Below, one piece after another: positions 1 to 64,000 of a stretch of 64,000 nucleotides of DNA. Under the pieces are notes generated by a model. The model did no database searches and had not been told where the DNA came from. It saw only the letters and a program-made list of their open reading frames with translations. Position 1 is the first letter of the stretch. Each line of letters opens with the position of its first letter. The DNA lies in the NCBI RefSeq assembly GCF_900115265.1, contig NZ_FOVU01000003.1, positions 62,001 to 126,000 of the forward strand. The letters run 5' to 3'. Position numbers and translations under genes: made by a program. The DNA comes from Bradyrhizobium sp. Ghvi. GTDB lineage: Bacteria > Pseudomonadota > Alphaproteobacteria > Rhizobiales > Xanthobacteraceae.

Positions 1-228
1 ATTATGAATATGATTAGCGATTCGGGCACGAAGTTCACAGCCTAATCTTGCGCCAGTTGTTGTGCGATGCGGTCCAGGCCATGTCGCAAAGCCGCTCGCG
101 CTCTTCTCAAAGATAACGACGAGCGCACGAATCTCGTTTCGGCCATGCCAGCGACGTCGTTTTCCCTCAAGTCCGAGCTAAGCGTCGCGATGCAAAGTTA
201 TCCACGCGGATTGCGCGGAAGGTCCGGC

Positions 229-576
229 ATGACCCGACACATTCTCGCCTTGCTCAGTTTTTGCGCAGCGCTTGCGGGATGCACAAGTGCGTCCGCAGCT
301 GAGCGTCGCTCCATCGCGTGGGATGGACTTGGTCAGGATCCGAATCGTGCGTCTGTCACAAGACGACACGTCGCCAATCACGCAGCTCCGGAGAATGATC
401 CCAATCTGGAGCGGCAAAGGGTGCTTTCCACCTTGCGGCCATATTCCGACGCGTGGTGGGCAGTCCACGACGAGATCGAGGCGGAGAACGACAGGCAGCT
501 CGGCTCGAAGCTCGTGATCTGCCGCAGCTGCGTGACGCAGCCGCCGGGCGAGGACACGACCGGATCGATCCGCTGA
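229..576 (+). CDS. small predicted lipoprotein, unknown function
   Basis: A 115-residue protein. The first 18 residues form a short basic start, a hydrophobic stretch and the lipobox LAGC with the lipidation cysteine at residue 18, so export and anchoring in an envelope membrane is likely. The mature part is polar and ends with a CRSC pair near the C terminus. The frame stays open upstream to position 67, but the signal sequence begins exactly at the ATG at 229, which has an AAGG about 8 bases before it, so I chose that start. I recognise no domain. It converges with the VOC gene, with a small hairpin between them. Function unknown. Confidence 0.6.
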   Translation: MTRHILALLSFCAALAGCTSASAAERRSIAWDGLGQDPNRASVTRRHVANHAAPENDPNLERQRVLSTLRPYSDAWWAVHDEIEAENDRQLGSKLVICRSCVTQPPGEDTTGSIR

Positions 577-588
577 CAGAGCGAGCCT

Positions 589-609
589 CCTCTCTCATCA
601 CAAGAGAGG
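589..609. terminator. hairpin between convergent genes
   Basis: CCTCTCT and AGAGAGG pair perfectly around a 7-base loop, midway between two converging genes. No strong T run follows on either side, so its action as a bidirectional terminator is inferred from position only. Confidence 0.35.
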
Positions 610-638
610 AAGCCGCAATACATTAGCGAGGCCGCCCG

Positions 639-1052
639 TCACATGCCTTCGGCCGGGCAGTTCACCATCCAGGGAATGCCGAACTTGTCGACGCACATGC
701 CAAAGCCCTTGGCCCAGAACGTCTTGCTGAAGGGCATGGTGACGCTGCCGCCGTCGGCGAGCGCATTGAACTTGCGTTCGCCCTCGGCGGGATCCGCGAT
801 CGTCAGCGAGATCGAGAAGCCCTGGAGCTTTTGAGCATGCTCGGGTGGCGCGTCGGAGGCCATCAACACGCTGCCATCGGGCAACGACATCCGGGCATGC
901 ATGATCGTCTTCTCGCGGCCGGGCGCGGCAGGCACCTCCGCTGGGGCATCGGAGGCGCGCATCATCGCGTCGATCTTGCCGCCGAGAACCTTGGCATAGT
1001 AGTTGAACGCAGCTTCACAGGTGTCCTGATAGAACAGATAGGGGTTGAGCAT
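639..1052 (-). CDS. VOC family protein, PhnB-like
   Basis: A 137-residue protein of the vicinal-oxygen-chelate (glyoxalase/bleomycin resistance) superfamily, PhnB/YjdN type. It opens with the typical LNPYLFYQDTCEAAFNYY strand-helix, and carries the family's LPDGSVLMASD segment in the middle and the FGMCVDKFGIPWMVN strand at the end. Members usually form homodimers; most have no assigned substrate, and the metal-binding residues of glyoxalase I are not all evident. The ATG at 1052 follows an AGGAG, and upstream reading-frame sequence has no family similarity. It lies 38 bases after the SRPBCC gene on the same strand and belongs to the ECF sigma/YCII neighbourhood, a grouping common in Rhizobiales. 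Confidence 0.85.
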   Translation of the reverse strand: MLNPYLFYQDTCEAAFNYYAKVLGGKIDAMMRASDAPAEVPAAPGREKTIMHARMSLPDGSVLMASDAPPEHAQKLQGFSISLTIADPAEGERKFNALADGGSVTMPFSKTFWAKGFGMCVDKFGIPWMVNCPAEGM

Positions 1053-1090
1053 CGTTTCTCTCCTTTTCGCTTCTCTGGGCAGTACGCGCG

Positions 1091-1627
1091 TTACTTCTCG
1101 GTGAGCTTCTTCAGGCTGGCGAGGCCAGTTTCGAAATCCTTGCCGATCATCCTGTCCATGTTGACGAAGACCTGCATCACCTTGGACATGAACGGCGCCG
1201 GACCGTACATCGCCCACGTAACCAGTGTGGCATCACCTTGCGGCACAAAGGTGAACTCGGCGGTGTTGTGGCCCTCGAGGGGACGTTCGAAATCGAGCTT
1301 GATACGAAGTTTCGATGACGCGTTCGCCTCGAGGATCTCCATATGGCCGGCACCGACATTGTTGTTGCCGTCCCAGGCATAAGTTGCGCCCTTGCCCGCT
1401 GCGGTTCCACCATAGGTTCGCTTCATCGCGGGATCGCGCTCCTCATAGGGTGACCAGCCGGTCCAGAAGTGGAAATCGGCGACGAGTGGAAAGATCGCAT
1501 CGGCCGGCGCCTTCAGCGCCAGCGAGCGCTCGACCCGGAACGTGTCGGGCTTTGTCATTGCGAAACCGAGAACGCCCGCGATACCGACCGCGAGCACGAT
1601 GGCGATGATGGCAACAGCTTTCAGCAT
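1091..1627 (-). CDS. SRPBCC (START-like) family protein, membrane anchored
   Basis: A 178-residue protein. Residues 3-25 form one hydrophobic segment ending in FAMTKP, an uncleaved anchor or signal. The rest is a polyketide-cyclase/AHSA1-like SRPBCC fold: it starts with the ALKAPADAIFPLVADF helix, contains FHFWTGWSPYE and ends with a long amphipathic helix (MIGKDFETGLASLKKL). Such folds bind hydrophobic ligands; the ligand is unknown here. I chose the ATG at 1627 because the membrane segment begins right there. It is probably transcribed with the VOC gene downstream. A palindromic repeat separates it from the sigma factor gene upstream, so continuity with that gene is uncertain. Confidence 0.8.
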   Translation of the reverse strand: MLKAVAIIAIVLAVGIAGVLGFAMTKPDTFRVERSLALKAPADAIFPLVADFHFWTGWSPYEERDPAMKRTYGGTAAGKGATYAWDGNNNVGAGHMEILEANASSKLRIKLDFERPLEGHNTAEFTFVPQGDATLVTWAMYGPAPFMSKVMQVFVNMDRMIGKDFETGLASLKKLTEK

Positions 1628-1717
1628 GAATGGCTCCCCTGATACGGGATTAAGACGAAGGGGAGATGGCAGACGCCGACAATTTGGAGATGAATTTTTT
1701 TCGTCTGATTGTCGAGC

Positions 1718-1757
1718 GTCATTCCGGGGCATCGCGAAGCGATGAGCGCGGAATGAC
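1718..1757. repeat. palindromic intergenic repeat, GTCATTCC family
   Basis: GTCATTCC at 1718 pairs with GGAATGAC at 1750, with an inner ATCGC/GCGAT stem. It belongs to the same family as the larger copies at 56689-56788 and 60640-60764. It lies between the sigma factor and SRPBCC genes. Confidence 0.75.
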
Positions 1758-1762
1758 ACCGG

Positions 1763-3040
1763 CTAACCCGCCCTCGTCCCCTTCGGCTGGCTGTCGCGGA
1801 TCAGGCGATCGATGTGCATGCGGATGTGGGCGGCCTCGGCGGAGGTGTTGGCGAGGGCAATGGCGCGATCGAAGGCGACGCGGGCTTCGTCGTTACGGCC
1901 GAGTTGCATCAGGAACGCACCGCGCACGCCGTAGAAATGGAAATAATTGGCAAGCTTCGGCGCCAGCGGCTCGATCAGGTCGAGCGCGGCCTGCGGCCCG
2001 CGCACTTTGGAGACGGCAACGGCGCGGTTGAGCGTCACCACCGGCGAGGGCTGCACCACCTCCAGCGCGCCATAGAGCAGGTCGATCTGGGTCCAGTCGG
2101 TCTCATCAGGCGTCGCGGCGCGCGCATGCAGCGCGGCAATCGCGGCCTGGATCTGGTAGGGACCGCTGCGGCGGTGGCGCATCGCCTTGTCGATCAAGGC
2201 GAGACCCTCTGCGATCATGGTGCGGTTCCAGAGCGAGCGGTCCTGGTCGTCGAGCAGGATCAAGGAGCCGTCCGCGGCAATGCGCGCCGCACTCCGCGCA
2301 TGCTGCAACAGGATCAGCGCCGTCAGGCCCATGATCTCCGGCTCGCTCTGAAACAGCCGGAGCAGCAGCCGCGCCAGCCGGATCGCCTCCTCGCACAGCG
2401 GCTTGCGGATCTCGGCCGTGTCGCCGCTCGCCGAATAGCCCTCGTTGAAGATCAGATAGATCATCGCGGCGACGCCGGCGAGCCGCTCGGAGCGCTCGAT
2501 CGCGCCGGGCGCCTCGAACGGCGTTCCGGCCTCCGCGACCTTGGCCTTGGCGCGGGTGATGCGCTGCTCCATCGCGGCTTCCGAGACCAGGAAGGCGCGC
2601 GCGATCTGCTTCACCGTGAGCCCGGAGACGATCCGCAAAGCCAGCGCGATCTGCTGCGTCGCCGGCAGTTGCGGATGGCAGCAGATGAACATCAGCCGCA
2701 GGATATCGTCGCGGTAGTGCGAGCCGTCGAGCCGCTCGGCGAGCGCGCCTTCGGCGTCGTCGAGGTCTGAGATCGCCTGGTCGTCCTCGGGCAGCGGCTG
2801 CTGCTTGCGGGTGCGGCGGACCTCGTCGATCGCGACGTTGCGGCCGACCATGATCAGCCAGGCTGCAGGATCGCGTGGCGGCCCGTTCTGCGGCCAGGTC
2901 TTGAGCGCACGCAGGCACGCGTTCTGAAAGGCTTCCTCGGCTGTATCGAGATCGCGGAAATAGCGCAGCAATGCGCCGACCGCCTGGGGTCGCGCCGAGG
3001 TCAGCGCGGTCTCGATCCAGGCGGTGTCGGTGTCGCTCAC
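1763..3040 (-). CDS. ECF sigma factor, ECF42 type with C-terminal DUF6596/TPR region
   Basis: A 425-residue RNA polymerase sigma-70 family factor. Residues about 10-80 form region 2 (RYFRDLDTAEEAFQNACLRAL), and residues about 110-165 form region 4 with the helix-turn-helix KQIARAFLVSEAAMEQRI. The remaining 250 residues are the extension typical of ECF42 (DUF6596 with TPR-like helices), which in this group is thought to control activity in place of an anti-sigma factor. No anti-sigma gene is adjacent. The start codon overlaps the stop of the YCII gene by 4 bases, the hallmark pairing of ECF42 factors with DGPF proteins. Length and layout match the family; target genes are not visible. Confidence 0.9.
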   Translation of the reverse strand: MSDTDTAWIETALTSARPQAVGALLRYFRDLDTAEEAFQNACLRALKTWPQNGPPRDPAAWLIMVGRNVAIDEVRRTRKQQPLPEDDQAISDLDDAEGALAERLDGSHYRDDILRLMFICCHPQLPATQQIALALRIVSGLTVKQIARAFLVSEAAMEQRITRAKAKVAEAGTPFEAPGAIERSERLAGVAAMIYLIFNEGYSASGDTAEIRKPLCEEAIRLARLLLRLFQSEPEIMGLTALILLQHARSAARIAADGSLILLDDQDRSLWNRTMIAEGLALIDKAMRHRRSGPYQIQAAIAALHARAATPDETDWTQIDLLYGALEVVQPSPVVTLNRAVAVSKVRGPQAALDLIEPLAPKLANYFHFYGVRGAFLMQLGRNDEARVAFDRAIALANTSAEAAHIRMHIDRLIRDSQPKGTRAG

Positions 3041-3405
3041 GCCGAAATTCCTCCCGGCCGGAACACGCCGACGGGACGCACCTCATAGGCACCACCAGGA
3101 TTGGCAGCGCCAAGGTCGCGCGCGACATCAAGGGCGTCGTCGAGATTCTTGCAGTCGACGATGTAGAAGCCGAGCAGTTGCTCCTTGGTCTCGGCATAGG
3201 GACCGTCGAGCACCAGCGGCGGGTCTTCCTTCCGCAATGTCGCCGCCGCGGTCGTCGGCAGCAGCCGGGCCACCGGCCCAAGCCGCCCCTGCTGGGTGAG
3301 CTTCTCCTGCACCACGGCGAGCTTCTTCATCACGGCCTCGTCCTGGTCCTTGCTCCAGGAGCCGACGAAGTCCTCGTCATGATAGCAAAGGATCGCATAA
3401 AGCAT
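3037..3405 (-). CDS. YCII/DGPF domain protein, partner of the ECF42 sigma factor
   Basis: A 122-residue single-domain YCII-related protein. It begins MLYAILCYHDED and carries DGPYAETKEQLLGFY, the DGPF signature of this family (Tyr in place of Phe), then a ferredoxin-like dimer strand near the end. DGPF proteins are encoded next to ECF42 sigma factors and are often members of their regulon; the biochemical role is unknown. The start at 3405 has AAGG upstream. The last 4 bases overlap the sigma factor start, so the two are translationally coupled. Confidence 0.88.
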   Translation of the reverse strand: MLYAILCYHDEDFVGSWSKDQDEAVMKKLAVVQEKLTQQGRLGPVARLLPTTAAATLRKEDPPLVLDGPYAETKEQLLGFYIVDCKNLDDALDVARDLGAANPGGAYEVRPVGVFRPGGISA

Positions 3406-3548
3406 GGGCAGCACCTTCCTTGAATGCTTGTTGTGAAGACGATCCACTATGCCCTGCCCCGACAGGGCTGCGGAAAAAAATTGCAAGAAAAATCCGACGG
3501 ATCGTGCCAAGGAGGGCCTCAATTGCGGAACCCGACGAGGCACTTCGA

Positions 3549-4514
3549 ATGAGCATGGGCACACTGGCCGTCCTGATCAACAGCACGCAGCAGAACTGGC
3601 TTCCGGAGCGCTGGAAGGCCCGGTTCGACGCAGTCTGCGGCGGCCGCCCTGTGGTGCTGCTGCCGGATGCCTCCCTCGATCCAGCCGAAGTGCACTATGC
3701 CGCGGTGTGGAAGCCGGTGCCGGGCGATCTTGGCTCATTCCCCAATCTGCGGGCGATCTTCAATCTCGGCGCCGGCGTCGATGCATTGATGGCGGACAAG
3801 AGCCTACCCAATGTGCCGCTGGTGCGCGTCGCGGTGCCTGATCTCACCAATCGCATGACCGAATATGTCGTGCTGCACGTGCTGATGCACCATCGCCAGG
3901 AGCTTTACCTGCGCGACTCCCAGCGCGCCAGGCGCTGGGAGCCGAAATATCAATGGCCGGCAAGCGCGGTCACCGTCGGCGTCATGGGCCTCGGCACGTT
4001 AGGTGCCGATGCCGCCGACGTGCTGCAGCGGCTCGGCTTCCGCGTCACCGGCTGGAGCCGCAGCCCGCGCACGATCGAGGGCGTCGAATGCTTTCACGGC
4101 AGCAATGGCATGGACGCGTTCCTGCGCAAGACCGACATCCTGGTGTCGCTGTTGCCGCTGACGCCTGAGACGCACGGTATCCTCAACCGCGACGTCTTCT
4201 CCAAGCTCAACCGCACGAGCCCGCTCGGCGCGCCCGTGCTGATCAATGCCGGCCGCGGCGGCTTGCAGAACGAAGCTGACATCCTCGCCTGTCTCGACGA
4301 CGGCACGCTGGGTGCCGCTTCGCTCGACGTGTTCGTGCAGGAACCGCAGCCCGAGAACAGCCGCTTCTGGACCCACCCCAAGGTGATGCTGACGCCACAC
4401 AACGCCGCCGACACCGATGCGGATGCGATCTCGGCCTATGTCGCCGAGCAGATCGCAACATTCGAGGCGGGCGGCGCGCTGGAGAACGTGGTGGACCGCG
4501 GGAGGGGATATTAG
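3549..4514 (+). CDS. ghrA: D-isomer-specific 2-hydroxyacid dehydrogenase (glyoxylate/hydroxypyruvate reductase A-like)
   Basis: A 321-residue NAD(P)-dependent 2-hydroxyacid dehydrogenase, likely a cytosolic reductase of glyoxylate or hydroxypyruvate. The N-terminal catalytic lobe has FNLGAGVDAL. The nucleotide-binding lobe has VGVMGLGTLGADAADVL (GxGxxG) followed by TGWSRSPR; the arginines after the second strand favour NADPH. The catalytic set is visible: Arg in INAGRGGLQ, Glu in VQEPQPE and His in LTPHNAA. Start choice lies between the ATGs at 3549 and 3555; neither has a strong Shine-Dalgarno. The frame stays open upstream but without family sequence. It is divergent from the YCII/sigma operon and stands alone. 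Confidence 0.8.
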   Translation: MSMGTLAVLINSTQQNWLPERWKARFDAVCGGRPVVLLPDASLDPAEVHYAAVWKPVPGDLGSFPNLRAIFNLGAGVDALMADKSLPNVPLVRVAVPDLTNRMTEYVVLHVLMHHRQELYLRDSQRARRWEPKYQWPASAVTVGVMGLGTLGADAADVLQRLGFRVTGWSRSPRTIEGVECFHGSNGMDAFLRKTDILVSLLPLTPETHGILNRDVFSKLNRTSPLGAPVLINAGRGGLQNEADILACLDDGTLGAASLDVFVQEPQPENSRFWTHPKVMLTPHNAADTDADAISAYVAEQIATFEAGGALENVVDRGRGY

Positions 4515-4537
4515 GACTCGGTAGCTCCGCCAGGCTG

Positions 4538-4567
4538 ACGTCGTCCTGCCGAAAGCCAGGACGACGT
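4538..4567 (+). terminator. hairpin after the hydroxyacid dehydrogenase gene
   Basis: ACGTCGTCCTG (4538-4548) pairs with CAGGACGACGT (4557-4567) over 11 bp, 23 bases after the stop codon, followed by GGTTTTCT. A rho-independent terminator is likely, although the arms also resemble the intergenic palindrome family. Confidence 0.5.
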
Positions 4568-4698
4568 TCGAGGTTTTCTGGTTCCCATCGTCCGTCTGAA
4601 GCCCCCGCACAATTTCCGCTCCGCCGGTATCCCGTTCACCCTCTTTTAGCGAGAAGTTGATAGGCGTTGTTAATCAACGCTCAACGAACGAGTTGGAC

Positions 4699-6666
4699 AT
4701 GCGGACGAGCCTCGGCCTCAGGATGCGGATCACGGTTGCGCTGGCCGTGACAGCGGCGGCAACCGCGCTGATTGCCGTGCTCGGCGCCATGTGGATCATT
4801 GCGGGGATCATTGACCGCGCCGACCAGCGGGAATTGCGCAGTCATTATGATGCGCTGCTGTCGCGGATCGCCGAAGAGTCCCACCGCGCCGCCGCCATGA
4901 GCACGGTCGTGGCTGCAATGCCGGCGACGCAGGAAGCGATGGCCAAGCAGGACCGCGAGGCCCTGGTGCGCCTGTTCGGGCCAGTGTTCGCCGCTACCAA
5001 ATCGGAATACGGCGTCGAGCAGTTCCAGTTCCACACGCCTCCGGCGACCTCCTTCCTGCGCGTGCACCAGCCGGCGAAGTTCGGCGACGACCTCTCGAGC
5101 TTCCGCAAGACCGTCGTCGAGGCCAATCAGGAGCGCAAGGTCGTGGTCGGCCTCGAAGGCGGCGTCGCCGGACTTGGCATCCGCGGCGTGGTCCCGATCG
5201 CGCAAGCGGGCAAGCATCTCGGCTCAGTGGAATTCGGCCTGACCTTCGGCCAATCCTTCCTCGACGATTTCAAGGTCAACCGCCACGTCGACATCGCCTT
5301 CCATCTCGCCGACAGTTCGGGCTTCAAGCTGTTCGGCGGCACGCTGAAGGGCAAGAGCTTCTTCGAGGCCGCCGATTACGGCCGTGCCACCGGCGGTGAG
5401 TTCACGGTACGCCAAGGCAAGCTCGACACCACCCCGGTCGCCGCCCTGCTCGCCCCGATCAAGGACTTTTCCGGAAAGCCGCTCGGCGCCGTCGAACTGG
5501 TGATGGACAACACCGACTACGTGGCCTCCGCCGACCGCGCCTGGCTGCTTTCGATCGGCATCGCCACGCTCGCGCTGATCCTCGCCGCCATCGTCGGCTA
5601 TCTCATCGCGCGCGGAATCTCGCGGCCGATCCTCTCGATCACGAACGTGATGCGTGAACTCGCCGACGGTCGGCTCGACGTCGCCGTTCCCGAAAGCAGG
5701 ACGAATGACGAGGTCGGCGCAATGGTGAAGGCGGTCGCGGTATTCCGCGACAACGCCATCAACTTCAGCAAGCTCCAGGCCGATCAGCTCGAGGCCAAGG
5801 TGCAATCCGAGGCCGAGAAACGTCGCGCCTTTGCCGCGCTCGCCGACAACTTCGAGGCATCCATCCGCGACGTCGTCACGACGGTATCTTCGGCTGCGGT
5901 CGAGATGGAGCACACTGCGCGCTCGATGTCGGCCATTGTCGAGCAGTCGCGACAGCAGACCCGCACGGTGTCGTCGGCCTCGGCACTCGCCTCGGAGAAC
6001 GTGCAGACCGTGGCGGCCGCGGCGGAGGAATTGTCATCGTCGATGACCGAGATCAGCCGCCGCCTCGCGCACGCGACCGAAGTGGTGGGCAGGGCCGCAA
6101 GCGACGGACAGGCGTCGAACGCGCGCGTCCAGAGCCTCGCGGATGCTGCGCAAAAGATCGGCGACGTCGTCTCCTTCATCAACGGCATCGCCGGCCAGAC
6201 CAATCTCTTGGCGTTGAATGCGACGATCGAGGCAGCGCGCGCGGGCGAGGCCGGCCGCGGTTTTGCGGTGGTCGCCTCCGAGGTCAAGGCGCTGGCGACC
6301 CAGACCGCGAAGGCGACCGAGGAGATCGGCGCGCAGGTGACGGCCGTTCAGGGCGAAACATCAGGGGCGGTGAATGGCATCCAGTCGATCTGCGCGACGA
6401 TCCGGGAGGTCGATGAAATTTCCGCCGCGATCGCAGCGGCCGTCGGCCAGCAGGGCACGGCGACGCAGGAGATCGCGCAGAACGTCCAGCAGGCCGCCGC
6501 GCGCACCGGCGAGGTCTCGCACAACATCGCCGGCGTCACCGACGGCATCGCGGCGACGGGTACGGCCGCGGAAGAAGTGCTGGTCTCGGCGATCGAGCTG
6601 TCAAAGCAGTCGCAGCGCCTGCGCGACGAGGTGGATCGCTTCCTCGCGCAGATCCGTGCGGCTTAG
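4699..6666 (+). CDS. methyl-accepting chemotaxis protein with periplasmic Cache-type sensor
   Basis: A 655-residue transmembrane chemoreceptor. TM1 is at about residues 7-38. A periplasmic sensor region of about 240 residues follows, reading like a Cache-type domain (IAEESHRAAAMSTVVAAMPA start, FQFHTPPATSFLRVH core). TM2 lies at about 283-308, then HAMP to about 360. The long cytoplasmic signalling domain carries the conserved hairpin tip ([20 protein letters not shown]) and a QTAKATEEI methylation-type helix. The signal relays to CheA/CheW. Ligand unknown. I prefer the ATG at 4699, directly before the first membrane helix, over an upstream TTG at 4657. It converges with the TetR gene with only 5 bases between stops. 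No che genes are nearby. Confidence 0.92.
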   Translation: MRTSLGLRMRITVALAVTAAATALIAVLGAMWIIAGIIDRADQRELRSHYDALLSRIAEESHRAAAMSTVVAAMPATQEAMAKQDREALVRLFGPVFAATKSEYGVEQFQFHTPPATSFLRVHQPAKFGDDLSSFRKTVVEANQERKVVVGLEGGVAGLGIRGVVPIAQAGKHLGSVEFGLTFGQSFLDDFKVNRHVDIAFHLADSSGFKLFGGTLKGKSFFEAADYGRATGGEFTVRQGKLDTTPVAALLAPIKDFSGKPLGAVELVMDNTDYVASADRAWLLSIGIATLALILAAIVGYLIARGISRPILSITNVMRELADGRLDVAVPESRTNDEVGAMVKAVAVFRDNAINFSKLQADQLEAKVQSEAEKRRAFAALADNFEASIRDVVTTVSSAAVEMEHTARSMSAIVEQSRQQTRTVSSASALASENVQTVAAAAEELSSSMTEISRRLAHATEVVGRAASDGQASNARVQSLADAAQKIGDVVSFINGIAGQTNLLALNATIEAARAGEAGRGFAVVASEVKALATQTAKATEEIGAQVTAVQGETSGAVNGIQSICATIREVDEISAAIAAAVGQQGTATQEIAQNVQQAAARTGEVSHNIAGVTDGIAATGTAAEEVLVSAIELSKQSQRLRDEVDRFLAQIRAA

Positions 6667-6671
6667 TCAGG

Positions 6672-7334
6672 CTAAGGCTTGGTCCCCACCATCACGTCGA
6701 TCGCGCCTGACACGATCGCCTCGAGCTCCTTGCGCGGCACGCGGGCGCGCGAGCGGATGGCGACGGTGTGCACGGTCGCAGACGCAATCTGCGCCAACAC
6801 GGCCGGATCGGCGCTCTCTGGCAATTCGCCCTTCTCCTTGGCGCGGCGGAAGCAATTGGCAAAAGCCTTGTCCAGTTCGGTGAGACCGTCGAGCACCATG
6901 GCGCGGATCTCGGGATCGCCGACGGCTTCCGATGCCGCGGTCACCACCGTGAAGCAGCCGCGTGGGCCGGTGTCGCCGGAGAGATAGATGTTGAGGGCCG
7001 AGGCGAAGATGCGCTCGAGCCGCTGACGCAGCGGCATCTCCTCGCGGAAGATCGCCGTCATCGAAGCCCGCGCGTCCTCGCGGTAACGCTGGTAGCTCTT
7101 GATGTAGAGCTCGCGCTTGTCGCCGAAGGCACCGTAAAGGCTCGGCCGGTTCATTCCGGTGGCTTCGCTCAAATCGTCGAGCGAGGTCGCGGCAAAACCC
7201 TGCCTGCGGAACAGGTCGAGCGCCTTGCCCAAAGCGACGTCCGGCTCATAGGCGCGTGGCCGGCCTCGGCGCTTCGGCTCGCTGCGGCGCCCGGGCTCAT
7301 TGGTAGCAGCTGGCGGCTTCGATTTTTGTACCAT
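6672..7334 (-). CDS. TetR/AcrR family transcriptional regulator
   Basis: A 220-residue repressor-type regulator. A basic tail (RRSEPKRRGRPRAYE) leads into the TetR DNA-binding domain: LDLFRRQGFAATSLDDLSEA and the helix-turn-helix MNRPSLYGAFGDKRELYI. The C-terminal ligand-binding region is of the AcrR-like type with GPRGCFTVV. It is divergent from a glutathione S-transferase gene 106 bases away and most likely represses it and itself. An inverted repeat with one arm over its own start codon supports this. The effector is unknown; an electrophile or xenobiotic would suit a GST target, which is inference. Confidence 0.88.
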   Translation of the reverse strand: MVQKSKPPAATNEPGRRSEPKRRGRPRAYEPDVALGKALDLFRRQGFAATSLDDLSEATGMNRPSLYGAFGDKRELYIKSYQRYREDARASMTAIFREEMPLRQRLERIFASALNIYLSGDTGPRGCFTVVTAASEAVGDPEIRAMVLDGLTELDKAFANCFRRAKEKGELPESADPAVLAQIASATVHTVAIRSRARVPRKELEAIVSGAIDVMVGTKP

Positions 7335-7387
7335 TTCGCAAATTAATCCTTGACCTGCCCTATATTATGCAAGACAGTACAAAAATC
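7321..7387. promoter_or_regulatory. candidate TetR operator: inverted repeat across the divergent promoter
   Basis: GATTTTTGTAC at 7321-7331 is repeated in exact inverse as GTACAAAAATC at 7377-7387, 45 bases apart. One arm covers codons 2-5 of the tetR gene and the other sits about 55 bases before the GST gene. On the minus strand TTGCAT (7373-7368) is a possible -35 element for tetR. Role inferred from position. Confidence 0.45.
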
Positions 7388-7440
7388 AATCTGGCCAGGT
7401 TGAGCGACACCGCAAAAGGAATTGCCCAAGGAGGCTACAG

Positions 7441-8085
7441 ATGGATCTTTATTTCTCGCCGCTCGCCTGCTCCATGGCGACCCGCGTCGCGCTCTATGAA
7501 GCCGGTGCCGAGGCGAACTATTTCGAAGTCGATTCGCCGACCAAGACAGTGCTGAAGGACGGCTCCGACTTCCGAACCGTGAATCCGATCGGTCTCGTGC
7601 CGACGCTGCGCACCGACGAGGGGGTGGTGCTGACCGAGAATGCGGCGATCCTGCAATACGTCGCGGACCGCTTCCCGCAATCCGGCCTCGGCGCGGCGGC
7701 GGGTATCGAGCGCACCCGGCTGCATCAATGGCTCTGCTTCATCGGCACCGAGCTTCACAAGGGCCTTTTCATTCCCGTGCTCGATCGCAAGGCGCCGCAG
7801 GAAGCCAAGGCCTATGTGCTGGAGAAGAATCTGTCGCGGCTCGACCATCTCGACAATTACCTGAAAGGACGCGAGTTCCTGCTCGACCGTTTCAGCGTCG
7901 CCGATGCCTATCTCGTCACGGTCATCAACTGGACCATGGCGACGCCGCCGATCGAGCTCGCCAAATGGCCGAACGTGAAGGCCTATTACGAGCGCCTGCG
8001 CCAGCGGCCGTCGGTGGCAAAGGCGATCGCGGAGGAGTTCGAGCTGTACAAGGCCGAGCAGGCGCGCAAGAAAGCGGCGGCATAG
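7441..8085 (+). CDS. glutathione S-transferase family protein
   Basis: A 214-residue cytosolic GST. Residues 1-80 form the thioredoxin-like glutathione-binding domain: MDLYFSPLACSMATRVALYE, then NPIGLVPTL and the glutathione-contacting TENAAILQY. Residues about 88-205 form the all-helical domain with the FSVADAYLVTV N-capping segment. The pattern (S-P-x-A-C-S start) is of the bacterial beta class, where Cys10 is catalytic. An AAGGAGG lies 8 bases before the ATG. It is divergent from the TetR gene, so conditional expression in response to an electrophile is likely. A strong hairpin follows the stop. Confidence 0.93.
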   Translation: MDLYFSPLACSMATRVALYEAGAEANYFEVDSPTKTVLKDGSDFRTVNPIGLVPTLRTDEGVVLTENAAILQYVADRFPQSGLGAAAGIERTRLHQWLCFIGTELHKGLFIPVLDRKAPQEAKAYVLEKNLSRLDHLDNYLKGREFLLDRFSVADAYLVTVINWTMATPPIELAKWPNVKAYYERLRQRPSVAKAIAEEFELYKAEQARKKAAA

Positions 8086-8103
8086 GCGATCCGGTCAAAA
8101 GCG

Positions 8104-8129
8104 TCGCCCCGGTCTCAGGGTCGGGGCGA
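8104..8129. terminator. hairpin between convergent GST and TRAP genes
   Basis: TCGCCCCG (8104-8111) pairs with CGGGGCGA (8122-8129) around a 10-base loop. It sits between the GST stop and the TRAP permease stop, suiting bidirectional termination; no T run is present. Confidence 0.5.
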
Positions 8130-8136
8130 TCGACAT

Positions 8137-9441
8137 CTACCCGTACAGCACCCGCGGTAAAATAGTGACAATGCCAGGCCAGAGCGTCAGCAGCAGCACG
8201 AAGCCGATCATGATCAGCAGATAAGGCATCGTCACGCGCGCGATGTAGCCGAGACCGTCTTCGGTCAGGCCTTGAATCACGAACAGGTTGAAGCCGACCG
8301 GCGGAGTGATCTGCGCCATCTCGACGGCGAGCACGAGGAAGATACCGAACCAGATCTCGTCGAAACCGGCCCCCTTCACGATCGGCAGCACGATCGGCAA
8401 CGTCATCACGATCATCGAGAAGCCATCGAGAAAGCAGCCGAGGACCAGGTAGAAAAAGACCAGCACCACGATCAGCATGAAGGGCGAAAGACCAAGCCCC
8501 TTCACGAACGCGGCGACCGCCTGTGGGATACCGAGGAAGGCCGCGGCATTACCGAGGATCGAGGCCCCTAGCACGATCAGCGCGATCATCGAACAGGTCA
8601 CGACCGAGCCGATCAACACGTCGCGCATCACCTGTTGCGACATCGAGCCCTGCGCCCAGGCAACCAGCCCTGCGCCAAGCACGCCAACGGCGGCGGCCTC
8701 CGACGGCGTCGCAAGCCCGCCATACATCGAGCCGAGCACGCAGGCGATCAGGAACAATGCCGGCGCGAGATCTTTCAGCGCGGCAAAGCGCGAGCCCCAC
8801 GATACCTGCGAAAGCTTGGTCTCTGTCTCCGGCACCATGCCGCGATTGAGGCTCGTGTGCAGCATCACCCAGCCCATGAAGGTGGCGGCCAGCAGCAGGC
8901 CGGGCAGCACGCCGGCGGTGAAGAGCTTGAGAATGGAAACGTCGCCAAGCACGCCGTAGATGATCATGATGTTCGACGGCGGGATCAGGAAACCGAGCGT
9001 GCCGGCGCCGGCGAGCGAGCCTATCGCGATATCGCGCGAATAGCCCCGGCGCATGAGTTCGTTGAGCGACATGCGGCCGATCACCTGCGTCGTCGCGGCC
9101 GAGGAGCCGGAGATCGCCGCGAAGATGGTGCAGCCGATCACGTTCACATGTAGCAGGCGGCCCGGCAAAAGGCCGGCCCATGGCGCCAGACCCTGGAACA
9201 GCGAGCGCGACAGGCGGGTGCGAAACAACAATTCGCCCATCAGGATGAACAGCGGTAGCGCCAGTAGCTCCTGCGTGGTCAGGATGTTCCAGGCGTATTG
9301 CGGCAGCAGCTTGTCGAGCGGGATCGAGCGAAACATCGCGAGCAGCAGCGTCGCGGTGAGCGCCAGCGTGAGGCCGATCCAGACGCCGCACGCCAGCAGT
9401 GCAAACAGGATCCCGAACAGGGCGACGACTTCGATGCTCAT
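8137..9441 (-). CDS. TRAP transporter large permease subunit (DctM type)
   Basis: A 434-residue membrane protein of the DctM family, the usual length. It is hydrophobic throughout with about 12 membrane segments, and shows the family motifs LLALPLFILMGELL, the glycine-rich GAGTLGFLIPPSNIMIIYG and the late EMAQITPPVGFNLFVIQG. It couples sodium entry to solute import in the inner membrane with the small subunit encoded 22 bases upstream. It is the last gene of the hyuA-hyuB-dctP-dctQ-dctM operon, which points to a cyclic amide or its open product as substrate. Confidence 0.95.
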   Translation of the reverse strand: MSIEVVALFGILFALLACGVWIGLTLALTATLLLAMFRSIPLDKLLPQYAWNILTTQELLALPLFILMGELLFRTRLSRSLFQGLAPWAGLLPGRLLHVNVIGCTIFAAISGSSAATTQVIGRMSLNELMRRGYSRDIAIGSLAGAGTLGFLIPPSNIMIIYGVLGDVSILKLFTAGVLPGLLLAATFMGWVMLHTSLNRGMVPETETKLSQVSWGSRFAALKDLAPALFLIACVLGSMYGGLATPSEAAAVGVLGAGLVAWAQGSMSQQVMRDVLIGSVVTCSMIALIVLGASILGNAAAFLGIPQAVAAFVKGLGLSPFMLIVVLVFFYLVLGCFLDGFSMIVMTLPIVLPIVKGAGFDEIWFGIFLVLAVEMAQITPPVGFNLFVIQGLTEDGLGYIARVTMPYLLIMIGFVLLLTLWPGIVTILPRVLYG

Positions 9442-9463
9442 GAATATCCGGGCGCTGGCGCGA

Positions 9464-10057
9464 TCATTCGACGGGAGAAGCCTTCATGCGATGATCCTCC
9501 AGCGGCAGGCCGAGCACGGCCTGGATCGCACGCGCGAGGAACTGGAGCGTGAGCAGCAGCATGCCGAAGGTGACGACGCTTTGCGGAAACCACAGCGGCG
9601 TGTCGCTCGAGGTCGAGACCTGGCCACGCACATAGGCGCCGAAAGCGAACTTCGCCATCGCCGAGGTCAGGAACGCCATGAAGGCAAAGCCGGCCGCGGC
9701 CGAAAGAATTTCGAGCGCGCGTTGCACCGGTGCCGGTGCGTTCTTCAGCAGCAGCACGACGCGGATGTGACCGCCGACGCGCAAGGTCATGGCAGCGCCG
9801 AAAGTGAACGAGGCCGCCATCAGATAGGAAGAGTATTCCCAGGCGATCGAGATCGTCGGCGGGAAGAACGGCAGGAAATTCGAAAGGAAGCGCGTTGCGA
9901 CCTCGCACAGCATCAGCAGCGTCAGGGTCAGCAGGCATCCGCCGCCGATCCAGCCGTCGAGCCGGCCAAGCCGGTCGATGGCATCGAGCAGGATGCGCAG
10001 CGGCGCCGGCGCCGCTGCGTTGAGGCTCTGCGGAGCTTCGGGCGAGACGCTCACCAC
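9464..10057 (-). CDS. TRAP transporter small permease subunit (DctQ type)
   Basis: A 197-residue inner membrane protein with four hydrophobic helices, of the DctQ family. Seen are the SIAWEYSSYLMAASFTFGAAM helix pair typical of the family and VGGHIRVVLLL just after it. The C-terminal helix is followed by a short cytoplasmic tail. It forms the membrane complex with the DctM subunit. It starts 10 bases after dctP ends, so all three TRAP genes are co-transcribed. The N-terminal 30 residues are rich in alanine and proline and of no clear function. Confidence 0.92.
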   Translation of the reverse strand: MVSVSPEAPQSLNAAAPAPLRILLDAIDRLGRLDGWIGGGCLLTLTLLMLCEVATRFLSNFLPFFPPTISIAWEYSSYLMAASFTFGAAMTLRVGGHIRVVLLLKNAPAPVQRALEILSAAAGFAFMAFLTSAMAKFAFGAYVRGQVSTSSDTPLWFPQSVVTFGMLLLTLQFLARAIQAVLGLPLEDHRMKASPVE

Positions 10058-10067
10058 GGCGTCACCC

Positions 10068-11069
10068 TCAGCCGCGCTTCATTTCGGCGAGATAGGCCCG
10101 CACTGGCTTGTCGGCAGCAGGTACGTGCTTGAGGAACGCGTCGAGCTGCGGCGCGGTCTTGCTGCGAATGTCCGCCATCATCGCCTCCGAGACCGGCACC
10201 ACCTCCATACCGCCCTCCTTGAGCCGATTGAGGCTGTCGACGTCGGCCTTGAGCGAATTGGCCCAGAAGCCCGGCTCCATCTTGGCTGCGATATCGGCAA
10301 CGAGCTTCTGCTGGTCGGCGCTCAGCGCCTTCCAGGAATCGAGATTGACGGTGAGCATCTGCGACGACCAGACGTGATTGGTCGGGTAGACGTATTTCAG
10401 GAATTCCCAGAATTTTCCGTCGACGCCTGATACCGCCGAGGTGGAGACGCCGGCGACAGCGCCGGAGGCCAGTGCGGGAATCGTCTCGCCCCAGGGAATC
10501 ATCACCGCCGCCATGCCGATCGCGTTCAGCATGTCGACGGCGTTCTTGTCAGGCACGCGGATCTTGATGTTCTTCAACCCGCCGACGTCGGCGATCTTGA
10601 CCTTGAGATGCAGATATTGTGTCGGCCACGGCACGATGTAGAGGATCTTCTGGTTGTTGCGCGCGGCGACCTTCTCGTATTCCGGCCGCACGTATTTGTG
10701 CAGCACCTTCAATTCGTCCATCGAGCCGCAGAGGAAGGGGATGCTCTCCACGCCCATGAAGGGCTCGTCGCCGACCTGCTGGATGTTGAGGACATCGGCG
10801 AGCGGCACGAGGCCGTCACGCACCGCTCGGAGATGCTCGGGTCCCTTGAAGCCGAGTTGGCCACCGGCCTTCACGGTAATGGCGACCGCGCCGCCGGTCT
10901 GCTTCTTCACCTCGTCCGCGAACGCCATCGCGTTCTGGGTGTGGAAATTGCCGTCGGGCCACACCGTCGACATGTCCCAGCTCACGGTCGCGGCCCGCGC
11001 GCGGGTCGAGATGTGGCTGGCGGCGAGTAGTGTCGCCGCGCCCGCGGTAAAATTCCTTCGCGTGATCAT
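10068..11069 (-). CDS. TRAP transporter substrate-binding protein (DctP type), Tat-exported
   Basis: A 333-residue periplasmic solute-binding protein. The N terminus TRRNFTAGAATLLAASH, with cleavage near ARA-A, is a Tat-type signal. The mature protein follows the DctP fold: VWPDGNFHTQNAMAFADEV near the start and NIKIRVPDKNAVDMLNAIG around the carboxylate-binding Arg of the family. The Arg suggests an anionic ligand. Gene order places it after hyuB with 39 bases between, so it very likely captures the substrate or product of the hydantoinase-type enzyme. The exact ligand cannot be read from sequence. Confidence 0.92.
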   Translation of the reverse strand: MITRRNFTAGAATLLAASHISTRARAATVSWDMSTVWPDGNFHTQNAMAFADEVKKQTGGAVAITVKAGGQLGFKGPEHLRAVRDGLVPLADVLNIQQVGDEPFMGVESIPFLCGSMDELKVLHKYVRPEYEKVAARNNQKILYIVPWPTQYLHLKVKIADVGGLKNIKIRVPDKNAVDMLNAIGMAAVMIPWGETIPALASGAVAGVSTSAVSGVDGKFWEFLKYVYPTNHVWSSQMLTVNLDSWKALSADQQKLVADIAAKMEPGFWANSLKADVDSLNRLKEGGMEVVPVSEAMMADIRSKTAPQLDAFLKHVPAADKPVRAYLAEMKRG

Positions 11070-11108
11070 TTTCCCCCTCGCTTTGCTAGGCGCACGACGC
11101 CTGATACG

Positions 11109-12767
11109 TCACCGGCCGTAACCGTAGACTGCGACCGCGTTGTCCGAAGACACAAGACCGCTCGCGACGTCGTCGTTGACGGCGGCGCGATCCCGCTCCA
11201 TGGGGTTGCCGATGCCGGCACCGCCGGGCGTCATCACCACCAGCCGGTCATCCGGCGGCACCTGTTGGAAGCCCTTGCCACGCAGCTTCTTGCCCGATTT
11301 CAGGCCGACATAGCCGGCCTCTCCGTTCATGCCGCCATCGCGCCCGCGCGGCGGATGATCAATGCGGTCGAAGGCGGCGAGAATGTCGAACGGCGCATCG
11401 ACGCCGCTGCCGACCTCGATGATCTGACCGAGGCCGCCACGGGTGCGTCCTGCCCCGCCGGAGTCGGGTCGCAACTCCTTGCGCCAGAAGATCAACGGCG
11501 TCTGCGTCTCCGCGATCTCGACCGGCGTGCCGCGCACGCCGCTCGGATAGGCGGTGGCCGACAGCCCGTCCTTCGCAAAGCGCGCGCCGGTGCCGCCATT
11601 GGAGGTCACCGCCATCGAGAACCCATAATTGCCGCCGACGCCCGAGCGCGTCTGCCCGCGCACGTTCAGATTCCACAGGCACGAGGTGCCTTCTGCGGGC
11701 ACGCGCTCGGGAATGATCTGGCGCAGGCAGCCGAACACGACGTCGGGCAGCATCTGGCCGATGATGTGGCGCGAGGCCACCGGTGCCGGCTTCGGCGCAT
11801 TGAGGATCGCGCCTGATGGCGCCGACACCGTCAGCGGCGAGAGCGAGCCGGCATTGTTCGGGATTTGCGAGGCGACCACGCAGCCGAGGCCGAACACGGT
11901 ATAGGCCGTGGTGTAGGACAAGGGCACGTTGATGCCGAACTTCGAAGCGGCGGAAGTGCCGTCAAAATCGACGTGAATGCCCTGCTCTGAGATCGTCAGC
12001 GTCGCCGCCAGCGTCACCGGCGCGTCGTAGCCGTCGACCACCATGCTGTTGCGCCAGCTGCCCTTCGGCAGCTTTGCGATCTCGGCCAGCACGGCCTCGC
12101 GCGAGCGGTCGCAGATGTAATCGCCGAGCTCATCGAGCGTGTCGATCCCGAACTCGGTCATCATCTCGACCAGACGCTCGCAGCCGACGTCGTTGCAGCC
12201 GGCGAGCGAATAGGTGTCGCCCTCAGTATCGATCGGCAGCCGCGTGTTGGTGCGGATCATCGCCATCAGCGTCTCGTTGACGACGCCCTGGTCGATCAGC
12301 TTCAGCATCGGGATGTAGAGACCCTCCATGAACACGTCGGTGGCGTCGGGGCCGAAGCCGATGCCGCCGATGTCCATCAGATGGCTGGTGCACGAGAACA
12401 ACGCCACCGGCTTGCCGTCCTTGAAGCACGGCGTTGTCACGACGAAGTCGTTGAGATGGCCGGTGCCCATCCAGGGGTCATTGGTGATGAAGGCGTCGCC
12501 TTCCTTCATCGTCTCGATCGGAAAGTGCGCAATGAAGTGCTTGACCGATTCCGCCATCGAGTTGACGTGACCGGGCGTACCGGTCACCGCCTGCGCCAGC
12601 ATCCGCCCCTTGAGGTCGAACACACCGGCCGAGAGGTCGCCGCATTCGCGTACGATCGGGCTGAAGGCGGTGCGAAGCAGCACCTGCGCCTGCTCCTCGA
12701 CCACGGCGATCAGCCGGTGCCACATGATCTGAAGGTCGATCAGGCTCGCGCCGCTTGCCTTGCTCAT
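11109..12767 (-). CDS. hyuB: hydantoinase B/oxoprolinase family protein
   Basis: A 552-residue subunit of an ATP-dependent ring-opening amidase (N-methylhydantoinase/5-oxoprolinase/acetophenone-carboxylase superfamily). It starts LIDLQIMWHRLIAVVEEQAQ, shows FSPIVRECGDLSAGVFD and NDPWMGTGHLNDF early and ends with TPGGAGIGNPMERD, all hallmarks of HyuB. The stop of hyuA and this start are 2 bases apart, so the two are translated together and form one enzyme. Length is as usual for the family. The substrate is not defined by sequence, but the operon's TRAP importer suggests an external cyclic amide or related acid. Confidence 0.93.
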   Translation of the reverse strand: MSKASGASLIDLQIMWHRLIAVVEEQAQVLLRTAFSPIVRECGDLSAGVFDLKGRMLAQAVTGTPGHVNSMAESVKHFIAHFPIETMKEGDAFITNDPWMGTGHLNDFVVTTPCFKDGKPVALFSCTSHLMDIGGIGFGPDATDVFMEGLYIPMLKLIDQGVVNETLMAMIRTNTRLPIDTEGDTYSLAGCNDVGCERLVEMMTEFGIDTLDELGDYICDRSREAVLAEIAKLPKGSWRNSMVVDGYDAPVTLAATLTISEQGIHVDFDGTSAASKFGINVPLSYTTAYTVFGLGCVVASQIPNNAGSLSPLTVSAPSGAILNAPKPAPVASRHIIGQMLPDVVFGCLRQIIPERVPAEGTSCLWNLNVRGQTRSGVGGNYGFSMAVTSNGGTGARFAKDGLSATAYPSGVRGTPVEIAETQTPLIFWRKELRPDSGGAGRTRGGLGQIIEVGSGVDAPFDILAAFDRIDHPPRGRDGGMNGEAGYVGLKSGKKLRGKGFQQVPPDDRLVVMTPGGAGIGNPMERDRAAVNDDVASGLVSSDNAVAVYGYGR

Positions 12768-12769
12768 GA

Positions 12770-14881
12770 TCAGGCCGCCTTCCGTTCCATGACGATGCTG
12801 CCGGCACCGTCGATATGGGCGTCAAAACTGGTCGAGACGAAGGTGGAGGTCTCGTCCTCCGCGATCACGGCAGGGCCGGCAATGGTCGCACCCGGCGCCA
12901 TGTCCTCGCGCCGATAGAGCGGGATCTCGATCACTTCCCCTGCGCGTCCGTCGAAGAACTTTCGGCTGCCGGACGCTTTGCCCGCGGGCTTGCGCGTGAC
13001 GGCCGCCGCCGCAGGCGGATTGCGCGCCTCGGTGGTCGCAAGCACCGACCAGCTCAGCACTTCGATCGCCGCGCCCGGGATCGGACGCTCGAACATCGCG
13101 GAATAGTCCGCCTCGAACTTCTGGCGGAGACCTGCGAGATCCGCCGATGTCAGCGGCCGGTTCGGCAGCTCGACCGAGATCTCATGGCCCTGGCCGACAT
13201 AGCGCATGAAGGCGGCGCGCCGTTCGCGCACCCGCGCGCCGGCAGCGCCCGGCTCGACCAGCGCACGGGCCTCCGTCGCCATCTCCTGCAAGAGGCTTGA
13301 AACCGCTTCGGTGTCGAAATCGTCGAGCCGGACGTGCCGGCTGCGCACCAGCTCATAGGCGATCGGCGCCGCCAGGAATCCGACTGCCGAGCCGACGCCG
13401 GCATTCGACGGCACGATCACGCGGGAAACGCCGATCTTCTCGGCGACGCGCGCCGCGTGCAGCGGCGCCGCGCCACCGAAGGCAATCAGGGTATGCTGGC
13501 CGACGATCTCGCCGCGCTCGACCGCGTGCACGCGCGCCGCGCTCGCCATGTTCTCGCAGACGACCTCGTGCACCGCATAGGCTGCAGTCTCGGCCGACAG
13601 GCCCAGGGGCTCGCCGACGCTACGCAGCAGCGCCTGCTTCGACAGCTCCGGATCGAGCTTGATCGTGCCACCCGCAAAGGCGCCCGGATCGATCATGCCC
13701 AGTGCAACGTCCGCGTCGGTCACGGCCGGACGCTGGCCACCACGGCCGTAACAGGCAGGCCCCGGCTCCGACGAGGCGCTCTCGGGGCCGACGGTGACGC
13801 GCTTCATCGCGTCGACATGCGCGATCGAGCCGCCGCCGGCGCCGATCTCGACCATCTCGATCACGGGGATGCGTACCGGCAGACCCGAGCCTTTCAGGAA
13901 GCGCGCCGCGCGATCGACCTCGAACACCCGCGAGGTCTCGGGCTGGTACTTTTCGATCAGGCAGATCTTTGCAGTGGTACCGCCCATGTCGAAGGAGAGC
14001 ACCTTGCTTTCGCCAAGACGCGCAGCAATCTGCGCCGAGAAGATCGCGCCGCCGGCAGGGCCGGATTCGACGAGCCGCACCGGAAAGCGCCGCGCCGTCT
14101 CGATCGAGGTGACGCCGCCGCCCGATGTGACGAGATAGATCGCACCGCGGAACTGCTCGACCTGCAAGGCATCCGCCATGCGCGCGAGATAGCCGTCGAT
14201 CAGCGGCTGGACATAGGCGTTGGCAACCGCGGTGGACGTGCGTTCGTACTCGCGGATCTCCGGGCACACGGCTGACGACATGGTCACGGAGATGCCAGGC
14301 ACTTCCTCAGCGATGATCGCGGCCGCGCGGCGCTCGTGTTCCGGATTGGCGTAGGAGTGCAGGAAAGCGATCGCAACGCTCTCGACATTCAGCGCGCGCA
14401 ATTTCGGGACGAGCGCGCGGACCGCCGCTTCGTCGAGTGGAAGGCGGACGCCACCGTGCGCATCGACGCGCTCGGGCACGGTGAAGCGCAGGCTCCTCGG
14501 CGCCAGCGGCGTCGGCTTGTCGATCGTGAGATCATACTGGTCGTAACGGCTCTCGGTGCCGATATCGAGCACGTCGCGAAAACCGTCGGTTGCGATCAGC
14601 GCGGTCTTGGCGCCGCGGCGCTCGATGATGGCGTTGGTCGCGAGCGTGGTGCCGTGAATGAAGACGTCGATATCGCTGATATGCGCGCGTGCGTCGGTGA
14701 GAATGAGACGCATCCCATCCAGCACCGCCTGCTCCGGGCGCTGGGGCGTCGTCAGGACTTTGCGGGTTTTGCGCACCGCACCCACGTCCAGCACGATGTC
14801 GGTGAACGTGCCACCGATATCGACGGCAAGCCGCACCTCGGCTCCCTCAAGCATTCCAGAAATCTCCGTGCTGATCGTCAA
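12770..14881 (-). CDS. hyuA: hydantoinase/oxoprolinase family protein, subunit A
   Basis: A 703-residue ATP-binding subunit of the hydantoinase/5-oxoprolinase family. The N-terminal domain carries the phosphate-binding VDIGGTFTDIVLD, with FIHGTTLATNAIIERRGA soon after. The central ASKHA-like domain has LSFDMGGTTAKICLIE and GAGGGSIAHVD, then TDADVALGMIDPG. The C-terminal domain ends with ETSTFVSTSFDAHIDG. The reaction is ATP-dependent opening of a cyclic amide, with HyuB. It is the first gene of the five-gene operon; the promoter should lie in the 117 bases before 14881. An alternative ATG at 14854 is possible, with the conserved region intact. Confidence 0.93.
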   Translation of the reverse strand: MTISTEISGMLEGAEVRLAVDIGGTFTDIVLDVGAVRKTRKVLTTPQRPEQAVLDGMRLILTDARAHISDIDVFIHGTTLATNAIIERRGAKTALIATDGFRDVLDIGTESRYDQYDLTIDKPTPLAPRSLRFTVPERVDAHGGVRLPLDEAAVRALVPKLRALNVESVAIAFLHSYANPEHERRAAAIIAEEVPGISVTMSSAVCPEIREYERTSTAVANAYVQPLIDGYLARMADALQVEQFRGAIYLVTSGGGVTSIETARRFPVRLVESGPAGGAIFSAQIAARLGESKVLSFDMGGTTAKICLIEKYQPETSRVFEVDRAARFLKGSGLPVRIPVIEMVEIGAGGGSIAHVDAMKRVTVGPESASSEPGPACYGRGGQRPAVTDADVALGMIDPGAFAGGTIKLDPELSKQALLRSVGEPLGLSAETAAYAVHEVVCENMASAARVHAVERGEIVGQHTLIAFGGAAPLHAARVAEKIGVSRVIVPSNAGVGSAVGFLAAPIAYELVRSRHVRLDDFDTEAVSSLLQEMATEARALVEPGAAGARVRERRAAFMRYVGQGHEISVELPNRPLTSADLAGLRQKFEADYSAMFERPIPGAAIEVLSWSVLATTEARNPPAAAAVTRKPAGKASGSRKFFDGRAGEVIEIPLYRREDMAPGATIAGPAVIAEDETSTFVSTSFDAHIDGAGSIVMERKAA

Positions 14882-14998
14882 GACTCAAGGTGAAAACGCA
14901 GCAATTTCCATGCCATCGAGCATGCCGAGACATGGCTGCGCCAAGCTATTCTGCTTGGCACCTATGCAATAGGCAAGTCATGTTGGCCTGGAGCGGGA

Positions 14999-15820
14999 TC
15001 AGAGCAGGAATGCAAGCGCCGCTTCGCAGCGCGCCTCGACTTTCAGCGTGAGGAGATCATCGGCGCGGGTGCGTCCGAGATTGACCGCGGCGATCGGAAT
15101 GTTGCGCTTCGCCGCAGCCTGCACAAAGCGAAATCCGGAATAGACCATCAGCGACGAGCCGACGATCAGCATGGCGTCGGCCTGCGACAGATGGTCTTGC
15201 GCAGCAGCAACCACGTCGCGGGGGACGTTCTCGCCGAAGAACACAACGTCAGGTTTGAGAATGCCGCCGCAGGCTTCGCAAGCAGGCACCTTGAACGAGG
15301 AGAATTCCGCGTGCTCCAGATCGGCATCGCCATCGGGCGCATCCGCAGCCTCCAGCGTCAGCCATTCGGGATTGGCACGGCCAAGCGCATCCTGGAAGTG
15401 GCTCCGCAGCGTCTTGCGGCCACAGCTCATGCAGCGGACCAGATCGAGCCGCCCGTGCAGATCGATCACCTGCCGGTGACCCGCAGATTGATGCAACCGA
15501 TCGACGTTCTGCGTCAGCAGCATCTCGCAGCGGCCGCCAGCCTCGAGCCGGGCGAGTGCGCGATGCGCATCGTTCGGCCGAGCCTGTCCGAACCGCCGCC
15601 AGCCGATCAGGCTGCGCGCCCAATAGTGCTGGCGCGTCGGCTCTTCCGACATGAAGGCCTGGAAATTGACCGGCTGGGTCCGCTTCCAATTGCCATCCCT
15701 ATCGCGATAGTCGGGAATGCCCGAATTGGTGCTGCAGCCGGCGCCGGTCAGCACGAACAGTTTTTCGTGCCGTTCAACGAATTCCTGGAGCGGAGGGCTT
15801 GCCGACGGAGCGTATGTCAT
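14999..15820 (-). CDS. SIR2 family NAD-dependent protein deacylase (sirtuin)
   Basis: A 273-residue sirtuin. Visible motifs are FVLTGAGCSTNSGIPDYRD (NAD binding), TQNVDRLHQSAG and the catalytic His in IDLHGRLD. Two zinc-binding Cys pairs follow (CMSCG and CEACGG), then GSSLMVYSGFRFV. It removes acyl groups from protein lysines using NAD. Zinc ligands and catalytic His are all present, so it should be active. The start at 15820 directly precedes the fold; upstream in-frame sequence is unrelated. It lies 44 bases after the SDR gene on the same strand and could be the last gene of the permease-SDR-sirtuin set, although it is functionally unrelated. Confidence 0.93.
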   Translation of the reverse strand: MTYAPSASPPLQEFVERHEKLFVLTGAGCSTNSGIPDYRDRDGNWKRTQPVNFQAFMSEEPTRQHYWARSLIGWRRFGQARPNDAHRALARLEAGGRCEMLLTQNVDRLHQSAGHRQVIDLHGRLDLVRCMSCGRKTLRSHFQDALGRANPEWLTLEAADAPDGDADLEHAEFSSFKVPACEACGGILKPDVVFFGENVPRDVVAAAQDHLSQADAMLIVGSSLMVYSGFRFVQAAAKRNIPIAAVNLGRTRADDLLTLKVEARCEAALAFLL

Positions 15821-15864
15821 GGTGCAGATGTAGTCTACGCCCCGGCATTTCGCCAGATCGCCCT

Positions 15865-16701
15865 CTAGCTCGCCCAGTTCTCGCGAAACTCCGGAAAGAG
15901 CGTCAACCCTCCGCAAGCATAGATGGTCTGCCCGGTAATGTAGCTGGCATCATCGGAGGCGAGGAAGGCGAACACGGCGGCGATCTCTTCCGGCGTGCCG
16001 ACGCGCCCGAGCGGAATATGGCTGGTGACGGTGTCCCGCTTCTTGGCATCGCCGGTCCAGGCCGCGTTGATCGGTGTATCGATTGCGCCGGGACCGACCG
16101 CGTTGACGCGAATGCCGCGGCCGGCAAATTCCAGGGCCAGCGTGCGGGTCAGATTGGCCATGCCGCCCTTGCTGATGGAATAGGCGAGATAGCCCGGCTT
16201 CGGAATGATCTGGTGGACACTGGAGCAGTTGATGATGCTGCCGCCTCCGCCGCGCGCGACGAAATGCGCGAGCGCCTTCTGCGCGCACAGCACGGCACCG
16301 TTGAGATTGACGTCAATGATGCGGCGATAGGTTTCGATGTCGAGCGCCTCGCTCGGCGATTCCCGCTGGAAGCCGGCATTGTTGACGAGACAATCGAGTC
16401 GCTTCCAGCGCGCCAGGACGGTCTCGAACATGGCCGCGACCTCCGGCTCGTTGCTGACGTCGGCCCTGACGATGACATGGTCGAGCTTGCCGTGGCCGCG
16501 ATCGCTCGATCCCGTCCTCGCGAGCGACAGCGTCTCCTCCGCCTTCCCGGGATGATCGATATAGTTGATGGCGACAGTCGCGCCTTCCTGGGCGAGCCTG
16601 ACGGCAACGGCGCGACCGATGCCTTGTGAGGCACCTGTCACCAGCACATGGCGGCCGACAAGGCGTGACGGAAAGGCGGTCGAGAGATCGGTCTGCGGCA
16701 T
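15865..16701 (-). CDS. SDR family oxidoreductase
   Basis: A 278-residue classical short-chain dehydrogenase/reductase. The cofactor motif TGASQGIG is at residues 22-29, NNAGF follows, the catalytic Ser is in INCSSVHQ, and Tyr/Lys are in YSISK. An extended C terminus has ASYITGQTIYACGGL, typical of glucose-dehydrogenase-like SDRs. The substrate is unknown; similar proteins act on sugars or polyols. GGAG lies 8 bases before the ATG at 16701. It follows the NCS2 permease gene by 73 bases on the same strand, so co-transcription is likely, but a metabolic link between the two is not evident. Confidence 0.9.
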   Translation of the reverse strand: MPQTDLSTAFPSRLVGRHVLVTGASQGIGRAVAVRLAQEGATVAINYIDHPGKAEETLSLARTGSSDRGHGKLDHVIVRADVSNEPEVAAMFETVLARWKRLDCLVNNAGFQRESPSEALDIETYRRIIDVNLNGAVLCAQKALAHFVARGGGGSIINCSSVHQIIPKPGYLAYSISKGGMANLTRTLALEFAGRGIRVNAVGPGAIDTPINAAWTGDAKKRDTVTSHIPLGRVGTPEEIAAVFAFLASDDASYITGQTIYACGGLTLFPEFRENWAS

Positions 16702-16774
16702 AAGCTTTCTCCGGGATGCTTCATCATGGATGGAACCGGCGTTTTGTTCCATCCCGCAGGCGCATCGCTGGGAT

Positions 16775-18094
16775 TCATTCCGCGCGGCGTGCGATCGGTG
16801 AGGTCAGGATCTGATAGAGGATGATGGCGCCGAAGGTCGCAGTGCCGATGCCGCCGATCGTGAACGCGCCGAATTTGAGCGTGAGATCGCCCGCGCCCGC
16901 GGTCAGCGCCACGGCGACGGTGATCAGGTTGGCGGGATCGGCGAAGTCGACCTTGTTCTCGACCCAGATCCGGCCCGCCATCGCCGCGATCAAACCGAAC
17001 AGCACGATCGACAGGCCGCCGATGACCGGACCCGGGATCGACAGGATCAGCGCGCCGAATTTCGGCGAGAAACCGAGCAGGATCGAGACCGTGGCGGCGA
17101 AGGCGAACAGCAAGGTCGAATAGACCTTGGTCGCCGCCATGACCCCGATGTTCTCGGCATAGGTGGTGACGCCGGTGCCGCCGCCGCAGGCGGCCACGAT
17201 CGTCGCGAGGCTGTCGGCGAACAAGGCGCGGCCGAGATAGGCATCGAGGCTTCGGCCCGTCATGGCGCCGACGGCCTTGATGTGACCGAGGTTCTCGGCG
17301 ACGAGGATGACCGCGACCGGCGCAATCAGAAAGATCGCATCGGCATGAAAGGTCGGTGTCGTGAAGTTCGGCAGGCCGAACCACGGCGCTGCAGCCAGCT
17401 GCGCGAAGTCGATCTGCTTGCCGAAGCCAAGCCCGTTCGCGAACAGCAGATACAGGAGATATCCAGCGATCGCGCCGAGAATGATCGGCAACCGACGCCA
17501 TAAGCCCGGAGCTGCGACGGCGACAACGCCGATGATCAGAACGGTCGCAAGCCCGATCCAGGTATCGAATCCGTTCGCGCTTACGGCCTTGACTGCCACG
17601 GGCGCGAGATTGAGGCCGATCGCGGCGACCACGGCGCCGGTGACGGCCGGCGGCAGCAGCCGCTCGACCCAGCCGACGCCCGACCACATCACGACCAGCG
17701 CGATCACGCCATACAGCACCCCTGCGCCGACGATGCCGCCGAGTGCAACTGATATGTTTGGGTTTGCCCCGTGTCCGGCATAGCCGGTGGCGGCGAGAAC
17801 GACGGCAATGAAGGCGAAGCTCGAGCCGAGATAGCTCGGCACGCGCCCGGCGACGATGACGAAGAAGATCAGCGTGCCGATGCCTGAGAACAGGACCGCA
17901 ACGTTGGGATCGAACCCCATCAGCAGCGGAGCGATGATCGTTGAGCCCGACATCGCGACGCAATGCTGGAGTCCGGAGACGATGGTCTGGCCCCATGACA
18001 GCCGCTCCTCCGGCATGATCACGCCCGAGGTCTTGAGCTTCCAACGCGGGAAATAGCCTTGTGCCTGCTCGCCGGTGCCCGTTGCGTTCGACAT
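16775..18094 (-). CDS. NCS2 family nucleobase:cation symporter (uracil/xanthine permease)
   Basis: A 439-residue inner membrane protein with about 14 hydrophobic segments. It opens with the UraA-like GQTIVSGLQHCVAMSGSTI and contains GGTGVTTYAENIGVMAATKV, the conserved substrate-site helix of the uracil branch (Glu in TYAENIG). These residues point to uracil or a related pyrimidine rather than xanthine. It is the first gene of a minus-strand group with the SDR. No pyrimidine catabolic genes (rut or pyd) are in the window. A uracil/RutG-type role is likely; the substrate is inferred. Confidence 0.9.
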   Translation of the reverse strand: MSNATGTGEQAQGYFPRWKLKTSGVIMPEERLSWGQTIVSGLQHCVAMSGSTIIAPLLMGFDPNVAVLFSGIGTLIFFVIVAGRVPSYLGSSFAFIAVVLAATGYAGHGANPNISVALGGIVGAGVLYGVIALVVMWSGVGWVERLLPPAVTGAVVAAIGLNLAPVAVKAVSANGFDTWIGLATVLIIGVVAVAAPGLWRRLPIILGAIAGYLLYLLFANGLGFGKQIDFAQLAAAPWFGLPNFTTPTFHADAIFLIAPVAVILVAENLGHIKAVGAMTGRSLDAYLGRALFADSLATIVAACGGGTGVTTYAENIGVMAATKVYSTLLFAFAATVSILLGFSPKFGALILSIPGPVIGGLSIVLFGLIAAMAGRIWVENKVDFADPANLITVAVALTAGAGDLTLKFGAFTIGGIGTATFGAIILYQILTSPIARRAE

Positions 18095-18170
18095 GTTCCC
18101 CCCATTTGCTCATGCGGCGATCATCACATGATGTAAATCACGCAAGCTCCATGCATTCGAGACTCACTTT

Positions 18171-18390
18171 ATGACACGGATAGCGATCCAGCCAGCCATT
18201 CACCGGCGGCACCAGCCCTGGTACAAGATCCTCCACGTCCAGGTGCTGATCGCGATGGCGCTGCGTGCTCATCGGCTACTGCGTCGGCATCAGCATCTCG
18301 GAAGGAGAGCTCGATCGCGAGGCGCTGCACGCGACCATGACGCATCCGCTGGAGATCGGCGAAGCGCTGGAGCCCGGCGGCAGCGCGTAG
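18171..18390 (+). pseudogene. dctA: dctA remnant (C4-dicarboxylate carrier) with large internal deletion
   Basis: The first 31 codons read like the start of DctA (MTRIAIQPAIHRRHQPWYKI then a VLIAMAL helix). At 18264 two bases are missing relative to the expected GGC codon, and the next frame continues VLIGY. Straight after this the frame jumps to what looks like the DctA C terminus (EGELDREALHATMTHPLEIG, GEALEPGGSA) and stops at 18390. About 370 internal codons, all the transport core, are gone. The two ends meet in one frame, as expected from a simple deletion plus a small indel. A Bradyrhizobium DctA normally has about 440 residues. No product is expected. Identity rests on remembered family termini. 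Confidence 0.7.
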
Positions 18391-18510
18391 AGCCGCAACG
18401 AGAGCCACGCGTGGCCCGGTTCCATTGCGGTAGTTTCCCGGAATGGAAAATTGGTGCGATGCGAGTCACAACAACGGCGTTGGGATCACCGATTGATACT
18501 CCTTCATTCC

Positions 18511-18540
18511 ACCCGACGCGCTGGGGGCAGGGCGTCGGGT
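18511..18540 (+). terminator. rho-independent-like hairpin downstream of the dctA remnant
   Basis: ACCCGACGC (18511-18519) pairs perfectly with GCGTCGGGT (18532-18540) around a 12-base loop, followed by ATTTGT. It lies 120 bases after the dctA remnant and before the converging ABC-F gene, and may be the original dctA terminator. Confidence 0.5.
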
Positions 18541-18606
18541 ATTTGTAGAATTATCACATGATCGGCCGAGCGGGATCAGATGATCCCGCCGTTGGTGAGC
18601 AACACC

Positions 18607-20190
18607 TCAGATGGCCAGATCGAGTCGGCGCGTAGTTCCAACGGCCCCCAGAAACGCTTCGTCATGACTGGCAACGAGCAGCGCGCCATCATAGGCCCGC
18701 AGGCCCGCTTCGACCGCTTCAATCGACTCGAGATCCAGATGATTGGTCGGCTCGTCCAGGATCAATAGCGACGGCGGCCTCGATCCGCCCAAAACACAGG
18801 CGAGGCCCGCCCGAAACAGCTGCCCGCCGCTCAGGCTGCCAACTTCTTGCAGGGCGGCATCGGCGCGAAACATGAATCGCGCCAGGGCCGCATGGCATTC
18901 ATTCGCTCCCGCTCTTGGATTGAGGCGCTCAAAGTTGTCGAGGATCGAAATTGCGGGATCGAGCAGGCTGACCTTCTGGTCGAACAGCGCGAAGTCCGGC
19001 CTGACCCGCACGGCACCCGACAAAGGGCGCAGCTCGCCTGCGATCAGCTTCAGCAGCGTCGTCTTGCCGGAGCCGTTTGGCCCGACAAGTGCGACGCGCT
19101 CAGGCCCAACGATGGTGAGCGAGAGATCGCGCAAGATCGGCCGCTCCGGATGATAGCCGCTACTGACCCGATCGAGCCAGATCACTTCCCTCCCCGCCGG
19201 CAACTGTGTCGAGGGCTGCTTCACGGACAGCGGCTGAAGGATCTCGATGCGCCGGCGCGCGGCGTCGACCGCATCAATCGCCTCCGCGCGCCGCCTCTCG
19301 GTGCTCTGCGCGGCCTTGCCGCCGCTGTCCTCACTGCGATCCCTGCGCGCGCCTGCGAGAATCCGCGGCATGTCACCCTTGGCGCGTTTCTTCTTGCCGC
19401 TGCTGTCCTTGCGCGCCTTGCGTTCCGCCGTCGCCTGCGCCTGGCTGTCAATCTCCGACAGATGCTTTTCGGCGTGTGCAAGGTCGTGCCTGACGGCGGC
19501 GAGCTCGACCGCCTTCTGCGCGCGATAGCTGCTCCAACTGCCGCCATAGCGCCTCGCGCCGAGCGAGGTCAGCTCGACGATGGCGTCGATGGTCTCCAGC
19601 AGGGCCCGGTCGTGGCTGACGACGATCGCGCCACCACGCCAGCCCGCAAGCAGATCGATCACGGCCTTGCGCCCGTCGCGATCAAGATTGTTGGTCGGCT
19701 CGTCAAGCAGCAGGAAGTCCGGCGCGGTGAAGAGCAACGCAGCGAGACGAACACGCGTGACCTGCCCGCCGGACAAGCGATCCAATTCCGTATCGGGCGC
19801 GATATCGAAGCCGACACGCGCTAGCGCCGTTGCGAGCCGCGTCTCGAGGGTCCAGTCGACCTCACTGACCTCCTCGGTCGAGGCATCGCCGCGCTCCGCC
19901 CGGCGGAGCCGGTCCAGCGCAGCGCCCACGCCGAAGAGGTCGACGACCCTCAGGCCAGCACCAAGCTGGGCGTCCTGGCGCAGGAGCCCGACGGTGCCGT
20001 TGACGATCACGCGCCCCGATTGCGGAACGTGCGCGCCCGTGATCGCGCTGAGCAAGGTTGTCTTGCCGACGCCATTGCGGCCGACGAGGCCGGCGCGTTC
20101 CGCGCCGAAGGTCAAATCGATGTTGGAGAGAAGCGAGCGACCGTCAGGCGTGGACAGCGACAGGCGCGACAGGATGATCGAAGGAGGCAT
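18607..20190 (-). CDS. ABC-F family ATPase (ribosome-associated type)
   Basis: A 527-residue soluble protein with two ABC ATPase domains and no membrane part, the ABC-F layout. Domain 1 has GRNGVGKTTLL, LSGGQVTRVRLA and FLLLDEPTNNLD. Domain 2 has GPNGSGKTTLL, LSGGQLFRAGLA and LLILDEPTNHLD. The linker at about residues 220-320 is basic (KARKDSSGKKKRAKGD), as in ribosome-binding members. ABC-F proteins act on the ribosome in translation or antibiotic protection. The ATG at 20190 directly precedes the first domain; an ATG 18 bases earlier is the alternative. It stands alone, convergent with the dctA remnant. Which subfamily it belongs to is not clear. Confidence 0.92.
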   Translation of the reverse strand: MPPSIILSRLSLSTPDGRSLLSNIDLTFGAERAGLVGRNGVGKTTLLSAITGAHVPQSGRVIVNGTVGLLRQDAQLGAGLRVVDLFGVGAALDRLRRAERGDASTEEVSEVDWTLETRLATALARVGFDIAPDTELDRLSGGQVTRVRLAALLFTAPDFLLLDEPTNNLDRDGRKAVIDLLAGWRGGAIVVSHDRALLETIDAIVELTSLGARRYGGSWSSYRAQKAVELAAVRHDLAHAEKHLSEIDSQAQATAERKARKDSSGKKKRAKGDMPRILAGARRDRSEDSGGKAAQSTERRRAEAIDAVDAARRRIEILQPLSVKQPSTQLPAGREVIWLDRVSSGYHPERPILRDLSLTIVGPERVALVGPNGSGKTTLLKLIAGELRPLSGAVRVRPDFALFDQKVSLLDPAISILDNFERLNPRAGANECHAALARFMFRADAALQEVGSLSGGQLFRAGLACVLGGSRPPSLLILDEPTNHLDLESIEAVEAGLRAYDGALLVASHDEAFLGAVGTTRRLDLAI

Positions 20191-20318
20191 GGAATTCCCC
20201 GTGAGCAAAGCGGATCGGCGTTGCGGTCGGGGTAAAATCCATGGCTGCGAATATCCTTTGGTGAGAGCTGTTCATTAATCCAGCTGCAGCTGGAGATCAA
20301 GCGAGGTGCAAGCGGCCG

Positions 20319-21566
20319 CTATGCCGCCAGCCTGTCGAACTGGGCCTTCCCGGCCTTCATCACCAGGGGAATGTGCTCGCCCTGACCGAGCAGGCACGTG
20401 ACGTCCCGCAGCGGGTTGCCGTCGACAACCAGCAGATCCGCAATCGCCTCAGGCACGATGCGGCCGAGCTTGCCCTCCATGCCGAGCACCTCGGCACCGA
20501 TGACCGTGGCGCTGGCGATGACGTCGCGCGCGCCCAGAATTTCGGCCCGGATGCGGAATTCGTCGCTCTGGAGGCGCTGCGACGGTCCAAGCAGATCGCT
20601 GCCATAACCCATCTTCACCCCGGCTTTGCGATAGATCTCGAGCGAGCGCAGGCCGGCGTCGCGAACGTCGGCGATCTTGGCGACGCTCTCCGGCGGCAGG
20701 CCGTATTGCGCGCCCTCATTGGCGAGCGCTTCGTAGGTCACGAGCGTCGGCACCACATAGGCTCCCTTCTCGGCCATCAGGCGCGCGGTCTGATCGTCGA
20801 TGAGGTTGCCGTGCTCGATGGTACGGACGCCGCAGCGGACCGCGCGCGCGATCGCCGCGGCGGTATAGGCATGGGCGAGCACATAGGTCTGGCGGCCCTG
20901 CGCCTCCTCGACGATGGCGCGGATCTCGTCCTCGGAGTAGCCGAAGGCCCCGACCGGATCGGTCGGCGACGCGACGCCGCCGGAGGCCATGATCTTGATC
21001 TGGTCGGCGCCCATCTGGAGCTCCTCGCGCACCGCCTTCCGCACGCCGTCGACACCGTCGGCCACGCGCGCCAGCGCGCCGACCCGCACGCAACAGGGAC
21101 AGGGCGTATCGCTGGCGAGATAGTCCGAGCGCGCCCGCATGTCGCCATGGCCACCGGTCTGGCTCAGCGCACGGCCGGACACGAACAGCCGAGGTCCGTC
21201 GGTCAGGCCGGTCTCGATCGCATGCTTCATCGCGTGGCCGGCGCCGCCGGCATCGCGCACGGTGGTGAAGCCGCGCCGCAGCATGCCGCGCAGCAGAAGC
21301 GTCGAGCGCAGCGTCACCAGCACGTTGGGAATATGCACCTGCTGCGCCAGATTGAGCTCGACCGCGATGGTGTGCACGTGCAGATCGATCAGCCCGGGCA
21401 TCAGGGTCTTGCCCTTCAAATCGATCGTTCGATCGGCGGACGTTTGCAACGGCCGGTCCGAAACCTCTTTGATCATGGTATCCTCGACCAGCACGTCATG
21501 GCCCGCCAGCAGTTCCGGCTGGAGCGGGTCAAGCAGAGCGGCATTCTTGAAGAGGATGCTGGGCAT
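20319..21566 (-). CDS. metal-dependent amidohydrolase (prolidase/imidazolonepropionase-like)
   Basis: A 415-residue amidohydrolase-superfamily enzyme. Metal ligands are visible: His63 and His65 in DLHVHT, Lys191 in IKIMASGG (likely the carboxylated bridging lysine), His232 in AHAY, His252 in IEHG and Asp324 in GSDLLG. This set matches the Xaa-Pro dipeptidase/ochratoxinase-like group, which cleaves amide bonds of N-acyl amino acids or dipeptides. A CPCC cluster at 156-159 is unusual. The gene lies 12 bases after a GAF protein and in line with an MFS transporter, so the substrate is probably imported by that transporter. No signal peptide is seen, so it acts in the cytoplasm. Confidence 0.9.
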   Translation of the reverse strand: MPSILFKNAALLDPLQPELLAGHDVLVEDTMIKEVSDRPLQTSADRTIDLKGKTLMPGLIDLHVHTIAVELNLAQQVHIPNVLVTLRSTLLLRGMLRRGFTTVRDAGGAGHAMKHAIETGLTDGPRLFVSGRALSQTGGHGDMRARSDYLASDTPCPCCVRVGALARVADGVDGVRKAVREELQMGADQIKIMASGGVASPTDPVGAFGYSEDEIRAIVEEAQGRQTYVLAHAYTAAAIARAVRCGVRTIEHGNLIDDQTARLMAEKGAYVVPTLVTYEALANEGAQYGLPPESVAKIADVRDAGLRSLEIYRKAGVKMGYGSDLLGPSQRLQSDEFRIRAEILGARDVIASATVIGAEVLGMEGKLGRIVPEAIADLLVVDGNPLRDVTCLLGQGEHIPLVMKAGKAQFDRLAA

Positions 21567-21578
21567 CGCGGTTTCCTG

Positions 21579-22082
21579 TCAGGATCGGGCCGGCGCAAGC
21601 AAGGCCGGCAATGTGAGCTGGGCAAAGGGCAGACACGCAGCGACGTCGTCTTCACCGTACCAGTGCGCTTCGTGGAGCAGATTGAGGGAGCCGAGCGTAC
21701 GTCCGCGCCAGCGCACGGGCATGTTGAGCACGCTTTCGCAGCCGAGCGAGGCGATCAGCTCGTGGTCGGAGAACACGTTGCGCAAATCGGCCTGCGTGCG
21801 GCCGATGTAGGCTTCGCCGCGGTCGAGCACGGCTTCGGTCCACGGCCCCGGCGCCAGACGCTTGCGTCCTCCCGTGGGATAGGGGCCGGGAAGGTTGGAA
21901 TAGATTCGCGCGGCTTCGCCGGTCTCGCCGTCGTAAGTCAGGATCGTGAACAGCTTGTGCCCGATCGCTGATTTCAGGGCGCGGTCGAGCGCAGCAAACA
22001 ACGCATCTGGCTGGTCCACTTGGCCCTGTGCCGCTGCGACGGCGCCGAGCCAGGGATCGGCCTCGGCCTTAGTCCGGTTCAT
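21579..22082 (-). CDS. GAF domain-containing protein
   Basis: A 167-residue protein made almost wholly of one GAF fold: residues about 20-160, with FTILTYDGETGEAARIYSN and the LGCESVLNMPVRWRGRTLGS core. There is no attached output domain. It could bind a small molecule and act as a sensor or stability partner, but nothing in the sequence tells which. The start overlaps the end of the MFS transporter gene by 4 bases and the stop is 12 bases before the amidohydrolase, so it is translated as part of that three-gene operon. A lone GAF protein in a catabolic operon suggests ligand sensing of the imported compound (inference). Confidence 0.8.
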   Translation of the reverse strand: MNRTKAEADPWLGAVAAAQGQVDQPDALFAALDRALKSAIGHKLFTILTYDGETGEAARIYSNLPGPYPTGGRKRLAPGPWTEAVLDRGEAYIGRTQADLRNVFSDHELIASLGCESVLNMPVRWRGRTLGSLNLLHEAHWYGEDDVAACLPFAQLTLPALLAPARS

Positions 22083-23437
22083 GCGACCTCGCCCGCGGCG
22101 ATCTCTTCCAGTGAACGCCCCCGCGTCGGCACGCCCATCAAGACGACGGTGATCGCCCCGAGCAGCAACACCGTGGTGGTGACGCCGAACACGCCGGCGA
22201 AGCCGAAATTGGGATAGAGGTAGCCGACCAGGATCGGCGAAACGATGGCGCCGATGCGACCGATCGCCGAAGCAAGCCCGGCGCCGGTGGTCCTGATCGG
22301 CGTCGGGAATACCTCGGCGGTGTAGGCATAGACGCCGGCATAGGTGCCGTTCATGAACAGCGACAGCAGAATGCCCGCCAGCATGATGTGCTGATCCGTC
22401 TGCGCGAAGGCGAGGCCAAGCGCGCTGGCGCCGCCGAGCAGCATGTAGGTCGCAATCGTCGCCTGCCGGCCGATGCGCTCATTGAAATACGCCGCGCTGA
22501 AATAGCCGGGGATCTGCGCACAATAGATCGCGATCGAATAGCCGAAGCTCTTGGTGATACTCATGCCGTTCTGGACCAAGAGACCCGGGATCCAGACGAA
22601 GAAGGAATAATAGCTGAAGGTGATCGCAAGCCACATGATCCAGGTCATGATGGTGATGCGCGCCTGGCGGGCGGCGAGAAGCGCCGCGAAATTGGCGAGC
22701 AGCGTTCCACCGGTGCCAGTGGGCGCAGCGGCTTCGACCACCGGCGGCGGCAGGACCCGGCCTTCGCGCGTAAAGCCCGCCTCGATCTTGTCGAGGACGG
22801 CCGCGGCTTCCTTCTCCCGGCCGCGGGCTTCCAGCCAGCGCGGCGATTCCGGCAGCGCCCGGCGCCACCATAGCAGCATGACGACCGGCACCGCGGTGAT
22901 GACCAGCACGACGCGCCAGCCATTATCGTAAGCGGGCACGATGAAGTAGCCGAGCAGGGCTGCGGCGACGAAGCCGAAGGAGAAGAAGCCGGCCAGTGCG
23001 CCGGTGAAACTGCCGCGGTAGCGTCGCGCCACGAACTCCGCGAGATAAGGCGCGATGATCGCGCTCTCGGCGCCGGTGCCCATGCCGGCCACGATGCGGG
23101 CGACGAAGAAAGCCGGCCAGGTGTCCACCAACGCACTGGCGATGGACGCCGCACAGTACAGCGCCAGCGCAGACATCATCACCGCGCGGCGCCCGATGAG
23201 GTCACCGAGCGTGCCGGCGAACAGCGCGCCGAACAGGAAGCCGATATAGGTGCTGCTGCCGAGCACGCCGATCTGGACGCTCGACAGATTCCACGCGGTG
23301 CGCAGCACCGGCAGGATGAAAGCGAGCACCGCCGCGTCCATGGCGTCGAACATGTAGCCGAGCCCGCCCATCAGCAGCAGGTGCGTGTGGAAGCGTGCAA
23401 ACGGAAGGCGCTCGATGCGCGCCGATATCATTGACAT
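22079..23437 (-). CDS. MFS transporter, sugar/aromatic-acid porter type
   Basis: A 452-residue inner membrane transporter with 12 predicted helices. It shows the MFS signatures GTLGDLIGRRAVMM (loop 2-3), RIVAGMGTGAESAII (helix 4) and ESPRWLEARGREKEA (loop 6-7), the last typical of the sugar-porter/organic-acid symporter branch. Proton-coupled uptake of an organic acid or amide-linked compound is likely. It is the first gene of the MFS-GAF-amidohydrolase operon and is divergent from a LysR gene 116 bases away, the usual arrangement for inducible uptake. Confidence 0.9.
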   Translation of the reverse strand: MSMISARIERLPFARFHTHLLLMGGLGYMFDAMDAAVLAFILPVLRTAWNLSSVQIGVLGSSTYIGFLFGALFAGTLGDLIGRRAVMMSALALYCAASIASALVDTWPAFFVARIVAGMGTGAESAIIAPYLAEFVARRYRGSFTGALAGFFSFGFVAAALLGYFIVPAYDNGWRVVLVITAVPVVMLLWWRRALPESPRWLEARGREKEAAAVLDKIEAGFTREGRVLPPPVVEAAAPTGTGGTLLANFAALLAARQARITIMTWIMWLAITFSYYSFFVWIPGLLVQNGMSITKSFGYSIAIYCAQIPGYFSAAYFNERIGRQATIATYMLLGGASALGLAFAQTDQHIMLAGILLSLFMNGTYAGVYAYTAEVFPTPIRTTGAGLASAIGRIGAIVSPILVGYLYPNFGFAGVFGVTTTVLLLGAITVVLMGVPTRGRSLEEIAAGEVA

Positions 23438-23505
23438 GGAAGTCCCCCTCGCTTGCGGCCCGGCACGCCGCGCCTCGTTCGGGAGGAAACCATAGACAAA
23501 GTGAC

Positions 23506-23519
23506 ATTATCGTCATAAT
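23506..23519. promoter_or_regulatory. candidate LysR-type operator between MFS and lysR genes
   Basis: ATTAT-CGTC-ATAAT is a perfect 5-bp inverted repeat in the divergent intergenic region, within an AT-rich stretch. It contains the TTAT/ATAA core expected of LysR-type sites. Position 35 bases before the lysR start suits autoregulation. Inference only. Confidence 0.4.
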
Positions 23520-23553
23520 TTATAATCTTGATCTAATATATCACCACGGTGAA

Positions 23554-24474
23554 TGTGTGTCGTTCCGCGCGCTCGACCTCAACCTGCTGAAAGTCTTCGA
23601 GGCGCTGATGACCGAGGGCAGCGTCACGCGCGCGGCGAGCACGCTGACCATGACCCAGCCCGCCGTCAGCAACGCTCTGGCGCGTCTGCGCGAAGCGCTC
23701 GGCGACCCCCTGTTCGTGCGATCGGGCACCGGCATTCGCCCCACCCAGCGCGCCGTGGTGCTATGGGAGCCGATCGGCGAAGCGCTGGAAAGCGTGCGCA
23801 GCGCGCTCGACGAGCAGGTGTTCGATCCCGGTCGCGCCCAGACCGAGTTCATCCTGTCGATGTCGGACTACGTGTCTTCCCTGGTGATGCCGGACCTGCT
23901 GAAGCATTTGGACAAGGTCGCGCCGAAGGCCCGCGTTCACACCGTGCCCAATACAGTCGTGGAGATCGCCGACCAGCTCGAGGACAACAGGGTCGACTGC
24001 GTGCTCAGCGTCTATGTCAACGAGGCGCAGCAGCCCGCCGCGATCCGCTCGCGCTCGCTATGGACCGTCGACTATGCCTGCTTCATGCGACGCGGCCATC
24101 CGCTCGCCACGGGGAAGCGGCTGGGCACGCGCGCTTTCCTCAACGCCCGGCATATCGATGTGAGTCTCGCAGGCAAGACGCAGCCGTCCTACGACCTGTT
24201 CCTCGCCTCACGCGGGCTGTCGCGCAATCTGGTGGCGACCGTCAACCATTACAGCGCGGCCTACGAGACCGTGCGGCAGTCCGATCTCATCGCGGTGCTG
24301 CCGCGCGATCTGCGCTCGGAGTCTCGCCACGCACCGTTCCTACAGGCGATTCCGCTGCGACTGCAGGCACCGCCGCGCATCGTCAGCCTGTTCTGGCATC
24401 AGCGCAACGACACCGTTCCCGCACAGCGCTGGCTGCGCGAGACGCTGGTCGCGATGTTCGCAAGGTCTGATTGA
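23554..24474 (+). CDS. LysR family transcriptional regulator
   Basis: A 306-residue LysR regulator. The N-terminal winged helix reads LDLNLLKVFEALMTEGSVTR then LTMTQPAVSNALARLREALG (helix-turn-helix). An effector-binding domain of about 200 residues follows, of the NahR/NodD-like branch (SMSDYVSSLVMPDLL). The start is taken as the GTG at 23554, just before the conserved domain; an upstream in-frame ATG at 23395 would run back through the divergent promoter into the MFS gene. It should control the MFS-GAF-amidohydrolase operon. It ends 5 bases before the converging ridA stop. Confidence 0.9.
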   Translation, partial: CVSFRALDLNLLKVFEALMTEGSVTRAASTLTMTQPAVSNALARLREALGDPLFVRSGTGIRPTQRAVVLWEPIGEALESVRSALDEQVFDPGRAQTEFILSMSDYVSSLVMPDLLKHLDKVAPKARVHTVPNTVVEIADQLEDNRVDCVLSVYVNEAQQPAAIRSRSLWTVDYACFMRRGHPLATGKRLGTRAFLNARHIDVSLAGKTQPSYDLFLASRGLSRNLVATVNHYSAAYETVRQSDLIAVLPRDLRSESRHAPFLQAIPLRLQAPPRIVSLFWHQRNDTVPAQRWLRETLVAMFARSD

Positions 24475-24479
24475 CCGGA

Positions 24480-24827
24480 TCAGCCCTTCAGCGCGGTGAC
24501 CACCACCTCGATCAGCGCGCCGCCGCCGAGATCGGCGACGCCGACGGTGGCGCGGGTCGGCAGATGGTCGCCGAAGAACTCGGTCCAGGCCGCATCCATT
24601 TCCTTCTTCCTGGAGAGGTCGGTGACGAAGATCGAGGCGCTGACGACCCGGCTCTTGTCGGTGCCGGCTTCCTTCAGATAGCCGGCGATCTTGCCGAGGA
24701 TGTTGCGGGTCTGCTCGCCCATCGAGACCGAGGTGTCGTCGGCAATGGTGCCGCCGAGGAAGACGAAGCCATTCGCTTCGACGGCGCGGTGCATGATGGG
24801 CGTGCGGATGCTGCGGGTGATGCTCAT
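24480..24827 (-). CDS. RidA family protein
   Basis: A 115-residue RidA/YjgF-family enamine/imine deaminase. The signature region is near the end (HLPTRATVGVADLGGGALIE), with Arg92 matching the arginine that binds the substrate carboxylate in RidA. The subfamily is not typical housekeeping RidA; the N terminus is short. It is the last gene of the ABC transporter-flavoenzyme operon. There it most likely hydrolyses the imine or enamine released when the amino-acid-type substrate is oxidised, giving the keto acid and ammonia. That link is inferred from chemistry and position. Confidence 0.9.
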   Translation of the reverse strand: MSITRSIRTPIMHRAVEANGFVFLGGTIADDTSVSMGEQTRNILGKIAGYLKEAGTDKSRVVSASIFVTDLSRKKEMDAAWTEFFGDHLPTRATVGVADLGGGALIEVVVTALKG

Positions 24828-24842
24828 GATATCCTCTTGTTT

Positions 24843-25964
24843 TTAGAACGCGGAGGGATGAAAGCGGTCGATGCCGAGATCGCTGATGCGGGTCTGGGTG
24901 CCGCCATTGACGATCAACTCCGCCATGACGGCACCGGCTCCGGGACCGAGCTGGAAACCGTGCAGCGAGAAGCCGAACTGGTGATAGAGCCCCTTGTGGC
25001 GGGAGCTTGGCCCGAACACAGGAATGTCGTCCTTCATCTTCGCCTCGATGCCGGCCCAGGCGCGGACGATGGTCGCACTGCGCATCACCGGAAACAGCTC
25101 GAACACGGTCTGCGCGCTGGTCGCAAGGCTCTTCCAGTCCAGCACCGTCTCGTTGCGGTCCTGATACGGCGTGGCGAGATGGCCGCCGCCGATCAGCACG
25201 GTGCCATTCTTGAACTGCTTGAAGGACAGCTTTCGCCCGCGCAGGATCACGACGGGGTCGATGAAATGCGGTACGCGCGAGGTGATCATCAGCATCGGCG
25301 CCACGGTCTCGACCGGGACGGGCTCGCCGAGATCAGCCGCGATCTTGCCGGCCCAGGCGCCGGCGGCGTTCACGAGCACCGGCGCGGCGAAGGTTTCCAT
25401 GCCGGCATCGACATGCCAGAGGCCGTTACTGTAGCGGATGTGGCTGGCGGCGACGCCCTCGCGCACGATCGCGCCGAGCTGCTGGGCCTTGCGGCGGAAC
25501 GCGGTGGTCGTCTGCGCCGGATTGGCGGCGCCGTCGCGGCGTGAGACCACGCCGCCGGGACAGGTCTCGGCGACCGCCGGCACGAGGCACCGCAGCTCAG
25601 CCGCATCGATCAGCTCTTCATGGGTAAAGCCGAGTGCATTGAGCTCGGCAACGCGCGCGCGGCAGACCGCAAGCTCCTCCTCGTTCTCGGCGACCAACAC
25701 CTGGCCGTAGCTCTCGAAGCTGCAATCGTCGTCCAGGAGATCGTTGATCTTCTCCCAGATGCCCATCGAACGGATCGAGAGCGGGATTTCGGGGATATGC
25801 CGCGCAAGCTGGCGCACGCCGCCGGCATTGACGCCGGAGGCGTGGCGGCCGGCATAGTCTTTCTCGATCAGCACCGGCTTCAGACCGGCAAGACACAGAT
25901 GCAGCGCGGTCGAGCATCCGTGGATGCCGCCGCCGACGACGATCGCATCCACGTTCATGGTCAT
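24843..25964 (-). CDS. FAD-dependent oxidoreductase, DAO family (first of two in the operon)
   Basis: A 373-residue flavoprotein of the D-amino-acid-oxidase/sarcosine-oxidase-beta fold. The FAD-binding GGGIHG is at residues 11-16, VLVNAAGAWAG marks the second FAD segment and FSLHGFQLGPGAG closes the fold. It oxidises an amine, D-amino or imino acid C-N bond. Its start overlaps the stop of the alpha-subunit gene by 4 bases, so it is made with it, as the beta subunit of opine oxidase or D-hydroxyproline dehydrogenase would be. A second DAO-type gene lies at 27701-28837. Which of the two pairs with the alpha/ferredoxin subunits is open. Confidence 0.9.
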   Translation of the reverse strand: MTMNVDAIVVGGGIHGCSTALHLCLAGLKPVLIEKDYAGRHASGVNAGGVRQLARHIPEIPLSIRSMGIWEKINDLLDDDCSFESYGQVLVAENEEELAVCRARVAELNALGFTHEELIDAAELRCLVPAVAETCPGGVVSRRDGAANPAQTTTAFRRKAQQLGAIVREGVAASHIRYSNGLWHVDAGMETFAAPVLVNAAGAWAGKIAADLGEPVPVETVAPMLMITSRVPHFIDPVVILRGRKLSFKQFKNGTVLIGGGHLATPYQDRNETVLDWKSLATSAQTVFELFPVMRSATIVRAWAGIEAKMKDDIPVFGPSSRHKGLYHQFGFSLHGFQLGPGAGAVMAELIVNGGTQTRISDLGIDRFHPSAF

Positions 25965-27379
25965 CCGCGCACCACGGCCTTGACGTCGTCCTCAGTTTTC
26001 GGGACTGCGGCAAGCTCGGCGAGCGTGATCGGCTTCACCGGCGCGCGAAGCCGGTAATAGCCGATCTCCTGCGGAGTCTTGCCGCGCGCCTGCGCCATCA
26101 GCTCGGTGACGGTAAGACCGCAGAGCCGGCCCTGGCATGGGCCCATGCCGGTGCGGCGATAGGCCTTGAGCTGGTTCGGCCCGGTCGCGCCGATCGCGAC
26201 GGAATCGAGAACGTCCTTCGCGGTGACCTCCTCGCAGCGGCAGACAATGGTGTCGTCAGAGGGAATGCGGAATTGCGATGCGGGGCGAAACAGCGTGTCG
26301 AGGAAGGGGCGGCCGCGCTCGGCCTTGGCGAGATCGGAACGGAGCGCCGCCATCGTGGCAAGCTTTGCAGCAGCCGCGGGCGCGAGTGCTTCCACCGCCG
26401 CGCGCGCCGCGATACGGCCACGCACCACGGCAGCATTCGCACCGCCGATGCCGGCACCGTCGCCGGCGACCGCAATGCCCGCGACCGAGGAGTTACCGCC
26501 TGCATCGAGGACCGGCGACCAGCAGAGTTGCAGATCGTCCCACCGATGTTCGATGCCGGCCGCCATCGCCAGGTTGACGTTGGGCACGACGCCCTGGTGC
26601 AGCAGCAGGAGATCGGCAGGAATGGTCTCGCGTTTGCCGCCGGCGACATAACTCACACTGGCGAGCTGGCCCTCACCGGACGCAGAGAGCTCTGTGACGC
26701 CGGAGACGACCTGCACCTTCGCCTTCACCTCGCGCATCATCACCAAGCCCTTGGTGAAATAGGGCGAGGTCAGGAAAGCGAAGGCGTGCGGCAACGCCGC
26801 GAAATAATTTCGGCGCTCGGTCGTGTCGAGAATGCGGTCGATGCGGCCGCCGAGGCGCAGGATCTGCGCGGCGAGCAGCCACAGCAGAGGCCCCTGCCCA
26901 GCGATCACAGTGCGTCCGTCCGGCACCAGCCCCGACGACTTCAGCATGGTCTGCGCCGCCCCCGCGGTCATCACGCCCGGCAGCGTCCAGCCGGGAATCG
27001 GAAACGGCCGCTCCAGCGCGCCGGTCGCCAGGATCACGCGCTTGGCCTTGACGAAGGCGGACGCGCCGCCGGTCGAGACAGCGATGTCGAGATTGCGGTC
27101 GAGGCTCCAGACAGTGGCGCGATGGATCACCTCGGCATTGCTTGCACGTAACGCTTGGACGAGATCGGCGCCAACCCAATAGTCGGCACCGAGCTGGTTG
27201 CGATCGGTCACCGGAGTCGAGGAGATGGCGCGAAACACCTGGCCGCCGGGACCGATATTCTCGTCGAGCAGAAGCGTCGTGAGACCGGCTTCGGCGGAGG
27301 TCGCGGTGGCGGCAAGACCGGCGGGGCCGGCGCCGATCACCACGACGTCGTAGTCTTCGCGCTTCGGAGCCACACTCAT
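25961..27379 (-). CDS. NAD(P)/FAD-dependent oxidoreductase, opine-oxidase/HcnB-like alpha subunit
   Basis: A 472-residue pyridine-nucleotide-disulphide-type flavoprotein. The FAD-binding GAGPAG is near residue 16, the second nucleotide segment is around AGQGPLLWLLAAQIL and AVAGDGAGIGGANAAV contacts FAD. The C-terminal 95 residues are a BFD-like domain with Cys380, Cys382, Cys415 and Cys420 (CRCEEV and GPCQGRLC), which can bind an iron-sulphur cluster. This is the alpha subunit of heteromeric enzymes such as opine oxidase (OoxA), HcnB and hydroxyproline dehydrogenase, acting in electron transfer from the DAO subunit. It overlaps both neighbouring genes by 4 bases. Confidence 0.92.
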   Translation of the reverse strand: MSVAPKREDYDVVVIGAGPAGLAATATSAEAGLTTLLLDENIGPGGQVFRAISSTPVTDRNQLGADYWVGADLVQALRASNAEVIHRATVWSLDRNLDIAVSTGGASAFVKAKRVILATGALERPFPIPGWTLPGVMTAGAAQTMLKSSGLVPDGRTVIAGQGPLLWLLAAQILRLGGRIDRILDTTERRNYFAALPHAFAFLTSPYFTKGLVMMREVKAKVQVVSGVTELSASGEGQLASVSYVAGGKRETIPADLLLLHQGVVPNVNLAMAAGIEHRWDDLQLCWSPVLDAGGNSSVAGIAVAGDGAGIGGANAAVVRGRIAARAAVEALAPAAAAKLATMAALRSDLAKAERGRPFLDTLFRPASQFRIPSDDTIVCRCEEVTAKDVLDSVAIGATGPNQLKAYRRTGMGPCQGRLCGLTVTELMAQARGKTPQEIGYYRLRAPVKPITLAELAAVPKTEDDVKAVVRG

Positions 27380-27672
27380 CTTCCGATCTCCCGCCTGCCC
27401 TTCTGGATCTCGACCTGCATGCCCTCGGCGACGGGCACGAGGCAGCCCTGGCGGTTACCGACGCCATCGATGGTGACGAGGCAGTCGAAGCAAACGCCCA
27501 TCATGCAGTAAGGCAAACGCGGCGCACCGCTGACCGCCGTAGATCGCCGTGCATCGCGACCGGAGGCCAGCAGTGCGGCGGAGACGGTGTCGCCCTGGCG
27601 CGCCGCGACGGCGACGCCGTCGACGAAGATCTGCACCTGCGGGCGTCTGTCCTGTTCGGATCGTCTAAACAT
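27376..27672 (-). CDS. (2Fe-2S)-binding protein, HcnA-like gamma subunit
   Basis: A 98-residue plant-type ferredoxin-like subunit. Cys56, Cys61, Cys64 and Cys77 (pattern C-x4-C-x2-C-x12-C) can ligate one 2Fe-2S cluster. It carries QIFVDGVAVAARQGDTVSAALL, the beta-strand start of the family. It is the small subunit of the flavoenzyme complex with the alpha subunit, whose start overlaps its stop by 4 bases. The ATG at 27672 is chosen; upstream in-frame residues belong to another gene's region and lack similarity. Confidence 0.9.
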   Translation of the reverse strand: MFRRSEQDRRPQVQIFVDGVAVAARQGDTVSAALLASGRDARRSTAVSGAPRLPYCMMGVCFDCLVTIDGVGNRQGCLVPVAEGMQVEIQKGRREIGR

Positions 27673-27700
27673 GGGATGCCTCTTGGCTCCTTCAGTAACT

Positions 27701-28837
27701 CTAGTAACCGCTGTCGTTCGCGGCGCCCGCGCGACCAAAACGGCTGGCGGAGAACGCGCCGACCAGCTCCGGCTCGAGCGCGCCTTGCGCAACCATGCGC
27801 GCGATCTCGAAGGCGTGGTTGGAGGCGAGGGTCACGCCGGAATGGCAGCAAGCGACGAAAGCGCCGGGATGCGTCTCCGACTGGTCGTAGATCGGAAAGC
27901 CGTCCTGGGGCATGACGCGGATGCCGGACCAGCTCCTGACGACGTTGAGCCGCGACAGATGCGGAAACATGCGCTGGGCACGGTCGGCCATCACGCCGCT
28001 GATCGGAGGCTTCAGCGTACGATCGTCCAGCTCGTCTTCCTTGCTGTCGCCGATCATCACCGTGCCCTCGTCGGTCTGGCGGATCGTGGTCAGCGGATGT
28101 GGCAGGAAGGGCATGGTGCGCTCGGTCACGACAACCTGGCCGCGGGTCGGTCCCATCGGCGCATAGAGTCCGACCATCGGCGCGAGCGCCTGGTTGGCAT
28201 TGCCTGCGGCGAGCACGATTTTGGCGGCGCGCAGCTCGCCCGTCGGGGTGGTCAGGCGGAATTCGCCGCCGCTTTTGCCGATCGCCGAGACCGGACGCTC
28301 CGGAAAATAGTCGATGCCGAACGCCTTGAAGCCGGTGTGGAAGGCACGGAAGGTGCGCAGCGAATTGACGTGGCCGTCAAGCGGGCAATAGCTGCCGCCG
28401 GATACTTCGGGCCCGATCAGCGGCAGTGACTTCTTCACTTCAGATGCCGAGAGCATCTCCATCTTGTAGTCGGCCGCACCGGTCTGATTGTGCATGCGCT
28501 TGACCAGCTCGGTGCGCTGGCCGAATTCGTCCTCGCCGAGCGTGAGATGAAACCCGCCATTCTGCTGGAGAGCAACGTCGAGCCCGGTCTGCTGCTTCAG
28601 CTCGAAGGCAAGCCGTCCCCACGCCTGCGAGGCCTGCACGGTCCAGATCGTGTAGGCCGGCATGCCGAGCCCCTTGCTCTGCACCCAGACCAGCGCAAAG
28701 TTCGCGCGCGAGGCGCGCTTGGTGATGTCGCCTTCGTCGAGCACGGCGACGCTCTTGCCGAGCCGACCGAGGCCCCAGGCAATGGCGGAGCCGAGCAATC
28801 CGCCACCGACAACGGCGACGTCGTATTCAATTCGCAT
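27701..28837 (-). CDS. FAD-dependent oxidoreductase, DAO family (second of two in the operon)
   Basis: A 378-residue DAO-fold flavoprotein. GGGLLG at residues 11-16 binds FAD, IVLAAGNANQALAP is the second FAD segment, and CCHSGVTLASNHAFEIAR ends the fold. It resembles the OoxB/HcnC-like beta subunits, which carry the substrate site. It begins 8 bases after the permease gene and ends 28 bases before the 2Fe-2S gene, within one operon. It is clearly divergent from the other DAO gene, so the two are not a recent duplication and may act on different substrates or successive steps. Confidence 0.9.
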   Translation of the reverse strand: MRIEYDVAVVGGGLLGSAIAWGLGRLGKSVAVLDEGDITKRASRANFALVWVQSKGLGMPAYTIWTVQASQAWGRLAFELKQQTGLDVALQQNGGFHLTLGEDEFGQRTELVKRMHNQTGAADYKMEMLSASEVKKSLPLIGPEVSGGSYCPLDGHVNSLRTFRAFHTGFKAFGIDYFPERPVSAIGKSGGEFRLTTPTGELRAAKIVLAAGNANQALAPMVGLYAPMGPTRGQVVVTERTMPFLPHPLTTIRQTDEGTVMIGDSKEDELDDRTLKPPISGVMADRAQRMFPHLSRLNVVRSWSGIRVMPQDGFPIYDQSETHPGAFVACCHSGVTLASNHAFEIARMVAQGALEPELVGAFSASRFGRAGAANDSGY

Positions 28838-28845
28838 AGTCTCTC

Positions 28846-29652
28846 CTATCGTCCCGTATCGCCCTTGCCGGCGAGCACGCGGTCGAGGCCGTAGAAGCGG
28901 TCGAGCAGAATGAGGGCGGTCATGGTCACAGCGATCACGCAGGCCGACACCGACGTCACCAGCGGATCGATGTTGTCCTGGATATAAAGGAACATGCGCA
29001 CGGGCAACGTCTCGGTGCCGGGCGCCGCGAGAAAGACGGTCATCGTGAGATCGTCGAAGGATTGGATGAAAGCCAGCGCCCAGCCGCTGATGACGCCGGG
29101 CAGGATCAGCGGCAAGGTCACGCGGCGGAATAGCGTCCAGCCGTCAGCGCCAAGCGAGACCGCGGCCATCTCGACCGTGCGGTCCATGCCGGTCGCGGCG
29201 GCCAAGGTCAGCCGCAGCGCGAACGGAAACACGATGATGACATGCGCGATGATCAGCGCGGCGAAGCTGCCGCCAAGTCCAGCTGATGTAAAGAAGCGCA
29301 GGAAGGCGATGCCGAGCACGACATGCGGGATCATCAGCGGCGACAGGAACAGTGCCGCCAGCGCATCACGGCCACGGAAGCGGTACCGCGCGATCGCCAG
29401 CGCCGCCGGTACCGCAAACAGTAGCGCCATGAAAGACGAGAGCGCGCCGAGGCCAAGGCTGACCCAGAAGGCGTGGATGAACTCGGGATATTGGGCAATC
29501 GTCCTGAACCAGCGCAGCGAAAAGCCGTTGGTCGGCAGCGACAGGAAGCCCTCGGGCGTGAAGGCGACGAGGCAGACTACGAGGATGGGCGCCACCATGA
29601 CCACGACGAAAATGGTGTGGAAGATCAGCGCGAGCGGGCCGTTCCGTCTCAT
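28846..29652 (-). CDS. ABC transporter permease (PotC/PotI type)
   Basis: A 268-residue inner membrane permease with six helices. The binding-protein-dependent transport EAA loop is seen as MAAVSLGADGWTLFRRVTLP, followed by LILPGVISGWALAFIQSFDD. It is of the spermidine/putrescine/iron/opine import group. It overlaps the other permease gene by 4 bases and forms the inner-membrane channel with it. Confidence 0.93.
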   Translation of the reverse strand: MRRNGPLALIFHTIFVVVMVAPILVVCLVAFTPEGFLSLPTNGFSLRWFRTIAQYPEFIHAFWVSLGLGALSSFMALLFAVPAALAIARYRFRGRDALAALFLSPLMIPHVVLGIAFLRFFTSAGLGGSFAALIIAHVIIVFPFALRLTLAAATGMDRTVEMAAVSLGADGWTLFRRVTLPLILPGVISGWALAFIQSFDDLTMTVFLAAPGTETLPVRMFLYIQDNIDPLVTSVSACVIAVTMTALILLDRFYGLDRVLAGKGDTGR

Positions 29653-30524
29653 CGGAACACCTCCGCATAACGGCGCTCGATCAGCGCATTGCTGCCGACG
29701 ACGATCAGCACCAGCGCGACCAGCAACAGCGTGGCGACGGCGGCGCCGAGCGGCCAGTTCAGCGTGTTGAGGAATTCGTCATAGGCGAGCGTCGCTGCGA
29801 CCTTGAGCCGGCGGCCGCCAATGATTGCGGGCGTCGCGAACGCGCTGGCCGAGAGCGAGAACACGATGATCGCGCCCGACAGCACGCCCGGCATGATCTG
29901 CGGCATGATGATGCGACGGATGATAGTGACCGGACCGGCCCCGAGCGACATCGCGGCGTTCTCGATCTGCGGGTCGAGCCGCTGCAGCGCCGCCCACACC
30001 GACAGCACCATGAACGGCATCATCACATGCGCGAGCGCGACCACCATGCCGGTTTCGGTGAACATGAAAGGAATCGGTGAGCGGATCGCGCCGAACGACA
30101 TCAGGAGCTTGTTGACCAGACCGTTGTTGCCGCCGAACAGCAGCGCCCAGCCGAGCGTGCGCGCCACCACGGAGATCAGGAGCGGCCCGAGTATGACCAA
30201 CAGGAAAAAGCTCTTCCAGCGGCCGCTCATGCGGTTCAGGATGTAGGCTTCGGGCGCGCCGAGCACTGCGGTCAGTAGTGTGGTCAGGATCGCGATGCGA
30301 AAGGTCCGCCAGAACATCTCGGCGTAATAGGGGTCGGTCGCGATCTCTTTCCAGTTCTTCAGGATGAAGACCGGTTCGATACCCTTGTACTGACCCCAAT
30401 CGTGGAACGACAGCATCACGGTCATCGCGAGCGGAATCAGCAGCACGCCGACGAACAGCATCAGGGCGGGCGCCGTCAGCGCCCAGGGCGCACGCGCGCC
30501 GCGTTCCTCGGCGACCGCGCTCAT
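29649..30524 (-). CDS. ABC transporter permease (PotB/PotH type)
   Basis: A 291-residue permease with six helices; it begins with a short alanine-rich cytoplasmic stretch and helix 1 (LTAPALMLFVGVLLIPLAM). The EAA motif reads ENAAMSLGAGPVTIIRRIIM, then PQIMPGVLSGAIIVFSLS. Pairs with the following PotC-like permease. The first bases overlap the ATPase gene's stop by 4 and the last bases overlap the next start by 4, so these genes are translationally coupled. Confidence 0.93.
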   Translation of the reverse strand: MSAVAEERGARAPWALTAPALMLFVGVLLIPLAMTVMLSFHDWGQYKGIEPVFILKNWKEIATDPYYAEMFWRTFRIAILTTLLTAVLGAPEAYILNRMSGRWKSFFLLVILGPLLISVVARTLGWALLFGGNNGLVNKLLMSFGAIRSPIPFMFTETGMVVALAHVMMPFMVLSVWAALQRLDPQIENAAMSLGAGPVTIIRRIIMPQIMPGVLSGAIIVFSLSASAFATPAIIGGRRLKVAATLAYDEFLNTLNWPLGAAVATLLLVALVLIVVGSNALIERRYAEVFR

Positions 30525-31561
30525 GCGCCTGCCCTCGCGCGCACGCTCATGTCTTCGGGCCGCCAGGTCAGGCGAACCGCCTCCCCCTCGGCCGGCTGCG
30601 CCGTGCCGTCATTCTGGCGGATCACGATCGCCGGGCCGCATTCGCTGTCGCACTGGAACAGCCAGTGATTGCCCTGGAAGATTCGTGTGACGATCTTTGC
30701 ACTGAGGCCGGCATCGCCGAATCCGATTCTTTCCGGACGAATGCTGATCGTGACTGCACCGTTCAGCCCAGCCGGGGCCGGCGCGCTCCAGGAGCCCGCC
30801 ACCAGCTGCGAAGGCGTCACGGCGCGGTCGATCGTTCCCGCAAAGTCGTTAGTCTTGCCCAGAAACTGCGAGACGAACGCCGAGGCCGGTCTCTCATACG
30901 TCTCTTGCGGCGTGCCGATCTGCTCGATCTTGCCCTGGCTCATCACCACGATGCGGTCGGACAGCGACATCGCCTCGTTCTGGTCATGGGTGACCAGGAT
31001 CGTCGTGGTGCCAATGGTGCGCTGGATCTGGCGCAACTCGATCTGCATCTCCTCCCGCAGCTTTGCGTCGAGATTGGACAGAGGCTCGTCGAGCAGGAGC
31101 ACGCTCGGCTTGATCACCAGCGCGCGCGCCAGCGCGACGCGCTGCTGCTGGCCGCCGGACATACGGCGGGGATGCCGATCCTCGTAACCGGCAAGGCCGA
31201 CCATCGCGAGCGCGGCACGGACGCGCTCGGCCCGTTCGGCGCGCGGCACGTTGCGCATCTCGAGGCCGAAGGCAACGTTCTCGGCCGCCGTCATGTGCGG
31301 AAACAGCGCGTAGCTCTGGAACACGATGCCGAGCCCGCGCTTGGCCGGATGGACCGCAATCAGGTCCTTGCCCTCGAGGCGAATCGCGCCCCGCGTCGGA
31401 TCAAGGAAGCCCGCGATCATCTGCAGCGTCGTGGTCTTGCCGCAGCCGGACGGGCCAAGGAAGGAGATGAACTCCCCCTTCCCCACCGACAGGCTGAAAT
31501 CGTCGACCACGGTCTGCGCGCCGAATTGCTTTGCGACCCGATCGAGCTCGAGATAGGCCAT
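30521..31561 (-). CDS. ABC transporter ATP-binding protein (PotA type)
   Basis: A 346-residue ATPase of the polyamine/opine importer branch. Walker A is GPSGCGKTT at residues 36-44. The signature is MSGGQQQRVALARAL (one change from LSGGQ), Walker B is VLLLDEPLSNLD and the H-loop VTHDQNEAMS. The C-terminal 110 residues form the TOBE-type regulatory domain. It powers import through the two permeases encoded after it. It is 27 bases after the binding-protein gene. Confidence 0.94.
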   Translation of the reverse strand: MAYLELDRVAKQFGAQTVVDDFSLSVGKGEFISFLGPSGCGKTTTLQMIAGFLDPTRGAIRLEGKDLIAVHPAKRGLGIVFQSYALFPHMTAAENVAFGLEMRNVPRAERAERVRAALAMVGLAGYEDRHPRRMSGGQQQRVALARALVIKPSVLLLDEPLSNLDAKLREEMQIELRQIQRTIGTTTILVTHDQNEAMSLSDRIVVMSQGKIEQIGTPQETYERPASAFVSQFLGKTNDFAGTIDRAVTPSQLVAGSWSAPAPAGLNGAVTISIRPERIGFGDAGLSAKIVTRIFQGNHWLFQCDSECGPAIVIRQNDGTAQPAEGEAVRLTWRPEDMSVRARAGA

Positions 31562-31588
31562 GCGCTGTCTCCGCTACCGACGATCAGA

Positions 31589-32623
31589 TCAGCGCTCGAC
31601 CTCGCGATTCCAGCGCTTGGTCCACTCCTCGCGCTTCTCGTTGATGGTGGTCCAATCAGGATTATAGAGCTTGGCCGCGCGCTCGCCGATCGGCGCCATC
31701 TTGCCGAGCTCCGGCGGCACCTTCAGCGATTTCAGCACCGGGCCGTAGCCATAGTCCTTCAGCATCACGAGCTGGATTTTGGGATCGAGCAGCATCTTCA
31801 CGAAGCTGGAGGCCAACGGCGAGGCATTGGGCTTGTTGATCGGACAAGCTGTTGTCAGCAGCGTAGCGGCGCCTTCCTTCGGATAGACGAAGTCGACGGG
31901 GAAGCCGGTATTGGCAAAGCTCTGCACGCGTCCCGTGCCCCACACCGCGATCACGGCTTGGCCCGACTGGAACAGCTCGGTCATCTTGCCGGGCGAGGGC
32001 TCATAAGCCAGCACGTTCGGATTGATCTCTTCCTTGAAGATCTTGAAACCGGAATCGACGTTGGTCTCACCGCCGCCGTTCATCTTCGACAGCATCACCA
32101 GCGCCTCGAGGCCGTAGGTGTTGTTGATCGGCGGGATCACCAGCTGCTTGGCGTATTTCGTGTCTTTCAGATCGTTCCACGAAGTCGGCGGCGCCCAGCC
32201 TTTCTCCTTGAACACCTTGGTGTTGTACATCAGACCTGTCGCGACGATGCCGATCGCCACGGCACGGTCGTCCTTGAAGTGCGCGGCCTCATACAGATCG
32301 GTCGGCAGGCCATCGAGCTTGCCGCAGAAGCCGAGCTGGATCGCCTGGTACATCGGACCGTCATCGACGATGGCGACGTCGATCTGCTGATTGCCCTTCT
32401 GGGCCTGAAGCTTGGCCAGCGTGTCAGTGGAGTTGCCGGCGACGTATTCCACCTTGACGCCGTTCTCCTTCTCGAAGGTCGGGATCACCTCGTCGCGAAT
32501 GGTCTTCTCGAACGAGCCGCCATAGCCGGCCACATAAAGCGTCTTTTGCTGAGCCGAGCCGGCCGTCGGGGCGGCGATGAGCGCGACGATGCTGACCGCT
32601 GTGAGAAGGCTGAGAGTCTTCAT
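31589..32623 (-). CDS. ABC transporter substrate-binding protein (PotD/PotF-like)
   Basis: A 344-residue periplasmic binding protein. Residues 1-25 are a Sec signal peptide with cleavage near AGSAQQ. The mature start KTLYVAGYGGSFEKTI and IDVAIVDDGPMYQAI match the extracellular-solute-binding family 1 group that includes polyamine and opine/nopaline-type binding proteins. It is the first gene of the nine-gene operon and is divergent from a LysR gene 134 bases away. With the opine-oxidase-like enzymes downstream it implies uptake of an amino-acid-derived compound; polyamine, opine or hydroxyproline betaine are all possible. Confidence 0.92.
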   Translation of the reverse strand: MKTLSLLTAVSIVALIAAPTAGSAQQKTLYVAGYGGSFEKTIRDEVIPTFEKENGVKVEYVAGNSTDTLAKLQAQKGNQQIDVAIVDDGPMYQAIQLGFCGKLDGLPTDLYEAAHFKDDRAVAIGIVATGLMYNTKVFKEKGWAPPTSWNDLKDTKYAKQLVIPPINNTYGLEALVMLSKMNGGGETNVDSGFKIFKEEINPNVLAYEPSPGKMTELFQSGQAVIAVWGTGRVQSFANTGFPVDFVYPKEGAATLLTTACPINKPNASPLASSFVKMLLDPKIQLVMLKDYGYGPVLKSLKVPPELGKMAPIGERAAKLYNPDWTTINEKREEWTKRWNREVER

Positions 32624-32757
32624 GTGGTCCGATCTCCAATCTGCCGAAAAAGCGGGCTGTCTGCAGTCCTGATGAAAAAGATCGCAAACCTATACTTCCA
32701 TCGTCCAATGAATAATGGCACCATCTACATGCCAAAATGTTATGAATGGAAGTCGGG

Positions 32758-33672
32758 ATGGCCCGGATCAATTCGCGGCAGGTAGAGGCTTTTCGGGCGA
32801 CGATGCTGACCGGCAGCGTGACCGAGGCAGCGGCACTGATGAAGGTGACGCAACCGGCGGTCAGCCGATTGCTGCGCGACTTGCAGGCGCTGCTGAAGAT
32901 GGAGCTGTTCGAGCGGCGCGGCACCGGGCTGGTGCCGACCGCCGCGGCAATGGCGCTCTACACCGAGGTGGAGCGCTCCTTCGTGGGTCTCGAACGCATT
33001 ACCGCCGCCGCCGAGGAAATCCGCAGCCGCCGCACCGGCTCGCTGCGCATCGCCGCGCTACCAGCTCTGGCGAACGGCTATCTGCCGCGGCTCACCGGTC
33101 ACTTTCTAAAAGAGCGGCCGAATCTCAATCTCGCCTTCTTCGGCGTGATCTCGCCGATCGTGGTCGATTGGGTGCTCAACAACCAGTGCGATGTCGGCTT
33201 TGCCGAGGTGCCGATCGCACATTCCGGCTTGCCGAGCATGAAGTTGCCGGCACCTGCCCGCGTCGCGGTGCTGCCGACAGGTCATCGTCTCGCGGAAAAA
33301 GAAGTGCTGGAGCCGCGCGACTTCGAAGGCGAGACATTCGTCTCGCTATCGGCGGGGTCATCGAGCCGACATCTCGTCGACCAGGTCTTCCATCATCACG
33401 ATGTCCGCCGCGTGCTGCGCGTGGAGACTGCGTTGTCCGAGATCATGTGCGGCCTGGTCTCCTCAGGACTTGGCGTTGCGATCTGCGATCCCTTCACCGC
33501 GCAGGAGTTTTCCACCCGCGGCGTCGTCGTGCGCCGCTTCCTGCCGCGCATCGACTTCGAATTCTCGGCAGTGTTTCCGGCGCAGCGCAGTCCCTCGCCG
33601 GTGGCGTTGGATCTGGTCGAGACCGTGCGCAAGTCGCTGGCTGAATTCGACGATCAGCCCGCGCCGGGATAA
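32758..33672 (+). CDS. LysR family transcriptional regulator
   Basis: A 304-residue LysR regulator. The N terminus SRQVEAFRATMLTGSVTEAA and KVTQPAVSRLLRDLQALL form the winged helix. The ligand domain has LRIAALPALANGYLPRLTGH, of the type seen with opine and amino-acid catabolic regulators (OccR/NocR-like). The ATG at 32758 has GGAAG 5 bases upstream; another in-frame ATG at 32746 lies over that site, so 32758 is preferred. Divergent from the ABC/flavoenzyme operon, which it probably controls. The intergenic region holds CCAATGAATAATGG and a second ATGAAT, loosely symmetrical, as a possible site. Confidence 0.9.
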   Translation: MARINSRQVEAFRATMLTGSVTEAAALMKVTQPAVSRLLRDLQALLKMELFERRGTGLVPTAAAMALYTEVERSFVGLERITAAAEEIRSRRTGSLRIAALPALANGYLPRLTGHFLKERPNLNLAFFGVISPIVVDWVLNNQCDVGFAEVPIAHSGLPSMKLPAPARVAVLPTGHRLAEKEVLEPRDFEGETFVSLSAGSSSRHLVDQVFHHHDVRRVLRVETALSEIMCGLVSSGLGVAICDPFTAQEFSTRGVVVRRFLPRIDFEFSAVFPAQRSPSPVALDLVETVRKSLAEFDDQPAPG

Positions 33673-33716
33673 TCGAACGCTTGCATGGATAAGGCTGATC
33701 TCTTACCTGAGGGCAT

Positions 33717-34423
33717 ATGGCACGCATCACCATCATCGAGACCGGCGAGGTTCCGCAGAAATACCGCGAGCAGCACGGCTCGTTTCCCGACATGTTCGAG
33801 CGGATGGTCCGAGCCGAGGATCCGACGGCGACCGTGGACGTCGTCAGCATTCCCAATGGTGACGAGCTGCCCGATCCAAGCAAGCTCGAGTCTGTGCTGA
33901 TCACCGGTGCGGCCGCCGGCGTTTACGACGGGCACGACTGGATTGCGCCGCTGGAGGAATTTGTGCGCACCGCCTACGCCAACAAGACGCCGATGGTCGG
34001 CGTCTGCTTCGGCCATCAATTGATCGCGCAAGCGCTCGGCGGCACGGTGCGCAAATCCGAGAAAGGCTGGGGCATAGGCCGCACGTCTATCAAGTGCTGC
34101 CGGAGAACGGCGTCATCGAGGGTGAGGCGGTCGCGATCGCCGCCTCACATCAGGATCAGGTAATCGAGCCGCCTGATGACGCGCTGACGATCCTTTCGTC
34201 AGAGTTCACCCCGCACGCCGGCCTGCTCTACGCCAACGGCGCGACGCTGACGGTGCAGCCGCATCCGGAGTTCGACGTCGAGTTTGCGCAAATTTGCTGC
34301 GAGCTGCGCGACGGCAAGGCGCCGGATGATGTCGTGGCCGCGGCGAGGGACTCTCTCGCCCAGCCGCTGGACAGCGCAAAGCTGGGTGGCGCGATTACGC
34401 GGTTTCTGGCGCGGCGCACCTAG
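33717..34423 (+). pseudogene. class I glutamine amidotransferase, frameshifted
   Basis: The first 120 codons encode the start of a GATase1 protein with the nucleophile Cys97 in GVCFGHQLIA. At about 34082 the frame shifts: one C is missing in GGCCGCACGTC, where GGC CGC CAC would give the expected H-V-Y-Q. The next frame carries on with HVYQVLPENGVIEGEAVAIA through QPHPEFDVEF (catalytic His and Glu) to a stop at 34423. Adding one C would give a full-length protein of about 235 residues. So it is a one-base pseudogene, a sequencing error or, less likely, a programmed shift. It follows the LysR gene by 44 bases on the same strand. Confidence 0.85.
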
Positions 34424-34441
34424 CTACGAAGCTGCGGCACG

Positions 34442-34472
34442 CTCCTCTTCCCTTCTCCCCTTGGAAGAGGAG
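34442..34472. repeat. perfect 10-bp hairpin between convergent genes
   Basis: CTCCTCTTCC (34442-34451) pairs with GGAAGAGGAG (34463-34472). It resembles the CTCTTCCC parts of the larger intergenic repeat at 43296-43473 and may also stop transcription from both sides. Confidence 0.6.
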
Positions 34473-34501
34473 AGCGTGAAGCAGCATCACTCGTGGGAAG
34501 C

Positions 34502-34969
34502 TCAGAACGGGTCCGTTCCCAATCCCGGCACATCCGCCGGCCGCGGCCCTGGCGCGGGCCAGTGAAACCGGCGATCCTGCTCCGCAATTGCGATGTCATT
34601 GATCGAGGCCTCGCGCCGCCGCATCAGGCCGTGCTCGTCGAACTCCCACTGCTCGTTGCCGTAGGAGCGATACCATTGGCCACCGGCATCGTGCCATTCG
34701 TACTGGAAGCGCACCGCGATGCGGTTTTCGTCGAAGGCCCAGAGATCCTTGATTAGCCGATAGTCCTGCTCCTTCTCCCATTTACGGGTGAGGAACGCGA
34801 CGATGGCCTCGCGGCCCTGGAATACTTCCGAGCGATTGCGCCAGCGGCTATCCTCGGTGTAGGCGAGCGAGACGCGCACCGGATCGCGCGAATTCCAGGC
34901 GTCCTCGGCCATGCGCGCCTTTTGCGCGGCAGTTTCTCTCGTAAACGGCGGAAGCGGCGGGCGCGACAT
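34502..34969 (-). CDS. DUF1348 family protein (NTF2/SnoaL-like fold)
   Basis: A 155-residue protein of the DUF1348 family in the NTF2-like superfamily. The family pattern is clear: [56 protein letters not shown], and [23 protein letters not shown]2-like folds make a cone-shaped pocket, sometimes with enzyme activity; the function of DUF1348 is unknown. It is the last minus-strand gene after ybgC with a 76-base gap and converges with the GATase remnant. Confidence 0.9.
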
Positions 34970-35045
34970 GATGGCCTCATCGGTTTGGGAGCCGCAATCT
35001 ATCCCTGCATACGATGGAGTCGAGAGGCGATCGCCTATCGACCGA

Positions 35046-35495
35046 TCACGAAACCAAATCGGCCTTCATCAGCGTACGGATCGATTTCGGGATCGGCTGC
35101 GCCCGGCCGCCGCTGATGAAGGCGACGCGCACCTCCGCTTTCACCAGCACGTCCTCGCCGCGGCGCACCTCTTGAGCCAGCATGATGGAGGCGCCCTTCA
35201 CGGCGATGGGCCAGGTCACGACGTCGAGAACGTCGTCCATCCGCGCAGGCTTCAGGAAGTCCAGATGCATCGATCGCACCACGAAAGCAAAGCCGGCGCC
35301 TTCGGTTTCGGGCTGGTCGAACAACGCCTGCTGCTCTGCGCCCATCAGCCTGAGATGATTGGTACGCCCACGTTCCATATAGCGCAGATAATTGGCATGA
35401 TAGACGATGCCGGAGAAATCCGTGTCCTCGTAATAGACCCGGACCTGCATGTGGTGGCGGCCGTCGCGGATCTCGCCGTCGAGATGAGCTGTCAC
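35046..35495 (-). CDS. ybgC: acyl-CoA thioesterase, YbgC type
   Basis: A 149-residue hot-dog-fold thioesterase of the YbgC/FadM (4-hydroxybenzoyl-CoA thioesterase) family. The active-site segment [20 protein letters not shown] with the catalytic Asp is intact. In most proteobacteria the gene precedes tolQRAB and follows ruvB. Here ruvB is separated from it by a metallophosphoesterase, and no tol gene follows on this strand. The start is taken as GTG at 35495, giving the N-terminal extension [15 protein letters not shown]; an ATG at 35456 would give a shorter, also plausible protein. Confidence 0.87.
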
Positions 35496-35563
35496 GTCGG
35501 AAGCCTCTTCGCTTATCGCTACCGGTCCGTTTTGCGCAAAAACGGCCGGCCGCGCAAGCGCGG

Positions 35564-36487
35564 CTAGGACAAAGTCGGCATGGGTGCCCGCCCCAAATTC
35601 ACCTCCACGATTTCTGGCGGCACGCCGACGCGGACTGGAAAGATGCTGCAACCGAGCCCGCCGGAGACGATGACATCGCATTTCAGCCGAAAGTGGCCAT
35701 AGGCAAGGCGGAGGCCGTGCTCCCGCGACACGGCCGGCGACCAGCCGAGCAGGCGGATCTGGCCGCCATGGGTATGGCCGGACAATTGTAGCGCAACGCG
35801 AGCGGGCACGCGCGGCGCGATATTCGGTTCATGCGCGAGCAGGATAATCGGCGCGTCATCGGTGACCTTGGCAAGGGTCGCACTGAGATCGTCGGCGCCG
35901 AAGTGCCCCGTGCTCCGGGAGCGCCGTGCCGGCAGAAAGGCGAGCTGGTCGCCAAGACCGGCGAGCCAGAACGGGCGGCCCTCCTTGGCAAGGCGGATGG
36001 CGTCATTCTCGTAGACGGGAATGCCGGCCACTTCCAGCGCGCGGTGCGCAACCGTCGGTCCGTACCCGATTTGCTGCGCGGTCCTGTCGGACCAATAGTC
36101 GTGATTGCCCATGACCGCATGAACGCCCAGCGGGGCCTTGAGGCCGGCCAGCACCTTGGCCCATTCGTTCGCAGGGATGAAGCGCGTGACCTGGTGAAGA
36201 CCGGCGACGTAATCGCCGAGCAGCACGATGAGATCGGCGTTCAGCGCATTAGTTCGGTCGACGATGGCCTCGATCCGTTCCAGCGACATCCAGGGATCGC
36301 AGGCATGGATGTCGGCGATCGCGGCGATCTTCAGCGGAAAGTCCGCCGGCCATTGCCGCGGCGTCAGTTGATAGCGGGTTACGCGGAGCCGAAGCACCGG
36401 CTCGACGCCGACGCCATAAGCGGCGGTCGAGACGCCAAGGGCCGACAGGCCGCCAACGGAACGGATGAGATGACGACGCGTGATCAT
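35564..36487 (-). CDS. metallophosphoesterase, Tat-exported or membrane-bound
   Basis: A 307-residue calcineurin-like phosphoesterase. The metal ligands are visible in AAIADIHACDPW, VLLGDYVAGLH, VMGNHDYW and SGHTHGGQ, complete for a dinuclear centre. The N terminus TRRHLIRSVGGLSALGV is a Tat-type twin-arginine segment, so the enzyme probably acts at or outside the inner membrane. It resembles YkuE/YaeI-type phosphodiesterases, thought to act on lipids or nucleotides. It sits between ruvB and ybgC, a spot usually without this gene. Confidence 0.9.
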   Translation of the reverse strand: MITRRHLIRSVGGLSALGVSTAAYGVGVEPVLRLRVTRYQLTPRQWPADFPLKIAAIADIHACDPWMSLERIEAIVDRTNALNADLIVLLGDYVAGLHQVTRFIPANEWAKVLAGLKAPLGVHAVMGNHDYWSDRTAQQIGYGPTVAHRALEVAGIPVYENDAIRLAKEGRPFWLAGLGDQLAFLPARRSRSTGHFGADDLSATLAKVTDDAPIILLAHEPNIAPRVPARVALQLSGHTHGGQIRLLGWSPAVSREHGLRLAYGHFRLKCDVIVSGGLGCSIFPVRVGVPPEIVEVNLGRAPMPTLS

Positions 36488-36636
36488 GGAAGCCCGATGG
36501 TGATGCAGCGTCTTGATGATATCCGATTGGAGCGGAATTGGGGTGCGTACGTGCAGATCATCTGCATCGCCGTGCAGACCTCCGCAAACCTTGCCGGGAG
36601 TTCATGATGGCGGCCGTACCCGTGCGGTCGCGCGGA

Positions 36637-37695
36637 CTAGTCGTCGTCGTCCTCGGTGCCGAACAGGCCGAACTGGGCCGCGGAATCGCGCGAGGGCTCG
36701 GCAATGCCGAGATGGCGGAAGGCGTGCGAGGTAAGCAGGCGGCCGCGCGGGGTGCGCTGGAGATAGCCGCACTGAATGAGATAGGGCTCGATGATGTCCT
36801 CGATCGCATCGCGCGGCTCGGACAGTGCCGCCGCCATCGTCTCGACGCCGACCGGGCCGCCGCCATAGTTCGTCGCGATCGTCGTGAGATAGCGGCGGTC
36901 CATCGCGTCCAAGCCTGCGGCGTCGACCTCGAGCGCGCTGAGCGCGTGATCGGCGATCTTGCGATCGATCTTGTCGGCATTCGCAGCCGATGCAAAATCG
37001 CGCACGCGACGCAGCAGCCGGCCCGCGATGCGTGGCGTACCACGGGCGCGGCGTGCGATCTCGTTGGCGCCGTCGGCACTCATGCCGACATTGAGCACGC
37101 GCGCACCGCGGGTGACGATGCTCTCCAATTCCTCGATCGTGTAGAAATTCAGCCGAACCGGAATGCCAAAGCGATCGCGCAAGGGATTGGTGAGGAGGCC
37201 GGCGCGCGTGGTGGCGCCGACCAGCGTGAACTTCGACAGCTCGATCTTGACCGAGCGCGCCGCGGGGCCTTCACCGATGATGAGGTCGAGCTGAAAATCC
37301 TCCATCGCGGGATAGAGCACCTCCTCCACCGCGGGACTGAGGCGATGGATCTCGTCGATGAAGAGCACGTCGCGCTCTTCGAGATTGGTCAGCAATGCCG
37401 CGAGATCGCCGGCCTTGGCGATCACAGGACCTGACGTGGCGCGAAAGCCGACGCCGAGTTCTTTCGCCACGATCTGCGCCAGCGTGGTCTTTCCGAGACC
37501 GGGGGGACCGACGAACAACACATGATCCAGCGCCTCGCCGCGCTTGCGCGCCGCCTCGATGAAGATCGAGAGATTCTTGCGCGCCTGCTGCTGGCCGACG
37601 AAATCGGACAGCGACTGCGGCCGCAGCGCGGTATCGCCGACATCGTCGCTGCGGCGCTCGGGCGAGACCATGCGGCTGGACTTGGGGTCGCTCAC
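36637..37695 (-). CDS. ruvB: Holliday junction branch migration ATPase RuvB
   Basis: A 352-residue hexameric AAA+ motor. Walker A is [19 protein letters not shown], Walker [12 protein letters not shown], sensor 1 GATTRAGLL and the sensor 2/arginine region [17 protein letters not shown]; the C-terminal winged helix ends [13 protein letters not shown] and an acidic tail. With RuvA it drives branch migration. The start is taken as GTG at 37695, overlapping the ruvA stop in a GTGA; an ATG 24 bases later is the alternative. The ruvC-ruvA-ruvB overlaps mean coupled translation. Confidence 0.97.
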
Positions 37696-38309
37696 TTCGA
37701 GAGCTCCTTCAGACCGAGGCGAATGAGCTGCGCCGTCTCTGCGCCTTCGCCCGCGCTGCGCGAGGCCGATGCAATCGCGGCAGCTGCTTGCGGCTGGCCG
37801 TAGCCGAGATTGACCAGCGCGGAGATAGCGTCCGCGACGGGACGCGGCGCGCGCTGATCGTCGACGGCGCCGGCGAGATGCACGACGGCGGGATCGACAT
37901 TGGCGAAAGCCGGCGCCTTGTCCTTCAGTTCGGTGACGATGCGCTCGGCAACCTTGGGGCCGACGCCGGGCGTGCGCGCCACCGCGGCCTTGTCGCGCAG
38001 AGCAATCGCGTTGGCGAGATCGGCCGGCGACAACGTGCCGAGCACGGCGAGCGCGACCTTGGCGCCGACGCCCTGCACGGTCTGGAGCAGGCGAAACCAT
38101 TCGCGCTCCTGATCGGTGCGGAAGCCGAACAGTTTTATCTGGTCCTCGCGCACATAGGTCTCGATCGACAACACGGCGGCTTCGCCCGGCGAGGGCAGAT
38201 GTTGCAGCGTCCGCGCCGAGCAATGCACCTGATAGCCGACACCGCCGACATCGAGGACGACATAGTCCTCACCATAGGAATCGATCAGACCCTTGAGCTT
38301 GCCGATCAT
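37692..38309 (-). CDS. ruvA: Holliday junction branch migration protein RuvA
   Basis: A 205-residue protein with the RuvA layout: an N-terminal OB fold ([20 protein letters not shown]), the helix-hairpin-helix pair ([18 protein letters not shown] and [19 protein letters not shown]), and a C-terminal domain of about 45 residues that binds RuvB. It holds the four-way junction for RuvB and RuvC. It overlaps both neighbours by 4 bases. Confidence 0.97.
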
Positions 38310-38833
38310 AATCCCGCGACCTTCAGCCTGAGCGCCGTGCTCTGGCGGTGATGGGCGTGCGTAATGGCGATGGCGAGGGCGTCGGCGGCATCGGCGGACG
38401 GCGGCTCGGCCTTGGGCAGCAAGATCTTCAGCATCATCGCGATCTGTTGCTTATCGGCATGACCTGCACCAACCACCGTCTTCTTCACCTGGTTCGGCGC
38501 GTATTCGGCGACCGAGATGCCGAACATTGCGGGCGCCAGCATGGCGACGCCGCGGGCCTGGCCAAGCTTCAGCGTCGCGACGCCGTCCTTGTTCACAAAG
38601 GTCTGCTCGACCGCGGCTTCCATCGGCGCGTGGCTGGAGAGAACGGCTGAGAGCCCCTCATGGATCGCCAGCAACCGGCTCGACAGCGGCAGATCGTCCG
38701 GCGGCTCCACTGAACCGCAGGCGACGTAGACCAGACGGTTGCCGTCGGCCTCGATCACGCCCCAGCCGGTGCGGCGCAGGCCGGGGTCGATGCCGATGAT
38801 GCGAACGGGTTGGCGAATCGGGAGCGGGGTCAT
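38306..38833 (-). CDS. ruvC: crossover junction endodeoxyribonuclease RuvC
   Basis: A 175-residue Holliday junction resolvase. The catalytic acids sit in the standard places: the first Asp in [15 protein letters not shown], a Glu in AAVEQTFVN, and acidic residues in [17 protein letters not shown]. It cuts junctions held by RuvA. It is the first gene of ruvCAB. A LexA-like box is 33-47 bases before its start, so SOS control is likely. Confidence 0.97.
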
Positions 38834-38865
38834 GGGCCAGTGATAGCGGTTGGCCCATGATAGCG

Positions 38866-38880
38866 AAACAGAAACAGAAC
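38866..38880 (-). promoter_or_regulatory. LexA-like box upstream of ruvCAB
   Basis: On the minus strand GTTC-N7-GTTT (spacer TGTTTCT) lies just before ruvC. The alphaproteobacterial SOS box is GTTC-N7-GTTC, so there is one mismatch. The position and the target gene support it; binding is not shown. Confidence 0.45.
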
Positions 38881-38910
38881 AGAAGTCCCAGGGGAAAGGA
38901 CGTTGCCGCC

Positions 38911-39657
38911 CTACCCCCCCATCTTCGCAACCAGCGCGTCTGAAATCTCGAAATTGGCGTAGACGTTCTGGACGTCGTCGTGCTCGTTGAGCAGATCCAT
39001 CAGCTTGAGCAGCTTCTCGCCGGTCTCGTCGTCGACCGCGACCGTGTTCTGCGGCTTCCAGATCAGCGCGGCCTTGCGCGGCTCGCCGAACTTGGCTTCG
39101 AGCGCTTTGGCGACGTCGCGATAACCCTCGGTCGAAGCGTAGATTTCGTGGCCGCCTTCACCCGAGACCACGTCATCTGCACCGGCCTCGATCGCGGCAT
39201 CCAGCACCGCATCGTCATCGGCGACGCTGCGGTCATATTCGATGACGCCCGTACGATCGAACATGAAGGAGACCGAACCGGTTTCGCCGAGATTGCCGCC
39301 GGATTTGGTGAAGAAGGAGCGAATATCGGAGGCGGCGCGGTTGCGGTTGTCGGTCAGCGCCTCGACGATCACGGCGACACCGCCCGGGCCATAGCCCTCG
39401 TAGCGGATCTCGTCATAGTTCTCGCCGTCGCTGCCGAGCGCCTTCTTGATGGCGCGCTCGATATTGTCCTTCGGCATGTTCTCCTGCCGCGCGGCGATCA
39501 CGGCGGCGCGCAGGCGCGGGTTCATGGCCGGATCGGGCGTGCCCAGCTTGGCCGCGACGGTGATTTCCCGCGCCAGCTTGCCGAACAGCTTCGACTTCTG
39601 GGCATCCTGCCGCCCCTTGCGGTGCATGATGTTCTTGAATTGGGAATGTCCGGCCAT
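38911..39657 (-). CDS. yebC: YebC/PmpR family protein
   Basis: A 248-residue TACO1/YebC-family protein. It starts [20 protein letters not shown] and has [35 protein letters not shown] and a conserved acidic C-terminal part, full length. Annotated in the past as a transcription regulator, the family is now thought to help ribosomes over proline-rich stretches. The gene precedes ruvC in many proteobacteria, as here. The ATG at 39657 begins the conserved N terminus; upstream in-frame codons do not. Confidence 0.95.
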
Positions 39658-39866
39658 GCGTGGTCTCTTGGTCTCTTTGGAATCGTCCGCCAGCGAGCGT
39701 GGGAAGCGCGGCGTTATAGGCCGCCACCCCACCGGAATGAAAGAGGTCTTTGGCGCCACAGGGTATCACTGTAGTGGCCGGTGCCTAGATGTCAGGCAAC
39801 GTTAACCGTGACTTCATTTCGGTCGGCGAAAATAACGCCCACCCATCTCCCGACAAGAGTGACCTG

Positions 39867-41615
39867 ATGGCGTTTGCATTATTTCGGAAGCGTCCGCCGG
39901 AAACGGCCGCGCCTGCGACGGCCCCACAGGCTGCGCAGCCGGCGGCCCATTCCGAGCCGGCCCCCGCCACCGAGGCTGATTCGGCGCGAGAGATCCTGGA
40001 ACTGCTGGAACTCGAGCTCGGCGCCATGATCCGTCAGCTCGAGCGGGCGGCCAATTCGGTGGCGGGCGGCGCGGAGGCAACGGCGGCCACGCTTGCGGAT
40101 ATCCGCCAGCGCACCGACGCGCTGACCGGGCGAACCAATGCCGCGCAGTCGAACGCCTCGGGCTTTGCCCATGCCGCCGACAAGTTCACCCAGTCCGCCC
40201 AAGGCATCGGCGCACAGGTCCGCGAGGCCGGAAAGCTCGCAGACCAGGCCAGCGCCGCCGCGCAGGAAGCCCGCGCCAACGTCGATCGCTTGCGGGAATC
40301 TTCGGCCGCCATCGGCAATGTCGTCAATCTGATTGCCCAGATTGCACGGCAGACCACGCTGCTCGCGCTCAACTCCACCATCGAGGCCGCGCGCGCGGGC
40401 GAAGCCGGCCGGGGCTTTGCGGTCGTTGCGACCGAGGTCAAGGCGCTCGCGGTGCAGACGCAAAGCGCGACCGAGGAGATCACCAAGAAGATCGACGCGC
40501 TCCAGCGCGACGCCGCCGGCTCGGCCGACGCGGTGCATCGGATCTCGCAGGCCATCGAGGCGATCCGCCCGGTGTTCGAGACCGTCAACGGCGCGGTCGC
40601 CGAGCAGAACGCCACCACCAGCGAGGTCTCCGACAACGCGACCAGCGCCTCGCAATTCATCAGCTCGGTCGGCGAGAGCGCGGCCGAGATCGATGCCGCG
40701 ACCAAGGCCGCCGAGACCCATGGCGAGAACGTCGCCAGCGCCGGCAAGGCCGTGACGACCTTTGCGCAGAAGCTGAAATCGCGCTGCGCGGTGCTGCTCA
40801 AGAGAAGCGAGCACGATGACCGTCGCAAGACCGAGCGGCTGCCCTGCCATCTCAAATTCGAGAGCGCGCGCGGCGTGCTGCCGGTCTACGAGATCTCAAT
40901 GGACGGCGTCCTGATCGGCGGAGCGGAAGCAGGCCGGCTTGCATCTCAGGCCATCATCGAGGGCACTCTCGCGGACGTCGGCGCCTGCCGCCTGCGCGTG
41001 ATCGAGCAGTCCAAGGCCGGCGCCCGCGCGCAATTCGTCAGCCCCGATGCCGGCTTGCGCGAAAAGATCGAAGACAAGCTCTGGTCGATCCACGAGGAGA
41101 ACACGGAGTTCGTCACCCGCGCGATGGAAGCGGGCACCGCGCTGAGCCGGATATTCGAGCAGGCGGTCGCGCGCGGCGAGATCCGGATGGACGAGCTCTT
41201 CGACACGGATTACGTCGAGATCGCCGGCACCAATCCGCAGCAATACCGCACCAAATATCTCGATTGGGCCGACCGCGCGCTACCGCCGTTCCAGGAAGCC
41301 TTTCTCGCCAGGGAGCCGCGCATGGCGTTCTGCGCCATGGTCGACCGTAACGGCTTCCTGCCGGTCCACAACAAGATCTATTCGCATCCGCAGCGGCCGG
41401 GCGACGTCGCCTGGAATACGGCCAACAGCCGCAACCGCCGCATCTTCAACGATCCGGCGGGGTTGGCGGCCGCGCACAACTTGCGCTCGTACCTGGTCCA
41501 GAGCTATGCGCGCGACATGGGCAACGGCAACACGGTGATGATGCGCGAGATCGACGTCCCGATCCGCGTGCAGGGCCGGCACTGGGGCGGATTCAGGACG
41601 GCTTACAAACTGTAG
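39867..41615 (+). CDS. soluble chemoreceptor with inserted PilZ domain and C-terminal sensor-like domain
   Basis: A 582-residue protein with no membrane helix. Residues about 40-310 form an MCP signalling domain, with the tip [20 protein letters not shown]. Residues about 315-400 form a PilZ-like domain: RKTER (RxxxR) and [11 protein letters not shown] (ExSxxG, with Glu in place of the usual Asp/Asn), so c-di-GMP binding is likely but not certain. Residues about 410-582 form a domain shared with the next gene: [33 protein letters not shown] and [19 protein letters not shown]. The protein probably joins cytoplasmic chemotaxis signalling with c-di-GMP. ATG 39867 is preferred; an earlier in-frame ATG at 39789 adds 26 residues. 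Confidence 0.85.
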
Positions 41616-41722
41616 TGCACGCTCAGGCAAGACGCCGGGCGCGAATCATCCTGTAAGATCGATATTGGAATGGGAATGCCGCGGTCAGCCGATGAACGGC
41701 TCCGCCTGGAGAAACCCGTAAC

Positions 41723-43147
41723 ATGTCGCTCGCACAACTTGCAGTCCTGGACACCGGCTCCAACAGGACGCTCGCTGAACGGCTGATCGACCAGCTTGCC
41801 GACCGCATCGGCGGTCTCGGCGTTGAGCTGGCCGACGTCGCCGGCAACGTCCAGGAGGTCGCTAACCGGGTCGCCAACCAGTCCGAGCGATTCCACCACC
41901 TCCAGAAGACCGCCGAGACCATGGTCTCGGCCAACCACGACATCGCCAATGCATCCCAGGCGGTGCAGTCGACCACGTCGGCGGCCGTGGGCGAGATCGC
42001 GCAGTCGCGCAGCGCGGTCGATACCGCGGTCAGTCACATCTCCGAGCTGGTCGCGGCCGTGGAGCGGATCGAAGCGCGTCTCGGCGCGGTCGGCTCGGCG
42101 CTGGCGCAGGTCGCAAAAGTCTCCGGCTCGATCGAGGCGATCGCCAAGCAAACCAATCTGCTGGCGCTGAACGCAACGATCGAAGCCGCCCGTGCCGGCA
42201 ATGCCGGACGCGGCTTCGCCGTGGTCGCCAGCGAGGTGAAGAACCTCGCGGAGGCGACGCGCCAGGCCACGCACCAGATCTCCGATACCGTGCGCGATCT
42301 CGACGGCCAGATCGAAGGCCTGATCGGCGAGAGCAGCGATGCCTCGCAGCGCGCCAAGACCGCCGGCGAAGGCGCGCAAGCGATCTCCGGCATCATCTCG
42401 CGCGTCCAGCAGGGCTTTGCTTCCGTGGAAGCCGAGATCGACAGCGTCACGCGCGCGGCGAGCTCCAATCTCGGCCATTGCGATACCGTGATCAGCGAGC
42501 TCAACGAGCTCGCCAAGGGCGTCGACCTCTCCTCGCGCGATCTCAGGAGCGCCGACCAGCGCGTGACGAAACTGCTCGACACCTCCGAAGCCCTGATCGC
42601 GCTGATCGCCGACAGCGGCGTCGAGACGTCGGATGCGCCGCTGATCCGCGTCGTCGTCGATACCGCCAAGAGGATCTCGGCCGAGTTCGAAGCCGCGATC
42701 GATCGCGGCGAGATCACGCTCGACCAGCTCATGGACGAGAACTACCGGGAAATATCAGGCACCGATCCCAAGCAGTACACCACCGCCTATGTCGACTTCA
42801 CCGACCGCGTGCTGCCCGCCATCCAGGATCCGATCCAGAAGTCCGATCCCCGCATCGTGTTCTGCGTCGCCTGGGCCAGAGGCGGCTATTTGCCGACTCA
42901 CAATCCGAACTATCGCCTGCCGCAGGGCAAGGACCCGGTCTGGAACAACGCCAATTGCCGCAACCGCCGCCTCTTCACCGATCGCGCGGTGAAGAAGGTC
43001 GCGGCCAACACAAAACCCTTCCTGCTCCAGACCTATCGCCGCGACATGGGCGGCGGGCAGTTCGTGCTGATGAAGGATCTGTCGTCGCCGATCATGATCC
43101 GCGGCAAGCACTGGGGCGCGTTCCGGATGGGATTCCGGCAGGGCTGA
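41723..43147 (+). CDS. soluble chemoreceptor with C-terminal sensor-like domain
   Basis: A 474-residue cytoplasmic MCP without transmembrane segments. After a helical start, residues about 80-290 form the signalling domain (tip [20 protein letters not shown]). The C-terminal 175 residues ([64 protein letters not shown]) match the last domain of the neighbouring gene 107 bases upstream, so the pair arose by duplication or shares a module. The domain has conserved arginine, histidine and aromatic residues suitable for a small ligand. It lacks PilZ. No chemotaxis operon is nearby. Confidence 0.88.
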
Positions 43148-43295
43148 GACAAAATCTCGAAAACAACCCCATGCACAGTAGCCAGGGCGTGTGAAATCAA
43201 TGCCTTAGCGCCTCGTCACGTCCCGGGCCCCGACGAATCCTTGACCTGTCGGGCAAAACAGGCGCATAATGCTATTATTCCGAAATCGGCATGCA

Positions 43296-43473
43296 CTCCT
43301 CTTCCCTTCTTCCCTTGTGGGAGAAGGTGGCGCGAAGCGCCGGATGAGGGGTCTCCAGCGGCGGACAAAGCTGCTTCGGAATGAAAGAGGCTCATATGTG
43401 GAGACAGACCCCTCACCCGAGTGAGTCTGCGTCTACCGGCGTCGCTACCCTCTCCCACAGGGGGAGAGGGCAC
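43296..43473. repeat. large palindromic intergenic repeat (CTCTCCCAC/GTGGGAG family)
   Basis: The left part TTGTGGGAGAAGG, CGCGAAGCGCCGG and GATGAGGGGTCT is matched in inverse by AGACCCCTCACCC and CCCTCTCCCACAGGGGG on the right. The centre is not conserved. A related copy is at 49807-49964. Confidence 0.75.
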
Positions 43474-43528
43474 AGCAATGTCGGACGTGCTCGCTCAATG
43501 TCCAACTTTTCCTGAGCGCACGAATCTT

Positions 43529-43682
43529 CGTCATCATACGATTTTGCGCGTTCGCACGATGGCCTGCCGCGATCCATGACGCGCATGACGAAAAAGCGTC
43601 AAAAAATGACGATTATCATATCAAATAGCTCAAAACCGCGCCACGCATCGCCGCACAAATTCGTGAACGTCATGGCCTGACG
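43529..43682. promoter_or_regulatory. cluster of seven TGACG/CGTCA motifs upstream of the molybdenum-enzyme operon
   Basis: CGTCA at 43529, 43597 and 43668 and TGACG at 43577, 43586, 43607 and 43678. Two pairs form inverted repeats: TGACG-N6-CGTCA at 43586-43601 and CGTCA-N5-TGACG at 43668-43682. This suggests several binding sites for one regulator about 130-280 bases before the first gene. Confidence 0.4.
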
Positions 43683-43811
43683 CGCTGAACGCGCAGATAT
43701 GCATTGCTACGAATTTGGAAGCTTCATCGTTTCGCATCGGTATGATTATGCTCGCGTGGAAAATTCGCCGACCCGATCGCCGCGAGCGATCAGGCGAAGA
43801 AGGAAATGCAT

Positions 43812-44276
43812 ATGGCAACGAAACTTACCATCAACGGCGAAACGAAATCGTTCGACGCGCCACCTGATATGCCGCTGCTGTGGGTGCTGCGCGACATCCT
43901 CGGCATGACCGGCACCAAGTTCGGCTGCGGCATCGCGCAATGCGGCGCCTGCACGGTGCATGTCGACGGCAAGGCGGTGCGCTCCTGCGTGCTGCCCGTG
44001 AGTGCGGTCGAGAACCGCGCCATCACCACCATCGAGCATATCGGCAGCACGCCGGCCGGCTCAAAGGTGCAGAAGGCCTGGCTCGAGGCCGAAGTAATCC
44101 AGTGCGGTTACTGCCAGTCCGGCCAGATCATGTCCGCCGCGGCGCTGCTGGCTTCGACACCCAAACCTGATGATGCCGACATCGATGCGGCGATGGCCGG
44201 CAACATCTGCCGCTGCGGCACCTATGTACGCATCCGCGAGGCCATCAAGCTCGCCGCCAACGGCCGCCAGTCGTGA
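43812..44276 (+). CDS. (2Fe-2S)-binding subunit of a molybdenum hydroxylase (isoquinoline 1-oxidoreductase alpha-like)
   Basis: A 154-residue protein with two 2Fe-2S clusters. Cys39, Cys44, Cys47 and Cys59 ([14 protein letters not shown]) form the plant-type site; Cys98, Cys101, Cys133 and Cys135 (CGYCQSGQ and CRCGTY) form the second. It carries electrons from the molybdenum subunit encoded 8 bases later. ATG 43812 lies 7 bases after AAGGA; the ATG 6 bases earlier is too close to it. The operon has no separate FAD subunit, the same as in IorAB, and a cytochrome c takes that place. Confidence 0.92.
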
Positions 44277-44284
44277 GATCCGCC

Positions 44285-46447
44285 ATGAATGCACACCACG
44301 ACGTCTCCCGCCGCGCGCTTCTGACCGGCGGCCTCGCCACCGGCTTCCTGCTCGCCTTCCATCTGCCGCTGCGCGCCGCCAACGAGCCGGAGCAGAAGGA
44401 CGTGACCGACGGCAAATTCGCGCCCAACGCCTTCATCCGCATCGACGAGACCGGCCGTACCGTGCTGATGATGCCGCAGGTGGAGATGGGCCAGGGCACC
44501 TATACCTCGATCTCGGCGGTGCTCGCCGAGGAGCTGGATGCCGACTGGAGCAAGGTCGAGGTGCAGCACGCGCCGCCGAACGACAAGCTCTACGGCAATC
44601 CGACCTTCGGCCTGCAAGTCACCGGCAACTCCAACTCGATCCGTGCCTGGTGGACGCCGCTGCGCAAGGCGGGCGCCACCGCCCGTGCGATGCTGGTGCA
44701 GGCGGCAAGCAGCCAGTGGGGCGTCGAGCCCTCGAGCTGCAAGGCGTCGAAGGGCGAGGTCGCGCATGAAGCGAGCGGCCGCAAGCTCGGCTATGGCGAA
44801 TTGGCGCATGCCGCGCAGGGCCAGACGCCGCCCAAGGACGTCGCGGTCAAGGACCCCAAGGATTTCGTCCTGATCGGCCAGCCGCTGAAGCGGCTCGACA
44901 CGCCCGACAAGGTCAACGGCAAGGCGCTCTACGGGATCGACGCGATCCTGCCCGACATGAAGATCGCAGCGATCGCCAATTGTCCTGTGTTCGGTGGCAA
45001 GGTCGGCAAGGTCGACGACAGCGCGGCGATGAGGGTCACCGGCGTGCGCAAGGTCGTCGTGCTCGACGACGCCGTTGCCGTGATCGGCGATCACATGTGG
45101 GCGGCGAAGAAGGGTCTCGAAGCGCTCAAGATCGCGTGGAACGAGGGCCCGAACGCTGCGATCACGACCAAAGACATCTGGCAGAACCTGCGCGAGGCCA
45201 GTGCGAAGGCTGGCGTGGTCGCGAAATCGACCGGCGACATCGCCAAGGCGCTCGCGTCCGGCGACAGGTTCGAGGCAGCTTACGAGCTGCCGTTCCTGGC
45301 GCACGCCTCGATGGAGCCTGTCAACGCCACCGTGCGGGTGACGAAGGATTCCTGCGAGATCTGGACCGGCACGCAGATCATGACGCGGGTACAGTCGGAG
45401 GCGGCGAAGGCCGCGGGCCTTCCGGTCGACAAGGTCATCGTCAACCAGCACCTGCTCGGCGGCGGTTTTGGTCGCAAGCTCGAGCCTGACATGGTCGTTG
45501 CGGCGGTCAGAATCGCAAAGCAGGTCGACTATCCCGTCAAGGTGATCTGGACCCGCGAGGAGGACATCCAGCACGACGTTTATCGTCCTGTCTATCGCGA
45601 CCAGATCACGGCCTCGCTGGCGGACGGCAAGGTCTCGGGCTGGAAGTACAAGGTCGCCGGCTCGGCCGTGCTGGCGCGCTGGTTGCCGCCGGCGTTCCAG
45701 AAGGGCATCGACATCGACGCGATCGATGCGGCAGTCGATGCGCCTTACGACTTCGCCAACTTCCACGTCGAATATGTCCGCGCCGAACCGCTGTCGGTGC
45801 CGACAGGCTTCTGGCGCGGCGTCGGCCCGAACAACAACGTGTTCGCGGTCGAATGCGCGATGGACGAGCTCGCGCGCAAGGCCGGCAAGGATCCGATCGA
45901 ATTCCGCCGGGCCATGCTGACGAAGAATCCGCGCATGCTCGCGGTGCTCAATCAGGTCGCGGAGAAATCCGGCTGGGGCGAGAAGCTGCCGCCACGCGTC
46001 GGCCGCGGCGTCTGCGTGCAGCCGTCATTCGCGAGCTTCATCGCGACCGTGGTGGAAGCCGAGATCGACGACATCGGCGAGATCGTGCTCCGCCGCGTCA
46101 CCTCCGTGGTGGACACTGGCATCGCTGTCAACCCCGACACGGTGAAGGCGCAGATCGAGGGTGGACTGATCTTCGGCCTCACCGCCGCACTCTATGGCGA
46201 GATCACCATCGACAAGGGCCGCGTGCAGCAGTCGAACTTCCACGACTACCGCATGATGCGCATTAACGAGACGCCGAAGATCGATGTGACCGTCGTCAAG
46301 AGCGGCGAAGCGCCCGGCGGCATCGGCGAGGCCGGCGTCAATGCCGGGCCACCAGCGCTACGCAACGCGATTCTTGCCGCGTCAGGCGTGGCGCTGCGGC
46401 GTCTGCCGATCGATCGGACACTGCTGGCTGTGGGGAAGAAGGCATGA
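44285..46447 (+). CDS. molybdopterin cytosine dinucleotide hydroxylase large subunit (IorB-like)
   Basis: A 720-residue xanthine-oxidase-family subunit with an isoquinoline-1-oxidoreductase beta layout. The N terminus SRRALLTGGLATGFLLAFH is a Tat signal, so the enzyme works in the periplasm with the cofactor bound before export. Motifs: MPQVEMGQGTYTSISAVLAE, HLLGGGFGRKLEPD (MoCo contact), and EAPGGIGEAGVNAGPPAL with the active-site Glu near the end. The substrate could be an aldehyde or an N-heterocycle. Start: ATG 44285 precedes the signal; a GTG at 44273 overlaps the small-subunit gene. The following gene, a triheme cytochrome, starts 4 bases before this gene ends and is its likely electron acceptor. 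Confidence 0.93.
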   Translation: MNAHHDVSRRALLTGGLATGFLLAFHLPLRAANEPEQKDVTDGKFAPNAFIRIDETGRTVLMMPQVEMGQGTYTSISAVLAEELDADWSKVEVQHAPPNDKLYGNPTFGLQVTGNSNSIRAWWTPLRKAGATARAMLVQAASSQWGVEPSSCKASKGEVAHEASGRKLGYGELAHAAQGQTPPKDVAVKDPKDFVLIGQPLKRLDTPDKVNGKALYGIDAILPDMKIAAIANCPVFGGKVGKVDDSAAMRVTGVRKVVVLDDAVAVIGDHMWAAKKGLEALKIAWNEGPNAAITTKDIWQNLREASAKAGVVAKSTGDIAKALASGDRFEAAYELPFLAHASMEPVNATVRVTKDSCEIWTGTQIMTRVQSEAAKAAGLPVDKVIVNQHLLGGGFGRKLEPDMVVAAVRIAKQVDYPVKVIWTREEDIQHDVYRPVYRDQITASLADGKVSGWKYKVAGSAVLARWLPPAFQKGIDIDAIDAAVDAPYDFANFHVEYVRAEPLSVPTGFWRGVGPNNNVFAVECAMDELARKAGKDPIEFRRAMLTKNPRMLAVLNQVAEKSGWGEKLPPRVGRGVCVQPSFASFIATVVEAEIDDIGEIVLRRVTSVVDTGIAVNPDTVKAQIEGGLIFGLTAALYGEITIDKGRVQQSNFHDYRMMRINETPKIDVTVVKSGEAPGGIGEAGVNAGPPALRNAILAASGVALRRLPIDRTLLAVGKKA

Positions 46448-47787
46448 GCCGGACAATGCGTATCCTTGCAAGGCTCGTTGTGATCGCCATCGTCGCGGTG
46501 GCGCTCGGTGTCTTCATCATCCGCGGACCGGGTCCGCTCGATTTTGCCGGCGGCACGAAGGTGGCGCTGGCGGACTATCGCGCCGGCAAGCCGACCGGCG
46601 TGCCGGCCAAGCTGGAGACGGCAAGCCTTGTCGAACGCGGCGAGTATCTGGCGAAGGCAGCCGACTGCATGGTGTGCCACACCAAGCCCGGTGAGAAAGA
46701 GTATGCCGGCGGGCTCGCCTTCAAGCTGCCGTTCGGCACGCTCTATTCGACCAACATCACGCCTGACAAGGACACCGGCATCGGCAATTACAGCGACCAG
46801 GACTTTTTGAACGCGGTTCAGCACGGCAAGCGCCGTGACGGCGCGCGGCTCTATCCCGCGATGCCGTACACGTCCTACCCCCTCATGACCGACGAGGATG
46901 TGCTGGCGGTCAAGGCCTATCTGTTCAGCCTGCCGGCGGTGCGCGTCAAGGCGCCCGAGAACACGCTATCGTTCCCGTTCAACCAGCGCTGGGCGATGAC
47001 GTTCTGGTCGGCTGTGTTCAATCCGGACACGCGCTTTGCGCCCGATACGTCGAAGAGCCCGGAGTGGAACAGAGGTGCGTATCTGGCGGAAGCGCTCGCC
47101 CATTGCGGCGAATGCCACACGCCGCGCAATCTCGGCTTCGCGCTGGATAACCGCAAGAAGTTCGCAGGCGCGATCACAGCAGGCTGGCACGCCTTCAACA
47201 TCTCCTCCGACAAGGCGACTGGCCTCGGCAATTGGAGCGATGCGGATCTGATCGCGTATCTGTCGCTCGGCCACGCGGCCGGCCACGGCTCGGCCTCGGG
47301 CCCGATGGGCGAAGCGGTCGACCACAGTTTCAGCCAGTTCGCGCCGGAGGACATCCGTTCCATCGTCGCGTATTTGCGCAGCGTGCCGGCACAGCCCTCA
47401 CCCGACCTGCCCGCCACCACGGCGCCGGTCGCGCCTGCCTCTCACAAGGAAGGCATCACGGCGGACGCGCGCGGCAAGAAAGTGTTCGCCAGCGCCTGCG
47501 CCAGCTGCCACGGCTGGAGCGGCGAAAGCCCGGTGTCACCGATGGCGACGCTCACCGGCACCTGGGCCGTCAACGACCCCGCCGCCACCAATGTCGCGCA
47601 GATCGTGATCTCAGGCACGAAGCGGCACACGCCCGATGGTGCGCTGTCGATGCCGGCGTTCGGCCATGCGTATAGCGACGACGAGATCGCGGCGGTGGCG
47701 AACTACGTCACGGCAAGGTTCGGTGCGAAGGGATCGAAGTTGACGGCGAAAGACGTAGCGGAGCTGCGGGAGCAGACGGCGGAGTAG
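46444..47787 (+). CDS. triheme c-type cytochrome, membrane-anchored, electron acceptor of the molybdenum enzyme
   Basis: A 447-residue cytochrome with one N-terminal membrane anchor (residues 6-27) and three CxxCH haem sites: CMVCH at Cys75, CGECH at Cys221 and CASCH at Cys352. This matches the triheme subunit of alcohol/aldehyde dehydrogenases (AdhB-like). Met residues for axial ligation are present, for example MPAFGHAYSDDE near the third haem. It sits on the periplasmic side and passes electrons to the respiratory chain. It overlaps the large subunit gene by 4 bases; with the small subunit the three genes form a membrane-bound periplasmic dehydrogenase. Confidence 0.93.
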   Translation: MSRTMRILARLVVIAIVAVALGVFIIRGPGPLDFAGGTKVALADYRAGKPTGVPAKLETASLVERGEYLAKAADCMVCHTKPGEKEYAGGLAFKLPFGTLYSTNITPDKDTGIGNYSDQDFLNAVQHGKRRDGARLYPAMPYTSYPLMTDEDVLAVKAYLFSLPAVRVKAPENTLSFPFNQRWAMTFWSAVFNPDTRFAPDTSKSPEWNRGAYLAEALAHCGECHTPRNLGFALDNRKKFAGAITAGWHAFNISSDKATGLGNWSDADLIAYLSLGHAAGHGSASGPMGEAVDHSFSQFAPEDIRSIVAYLRSVPAQPSPDLPATTAPVAPASHKEGITADARGKKVFASACASCHGWSGESPVSPMATLTGTWAVNDPAATNVAQIVISGTKRHTPDGALSMPAFGHAYSDDEIAAVANYVTARFGAKGSKLTAKDVAELREQTAE

Positions 47788-47840
47788 CGCACTGCCATCT
47801 GCGGCGAGATTGATGTGCAACGGCGCGCGTCAATCCCTGC

Positions 47841-47983
47841 CGTCGTCCCGGACAAGCGCGCCCAAAGCGCGCGCCGATCCGGAACCCATACGCCGCGGCA
47901 AGAGTTTTGCGAAGATGAGTCATGACAATCTCGCGCGACAACTGTTGCTGCGGCGTATCGGTCCTGACTTTCGCCGGGACGAC
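47841..47983. repeat. palindromic intergenic repeat (CGTCGTCCCGG family)
   Basis: CGTCGTCCCGG at 47841 pairs with CCGGGACGAC at 47974. A second, inner complementarity is ACCCATACGCCGC near 47884 with GCGGCGTATCGGT near 47950. It lies between convergent cytochrome and ymdB-like genes. Confidence 0.65.
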
Positions 47984-48003
47984 AGCGGGATTTGCCGCGC
48001 GTC

Positions 48004-48828
48004 TCAACTCAACCAGAACATCGGCGTGGTCGGCTCCAGCCTTCCGCCCACGCGCACCGGCGCGATCTTCAGCGCGAGGCCCGTTGCGTCATCCGTCTCG
48101 ACCGCGACGCCGCTCAGCGTCGCGGTGCCCGCGGCCGGCTCGAAGCGGCCCGAGGGAATCCCCGAGGTGAATCTCCGCAGCGGCTCTTCCTTCTGCATGC
48201 CGATGATGGAGTCGTAATCGCCGGTCATGCCGGCGTCGGTCATGTAGGCGGTGCCGCCTGAGAGGATCTGGTGATCGGCGGTCGGCACATGTGTGTGCGT
48301 GCCGACGACGAGACTGGCGCGGCCGTCGCAGAAGAAGCCGACGCCCTGCTTCTCGCTCGACGCCTCACAATGGAAATCGACGACGATGGCGTCCGCAGCA
48401 ACGCCGAGCGGACAAGCCCCGAGCTCGCGCTCCAGCGCCGCGAAGGGATCGTCGAACGGGGTCATGAAGACGCGCCCCAACGCGTTGACGACGAGCGCGT
48501 GCTTGCCGTTCTTGGTCTCGACCAGAGCGGCGCCGCGGCCGGGCGTGCCGCGCGGATAGTTCGCGGGCCGCACCAGGCGCTCGGCGCGCTCGATGAAGAC
48601 GAGCGCCTCACGCTGATCCCAGGAATGGTTGCCCAAGGTCACCGCATCGGCGCCGGCGTCGAGAAACTCCTGGTAGATCGCCTCGGTGATGCCGAATCCT
48701 CCGGCCGAGTTCTCGCCGTTGACGACGACGAAGTCGAGCGACCAGTCCTTGACCATGCCGGGCAGATATTCGGCGACGGCGTTGCGCCCGCTACGGCCGA
48801 CGACATCACCTACGAAGAGAATGCGCAA
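48004..48828 (-). CDS. TIGR00282 family metallophosphoesterase (YmdB-like)
   Basis: A 274-residue phosphodiesterase of the YmdB family. Its metal-binding residues are in LFVGDVVGRSGRNAV, FVVVNGENSAGGFGI, TLGNHSWDQREAL, VDFHCEASSEKQG and VVGTHTHVPTADH, all present. YmdB hydrolyses 2',3'-cyclic nucleotides and affects biofilm and sporulation in Bacillus; in alphaproteobacteria its role is unknown. The start lies 23 bases inside the cyclo-ligase gene, so the two are coupled. Confidence 0.93.
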   Translation of the reverse strand: MRILFVGDVVGRSGRNAVAEYLPGMVKDWSLDFVVVNGENSAGGFGITEAIYQEFLDAGADAVTLGNHSWDQREALVFIERAERLVRPANYPRGTPGRGAALVETKNGKHALVVNALGRVFMTPFDDPFAALERELGACPLGVAADAIVVDFHCEASSEKQGVGFFCDGRASLVVGTHTHVPTADHQILSGGTAYMTDAGMTGDYDSIIGMQKEEPLRRFTSGIPSGRFEPAAGTATLSGVAVETDDATGLALKIAPVRVGGRLEPTTPMFWLS

Positions 48829-49402
48829 CTTCAGAACTCCGGAAATCGAACACGTCCGATTCCGTTAGCACATAATCCAGCGCGACGTCGTGGGCCAATG
48901 CTGGAACCGCCTTGATCTCCTGCGCTGCAAAAGCCAGCCCAATGCCGACGATGTGCTTGGCTTTGCGCAAATGCGCGAAGGTGACATCGTAATGCCCGGC
49001 ACCGTAACCGATGCGATGGCCGAGACGGTCGAACGCAGCGAGCGGCGTCAGCATGATGTCGGGGGCGACTTCGGCGGCCGCCGGCGACGGCTCGGGAATG
49101 CCGAGCGGGCCGAGCATCAGGCGGTCGTTCGGATGGAAGAGGCGGAAGATCAGCGACTGGCCGCGCGCGGTAACGCAGGGCAGCGCCAGCTTTGCGCCCT
49201 CCTCCGCGAGCTTCTTCAGCAGCGGCATCGGGTCGATCTCGCTGCGGATCGGCGAATAGCCGGAGACGATGCTGCCGGGCAGCAGCTTGAACGGCAGCCC
49301 GCGCTCGGCGAGTTTTGTCGCGGCGGTGGTGCGCTTCTTCTCGCTCAGCGCATCGCGCGCCGCGAGGGCCTTGGCGCGGAGTTCGGATTTGCTGTTGGGC
49401 AT
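48806..49402 (-). CDS. fau: 5-formyltetrahydrofolate cyclo-ligase
   Basis: A 198-residue cytosolic enzyme converting 5-formyl-THF to 5,10-methenyl-THF with ATP. Motifs are the basic N terminus (LRAKALAARDALSEKKR), a central SGYSPIRSEIDPMPLLKKL and the C-terminal DRLGHRIGYGAGHYDVTFA with the phosphate-binding glycines. ATG at 49402 begins the family N terminus. It follows 6S RNA and zapA, the classical alphaproteobacterial order, and may be transcribed through from the 6S promoter. Confidence 0.94.
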   Translation of the reverse strand: MPNSKSELRAKALAARDALSEKKRTTAATKLAERGLPFKLLPGSIVSGYSPIRSEIDPMPLLKKLAEEGAKLALPCVTARGQSLIFRLFHPNDRLMLGPLGIPEPSPAAAEVAPDIMLTPLAAFDRLGHRIGYGAGHYDVTFAHLRKAKHIVGIGLAFAAQEIKAVPALAHDVALDYVLTESDVFDFRSSEVAHSLRR

Positions 49403-49458
49403 GTGCTGGTCCCCAAGGTCATCACCCGCCTTGTGCGCAACGCGCACCGGAGCGGTCG

Positions 49459-49535
49459 ATCCAGTATTCCAGAGGCGGTCGTGATCACACAAAGGCCGCG
49501 GCGTACTGGATGCCCCGCCTGCGCGGGGCATGACA
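49459..49535. repeat. palindromic intergenic repeat (ATCCAGTA/TACTGGAT family)
   Basis: ATCCAGTA (from about 49460) pairs with TACTGGAT ending at 49511, then a perfect hairpin TGCCCCGC-CTGC-GCGGGGCA (49511-49530). It is the uninterrupted version of the copy at 62075-62235. Confidence 0.75.
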
Positions 49536-49587
49536 CCACCTGCTAAACTGGCCGCAGTCGTTCAACAGGCACAAACCAAGCAAACAA

Positions 49588-49757
49588 AAGTGCGAAGCCG
49601 CGGACGCCGTTGAAGCACTCGATCCCGGAGTTCCCTACGAAAGTAGGTGGGCACCATATGTCCGGGCCCACGGGTCCGGCCAGGGACAGTTCCCTAAAGG
49701 ATCGATAAGGCCCCGGGGATATATGGCTCCTGACGCGCGTCGCAGCCTCGCTGGAGC
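49588..49757 (-). ncRNA. ssrS: 6S RNA
   Basis: About 170 nt on the minus strand between zapA and the cyclo-ligase gene, the conserved alphaproteobacterial place for 6S RNA. Its two ends pair: GCGAGGCTGCGACGC at the 5' side against GCGTCCGCGGCTTCGC at the 3' side. Inside is the long imperfect hairpin with complementary CCCGG and GGGAACT stretches around a bulged centre (TTTAGGGAACTGTCCC and the opposite TAGGGAACTCCGGG), as expected of a promoter mimic. CTTTTGTTTG follows as a possible terminator. It binds RNA polymerase-sigma70 and reduces housekeeping transcription in stationary phase. Ends are approximate. Confidence 0.8.
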
Positions 49758-49806
49758 AATGTAACAACGATACTGCCGAATCGCTAGAGCGGGTGCGGTC
49801 TCGGCG

Positions 49807-49964
49807 CCCACCTCTCCCCAGCGGGGAGAGGTCGGATTGCTGAGGCGCGCAGTTGCGCGCCTGAGCAATCCGGTGAGGGGCCGCGGCATACAGAGGGACC
49901 TTAAGCCCTCACCCGGATCGCATCTTACGATGCGATCCGACCTCTCCCTCCGGGAGAGGTGGGG
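49807..49964. repeat. large palindromic intergenic repeat (CCTCTCCC family)
   Basis: CCCACCTCTCCCC at the left matches GGGAGAGGTGGGG at the right; inside are GGATTGCTGAGGCGCG / CGCGCCTGAGCAATCC, GGTGAGGGG / CCCTCACCC and GGATCGCATC / GATGCGATCC stems. It lies between 6S RNA and zapA, close to the expected 6S promoter. Confidence 0.8.
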
Positions 49965-49998
49965 ACCGCCGGGTCGCGATGCTTCGTTCTACCCACGA

Positions 49999-50382
49999 TC
50001 ACCCGATCGCGATTCCGTTGCCGACCGTGCGGTTCAACACCTGGGTCGATTTCTCGATGCGGTCGGCGGCGGCGTTCAGGGCGTTCACTACGGCCGTCTG
50101 CGTCATCCGCGCGCGCTCGACGGCGGCGTTACGGAAATCGCGGAGCTCGGTCAGCTCCTGCTCCATGGTGCGGATGCGGTTGCCGGCATCGACCAGTTCG
50201 TCGCACACGGTCAGCGCCGCCATCACGGTGAGGCGCGCATCGCCGATCTCGCCGAATTTTCCGCGCAGCGACTGGATGCGGGTCTCCAGGCTTTCGGCGA
50301 GCTTGAGCAGCCGCACCTCCTGGCCCTCCTCGCAGGCCATGCGGTACTGCCGCGCGTTGATGGTGACGTTGATGTGGCTCAT
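49999..50382 (-). CDS. zapA: cell division protein ZapA
   Basis: A 127-residue protein with the ZapA N-terminal beta-hairpin (SHINVTINARQYRMACEEGQ) and a long helical tail that forms the dimer/tetramer coiled coil (ESLETRIQSLRGKFGEIGDA onwards). It binds FtsZ filaments and cross-links them at midcell. It follows the DUF4164 gene, overlapping it by 4 bases, and precedes 6S RNA. Confidence 0.92.
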   Translation of the reverse strand: MSHINVTINARQYRMACEEGQEVRLLKLAESLETRIQSLRGKFGEIGDARLTVMAALTVCDELVDAGNRIRTMEQELTELRDFRNAAVERARMTQTAVVNALNAAADRIEKSTQVLNRTVGNGIAIG

Positions 50383-50669
50383 CCGTCCTCTCCGGTATCG
50401 AGTACCGAGCGTATCGTGACGATTGCGGAATCCAGCCGGTCGGAGATCTCGCGGTTGGTGCGCTCGAGCTTGCGCGCCTTCACCAACGCGCCGTCGAGCT
50501 CGTCGGCAAGGCGCGAGCGGTCCGCGCCCAACGCCTGGATTCGGATCGCAAGCTCATTCTCGTCGCGATCGGCGTCGCGCCGTCGCTCGACCGCGCTTTC
50601 GAGCGCGTCGAGCGCCGCCGTGAGCCTGCGGGTCGCGATCTCGATCTCGACGGCAGACGACTCCGTCAT
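50379..50669 (-). CDS. DUF4164 family coiled-coil protein
   Basis: A roughly 96-residue protein, nearly all helix with heptad repeats (EIEIATRRLTAALDALESAV, RIQALGADRSRLADELDGAL). It is found directly upstream of zapA in many Rhizobiales and is likely linked to it; role unknown. The start is uncertain: ATGs at 50669 and 50699 are both possible and neither has a clear Shine-Dalgarno. The 4-base overlap with zapA suggests coupled translation. Confidence 0.8.
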   Translation of the reverse strand: MTESSAVEIEIATRRLTAALDALESAVERRRDADRDENELAIRIQALGADRSRLADELDGALVKARKLERTNREISDRLDSAIVTIRSVLDTGEDG

Positions 50670-51073
50670 GGCAGAGCTTTTGGATACGCGATCGTTCATG
50701 CAGTCAACGGCGGAACCTGATGGGCTTAAGCCCGTGGCCTTTACCTCGAGAGCTGCCGTCCGGCAAAAGACTCGGTTCGGCAAGCGGTTAGAAGCAGAAA
50801 TTTACAAAGCAAGCTAGCCGAGCGCAACGCCGCCGCGAAACTATGCACCGATCTTGCGGCATGATCTGGCCGGAAAACCGGCCTCCACTTTGCGCTAACG
50901 CGGCCCTGCGGGTCCGGATCATGCCTTAAGCACCTTTTCGCGCCGGGGCGCGTTTGATTGCCTTGGACTCCCGGAACCGAGGTGCTATCCAGCCCCGACC
51001 TTCAGCTGCCGCCAAATCTTTCCCGCGCGGCCCGCACCACCGCCAAGCGCCTCATTTCAGACGGATTTCAGAC
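50670..51073. other. 404-base intergenic region before transketolase
   Basis: No gene is supported. It contains a GGCATGATC palindromic repeat at 50858-50925 and must hold the divergent promoters of the DUF4164-zapA unit and tkt. No regulator site is clear. Confidence 0.6.
50858..50925. repeat. GGCATGATC palindromic repeat
   Basis: GGCATGATC at 50858-50866 and GATCATGCC at 50917-50925 are exact inverse copies; the inner part has CTGGCCGG-AAAA-CCGGCC. The element type is common in Rhizobiales intergenic DNA. Confidence 0.7.
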
Positions 51074-53059
51074 ATGACGCAAGTCGACCACAACCGCATG
51101 GCCAACGCGATCCGTGGCCTCTCGATGGACGCTGTCGAGAAGGCGAAATCGGGTCATCCCGGCCTGCCGATGGGCGCCGCCGACATCGCCACGGTGCTGT
51201 TTACGCAATTCCTGAAATTCGACATCGCCGCGACCGACTGGCCCGACCGCGACCGCTTCGTGCTGTCGGCCGGCCACGGCTCGATGCTGCTCTATTCGCT
51301 GCTCCATCTCCTCGGCAGCCCGGAGATGACGACCGACCAGCTCAAGAACTTTCGCCAGCTCGGGTCGCTGACGCCGGGCCATCCCGAGCACGGCCACACC
51401 AAGGGCATCGAGACCACCACCGGTCCGCTCGGCCAAGGCATCTCGACAGCGGTCGGAATGGCGCTGGCCGAGAAGATGCTCGCCGCCGAGTTCGGCAAGA
51501 AGATCGTCGATCACCACACCTACGTGCTCGCCTCCGATGGCGACCTGATGGAAGGCGTATCGCAGGAAGCGATCGCGATGGCCGGGCACTGGAAGCTCAA
51601 CAAGCTGATCGTGCTCTACGACGACAACGGCATCTCGATCGACGGCCCGACCTCGATCTCCGATTCGGTCGACCAGGTGAAGCGCTTCAAGTCGGCCGGC
51701 TGGGCCGCCGAGAAGATCGACGGTCATGACCAGGCTGCAATTGCCGACGCCATCACCCGCGCGAAGAAGTCGAACAAGCCGACACTGATCGCCTGCCGCA
51801 CCACGATCGGCTTCGGCGCGCCGCACAAGGCCGGCACCGCGAAGGCGCATGGCGAAGCGCTCGGCGCCGACGAGCTGAAGGCCGCCAAGGAAAATCTCGG
51901 TATCTCGCTGGAGCCGTTCTCGGTGCCCGACGACGTGCTGAAGGCCTGGCGTGCCGCCGGCAGCCGCGGCGCCGCCGCACGGCAGGAATGGGAAACGCGG
52001 CTCGGCGAGCTCGGCAGTCGCAAGCGCGCCGAGTTCGAGCGCCGCCTGCGCCACGAACGTCCCGCCGCGCTCGCCAAGGCGCTGCGCGCCTACAAGAAGG
52101 AGCTGCTGGAAAAGCCGATGACCGCGGCGACCCGCAAGTCCTCGGAAGCGGTGATCGAAGTGATCGCCGGCGCGATGCCGATGGAGTTCCTCGCGGGCTC
52201 CGCCGACCTCACCGGCTCCAACAACAACAAGGCGAAGTCGGCGACCGCCTTCTCCGCCAAGACGCCGAAGGGCCGCTTCATCCATTACGGCATCCGCGAG
52301 CATGGCATGGCGGCTGCCATGAACGGCATTTTCCTGCATGGCGGCTTCGCGCCGAACGGTGCGACCTTCCTGGTCTTCACCGACTATGCACGTCCCGCAA
52401 TGCGCCTCGCCGCGCTGATGGGTGCCGGCGTCGTCTACGTCATGACGCACGATTCCATCGGCCTCGGCGAAGACGGCCCGACCCATCAGCCGGTCGAGCA
52501 TCTGTCAGCGCTCCGCGCCATTCCGAACATGCGCGTGTTCCGTCCCTGCGACGCGATGGAAGTGGCCGAGTGCTGGGAGCTTGCGCTGAGCCGCATCGAC
52601 GGCCCGACCGTGCTGGCGCTGACGCGCCAGAACCTGCCGCAGCTCCGCACGTCAGCGCCGAACGACAATCCGTGCCAGCACGGTGCCTATGAGCTGGTCG
52701 CCGCCCAAGGCGAAGCCAAGGCAACGCTGTTCGCCTCGGGTTCCGAAGTGGAGATGGCCGTGGCCGCCCAGAAGCAGCTCGCCGAGCGCGGCATTCCGAC
52801 ACGGGTGGTCTCGGTGCCCTCGCTCGAGCTGTTGTTAGCGCAACCAAAGGAACGCCGCGACGCCATCATCGGCAACGCGCCGATCAAGGTCGCAATCGAG
52901 GCCGCGGTGCGCTGGGGCTGGGATGCCGTGATCGGCCAGGATGGCGAATTCGTGGGCATGCACTCTTTTGGTGCCAGCGCGCCGCTGAACAAGATCTTCC
53001 AGCATTTCGGCATTACCGCCGAGGCTGCGGTTAACGCCGTTCTGAAGCGCGTTTCCTGA
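51074..53059 (+). CDS. tkt: transketolase
   Basis: A 661-residue thiamine-diphosphate enzyme that moves two-carbon units between sugar phosphates, in the pentose phosphate and Calvin-Benson cycles. Visible are [19 protein letters not shown] at the N terminus, the ThDP motif start [14 protein letters not shown], the pyrimidine domain [20 protein letters not shown] with the catalytic Glu, and [18 protein letters not shown]. Full length. The ATG at 51074 starts the family N terminus. It heads the tkt-gap-pgk-fba series. Confidence 0.96.
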
Positions 53060-53209
53060 GTGTTGAGCTTGCCCGAAAAAAGGACTACCAAAGCTCTCAT
53101 ATGATCAAGCACCGCCCGGCCGAACCGGGCGTCCGCCCCTAAAAAACCCTCGCAAGCGCGTTACCAGCGCGTTGTGCGGGATGACAACGGTCATTGAAGG
53201 AGACGAAAC

Positions 53210-54217
<1,008 letters not shown>

Positions 54218-54229
54218 CTCCGCTCTCGT

Positions 54230-54355
54230 GTCCCGGACGCGATGCAGCGTGAAACGCTGCTTCGCAGATCCGGGACCCATGATAACCGCGGGACTCGCCG
54301 CAATTTGGGTCCCGGTTCTGCATAGCGGCACTTCGTGCCGCAATGCGCCCGGGAC
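54230..54355. repeat. two GTCCCGG palindromes between gap and pgk
   Basis: First: GTCCCGGA (54230-54237) with TCCGGGAC (54269-54276). Second: GTCCCGG (54309-54315) with CCGGGAC (54349-54355), inner stem GCGGCAC-TTC-GTGCCGC. They occupy nearly the whole gap-pgk gap and could act as an mRNA processing or attenuation point. Confidence 0.65.
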
Positions 54356-54366
54356 AAGGGCCTCCG

Positions 54367-55563
54367 ATGACCAACAAATTCCGCACCCTCGACGACGTCG
54401 ACGTGAAGGGCAAGCGCGTGCTGCTGCGCGTCGATCTCAACGTGCCCATGGACAATGGGCGCGTGACCGACGCGACCCGGCTCGAGCGCGTCGCGCCGAC
54501 CATCACCGAAATCTCGGACAAGGGCGGCAAGGTCATCCTGCTCGCGCATTTCGGCCGGCCGAAGGGGCGCGATGCCAAGGACTCGCTCAAGCCCGTGGCC
54601 GAGGCGCTGTCGAAGGTCGTGAAGAAGCCGGTCGCCTTCGCCGAGGATTGCATCGGCGAGCCGGCGGTCAAGGCGGTCGCTGACATGAAGGATGGCGACA
54701 TCCTCTGCCTCGAGAACACCCGCTTCCATAAAGAGGAAGAGAAGAACGATCCCGCCTTCGTCGCGGAGCTGGCAAAGCTCGGCGATATCTGGGTCAGCGA
54801 TGCCTTCTCTGCCGCGCACCGCGCCCACGCCTCCACCGAAGGCCTCGGCCACAAGCTGCCGGCCTATGCCGGCCGCACCATGCAGGCCGAGCTCGATGCG
54901 CTGGAGAAGGCGCTGGGCTCGCCGACCAAGCCCGTGATCGCCATCATCGGCGGCGCCAAGGTCTCGACCAAGATCGACCTGCTCGAAAACCTCGTCACCA
55001 AGGTCGACGCGCTCGTGATCGGCGGCGGCATGGCCAACACCTTCCTGCACGCCCAGGGCGTCGCGGTCGGCAAGTCGCTGGCGGAGAAGGATCTCGCCGC
55101 GACTGCCGTGCGCATCATGGAGAAGGCGGAAGCCGCCAATTGCGCCATCATCCTGCCGGTGGACGCAACGGTCGCCTATCATTTCGCCGCCAACGCGCCC
55201 TCGCACGCCTACGGGTTGGATGCGATTCCGGCCGATGGCATGATCCTCGACGTCGGTCCGCAATCGATCGCGCGGGTGCACGCGGCGATCGACGATGCGG
55301 CCACGCTGGTCTGGAACGGACCGCTCGGGGCCTTCGAGATGCAGCCATTCGACCGCGGCACCGTCGCGGCGGCCAAGCATGCCGCCGAGCGCACCAAGGC
55401 GAAGAAGCTGATCTCGATCGCAGGCGGCGGCGACACGGTCGCGGCCCTCAACCAGGCCCATGTGGCCGGCGACTTCACCTATGTCTCGACCGCCGGTGGC
55501 GCATTCCTGGAATGGATGGAAGGCAAGCCCCTGCCCGGCGTTGAAGTCCTGCGTATCAAGTAA
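54367..55563 (+). CDS. pgk: phosphoglycerate kinase
   Basis: A 398-residue monomeric kinase interconverting 1,3-bisphosphoglycerate and 3-phosphoglycerate. Signature [16 protein letters not shown] near residue 18, then [10 protein letters not shown] and [14 protein letters not shown] in the N lobe; [15 protein letters not shown] and the phosphate-binding [12 protein letters not shown] in the C lobe. ATG 54367 precedes the family start [13 protein letters not shown]. Between gap and pgk lie two palindromes. Confidence 0.96.
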
Positions 55564-55601
55564 ACAGGCGGCCGACAGGCCCAAACGGGAGAAAGACAGA
55601 G

Positions 55602-56669
55602 ATGGCTCGGATCACGTTGCGTCAATTGCTCGACCATGCGGCTGAGAACGATTACGGCGTACCGGCCTTCAACATCAACAACATGGAGCAGGCGCTGGCG
55701 ATCATGGACGCGGCCAACCAGGTCGACGCGCCCGTCATCATCCAGGCCTCGCGCGGTGCGCGCTCCTACGCCAACGACGTCATGCTCAAGCACATGATGG
55801 ACGCGGTGACCGAGATCTACCCGCACATTCCGGTCTGCGTGCATCTCGACCACGGCAACGAGGCCGCCACCTGCATGACCGCGATCCAGGCCGGCTTCAC
55901 CTCTGTCATGATGGACGGCTCACTCAAGGCCGACGGCAAGACGCCCGGCGACTGGGCCTACAATGTCGGCGTCACCAAGACCGTGACCGACATGGCCCAT
56001 CTCGGCGGCATCTCGGTCGAGGGCGAACTCGGCGTGCTGGGCTCGCTCGAAACCGGCATGGGCGACAAGGAAGACGGCCACGGCGCCGAAGGCAAGCTTT
56101 CCCAGGACCAGCTCCTGACCAATCCGGACGAGGCCGTGAAGTTCGTCAAGGAGACCAAGGTCGACGCGCTCGCGATCGCGATGGGGACGTCTCACGGGGC
56201 TTACAAATTTACCCGCAAGCCCGATGGCGACATCCTCGCCATGAACGTGATCGAGGAGATCCACCGCAAGCTGCCGAACACGCATCTCGTCATGCACGGC
56301 TCCTCCTCGGTGCCGCAGGAGCTGCAGGACATCATCAACGCCTATGGCGGCAGGATGAAGCCGACCTGGGGCGTGCCGGTGGCCGAGATCCAGCGCGGCA
56401 TCAAGAACGGCGTACGCAAGATCAACATCGACACCGACAACCGCATGGCCATGACCGGCCAGATCCGCAAAGTCCTGAAGGACAATCCGGAAGAGTTCGA
56501 TCCGCGCAAATATCTGAAGCCGGCGATGGAAGCCATGACCAAGCTGTGCAAGCAGCGGCTCCAGGAGTTCAACACCGCAGGCCAGGCCGCCAAGTTCAAG
56601 AAGATCCTGACCCCCGCCGAAATGGCCAAGCGCTACGCCAAGGGCGAGCTGGATCCCAAGGTGGCGTGA
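55602..56669 (+). CDS. fba: fructose-bisphosphate aldolase class II (Calvin-cycle type)
   Basis: A 355-residue zinc aldolase. HLDHGN at residues 81-86 provides the catalytic Asp83 and metal-binding His84; later zinc His residues lie in GTSHGAYKF and [25 protein letters not shown] binds substrate phosphate. The length and [11 protein letters not shown] loop fit the B-type subgroup found with cbb genes. The stop of pgk is 38 bases upstream, so it is part of the operon. Confidence 0.96.
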
Positions 56670-56688
56670 TCCAATACACACCCTCTCC

Positions 56689-56788
56689 GTCATTCCGGGG
56701 CGCCGCAAAGCGGCGAGCCCGGAATCCATAACCACACCCTGGGGTTATGGATTCCGGGCCTGCGCCTGCCGGCGCATCCCGGAATGAC
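56689..56788. repeat. large GTCATTCCGGG palindromic repeat
   Basis: GTCATTCCGGG at 56689-56699 and CCCGGAATGAC at 56778-56788 are exact inverse copies. Inside, GCCGC-AAA-GCGGC and CCATAACC / GGTTATGG form further stems. Between the two aldolase genes. Confidence 0.8.
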
Positions 56789-56909
56789 AGTCTTCTTGTG
56801 GCACGACACCCCTCCCCCCTCTCCCCTGCGACCAACGTTGTCTCGGCAATTGCCCGAGAACGGTCTATTTTCACGGGCAAGGGCAGAATCGTTTTGGGAG
56901 GACCTCTCG

Positions 56910-57950
56910 ATGAATCTGACTGAGCTCAACAGGATCGCGACCGCCATGGTCGCGCCGGGCAAGGGCATCCTTGCCGCCGACGAATCCTCCGGCACCATCA
57001 AGAAGCGGTTCGGCGCGATCGGCGTGGAATCGACGGAAACGAACCGCCGCGACTATCGCGAGATGCTGTTCCGCTCCAAGGAGGCCATGAGCCAGTACAT
57101 CTCCGGCGTGATCCTCTATGACGAGACGATCTGGCAGGACGCCAAAGACGGCACGCCGCTGATCAAGCTGATCGAACAGGCCGGCGCCATTCCCGGCATC
57201 AAGGTCGACGAGGGCACGCAAGGCTTGCCGATGTGTCCGGGAGAGCTGGTCACCGTCGGGCTCGACAAGCTGGCCGAGCGGTTGAAGAAATATTACGAGC
57301 GCGGGGCGCGCTTCGCCAAATGGCGCGCGGTGATCGACATCGGCAGCGGCACTGACGGCCGGGGCATCCCCTCGATGACCGCGATCAGCGTCAACGCGCA
57401 CGCTTTGGCGCGCTATGCCGCGTTGTGCCAGGCCGCGCAGATCGTGCCGATCGTCGAGCCCGAGGTGCTGATGGATGGCGACCACGACATCGATCGCTGC
57501 TATGAAGTCACGAGCCGCGTGCTCAACAAGACGTTCCAGGAGCTGCGCGTGCAGCGCGTCGCGCTGGAAGGCATGGTGCTGAAGCCGAACATGGCCATCT
57601 CAGGCAAGAAATGTGCGAAACAGGCCTCCGTCGAGGAGGTCGCGGAGAAGACGCTCCGACTGCTGAAGGCTTGCGTGCCCGCGGCTGTGCCCGGCATCGC
57701 TTTTCTCTCCGGCGGCCAGTCGGATGAAGAGGCGACGGCGCATCTCAACGCCATGCATAAGCTCGGCCCGTTGCCGTGGGGCCTGACCTTCTCCTATGGT
57801 CGCGCGCTGCAAGCCGCGCCGCAAAAGGCCTGGTCCGGCCGGCCTGAGAACGTCGCGGCCGGACAAGCTGCATTCAGTCATCGCGCCCGTATGAACGGCC
57901 TCGCCTCCAGGGGCGAATGGCAAAGCAGCCTGGAACAGAAAGCAGCCTAG
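56910..57950 (+). CDS. fructose-bisphosphate aldolase class I
   Basis: A 346-residue Schiff-base aldolase. GILAADESSGTIKKRF and GVILYDETIWQ at the N terminus, the FAKWRAV lysine, and Lys225 in VLKPNM as the Schiff-base residue are all in place. It catalyses the same cleavage as the class II enzyme encoded just before it, without a metal. GGGAGG lies 9 bases before the ATG. The leader at 56790-56909 holds CTCGGCAATTGCCCGAG, near-palindromic. Having both classes adjacent suggests condition-dependent use. Confidence 0.95.
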   Translation: MNLTELNRIATAMVAPGKGILAADESSGTIKKRFGAIGVESTETNRRDYREMLFRSKEAMSQYISGVILYDETIWQDAKDGTPLIKLIEQAGAIPGIKVDEGTQGLPMCPGELVTVGLDKLAERLKKYYERGARFAKWRAVIDIGSGTDGRGIPSMTAISVNAHALARYAALCQAAQIVPIVEPEVLMDGDHDIDRCYEVTSRVLNKTFQELRVQRVALEGMVLKPNMAISGKKCAKQASVEEVAEKTLRLLKACVPAAVPGIAFLSGGQSDEEATAHLNAMHKLGPLPWGLTFSYGRALQAAPQKAWSGRPENVAAGQAAFSHRARMNGLASRGEWQSSLEQKAA

Positions 57951-57953
57951 ATC

Positions 57954-58622
57954 TTGTCGAACAAATCGCCTCCGCCGCGCCCCGCGCCGCGTCTCTATCT
58001 CGCGACGCCTGACGTCGATGATCCCGCCTCGCTGCTCGCCCAACTGCCTGATCTGCTCGCGGCCGTCGATGTCGCGGCCGTGCTGGTGCGGCTGAAGGAG
58101 ACCGACCAGCGCACCATGATCTCGCGGATCAAGGCGCTGGCGCCGGTCGTCCAGAACGCCGGCGCGGCCCTGCTGGTCGACGGCCACGCCGAGATCGTCG
58201 CGCGCGGCGGGGCCGATGGCGCGCATCTGGCAAGTCTCGCCGCGCTGGAAGAGGCGATGCCGTCGCTCAAGCCCGATCGCATCGCCGGCGTCGGCGGGCT
58301 CGCCACGCGGCACGAGTCCATGAATGCGGGCGAGATGGGCGCCGATTACGTGCTGTTCGGCGAGCCCGACCCGAAAGGCCAGCGTCCCTCTTCTCAGGCG
58401 ATCGCCGAGCGGCTGGACTGGTGGGCCGAGCTGTTCGAGCCGCCCTGCGTCGGCTTCGCGACCTCGTTCGAGGAAGCCCACGACTTCGCCGCCAGCGGCG
58501 CCGATTTCGTGCTGGTCGGCGATCTCATCTGGGCCGATCCGCGCGGGCCCAAGGCGGCGCTGATCGAGGCCGACGCCGCGATCAAGAAGGCCTTCGCGGC
58601 CGTTGCCGCGGGCCAGGGCTAG
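57954..58622 (+). CDS. thiamine-phosphate-synthase-like TIM-barrel protein, active site degenerate
   Basis: A 222-residue ThiE/TenI-fold protein. The layout is visible: LYLATPDVDDPASLLAQLPD at the start, DYVLFGEP late and FVLVGDLIW at the end. Key residues differ from ThiE: QLREK is VRLKE, the NDR pair reads VDGHAE, VHLGQ is AHLAS, and DYxxFGPxF is DYVLFGEPD. Activity as thiamine phosphate synthase is therefore doubtful. The start is a TTG at 57954, 4 bases after the aldolase stop; no in-frame ATG lies near. It is translated with the aldolase and precedes the SEL1 gene by 8 bases. Confidence 0.75.
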   Translation: MSNKSPPPRPAPRLYLATPDVDDPASLLAQLPDLLAAVDVAAVLVRLKETDQRTMISRIKALAPVVQNAGAALLVDGHAEIVARGGADGAHLASLAALEEAMPSLKPDRIAGVGGLATRHESMNAGEMGADYVLFGEPDPKGQRPSSQAIAERLDWWAELFEPPCVGFATSFEEAHDFAASGADFVLVGDLIWADPRGPKAALIEADAAIKKAFAAVAAGQG

Positions 58623-58630
58623 CGCCCGCC

Positions 58631-59719
58631 ATGAAGCTTCCTCGCATCACGCTTCTGGCCGCGCTGCTTCTGGCAACGCCCGCGGCCGCGCAGCTTCAGA
58701 TCACGCCGCCGGCGACGATCCCGAGCCCTTCATCCGAAAAGCAGAAGCCGAAGGAGCCGGCAAAGGACAAGCCGAAGGTCGCGCCGCACACGATCACCAA
58801 GAAGAAGGAGCCCGCGCCGAAGCCGTCGGCCTCGCCGAGCCCGACGCTGCCCGCGACCGTGATCCCCGCGCCGCCGACCGACAATTCCAACGTCGACCTG
58901 GTCTTCGGCGCCTATCAGCGCGGCCAGTACAAGACCGCCTTCGACCTCGCCAGCGAGCGCGCCAAGGCCGGCGACGCCAAGGCCATGACCATGCTGGGCG
59001 AGCTCTATTCCAATGCCATGGGCATCAGGCGCGACTACGCCAAGGCGGTGGAATGGTACAAGCGCGCCTCCGACGCCGGCGACCGCGAGGCGATGTTCGC
59101 GCTCGCCATGCTGCGCATCGCCGGCCGCGGCGGCCCCGTCGACAAGGGCGAGGCGGTCAAGCTGATGGCTTCCGCCGCCAAGCTCGGAGAGCCCAAGGCG
59201 GCTTATAATCTCGCTCTGCTTTATCTTGATGGTCAGACCTTGCCGCAGGACGTCAAGCGCTCCGCCGAGCTGCTGCGCCAGGCAGCCGATGCCGGACTGC
59301 CCGAGGCGCAATATGCGCTCGCGACCTTCTACAAGGAAGGCACCGGAGTGCCGAAGGACCTCGAACGGTCGGTGCGGCTGCTGCAGGCGGCCTCGCTCGC
59401 CGACAATGTCGATGCCGAGGTCGAATATGCCATCGCCATGTTCAACGGCACCGGCACGCCGAAGAACCAGCCCGCGGCCGTGGCGTTGCTGCGCAAGGCC
59501 TCGCGCCAGGGTAGCGCGATCGCGCAGAACCGCCTCGCCTGGGTTCTGATCAACGGCATGGGCACGCCCGTCGACAAGATCGAGGGCTTCAAATGGCATC
59601 TGGTGGCCAAAACCGGCGGCAAGGGCGATCCTGAGCTCGACAAGGAGCTTGCCGATCTGCCCGCCGAGGACCGCGCCAAGGCGGAGGCCGCCGCCAAGAA
59701 ATGGCTCGGGAACAAATGA
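58631..59719 (+). CDS. SEL1-repeat (TPR-like) exported protein
   Basis: A 362-residue protein. Residues 1-20 are a Sec signal peptide with cleavage after ATPAAAQ. A proline/lysine-rich linker (about residues 25-80) follows, then at least six SEL1 repeats of about 36 residues (for example AMTMLGELYSNAMGIRRDYA, AQYALATFYKEGTGVPKDLE). The repeats form a superhelix for protein binding. It probably acts in the periplasm. The lysine/proline linker resembles cell-wall-crossing segments. It follows the ThiE-like gene by 8 bases. Confidence 0.9.
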   Translation: MKLPRITLLAALLLATPAAAQLQITPPATIPSPSSEKQKPKEPAKDKPKVAPHTITKKKEPAPKPSASPSPTLPATVIPAPPTDNSNVDLVFGAYQRGQYKTAFDLASERAKAGDAKAMTMLGELYSNAMGIRRDYAKAVEWYKRASDAGDREAMFALAMLRIAGRGGPVDKGEAVKLMASAAKLGEPKAAYNLALLYLDGQTLPQDVKRSAELLRQAADAGLPEAQYALATFYKEGTGVPKDLERSVRLLQAASLADNVDAEVEYAIAMFNGTGTPKNQPAAVALLRKASRQGSAIAQNRLAWVLINGMGTPVDKIEGFKWHLVAKTGGKGDPELDKELADLPAEDRAKAEAAAKKWLGNK

Positions 59720-59825
59720 GCTGACGTCAAGCTCCCTGAATGACTTGACGTTTGGCCCCTCGCGGGGCACCCAATCCCCTCAAATGGCGCTCTTTCGCGC
59801 CCCTTCCCCACCAAAGACTGATCTC

Positions 59826-60611
59826 ATGCTGTATTCCGCTACTATCAACGTCATGGTCAAAGCCGCGCGCCGCGCCGGCCGCAGCCTCAAGCGCGATCTC
59901 GGCGAGATCGAGCACCTCCAGGTCTCGCTGAAGGGGCCGGCCAATTTCGTCTCGCTCGCCGACAAGCGCGCCGAGGAGATCCTCTACCAGGATCTCGCCA
60001 AGGCGCGGCCCGGCTACGGCTTCGTCGGCGAGGAAGGTGGCACCCGCGAAGGCACCGACAAGAGCCACACCTGGATCGTCGATCCGCTCGACGGCACCAC
60101 CAACTTCCTGCATGGCATTCCGCAATTCGCGATCTCGATCGGCCTCGCCCGCGAAGGCACCGTGATCGCCGGCGTGATCTACAACCCCGCCAATGACGAG
60201 CTCTACATCGCCGAACGCGGCAAAGGCGCCTTCCTCAACGACCAGCGCCTGCGCGTCGCCGGCCGCCGCCAGCTGAACGAATGCGTGGTGGCCTGCGGCC
60301 TGCCCCATATCGGCCGCGGCGACCACGAGGAATTCCGCCGCGAGATGACCGCGATCCAGGACCGCGTCGCGGGCCTGCGCCGCTTCGGCGCCGCCTCGCT
60401 CGACCTCGCCTTCGTCGCGGCGGGGCGCCTCGACGGCTATTGGGAGCGCAATCTGCAATCCTGGGACATCGCCGCCGGCATGCTGATGGTGCGCGAAGCG
60501 GGCGGCACGGTGAGCGACATTGCGACGCCGGGCGATCCCTTGGTCACCGGTAACGTCGTGTGCGGCAATGAGTTCGTGCACGGAGAGCTGGTGAAGATTT
60601 TGCGCAAGTAG
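59826..60611 (+). CDS. inositol monophosphatase family protein
   Basis: A 261-residue magnesium-dependent phosphatase (SuhB/IMPase family). The metal site appears in FVGEEGG, IVDPLDGTTNFLHGIPQF and WDIAAGMLMVREAGG. It acts on inositol-1-phosphate or related sugar phosphates; in proteobacteria it may also have an RNA-polymerase/ribosome role. The ATG at 59826 precedes the family N terminus LYSATINVMVKAARRAG. It stands alone after the SEL1 gene. Confidence 0.93.
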   Translation: MLYSATINVMVKAARRAGRSLKRDLGEIEHLQVSLKGPANFVSLADKRAEEILYQDLAKARPGYGFVGEEGGTREGTDKSHTWIVDPLDGTTNFLHGIPQFAISIGLAREGTVIAGVIYNPANDELYIAERGKGAFLNDQRLRVAGRRQLNECVVACGLPHIGRGDHEEFRREMTAIQDRVAGLRRFGAASLDLAFVAAGRLDGYWERNLQSWDIAAGMLMVREAGGTVSDIATPGDPLVTGNVVCGNEFVHGELVKILRK

Positions 60612-60639
60612 GTCTCAGGTCTCGCCTCTTACGCCGCTC

Positions 60640-60764
60640 GTCATTCCGGGACGCGCCACTTGGCGCGGGCCCGGAATCCATTCATCGGCGGCGACTCAGG
60701 CCCAATGGATTCTCAGGTGCGCAATTGCGCACCATAGCTCGCGCTGCGCGCGCCCCGGAATGAC
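60640..60764. repeat. large GTCATTCCGGG palindromic repeat
   Basis: GTCATTCCGGG at 60640-60650 and CCCGGAATGAC at 60754-60764, with inner GGTGCGCA-ATT-GCGCACC (60717-60733 region). It lies between the converging IMPase and ATPase genes. Confidence 0.8.
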
Positions 60765-60767
60765 AGC

Positions 60768-61895
60768 CTAGGAGTCGTCGTCGTCGGATTCCTCATCGCG
60801 ATATTCACCGCCGAGGGTCAGGCCCTCGATCATCGTGGCGCCTTTCTGCTTGATCACCCGGCGAAGCGGGACCGAACTCTCGTTTCGCAGGGCCTCCATC
60901 AGCTGCTCAGAATGAGTGACAATCCAGATGTCGGCGCGGCCCGATGCCTTGGCGATCAGCCGGGCCAATGGTGCCAGCAGCGACGGATGCAGGCTGGCCT
61001 CGGGTTCGTTCAGCGCGATGAACGGCGGCAATCGATAGCCCATGAACACCGCAAGCAGGCAAATATATTTCAGCGTCCCGTCGGACAGTTCATGCGCCCT
61101 GAACGGACGTGGCATGTCCTCTAGCTGCAGATCGAATTCGCACAAGCCGCCGGCTTCCCATGCGCGGAGCTCGGCGCCCGGGAACGCATCCTCGATCGCG
61201 TCCTGCAAATCGGTTGCGTCTCCCCTGATCGTATAGAGCGTCGCCAGGGCCGCAGCCAGATCGCTGCCGTCGGCACTGAGCGAGGGCGTCGTGATCGCGA
61301 GACACGGCTTTCGGATCGGTGAAGCCGGATCGGTGCGAAAGTCGTGATAGAAGCGCCAGCCCAGCATCGCGTTTCTGATCAGATCGATCTCCGGGCATTG
61401 CTTGCCGTCGTAAAATCCCGCGAGCGCCGGCTCGGACGGCAGCACCGCATCCTTGTGATTGGTCCATGCGCCACTGTCGGTGCGAACGCTCACGAGCGAG
61501 TTCTTCCGCTCCATCAGGCAAACCGTTCGCTTGCCCTGCGTCGCCTCGATGCTTTCTTCCTTGATCATCGGCTCGCCGGCAAACGCTGCCGCGACAGGGC
61601 TGGGAAACCCGATCTCGATGGAATATTTCAGGCGATCGAATCTGGCGGACAATCGCAGCGGTCCATCCTCGCCGCGTTTGCGGATGCCGGACCAACAGAC
61701 CGAATTCAATCCGCCTTCGTCGGCGATCGTGCGCGTGATCCGCCCGCTAGCCGCATCGCGCAACAGCGACAGGGATTTGTAGAGGTTGGATTTGCCGACG
61801 CCGTTCTCACCGACGAAGACGGACAGGGGGTGAATTGGGAGGGAGAGCCGCCTGATCGAGCGATAGTTCGAGATCGCAATATCGGTCGGACGCAT
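60768..61895 (-). CDS. RecF/SMC-like AAA ATPase of unknown role
   Basis: A 375-residue ATPase. Walker A GENGVGKSNLYKSL at residues 29-42, signature ELSDGTLK, Walker B FIALNEPEASLHP and the H-loop IVTHSEQLMEAL. The Asp usual before Glu in Walker B is Asn, as seen in this group (SMC-hinge-less, RecF-like). The last 15 residues are strongly acidic (EYRDEESDDDDS). No nuclease domain is fused, and no partner gene lies beside it. It might be a DNA-maintenance or defence ATPase. It stands alone between two palindromic repeat regions. Confidence 0.9.
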   Translation of the reverse strand: MRPTDIAISNYRSIRRLSLPIHPLSVFVGENGVGKSNLYKSLSLLRDAASGRITRTIADEGGLNSVCWSGIRKRGEDGPLRLSARFDRLKYSIEIGFPSPVAAAFAGEPMIKEESIEATQGKRTVCLMERKNSLVSVRTDSGAWTNHKDAVLPSEPALAGFYDGKQCPEIDLIRNAMLGWRFYHDFRTDPASPIRKPCLAITTPSLSADGSDLAAALATLYTIRGDATDLQDAIEDAFPGAELRAWEAGGLCEFDLQLEDMPRPFRAHELSDGTLKYICLLAVFMGYRLPPFIALNEPEASLHPSLLAPLARLIAKASGRADIWIVTHSEQLMEALRNESSVPLRRVIKQKGATMIEGLTLGGEYRDEESDDDDS

Positions 61896-62243
61896 CAGGT
61901 GCTCTCATTTCGGCAGGCTGGCTCGGCATTCGCGCTTGCGAATTCAATCCAGGGATGCAGTCTGGATCGAAGCTCCCGCCAAAGCAAGCGGACCGATCTT
62001 GTTGAGTCGACCCTCGAGCGAAGAATTTACGGAAGCGCTTACCGTGGAAGTCCTGTCCCACACTCCGCCATCATCGCCCGGCTTGACCGGGCGATCCAGT
62101 ACTTCGAGGCGGTCGTGATCGAATCGATGAGCCGCGGCGTACTGGATGCCCCGCCTGCCGCCTTCGCTAGGGCTTCGGCGCGCCCAGACCTCAACCTCGG
62201 CGAAGCCTTGGCGTAGCCGGGTCGCGGGGCATGACACTGTGCC
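61896..62243. other. 348-base intergenic region before the RND pump gene
   Basis: No gene. The first part has no recognised feature; from 62075 on it holds a composite palindromic repeat (see separate entry). Confidence 0.6.
62075..62235. repeat. composite palindromic repeat with a 65-base element inserted
   Basis: CGCCCGG-CTTGA-CCGGGCG (62075-62093), then ATCCAGTA (62094-62101) with TACTGGAT (62140-62147) as in the 49459-49535 copy. The TGCCCCGC-CTGC-GCGGGGCA hairpin of that copy is split here: 65 bases (62159-62223) lie between CTGC and GCGGGGC. Their ends CGCTAGGGCTTCGGCG and CGGCGAAGCCTTGGCG are themselves imperfectly inverted. Confidence 0.75.
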
Positions 62244-64000
62244 CTATGGCTTCACGGGCGCAGGTGGCCCATATGCGTCGCTGTCCTTTGCGGCCCTCGC
62301 CTCCCGATCCCCCGCCAGCACGCGCTGCACCGAGACGAAGAACACCGGCACCATCAAGAGCGCCAGGATCACCACCGCGATCATGCCGCCCATCACGACG
62401 CTGCCGAGCGCCTGCTGGCTGGCGCCGCCGGCGCCGTGGGCGATGGCCATCGGCAGCACGCCGCAGATGAAGGCAAGGCCGGTCATCAGGATCGGGCGGA
62501 ATCGCAGGCGGCAGGCCTCGATGGTGGCCTCTACCAGCGGCTTGCCCTCTTTCCGCAGATCCTTGGCGAACTCGATGATCAGGATCGCGTCCTTGGCAGC
62601 GAGCCCGATGATGGTGATCAGGCCGACGGTGAAATAGACATCGTTCGGCAGGCCGCGCAGCATGGCCGCAACGACTGCGCCGACGATGCCGAGCGGCACG
62701 GTGAGCAGCACCGCGAGCGGAATGGTCCAGCTCTCATAGAGCGCGGCCAGACACAGGAACACCACGAAGACGGACAGCGCCAGCAGGAACGGCGCCTGCG
62801 AGCCTGACAATTTCTCCTGCAGCGATTGTCCGGTCCATTCGTAACCGAAGCCGCGCGGCAGCTTGCCCGCGAGCTTCTCCATCTCGGCGATCGCATCGCC
62901 CGAGGTGAAGCCGGGCTTGGCCTCGCCCGAAATGCGCACGGCCGGATAGTAGTTGAAACCGGCGATCTGCGTCGGGCCGCGCGACCATTCGACTGAGGCA
63001 AAAGAGGAGAACGGCACCAGTTCGCCGCGGCTGTTCTTGACGTTGTAGTTGAGGATGTCCTCGGTCTTCATGCGATCGCGGCTGTCGGCCTGCACCACGA
63101 CGCGCTGCATGCGGCCGCGGTTCGGGAAATCGTTGATGTAGTTCGAGCCGAGATTGGTCGAGATCGTGTTGTTGATGTCCTCGAAGGTGACGCCGAAGGC
63201 GCCGGCCTTCTCGCGGTCGATCACGAGATTGACCACGCCGGCCTCAGGCAGGCCCTCGACATAGACCTTCTGCAGCACCGGGCTGGCATTGGCCTCAGCG
63301 ATCAGCTGATCGGCGGCACGCATCAAGGCCTGATAGCCCTTCTGGCCGCGGTCCTGGAGACGGAACGAGAAGCCCGAGGAGTTGCCGAGATTGTCGATCG
63401 GCGGCGGCTGCAGCGCCGAGATTTTTGCATCGCGGATCGAGGCCCCGAGATCGCGGTTGATGTCATTGACGATGGCCGCCGCTGAATCCGTTGGCCCACG
63501 CTCCGACCAGTCCTCCAACGTGATGAAGGCCTGCGCGGTGTTCATGCCCTGGCCGGAGAAGCTGAAGCCGGTGAGGAACGTCACGTCCTTCACGCCGGGC
63601 CGCTCGGCGAGATATTTCTCGACTTTCTCGATCACGGCCTCGGTGCGGGGATAGGACGAATCCGACGGCGTCTGCACGTCGGTGGTGACGAAGCCCTGGT
63701 CGTCGACCGGCAGGAAGCCGCCCGGCAGGCTGACGAAGGCCCAGGACAGCCCAACCAGCAGTGCGGCATAGACCATCATCAAACGGCCAGTGCGCTTGAG
63801 CGAAAAGCCGACCGTGCGGGAATAGCCTTCCTTGCCGCTCTCGAGCATGCGGTTGAACCGGCCGAACACGCCGCGCCTGTCGTGACCGTGGCCGGCCGCA
63901 ACCGGCTTGAGCAAGGTCGCGCACAGCGCCGGTGTCAGCGACAGCGCCAGGAACGCGGAGAAGCCGATCGCCGCGACCATGGTCACGGAGAACTGGCGGT
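62244..64000 (-). CDS. RND efflux pump inner membrane subunit (AcrB/MexB family), partial
   Basis: The C-terminal 585 residues of an HAE1-type proton-driven efflux pump; the gene enters from beyond the right edge. Seen are LTPALCATLLKP at the end of the first membrane half, then the second periplasmic pump domain (FVTTDVQTPSDSSYPRTEAV, LPRGFGYEWTGQSLQEKLSG) and the last six membrane helices with VPLGIVGAVVAAMLRGLPND and FRPILMTGLAFICGVLPMAI. It works as a trimer with an adaptor and an outer membrane channel. Substrate is unknown. A composite repeat follows the stop. Confidence 0.95.
   Translation of the reverse strand, partial: RQFSVTMVAAIGFSAFLALSLTPALCATLLKPVAAGHGHDRRGVFGRFNRMLESGKEGYSRTVGFSLKRTGRLMMVYAALLVGLSWAFVSLPGGFLPVDDQGFVTTDVQTPSDSSYPRTEAVIEKVEKYLAERPGVKDVTFLTGFSFSGQGMNTAQAFITLEDWSERGPTDSAAAIVNDINRDLGASIRDAKISALQPPPIDNLGNSSGFSFRLQDRGQKGYQALMRAADQLIAEANASPVLQKVYVEGLPEAGVVNLVIDREKAGAFGVTFEDINNTISTNLGSNYINDFPNRGRMQRVVVQADSRDRMKTEDILNYNVKNSRGELVPFSSFASVEWSRGPTQIAGFNYYPAVRISGEAKPGFTSGDAIAEMEKLAGKLPRGFGYEWTGQSLQEKLSGSQAPFLLALSVFVVFLCLAALYESWTIPLAVLLTVPLGIVGAVVAAMLRGLPNDVYFTVGLITIIGLAAKDAILIIEFAKDLRKEGKPLVEATIEACRLRFRPILMTGLAFICGVLPMAIAHGAGGASQQALGSVVMGGMIAVVILALLMVPVFFVSVQRVLAGDREARAAKDSDAYGPPAPVKP

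Follow-up and report, generated by a model that had tools for sequence, protein, structure and literature searches.

Paired soluble chemoreceptors of Bradyrhizobium, one of them a relative of Cbp1, end in an apparently undescribed cytosolic domain of predicted Cache fold

Chemoreceptors that carry a PilZ domain are already known. Cbp1 (AZC_3349) of Azorhizobium caulinodans ORS571 is a c-di-GMP-binding chemoreceptor with a KD of 14.94 uM; its R320A variant loses c-di-GMP binding and fails to complement, and the cbp1 deletion mutant made up 23.5% of the cells versus 76.5% in competition toward succinate in a capillary (PMC6454048). In the accessible text of that paper, Cbp1 is described as an MCP signalling domain plus PilZ only. 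Tlp1 and Aer of Azospirillum brasilense are PilZ chemoreceptors linked to c-di-GMP, and published PilZ chemoreceptors of that genus have a role in aerotaxis (PMC6406031, accessible passages). According to the available portion of another source, Cache families are principally extracellular except Diacid_rec and YkuI_C; YkuI is drawn there as EAL followed by YkuI_C, and one table row, available without its column heads, apparently counts 30 Diacid_rec sequences as located on MCPs (PMC4822843). Diacid_rec may therefore be a precedent for a cytosolic Cache domain on a chemoreceptor. MtpA of Methylobacterium aquaticum 22A is described, in the passages available, as a cytosolic MCP without a recognised sensor that is involved in formaldehyde taxis (PMC10613068).

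The two genes analyzed here lie in the window (the whole stretch of 64,000 nucleotides that was analyzed) on the plus strand with a gap of 107 bases, and their products are called P1 and P2 (Table 1). A first-pass annotation had read them as tandem soluble chemoreceptors sharing an unusual C-terminal domain, the first alone carrying PilZ. Both reading frames were recovered where it had placed them, and P2 is without any PilZ insert. The maximum 19-residue Kyte-Doolittle mean is 1.02 in P1 and 1.13 in P2, which gives no indication of a membrane helix in either protein, in agreement with that annotation. The C-terminal parts are indeed common to both proteins (47% identity across 152 residues, pair E-value = 7e-52), a likeness far beyond chance. 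The motifs that had been listed for them were correct in part: CRNRR and GKHWG are literal only in P2, whereas P1 has SRNRR and GRHWG. A search with the P2 domain found P1 and P2 as the only copies in the window's genome, and among the best 80 of 582 confirmed stretches the nearest named relatives are from Bradyrhizobium, with P2-domain identities of up to 95%.

Table 1. Coordinates of the two genes and their parts in the window.
Feature	Position	Strand	Remarks
P1, soluble MCP-PilZ-Cache chemoreceptor, Cbp1 relative	39867..41615	+	582 aa plus stop
P1 MCP signalling domain	40221..40694	+	Pfam PF00015, residues 119-276, E-value 1.6e-27
P1 PilZ domain	40818..41072	+	residues about 318-402; predicted model, Pfam matches in relatives
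P1 RKTER (RxxxR motif)	40824..40838	+	residues 320-324; Arg320 numbered as Arg320 of Cbp1
P1 EISMDG, degenerate [DN]xSxxG	40890..40907	+	residues 342-347
P1 C-terminal Cache/PDC-fold domain	41103..41612	+	residues 413-582; predicted model
P2, soluble MCP-Cache chemoreceptor	41723..43147	+	474 aa plus stop
P2 MCP signalling domain	42038..42469	+	Pfam PF00015, residues 106-249, E-value 7.9e-28
P2 C-terminal Cache/PDC-fold domain	42635..43144	+	residues 305-474; predicted model

For the pieces of the shared domain in the window, no Pfam family was matched up to an E-value of 10 and no NCBIfam match was obtained, and phmmer with the window's C-terminal domain against PDB gave a best E-value of only 0.79. 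When 55 domain members were scanned against Pfam up to an E-value of 1, four families were matched, none of them Cache; the best match, EutK_C (E-value = 0.0019), was judged to be chance, no family matching more than three of the 55 members. Diacid_rec and YkuI_C were matched neither by the window domains (up to an E-value of 10) nor by the 55 members, and the Pfam models may be too narrow. The 55-member profile searched against PDB sequences hit yeast MCM7 (E-value = 0.0016, about 66 residues), which was rejected as chance because the fold search places the domain elsewhere.

Structure models were predicted with AlphaFold2, the 55-row alignment being fed to the model of the P2 domain (pLDDT 93.2, pTM 0.88). 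The predicted fold consists of a long first helix and a PAS-like sheet, and its nearest structures are of the Cache/PDC type. Foldseek against PDB placed Cache sensors on top (best E-value = 2.5e-3, with no match at or below 0.001), and the best VIA-align rows were Cache/PDC sensors: the WalK ectodomain (Z = 12.4, rmsd 2.6 over 123 residues), Tlp3 (10.8), DctB (10.2) and CitA (9.8). The model of P1 residues 300-582 (pLDDT 86.2, pTM 0.79) also matched WalK (Z = 13.5, rmsd 2.2 over 134 residues). From these models we conclude that the shared C-terminal domain has a Cache/PDC fold. The shared C-terminal domain noted by the first-pass annotation is indeed unannotated, and it lies in an unusual place, but the fold itself is not new. 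WalK, Tlp3, DctB and CitA resemble the window domains in fold, with Z-scores of about 10 to 13.5, but these are extracytoplasmic sensor parts, whereas the domain in P1 and P2 follows an MCP hairpin without a membrane helix, which places it in the cytosol by sequence; it is last in the chain and has no Pfam Cache match.

Six residues (H89, R109, R112, Y134, R136 and W160, numbered as in the P2 domain) are strictly or almost strictly conserved in alignments of 35 and 55 members, and would line a pocket. With the invariant H89 and with C77, which is nearly conserved in the same alignments, the tail might hold a redox or gas cofactor such as heme or flavin, and the proteins would be energy-taxis receptors, in line with the aerotaxis function of the Azospirillum PilZ chemoreceptors (PMC6406031). 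We regard this as improbable: CxxCH is absent from the Cache part of 261 ORFs, and intracellular PAS domains do not appear among the 50 VIA-align matches listed, an absence that is still compatible with a cofactor. In Foldseek, PAS chains appear lower down, and their absence from the listed VIA-align matches does not exclude PAS. A small-molecule sensor is the reading that we carry forward.

Cache-tail chemoreceptors occur across Alpha-, Beta- and Gammaproteobacteria. Three overlapping draws of genomes were searched for the tail: it occurred in 69 of 199 genomes at the level of the order, in 47 of 289 at that of the class and in 88 of 398 at that of the phylum, and 42 of the last group lie outside the class. 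The best 80 of the 582 confirmed stretches come from hosts such as Azospirillum, Magnetospirillum, Bosea, Burkholderia, Paraburkholderia, Caballeronia, Ralstonia and Plasticicumulans, and further hosts are Methylobacterium, Salinivibrio and Vibrio. Separately, a scan of viral contigs for the Cache tail gave two loci.

The layout of these receptors is highly regular. Each of the 77 members scanned with Pfam after N-terminal trimming contained MCPsignal, and in 254 of 261 unique ORFs no more than three residues separated the end of the Cache profile from that of the protein, a count that leaves out 46 stretches cut at the match. Where PilZ is absent, 161 or 162 residues separate the hairpin tip from Cache in 105 of 111 ORFs; where it is present, the distance is 250-259 residues in all 50 ORFs (161 of 197 ORFs, those with a strict tip motif). 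This near-constant spacing suggests a rigid coupling between tip and Cache. Among ORFs with a recognisable tip and a start away from the locus edge, 221 of 236 had at most 235 residues before the tip, which leaves no room for an N-terminal sensor. In nine long ORFs, Pfam identified protoglobin in three (L256, L257 and L268), PAS in two (L263 and L264) and HAMP in one (L258), and only MCP, with or without PilZ, in the remaining three. The tail is thus not the sole sensor in some receptors, because an N-terminal sensor or membrane part is also present, and with such varied N-terminal partners it appears, either alone or together with PilZ, to be a portable unit.

These layouts bear on whether the tail senses anything. 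A Cache fold that is nearly always last in the protein, and that is appended even where an N-terminal sensor exists, might instead be a module for dimerisation, array packing or CheR/CheB docking; the input would then come from the N-terminal part, or c-di-GMP would be its only source. The large majority of ORFs without room for an N-terminal sensor speak against this explanation, as do the six near-invariant residues, which would suit a pocket, and we consider it unlikely. A sensory role for the Cache tail is therefore preferred in what follows.

In a tree of the Cache domain, 22 of 23 PilZ-bearing rows, Cbp1 included, fell on one side of a branch with SH-aLRT support of 95; before Cbp1 was added, the count was 21 of 22. 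The trees were quick ones without bootstrap, with rows filtered at 82% identity and those with X or fewer than 150 residues dropped. The single exception, L042, is labelled as PilZ and has degenerate motifs (EKLQR and DFTKQG); it was kept in the counts.

The inclusion of Cbp1 depended on finding its gene. A pattern from the published cbp1 mutagenesis primer matched one of 391 genomes of the family, and eight of the ten published primers were tested, all eight of which anneal at one locus. The protein at this locus starts with MFGLW and has its motif arginine at residue 320, as in PMC6454048. Because the primers anneal and the number of Arg320 agrees, this genome was taken as that of ORS571. 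Cbp1 is 581 aa long and ends in the same Cache tail as P1; an end of Cbp1 at PilZ, as guessed from the published expression primer, was ruled out by this locus, which shows the full tail. The terms 'Cache', 'sensor domain' and 'ligand binding domain' are absent from the main text of the Cbp1 paper (PMC6454048).

Comparison of the proteins revealed that Cbp1 and P1 are both soluble MCP-PilZ-Cache receptors of nearly equal length (581 and 582 aa), with PilZ in the same place and membership of the same PilZ-Cache clade. Cbp1 is 41% identical to P1 over 512 residues (341 bits) and 34% identical to P2 over 437 residues (206 bits), so P1 is the better match for Cbp1 in the window. By region, identities between P1 and Cbp1 are 115/305 in MCP, 23/85 in PilZ and 89/170 in Cache, which makes the Cache tail the best-conserved part. 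The cbp1 gene has an SDR-like and a TctC-like ORF as neighbours, whereas P1 is flanked by yebC/ruvCAB on one side and by P2 on the other; since the neighbourhoods differ, the case for orthology is one of protein sequence. We conclude that P1 and Cbp1 are relatives with the same layout and probably orthologs. Tlp1 and Aer are like P1 in having PilZ after the signalling domain, but they are membrane-anchored and described with a C-terminal PilZ, a comparison made by description in the accessible passages (PMC6406031).

The locus taken as cbp1 also limits what can be said about the gene pair. Among Bradyrhizobium loci retrieved via the plain receptor, the PilZ receptor adjoins it in 20 of 20, and the tandem arrangement noted by the first-pass annotation recurs in these loci. 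The pair as a general unit was rejected, the cbp1 gene being the only Cache-tail gene found in the genome taken as ORS571. P1-type receptors were present in 140 of 146 Bradyrhizobium genomes drawn (of 142 genomes with a match, two reach no more than the level of the plain form).

The PilZ fold that had been proposed for P1 was recovered by structure prediction. Pfam matched no family in P1 residues 303-413 up to an E-value of 10, and PF07238 (PilZ) matched 8 of 10 P1 relatives scanned. The barrel in the model of residues 300-582 aligned with the PilZ domain of Alg44 with c-di-GMP (Z = 13.3, rmsd 2.8 over 94 residues), and also with MrkH (Z = 12.2) and YcgR (Z = 11.3); Foldseek matched the P1 PilZ model to PA0012 with a probability of 1.00 (E-value = 5.7e-4). 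On the predicted model, P1 thus has a PilZ beta-barrel, and this barrel follows the end of the MCP arm and precedes a single long helix (96-136 in the model) that enters the Cache domain.

The binding signature of this barrel is less well preserved than its fold. Cbp1 has the canonical motifs RKFDR and DLSMGG, whereas P1 has RxxxR and departs from [DN]xSxxG, the first position being E; P1 retains S344 and G347. In 95 unique Bradyrhizobium-type P1 proteins, which were not a random sample (46 were places chosen by the analyst, the window's own protein is in, and L255 belongs to a sister genus in the same family), RxxxR was kept in 65 and lost in 30, [DN]xSxxG was found in none, E stood at its first position in all 95, and the serine was replaced by A in 36. 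By manual count, both motifs were present in 23 of 28 members outside Bradyrhizobium (L042 included). The Bradyrhizobium barrel is thus kept while its c-di-GMP signature, judged from the motifs, is weakening. The emphasis that the first-pass annotation had placed on c-di-GMP is weakened by the missing D/N and by the erosion of the motif in the genus.

Rates of change also differed between the two domains. Mean identity to P1 among Bradyrhizobium-type proteins was 0.69 in PilZ and 0.86 in Cache, and omega was 0.19 in PilZ and 0.10 in Cache (PilZ was higher in 37 of 40 non-independent comparisons to P1). With omega well below 1, the PilZ region is still under purifying selection. The faster rate by itself proves no loss of function because the lowest conservation between P1 and Cbp1 likewise falls in PilZ, and the motif changes are the stronger sign of such a loss.

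With its signature eroding in this way, and with no Pfam PilZ match in P1, the Bradyrhizobium PilZ might have ceased to bind c-di-GMP and serve as a spacer or protein-protein adaptor, dual input being confined to relatives such as Cbp1. We give this explanation slightly less than an even chance. The retained RxxxR, S344 and G347, the purifying selection on the region and the Pfam PilZ match of L065, a relative from the same genus with a degenerate RxxxR, count against it, and the serine of the second motif is non-critical in YcgR according to the discussion in the Cbp1 paper (PMC6454048, accessible text). c-di-GMP binding by P1 would accordingly be possible but not assured, and we put its chances at roughly half.

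Computation gives the architecture, the two predicted folds, the near-constant distance from tip to Cache, the clade of PilZ-Cache receptors and the relationship of P1 to Cbp1. The reading that we favor, and consider fairly probable, is that P1 and P2 are cytosolic MCPs with a Cache sensor on the C-terminal end of the signalling hairpin, PilZ standing in-line in P1 as a possible c-di-GMP gate. The sensor would be attached to the far end of the hairpin, and P2 would be the plain form of the receptor. Because no helix follows the last Cache strand, the first helix is the only link of the Cache domain to the hairpin, and we infer that the signal would run backwards, from this long helix through the C-terminal arm of the hairpin to CheA/CheW. 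The PilZ barrel of P1 would sit in-line at this only link, so that c-di-GMP could gate the strength of the Cache signal at the kinase; in Bradyrhizobium the gate may be weak or repurposed, given the weakened signature. In the simplest reading, the Cache domain would sense a metabolite inside the cell, and in the PilZ branch c-di-GMP would set the coupling of this sensor. Its putative ligand would be an intracellular small molecule, and an organic acid is our guess. We also put forward, tentatively, a wider proposal that we rate somewhat below even: chemoreceptors would be driven from the C-terminal end by a large Cache family that is principally cytosolic, the signal passing backwards via the first helix.

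In the open literature searched, mainly titles, starts of abstracts and passages, no published cytosolic C-terminal Cache domain on chemoreceptors was found. P1 falls with Cbp1 among the PilZ chemoreceptors already known; what is apparently new is the Cache-fold tail, together with its cytosolic C-terminal position, its distribution and its occurrence in Cbp1. The window's proteins are therefore a known kind of receptor with an apparently undescribed cytosolic C-terminal Cache family. In a genetically tested receptor, about 170 additional residues form a sensor fold on which the paper is silent, and therefore what Cbp1 senses besides c-di-GMP is testable with existing mutants. If Cache domains do signal through their N-terminal helix, ideas on how this fold transmits signals would be widened. 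Since the tail occurs in 88 of 398 genomes of the phylum, its ligand would explain many cytosolic receptors that show no known sensor. MtpA is like P1 and P2 in being a cytosolic MCP, a likeness drawn from the available description (PMC10613068) and taken as a lead.

Some genomes of the window's genus carry an extra PilZ-Cache receptor (loci L256, L257 and L258; genomes G862, G856 and G890). In these receptors the PilZ domain is still detected by Pfam, whereas in the window protein P1, a soluble MCP-PilZ-Cache chemoreceptor, it is not. The protoglobin-MCP-PilZ-Cache proteins of L256, L257 and L268 are possible receptors with three inputs. By hydropathy, the ORFs with the C-terminal Cache domain (Cache tail) at loci L151 and L043 have two strongly hydrophobic stretches upstream of the MCP signalling hairpin, and are possibly membrane-bound forms of this receptor family. 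The viral-collection contigs L172 and L171, which also encode Cache-tail receptors, may be host DNA.

Coordinates of receptors (within each locus) and of the repeat copy in the window
Feature	Locus	Position	Source	Remark
Cache-tail receptor	L172	1066-1551	contig of viral collection	
Cache-tail receptor	L171	1288-1803	contig of viral collection	
Protoglobin-MCP-PilZ-Cache receptor	L256	175-2478	genome from window's genus	domain scan
Protoglobin-MCP-PilZ-Cache receptor	L257	188-2548	genome from window's genus	domain scan
Protoglobin-MCP-PilZ-Cache receptor	L268	147-2525		domain scan
31-base repeat copy	window	43321-43351		contains inner inverted repeat GGCGC...GCGCC

In the genome of L270, the cbp1 locus, the expression reverse primer published for Cbp1 anneals about 180 bases past the stop codon. 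Because this site is beyond the stop codon, the primer as published would leave a C-terminal His tag unfused.

The 31-base stretch downstream of P2, the soluble MCP-Cache chemoreceptor, is a dispersed repeat, with 30 copies in the window's genome at no more than two mismatches (the window copy included), while its reversed control had 0 matches there in the same search. At 43806-47787 of the window, a row of ORFs reads like the subunits of aldehyde or isoquinoline oxidoreductases, with a putative iron-sulfur subunit, a putative large subunit of the molybdopterin type and a putative c-type cytochrome with multiple hemes.
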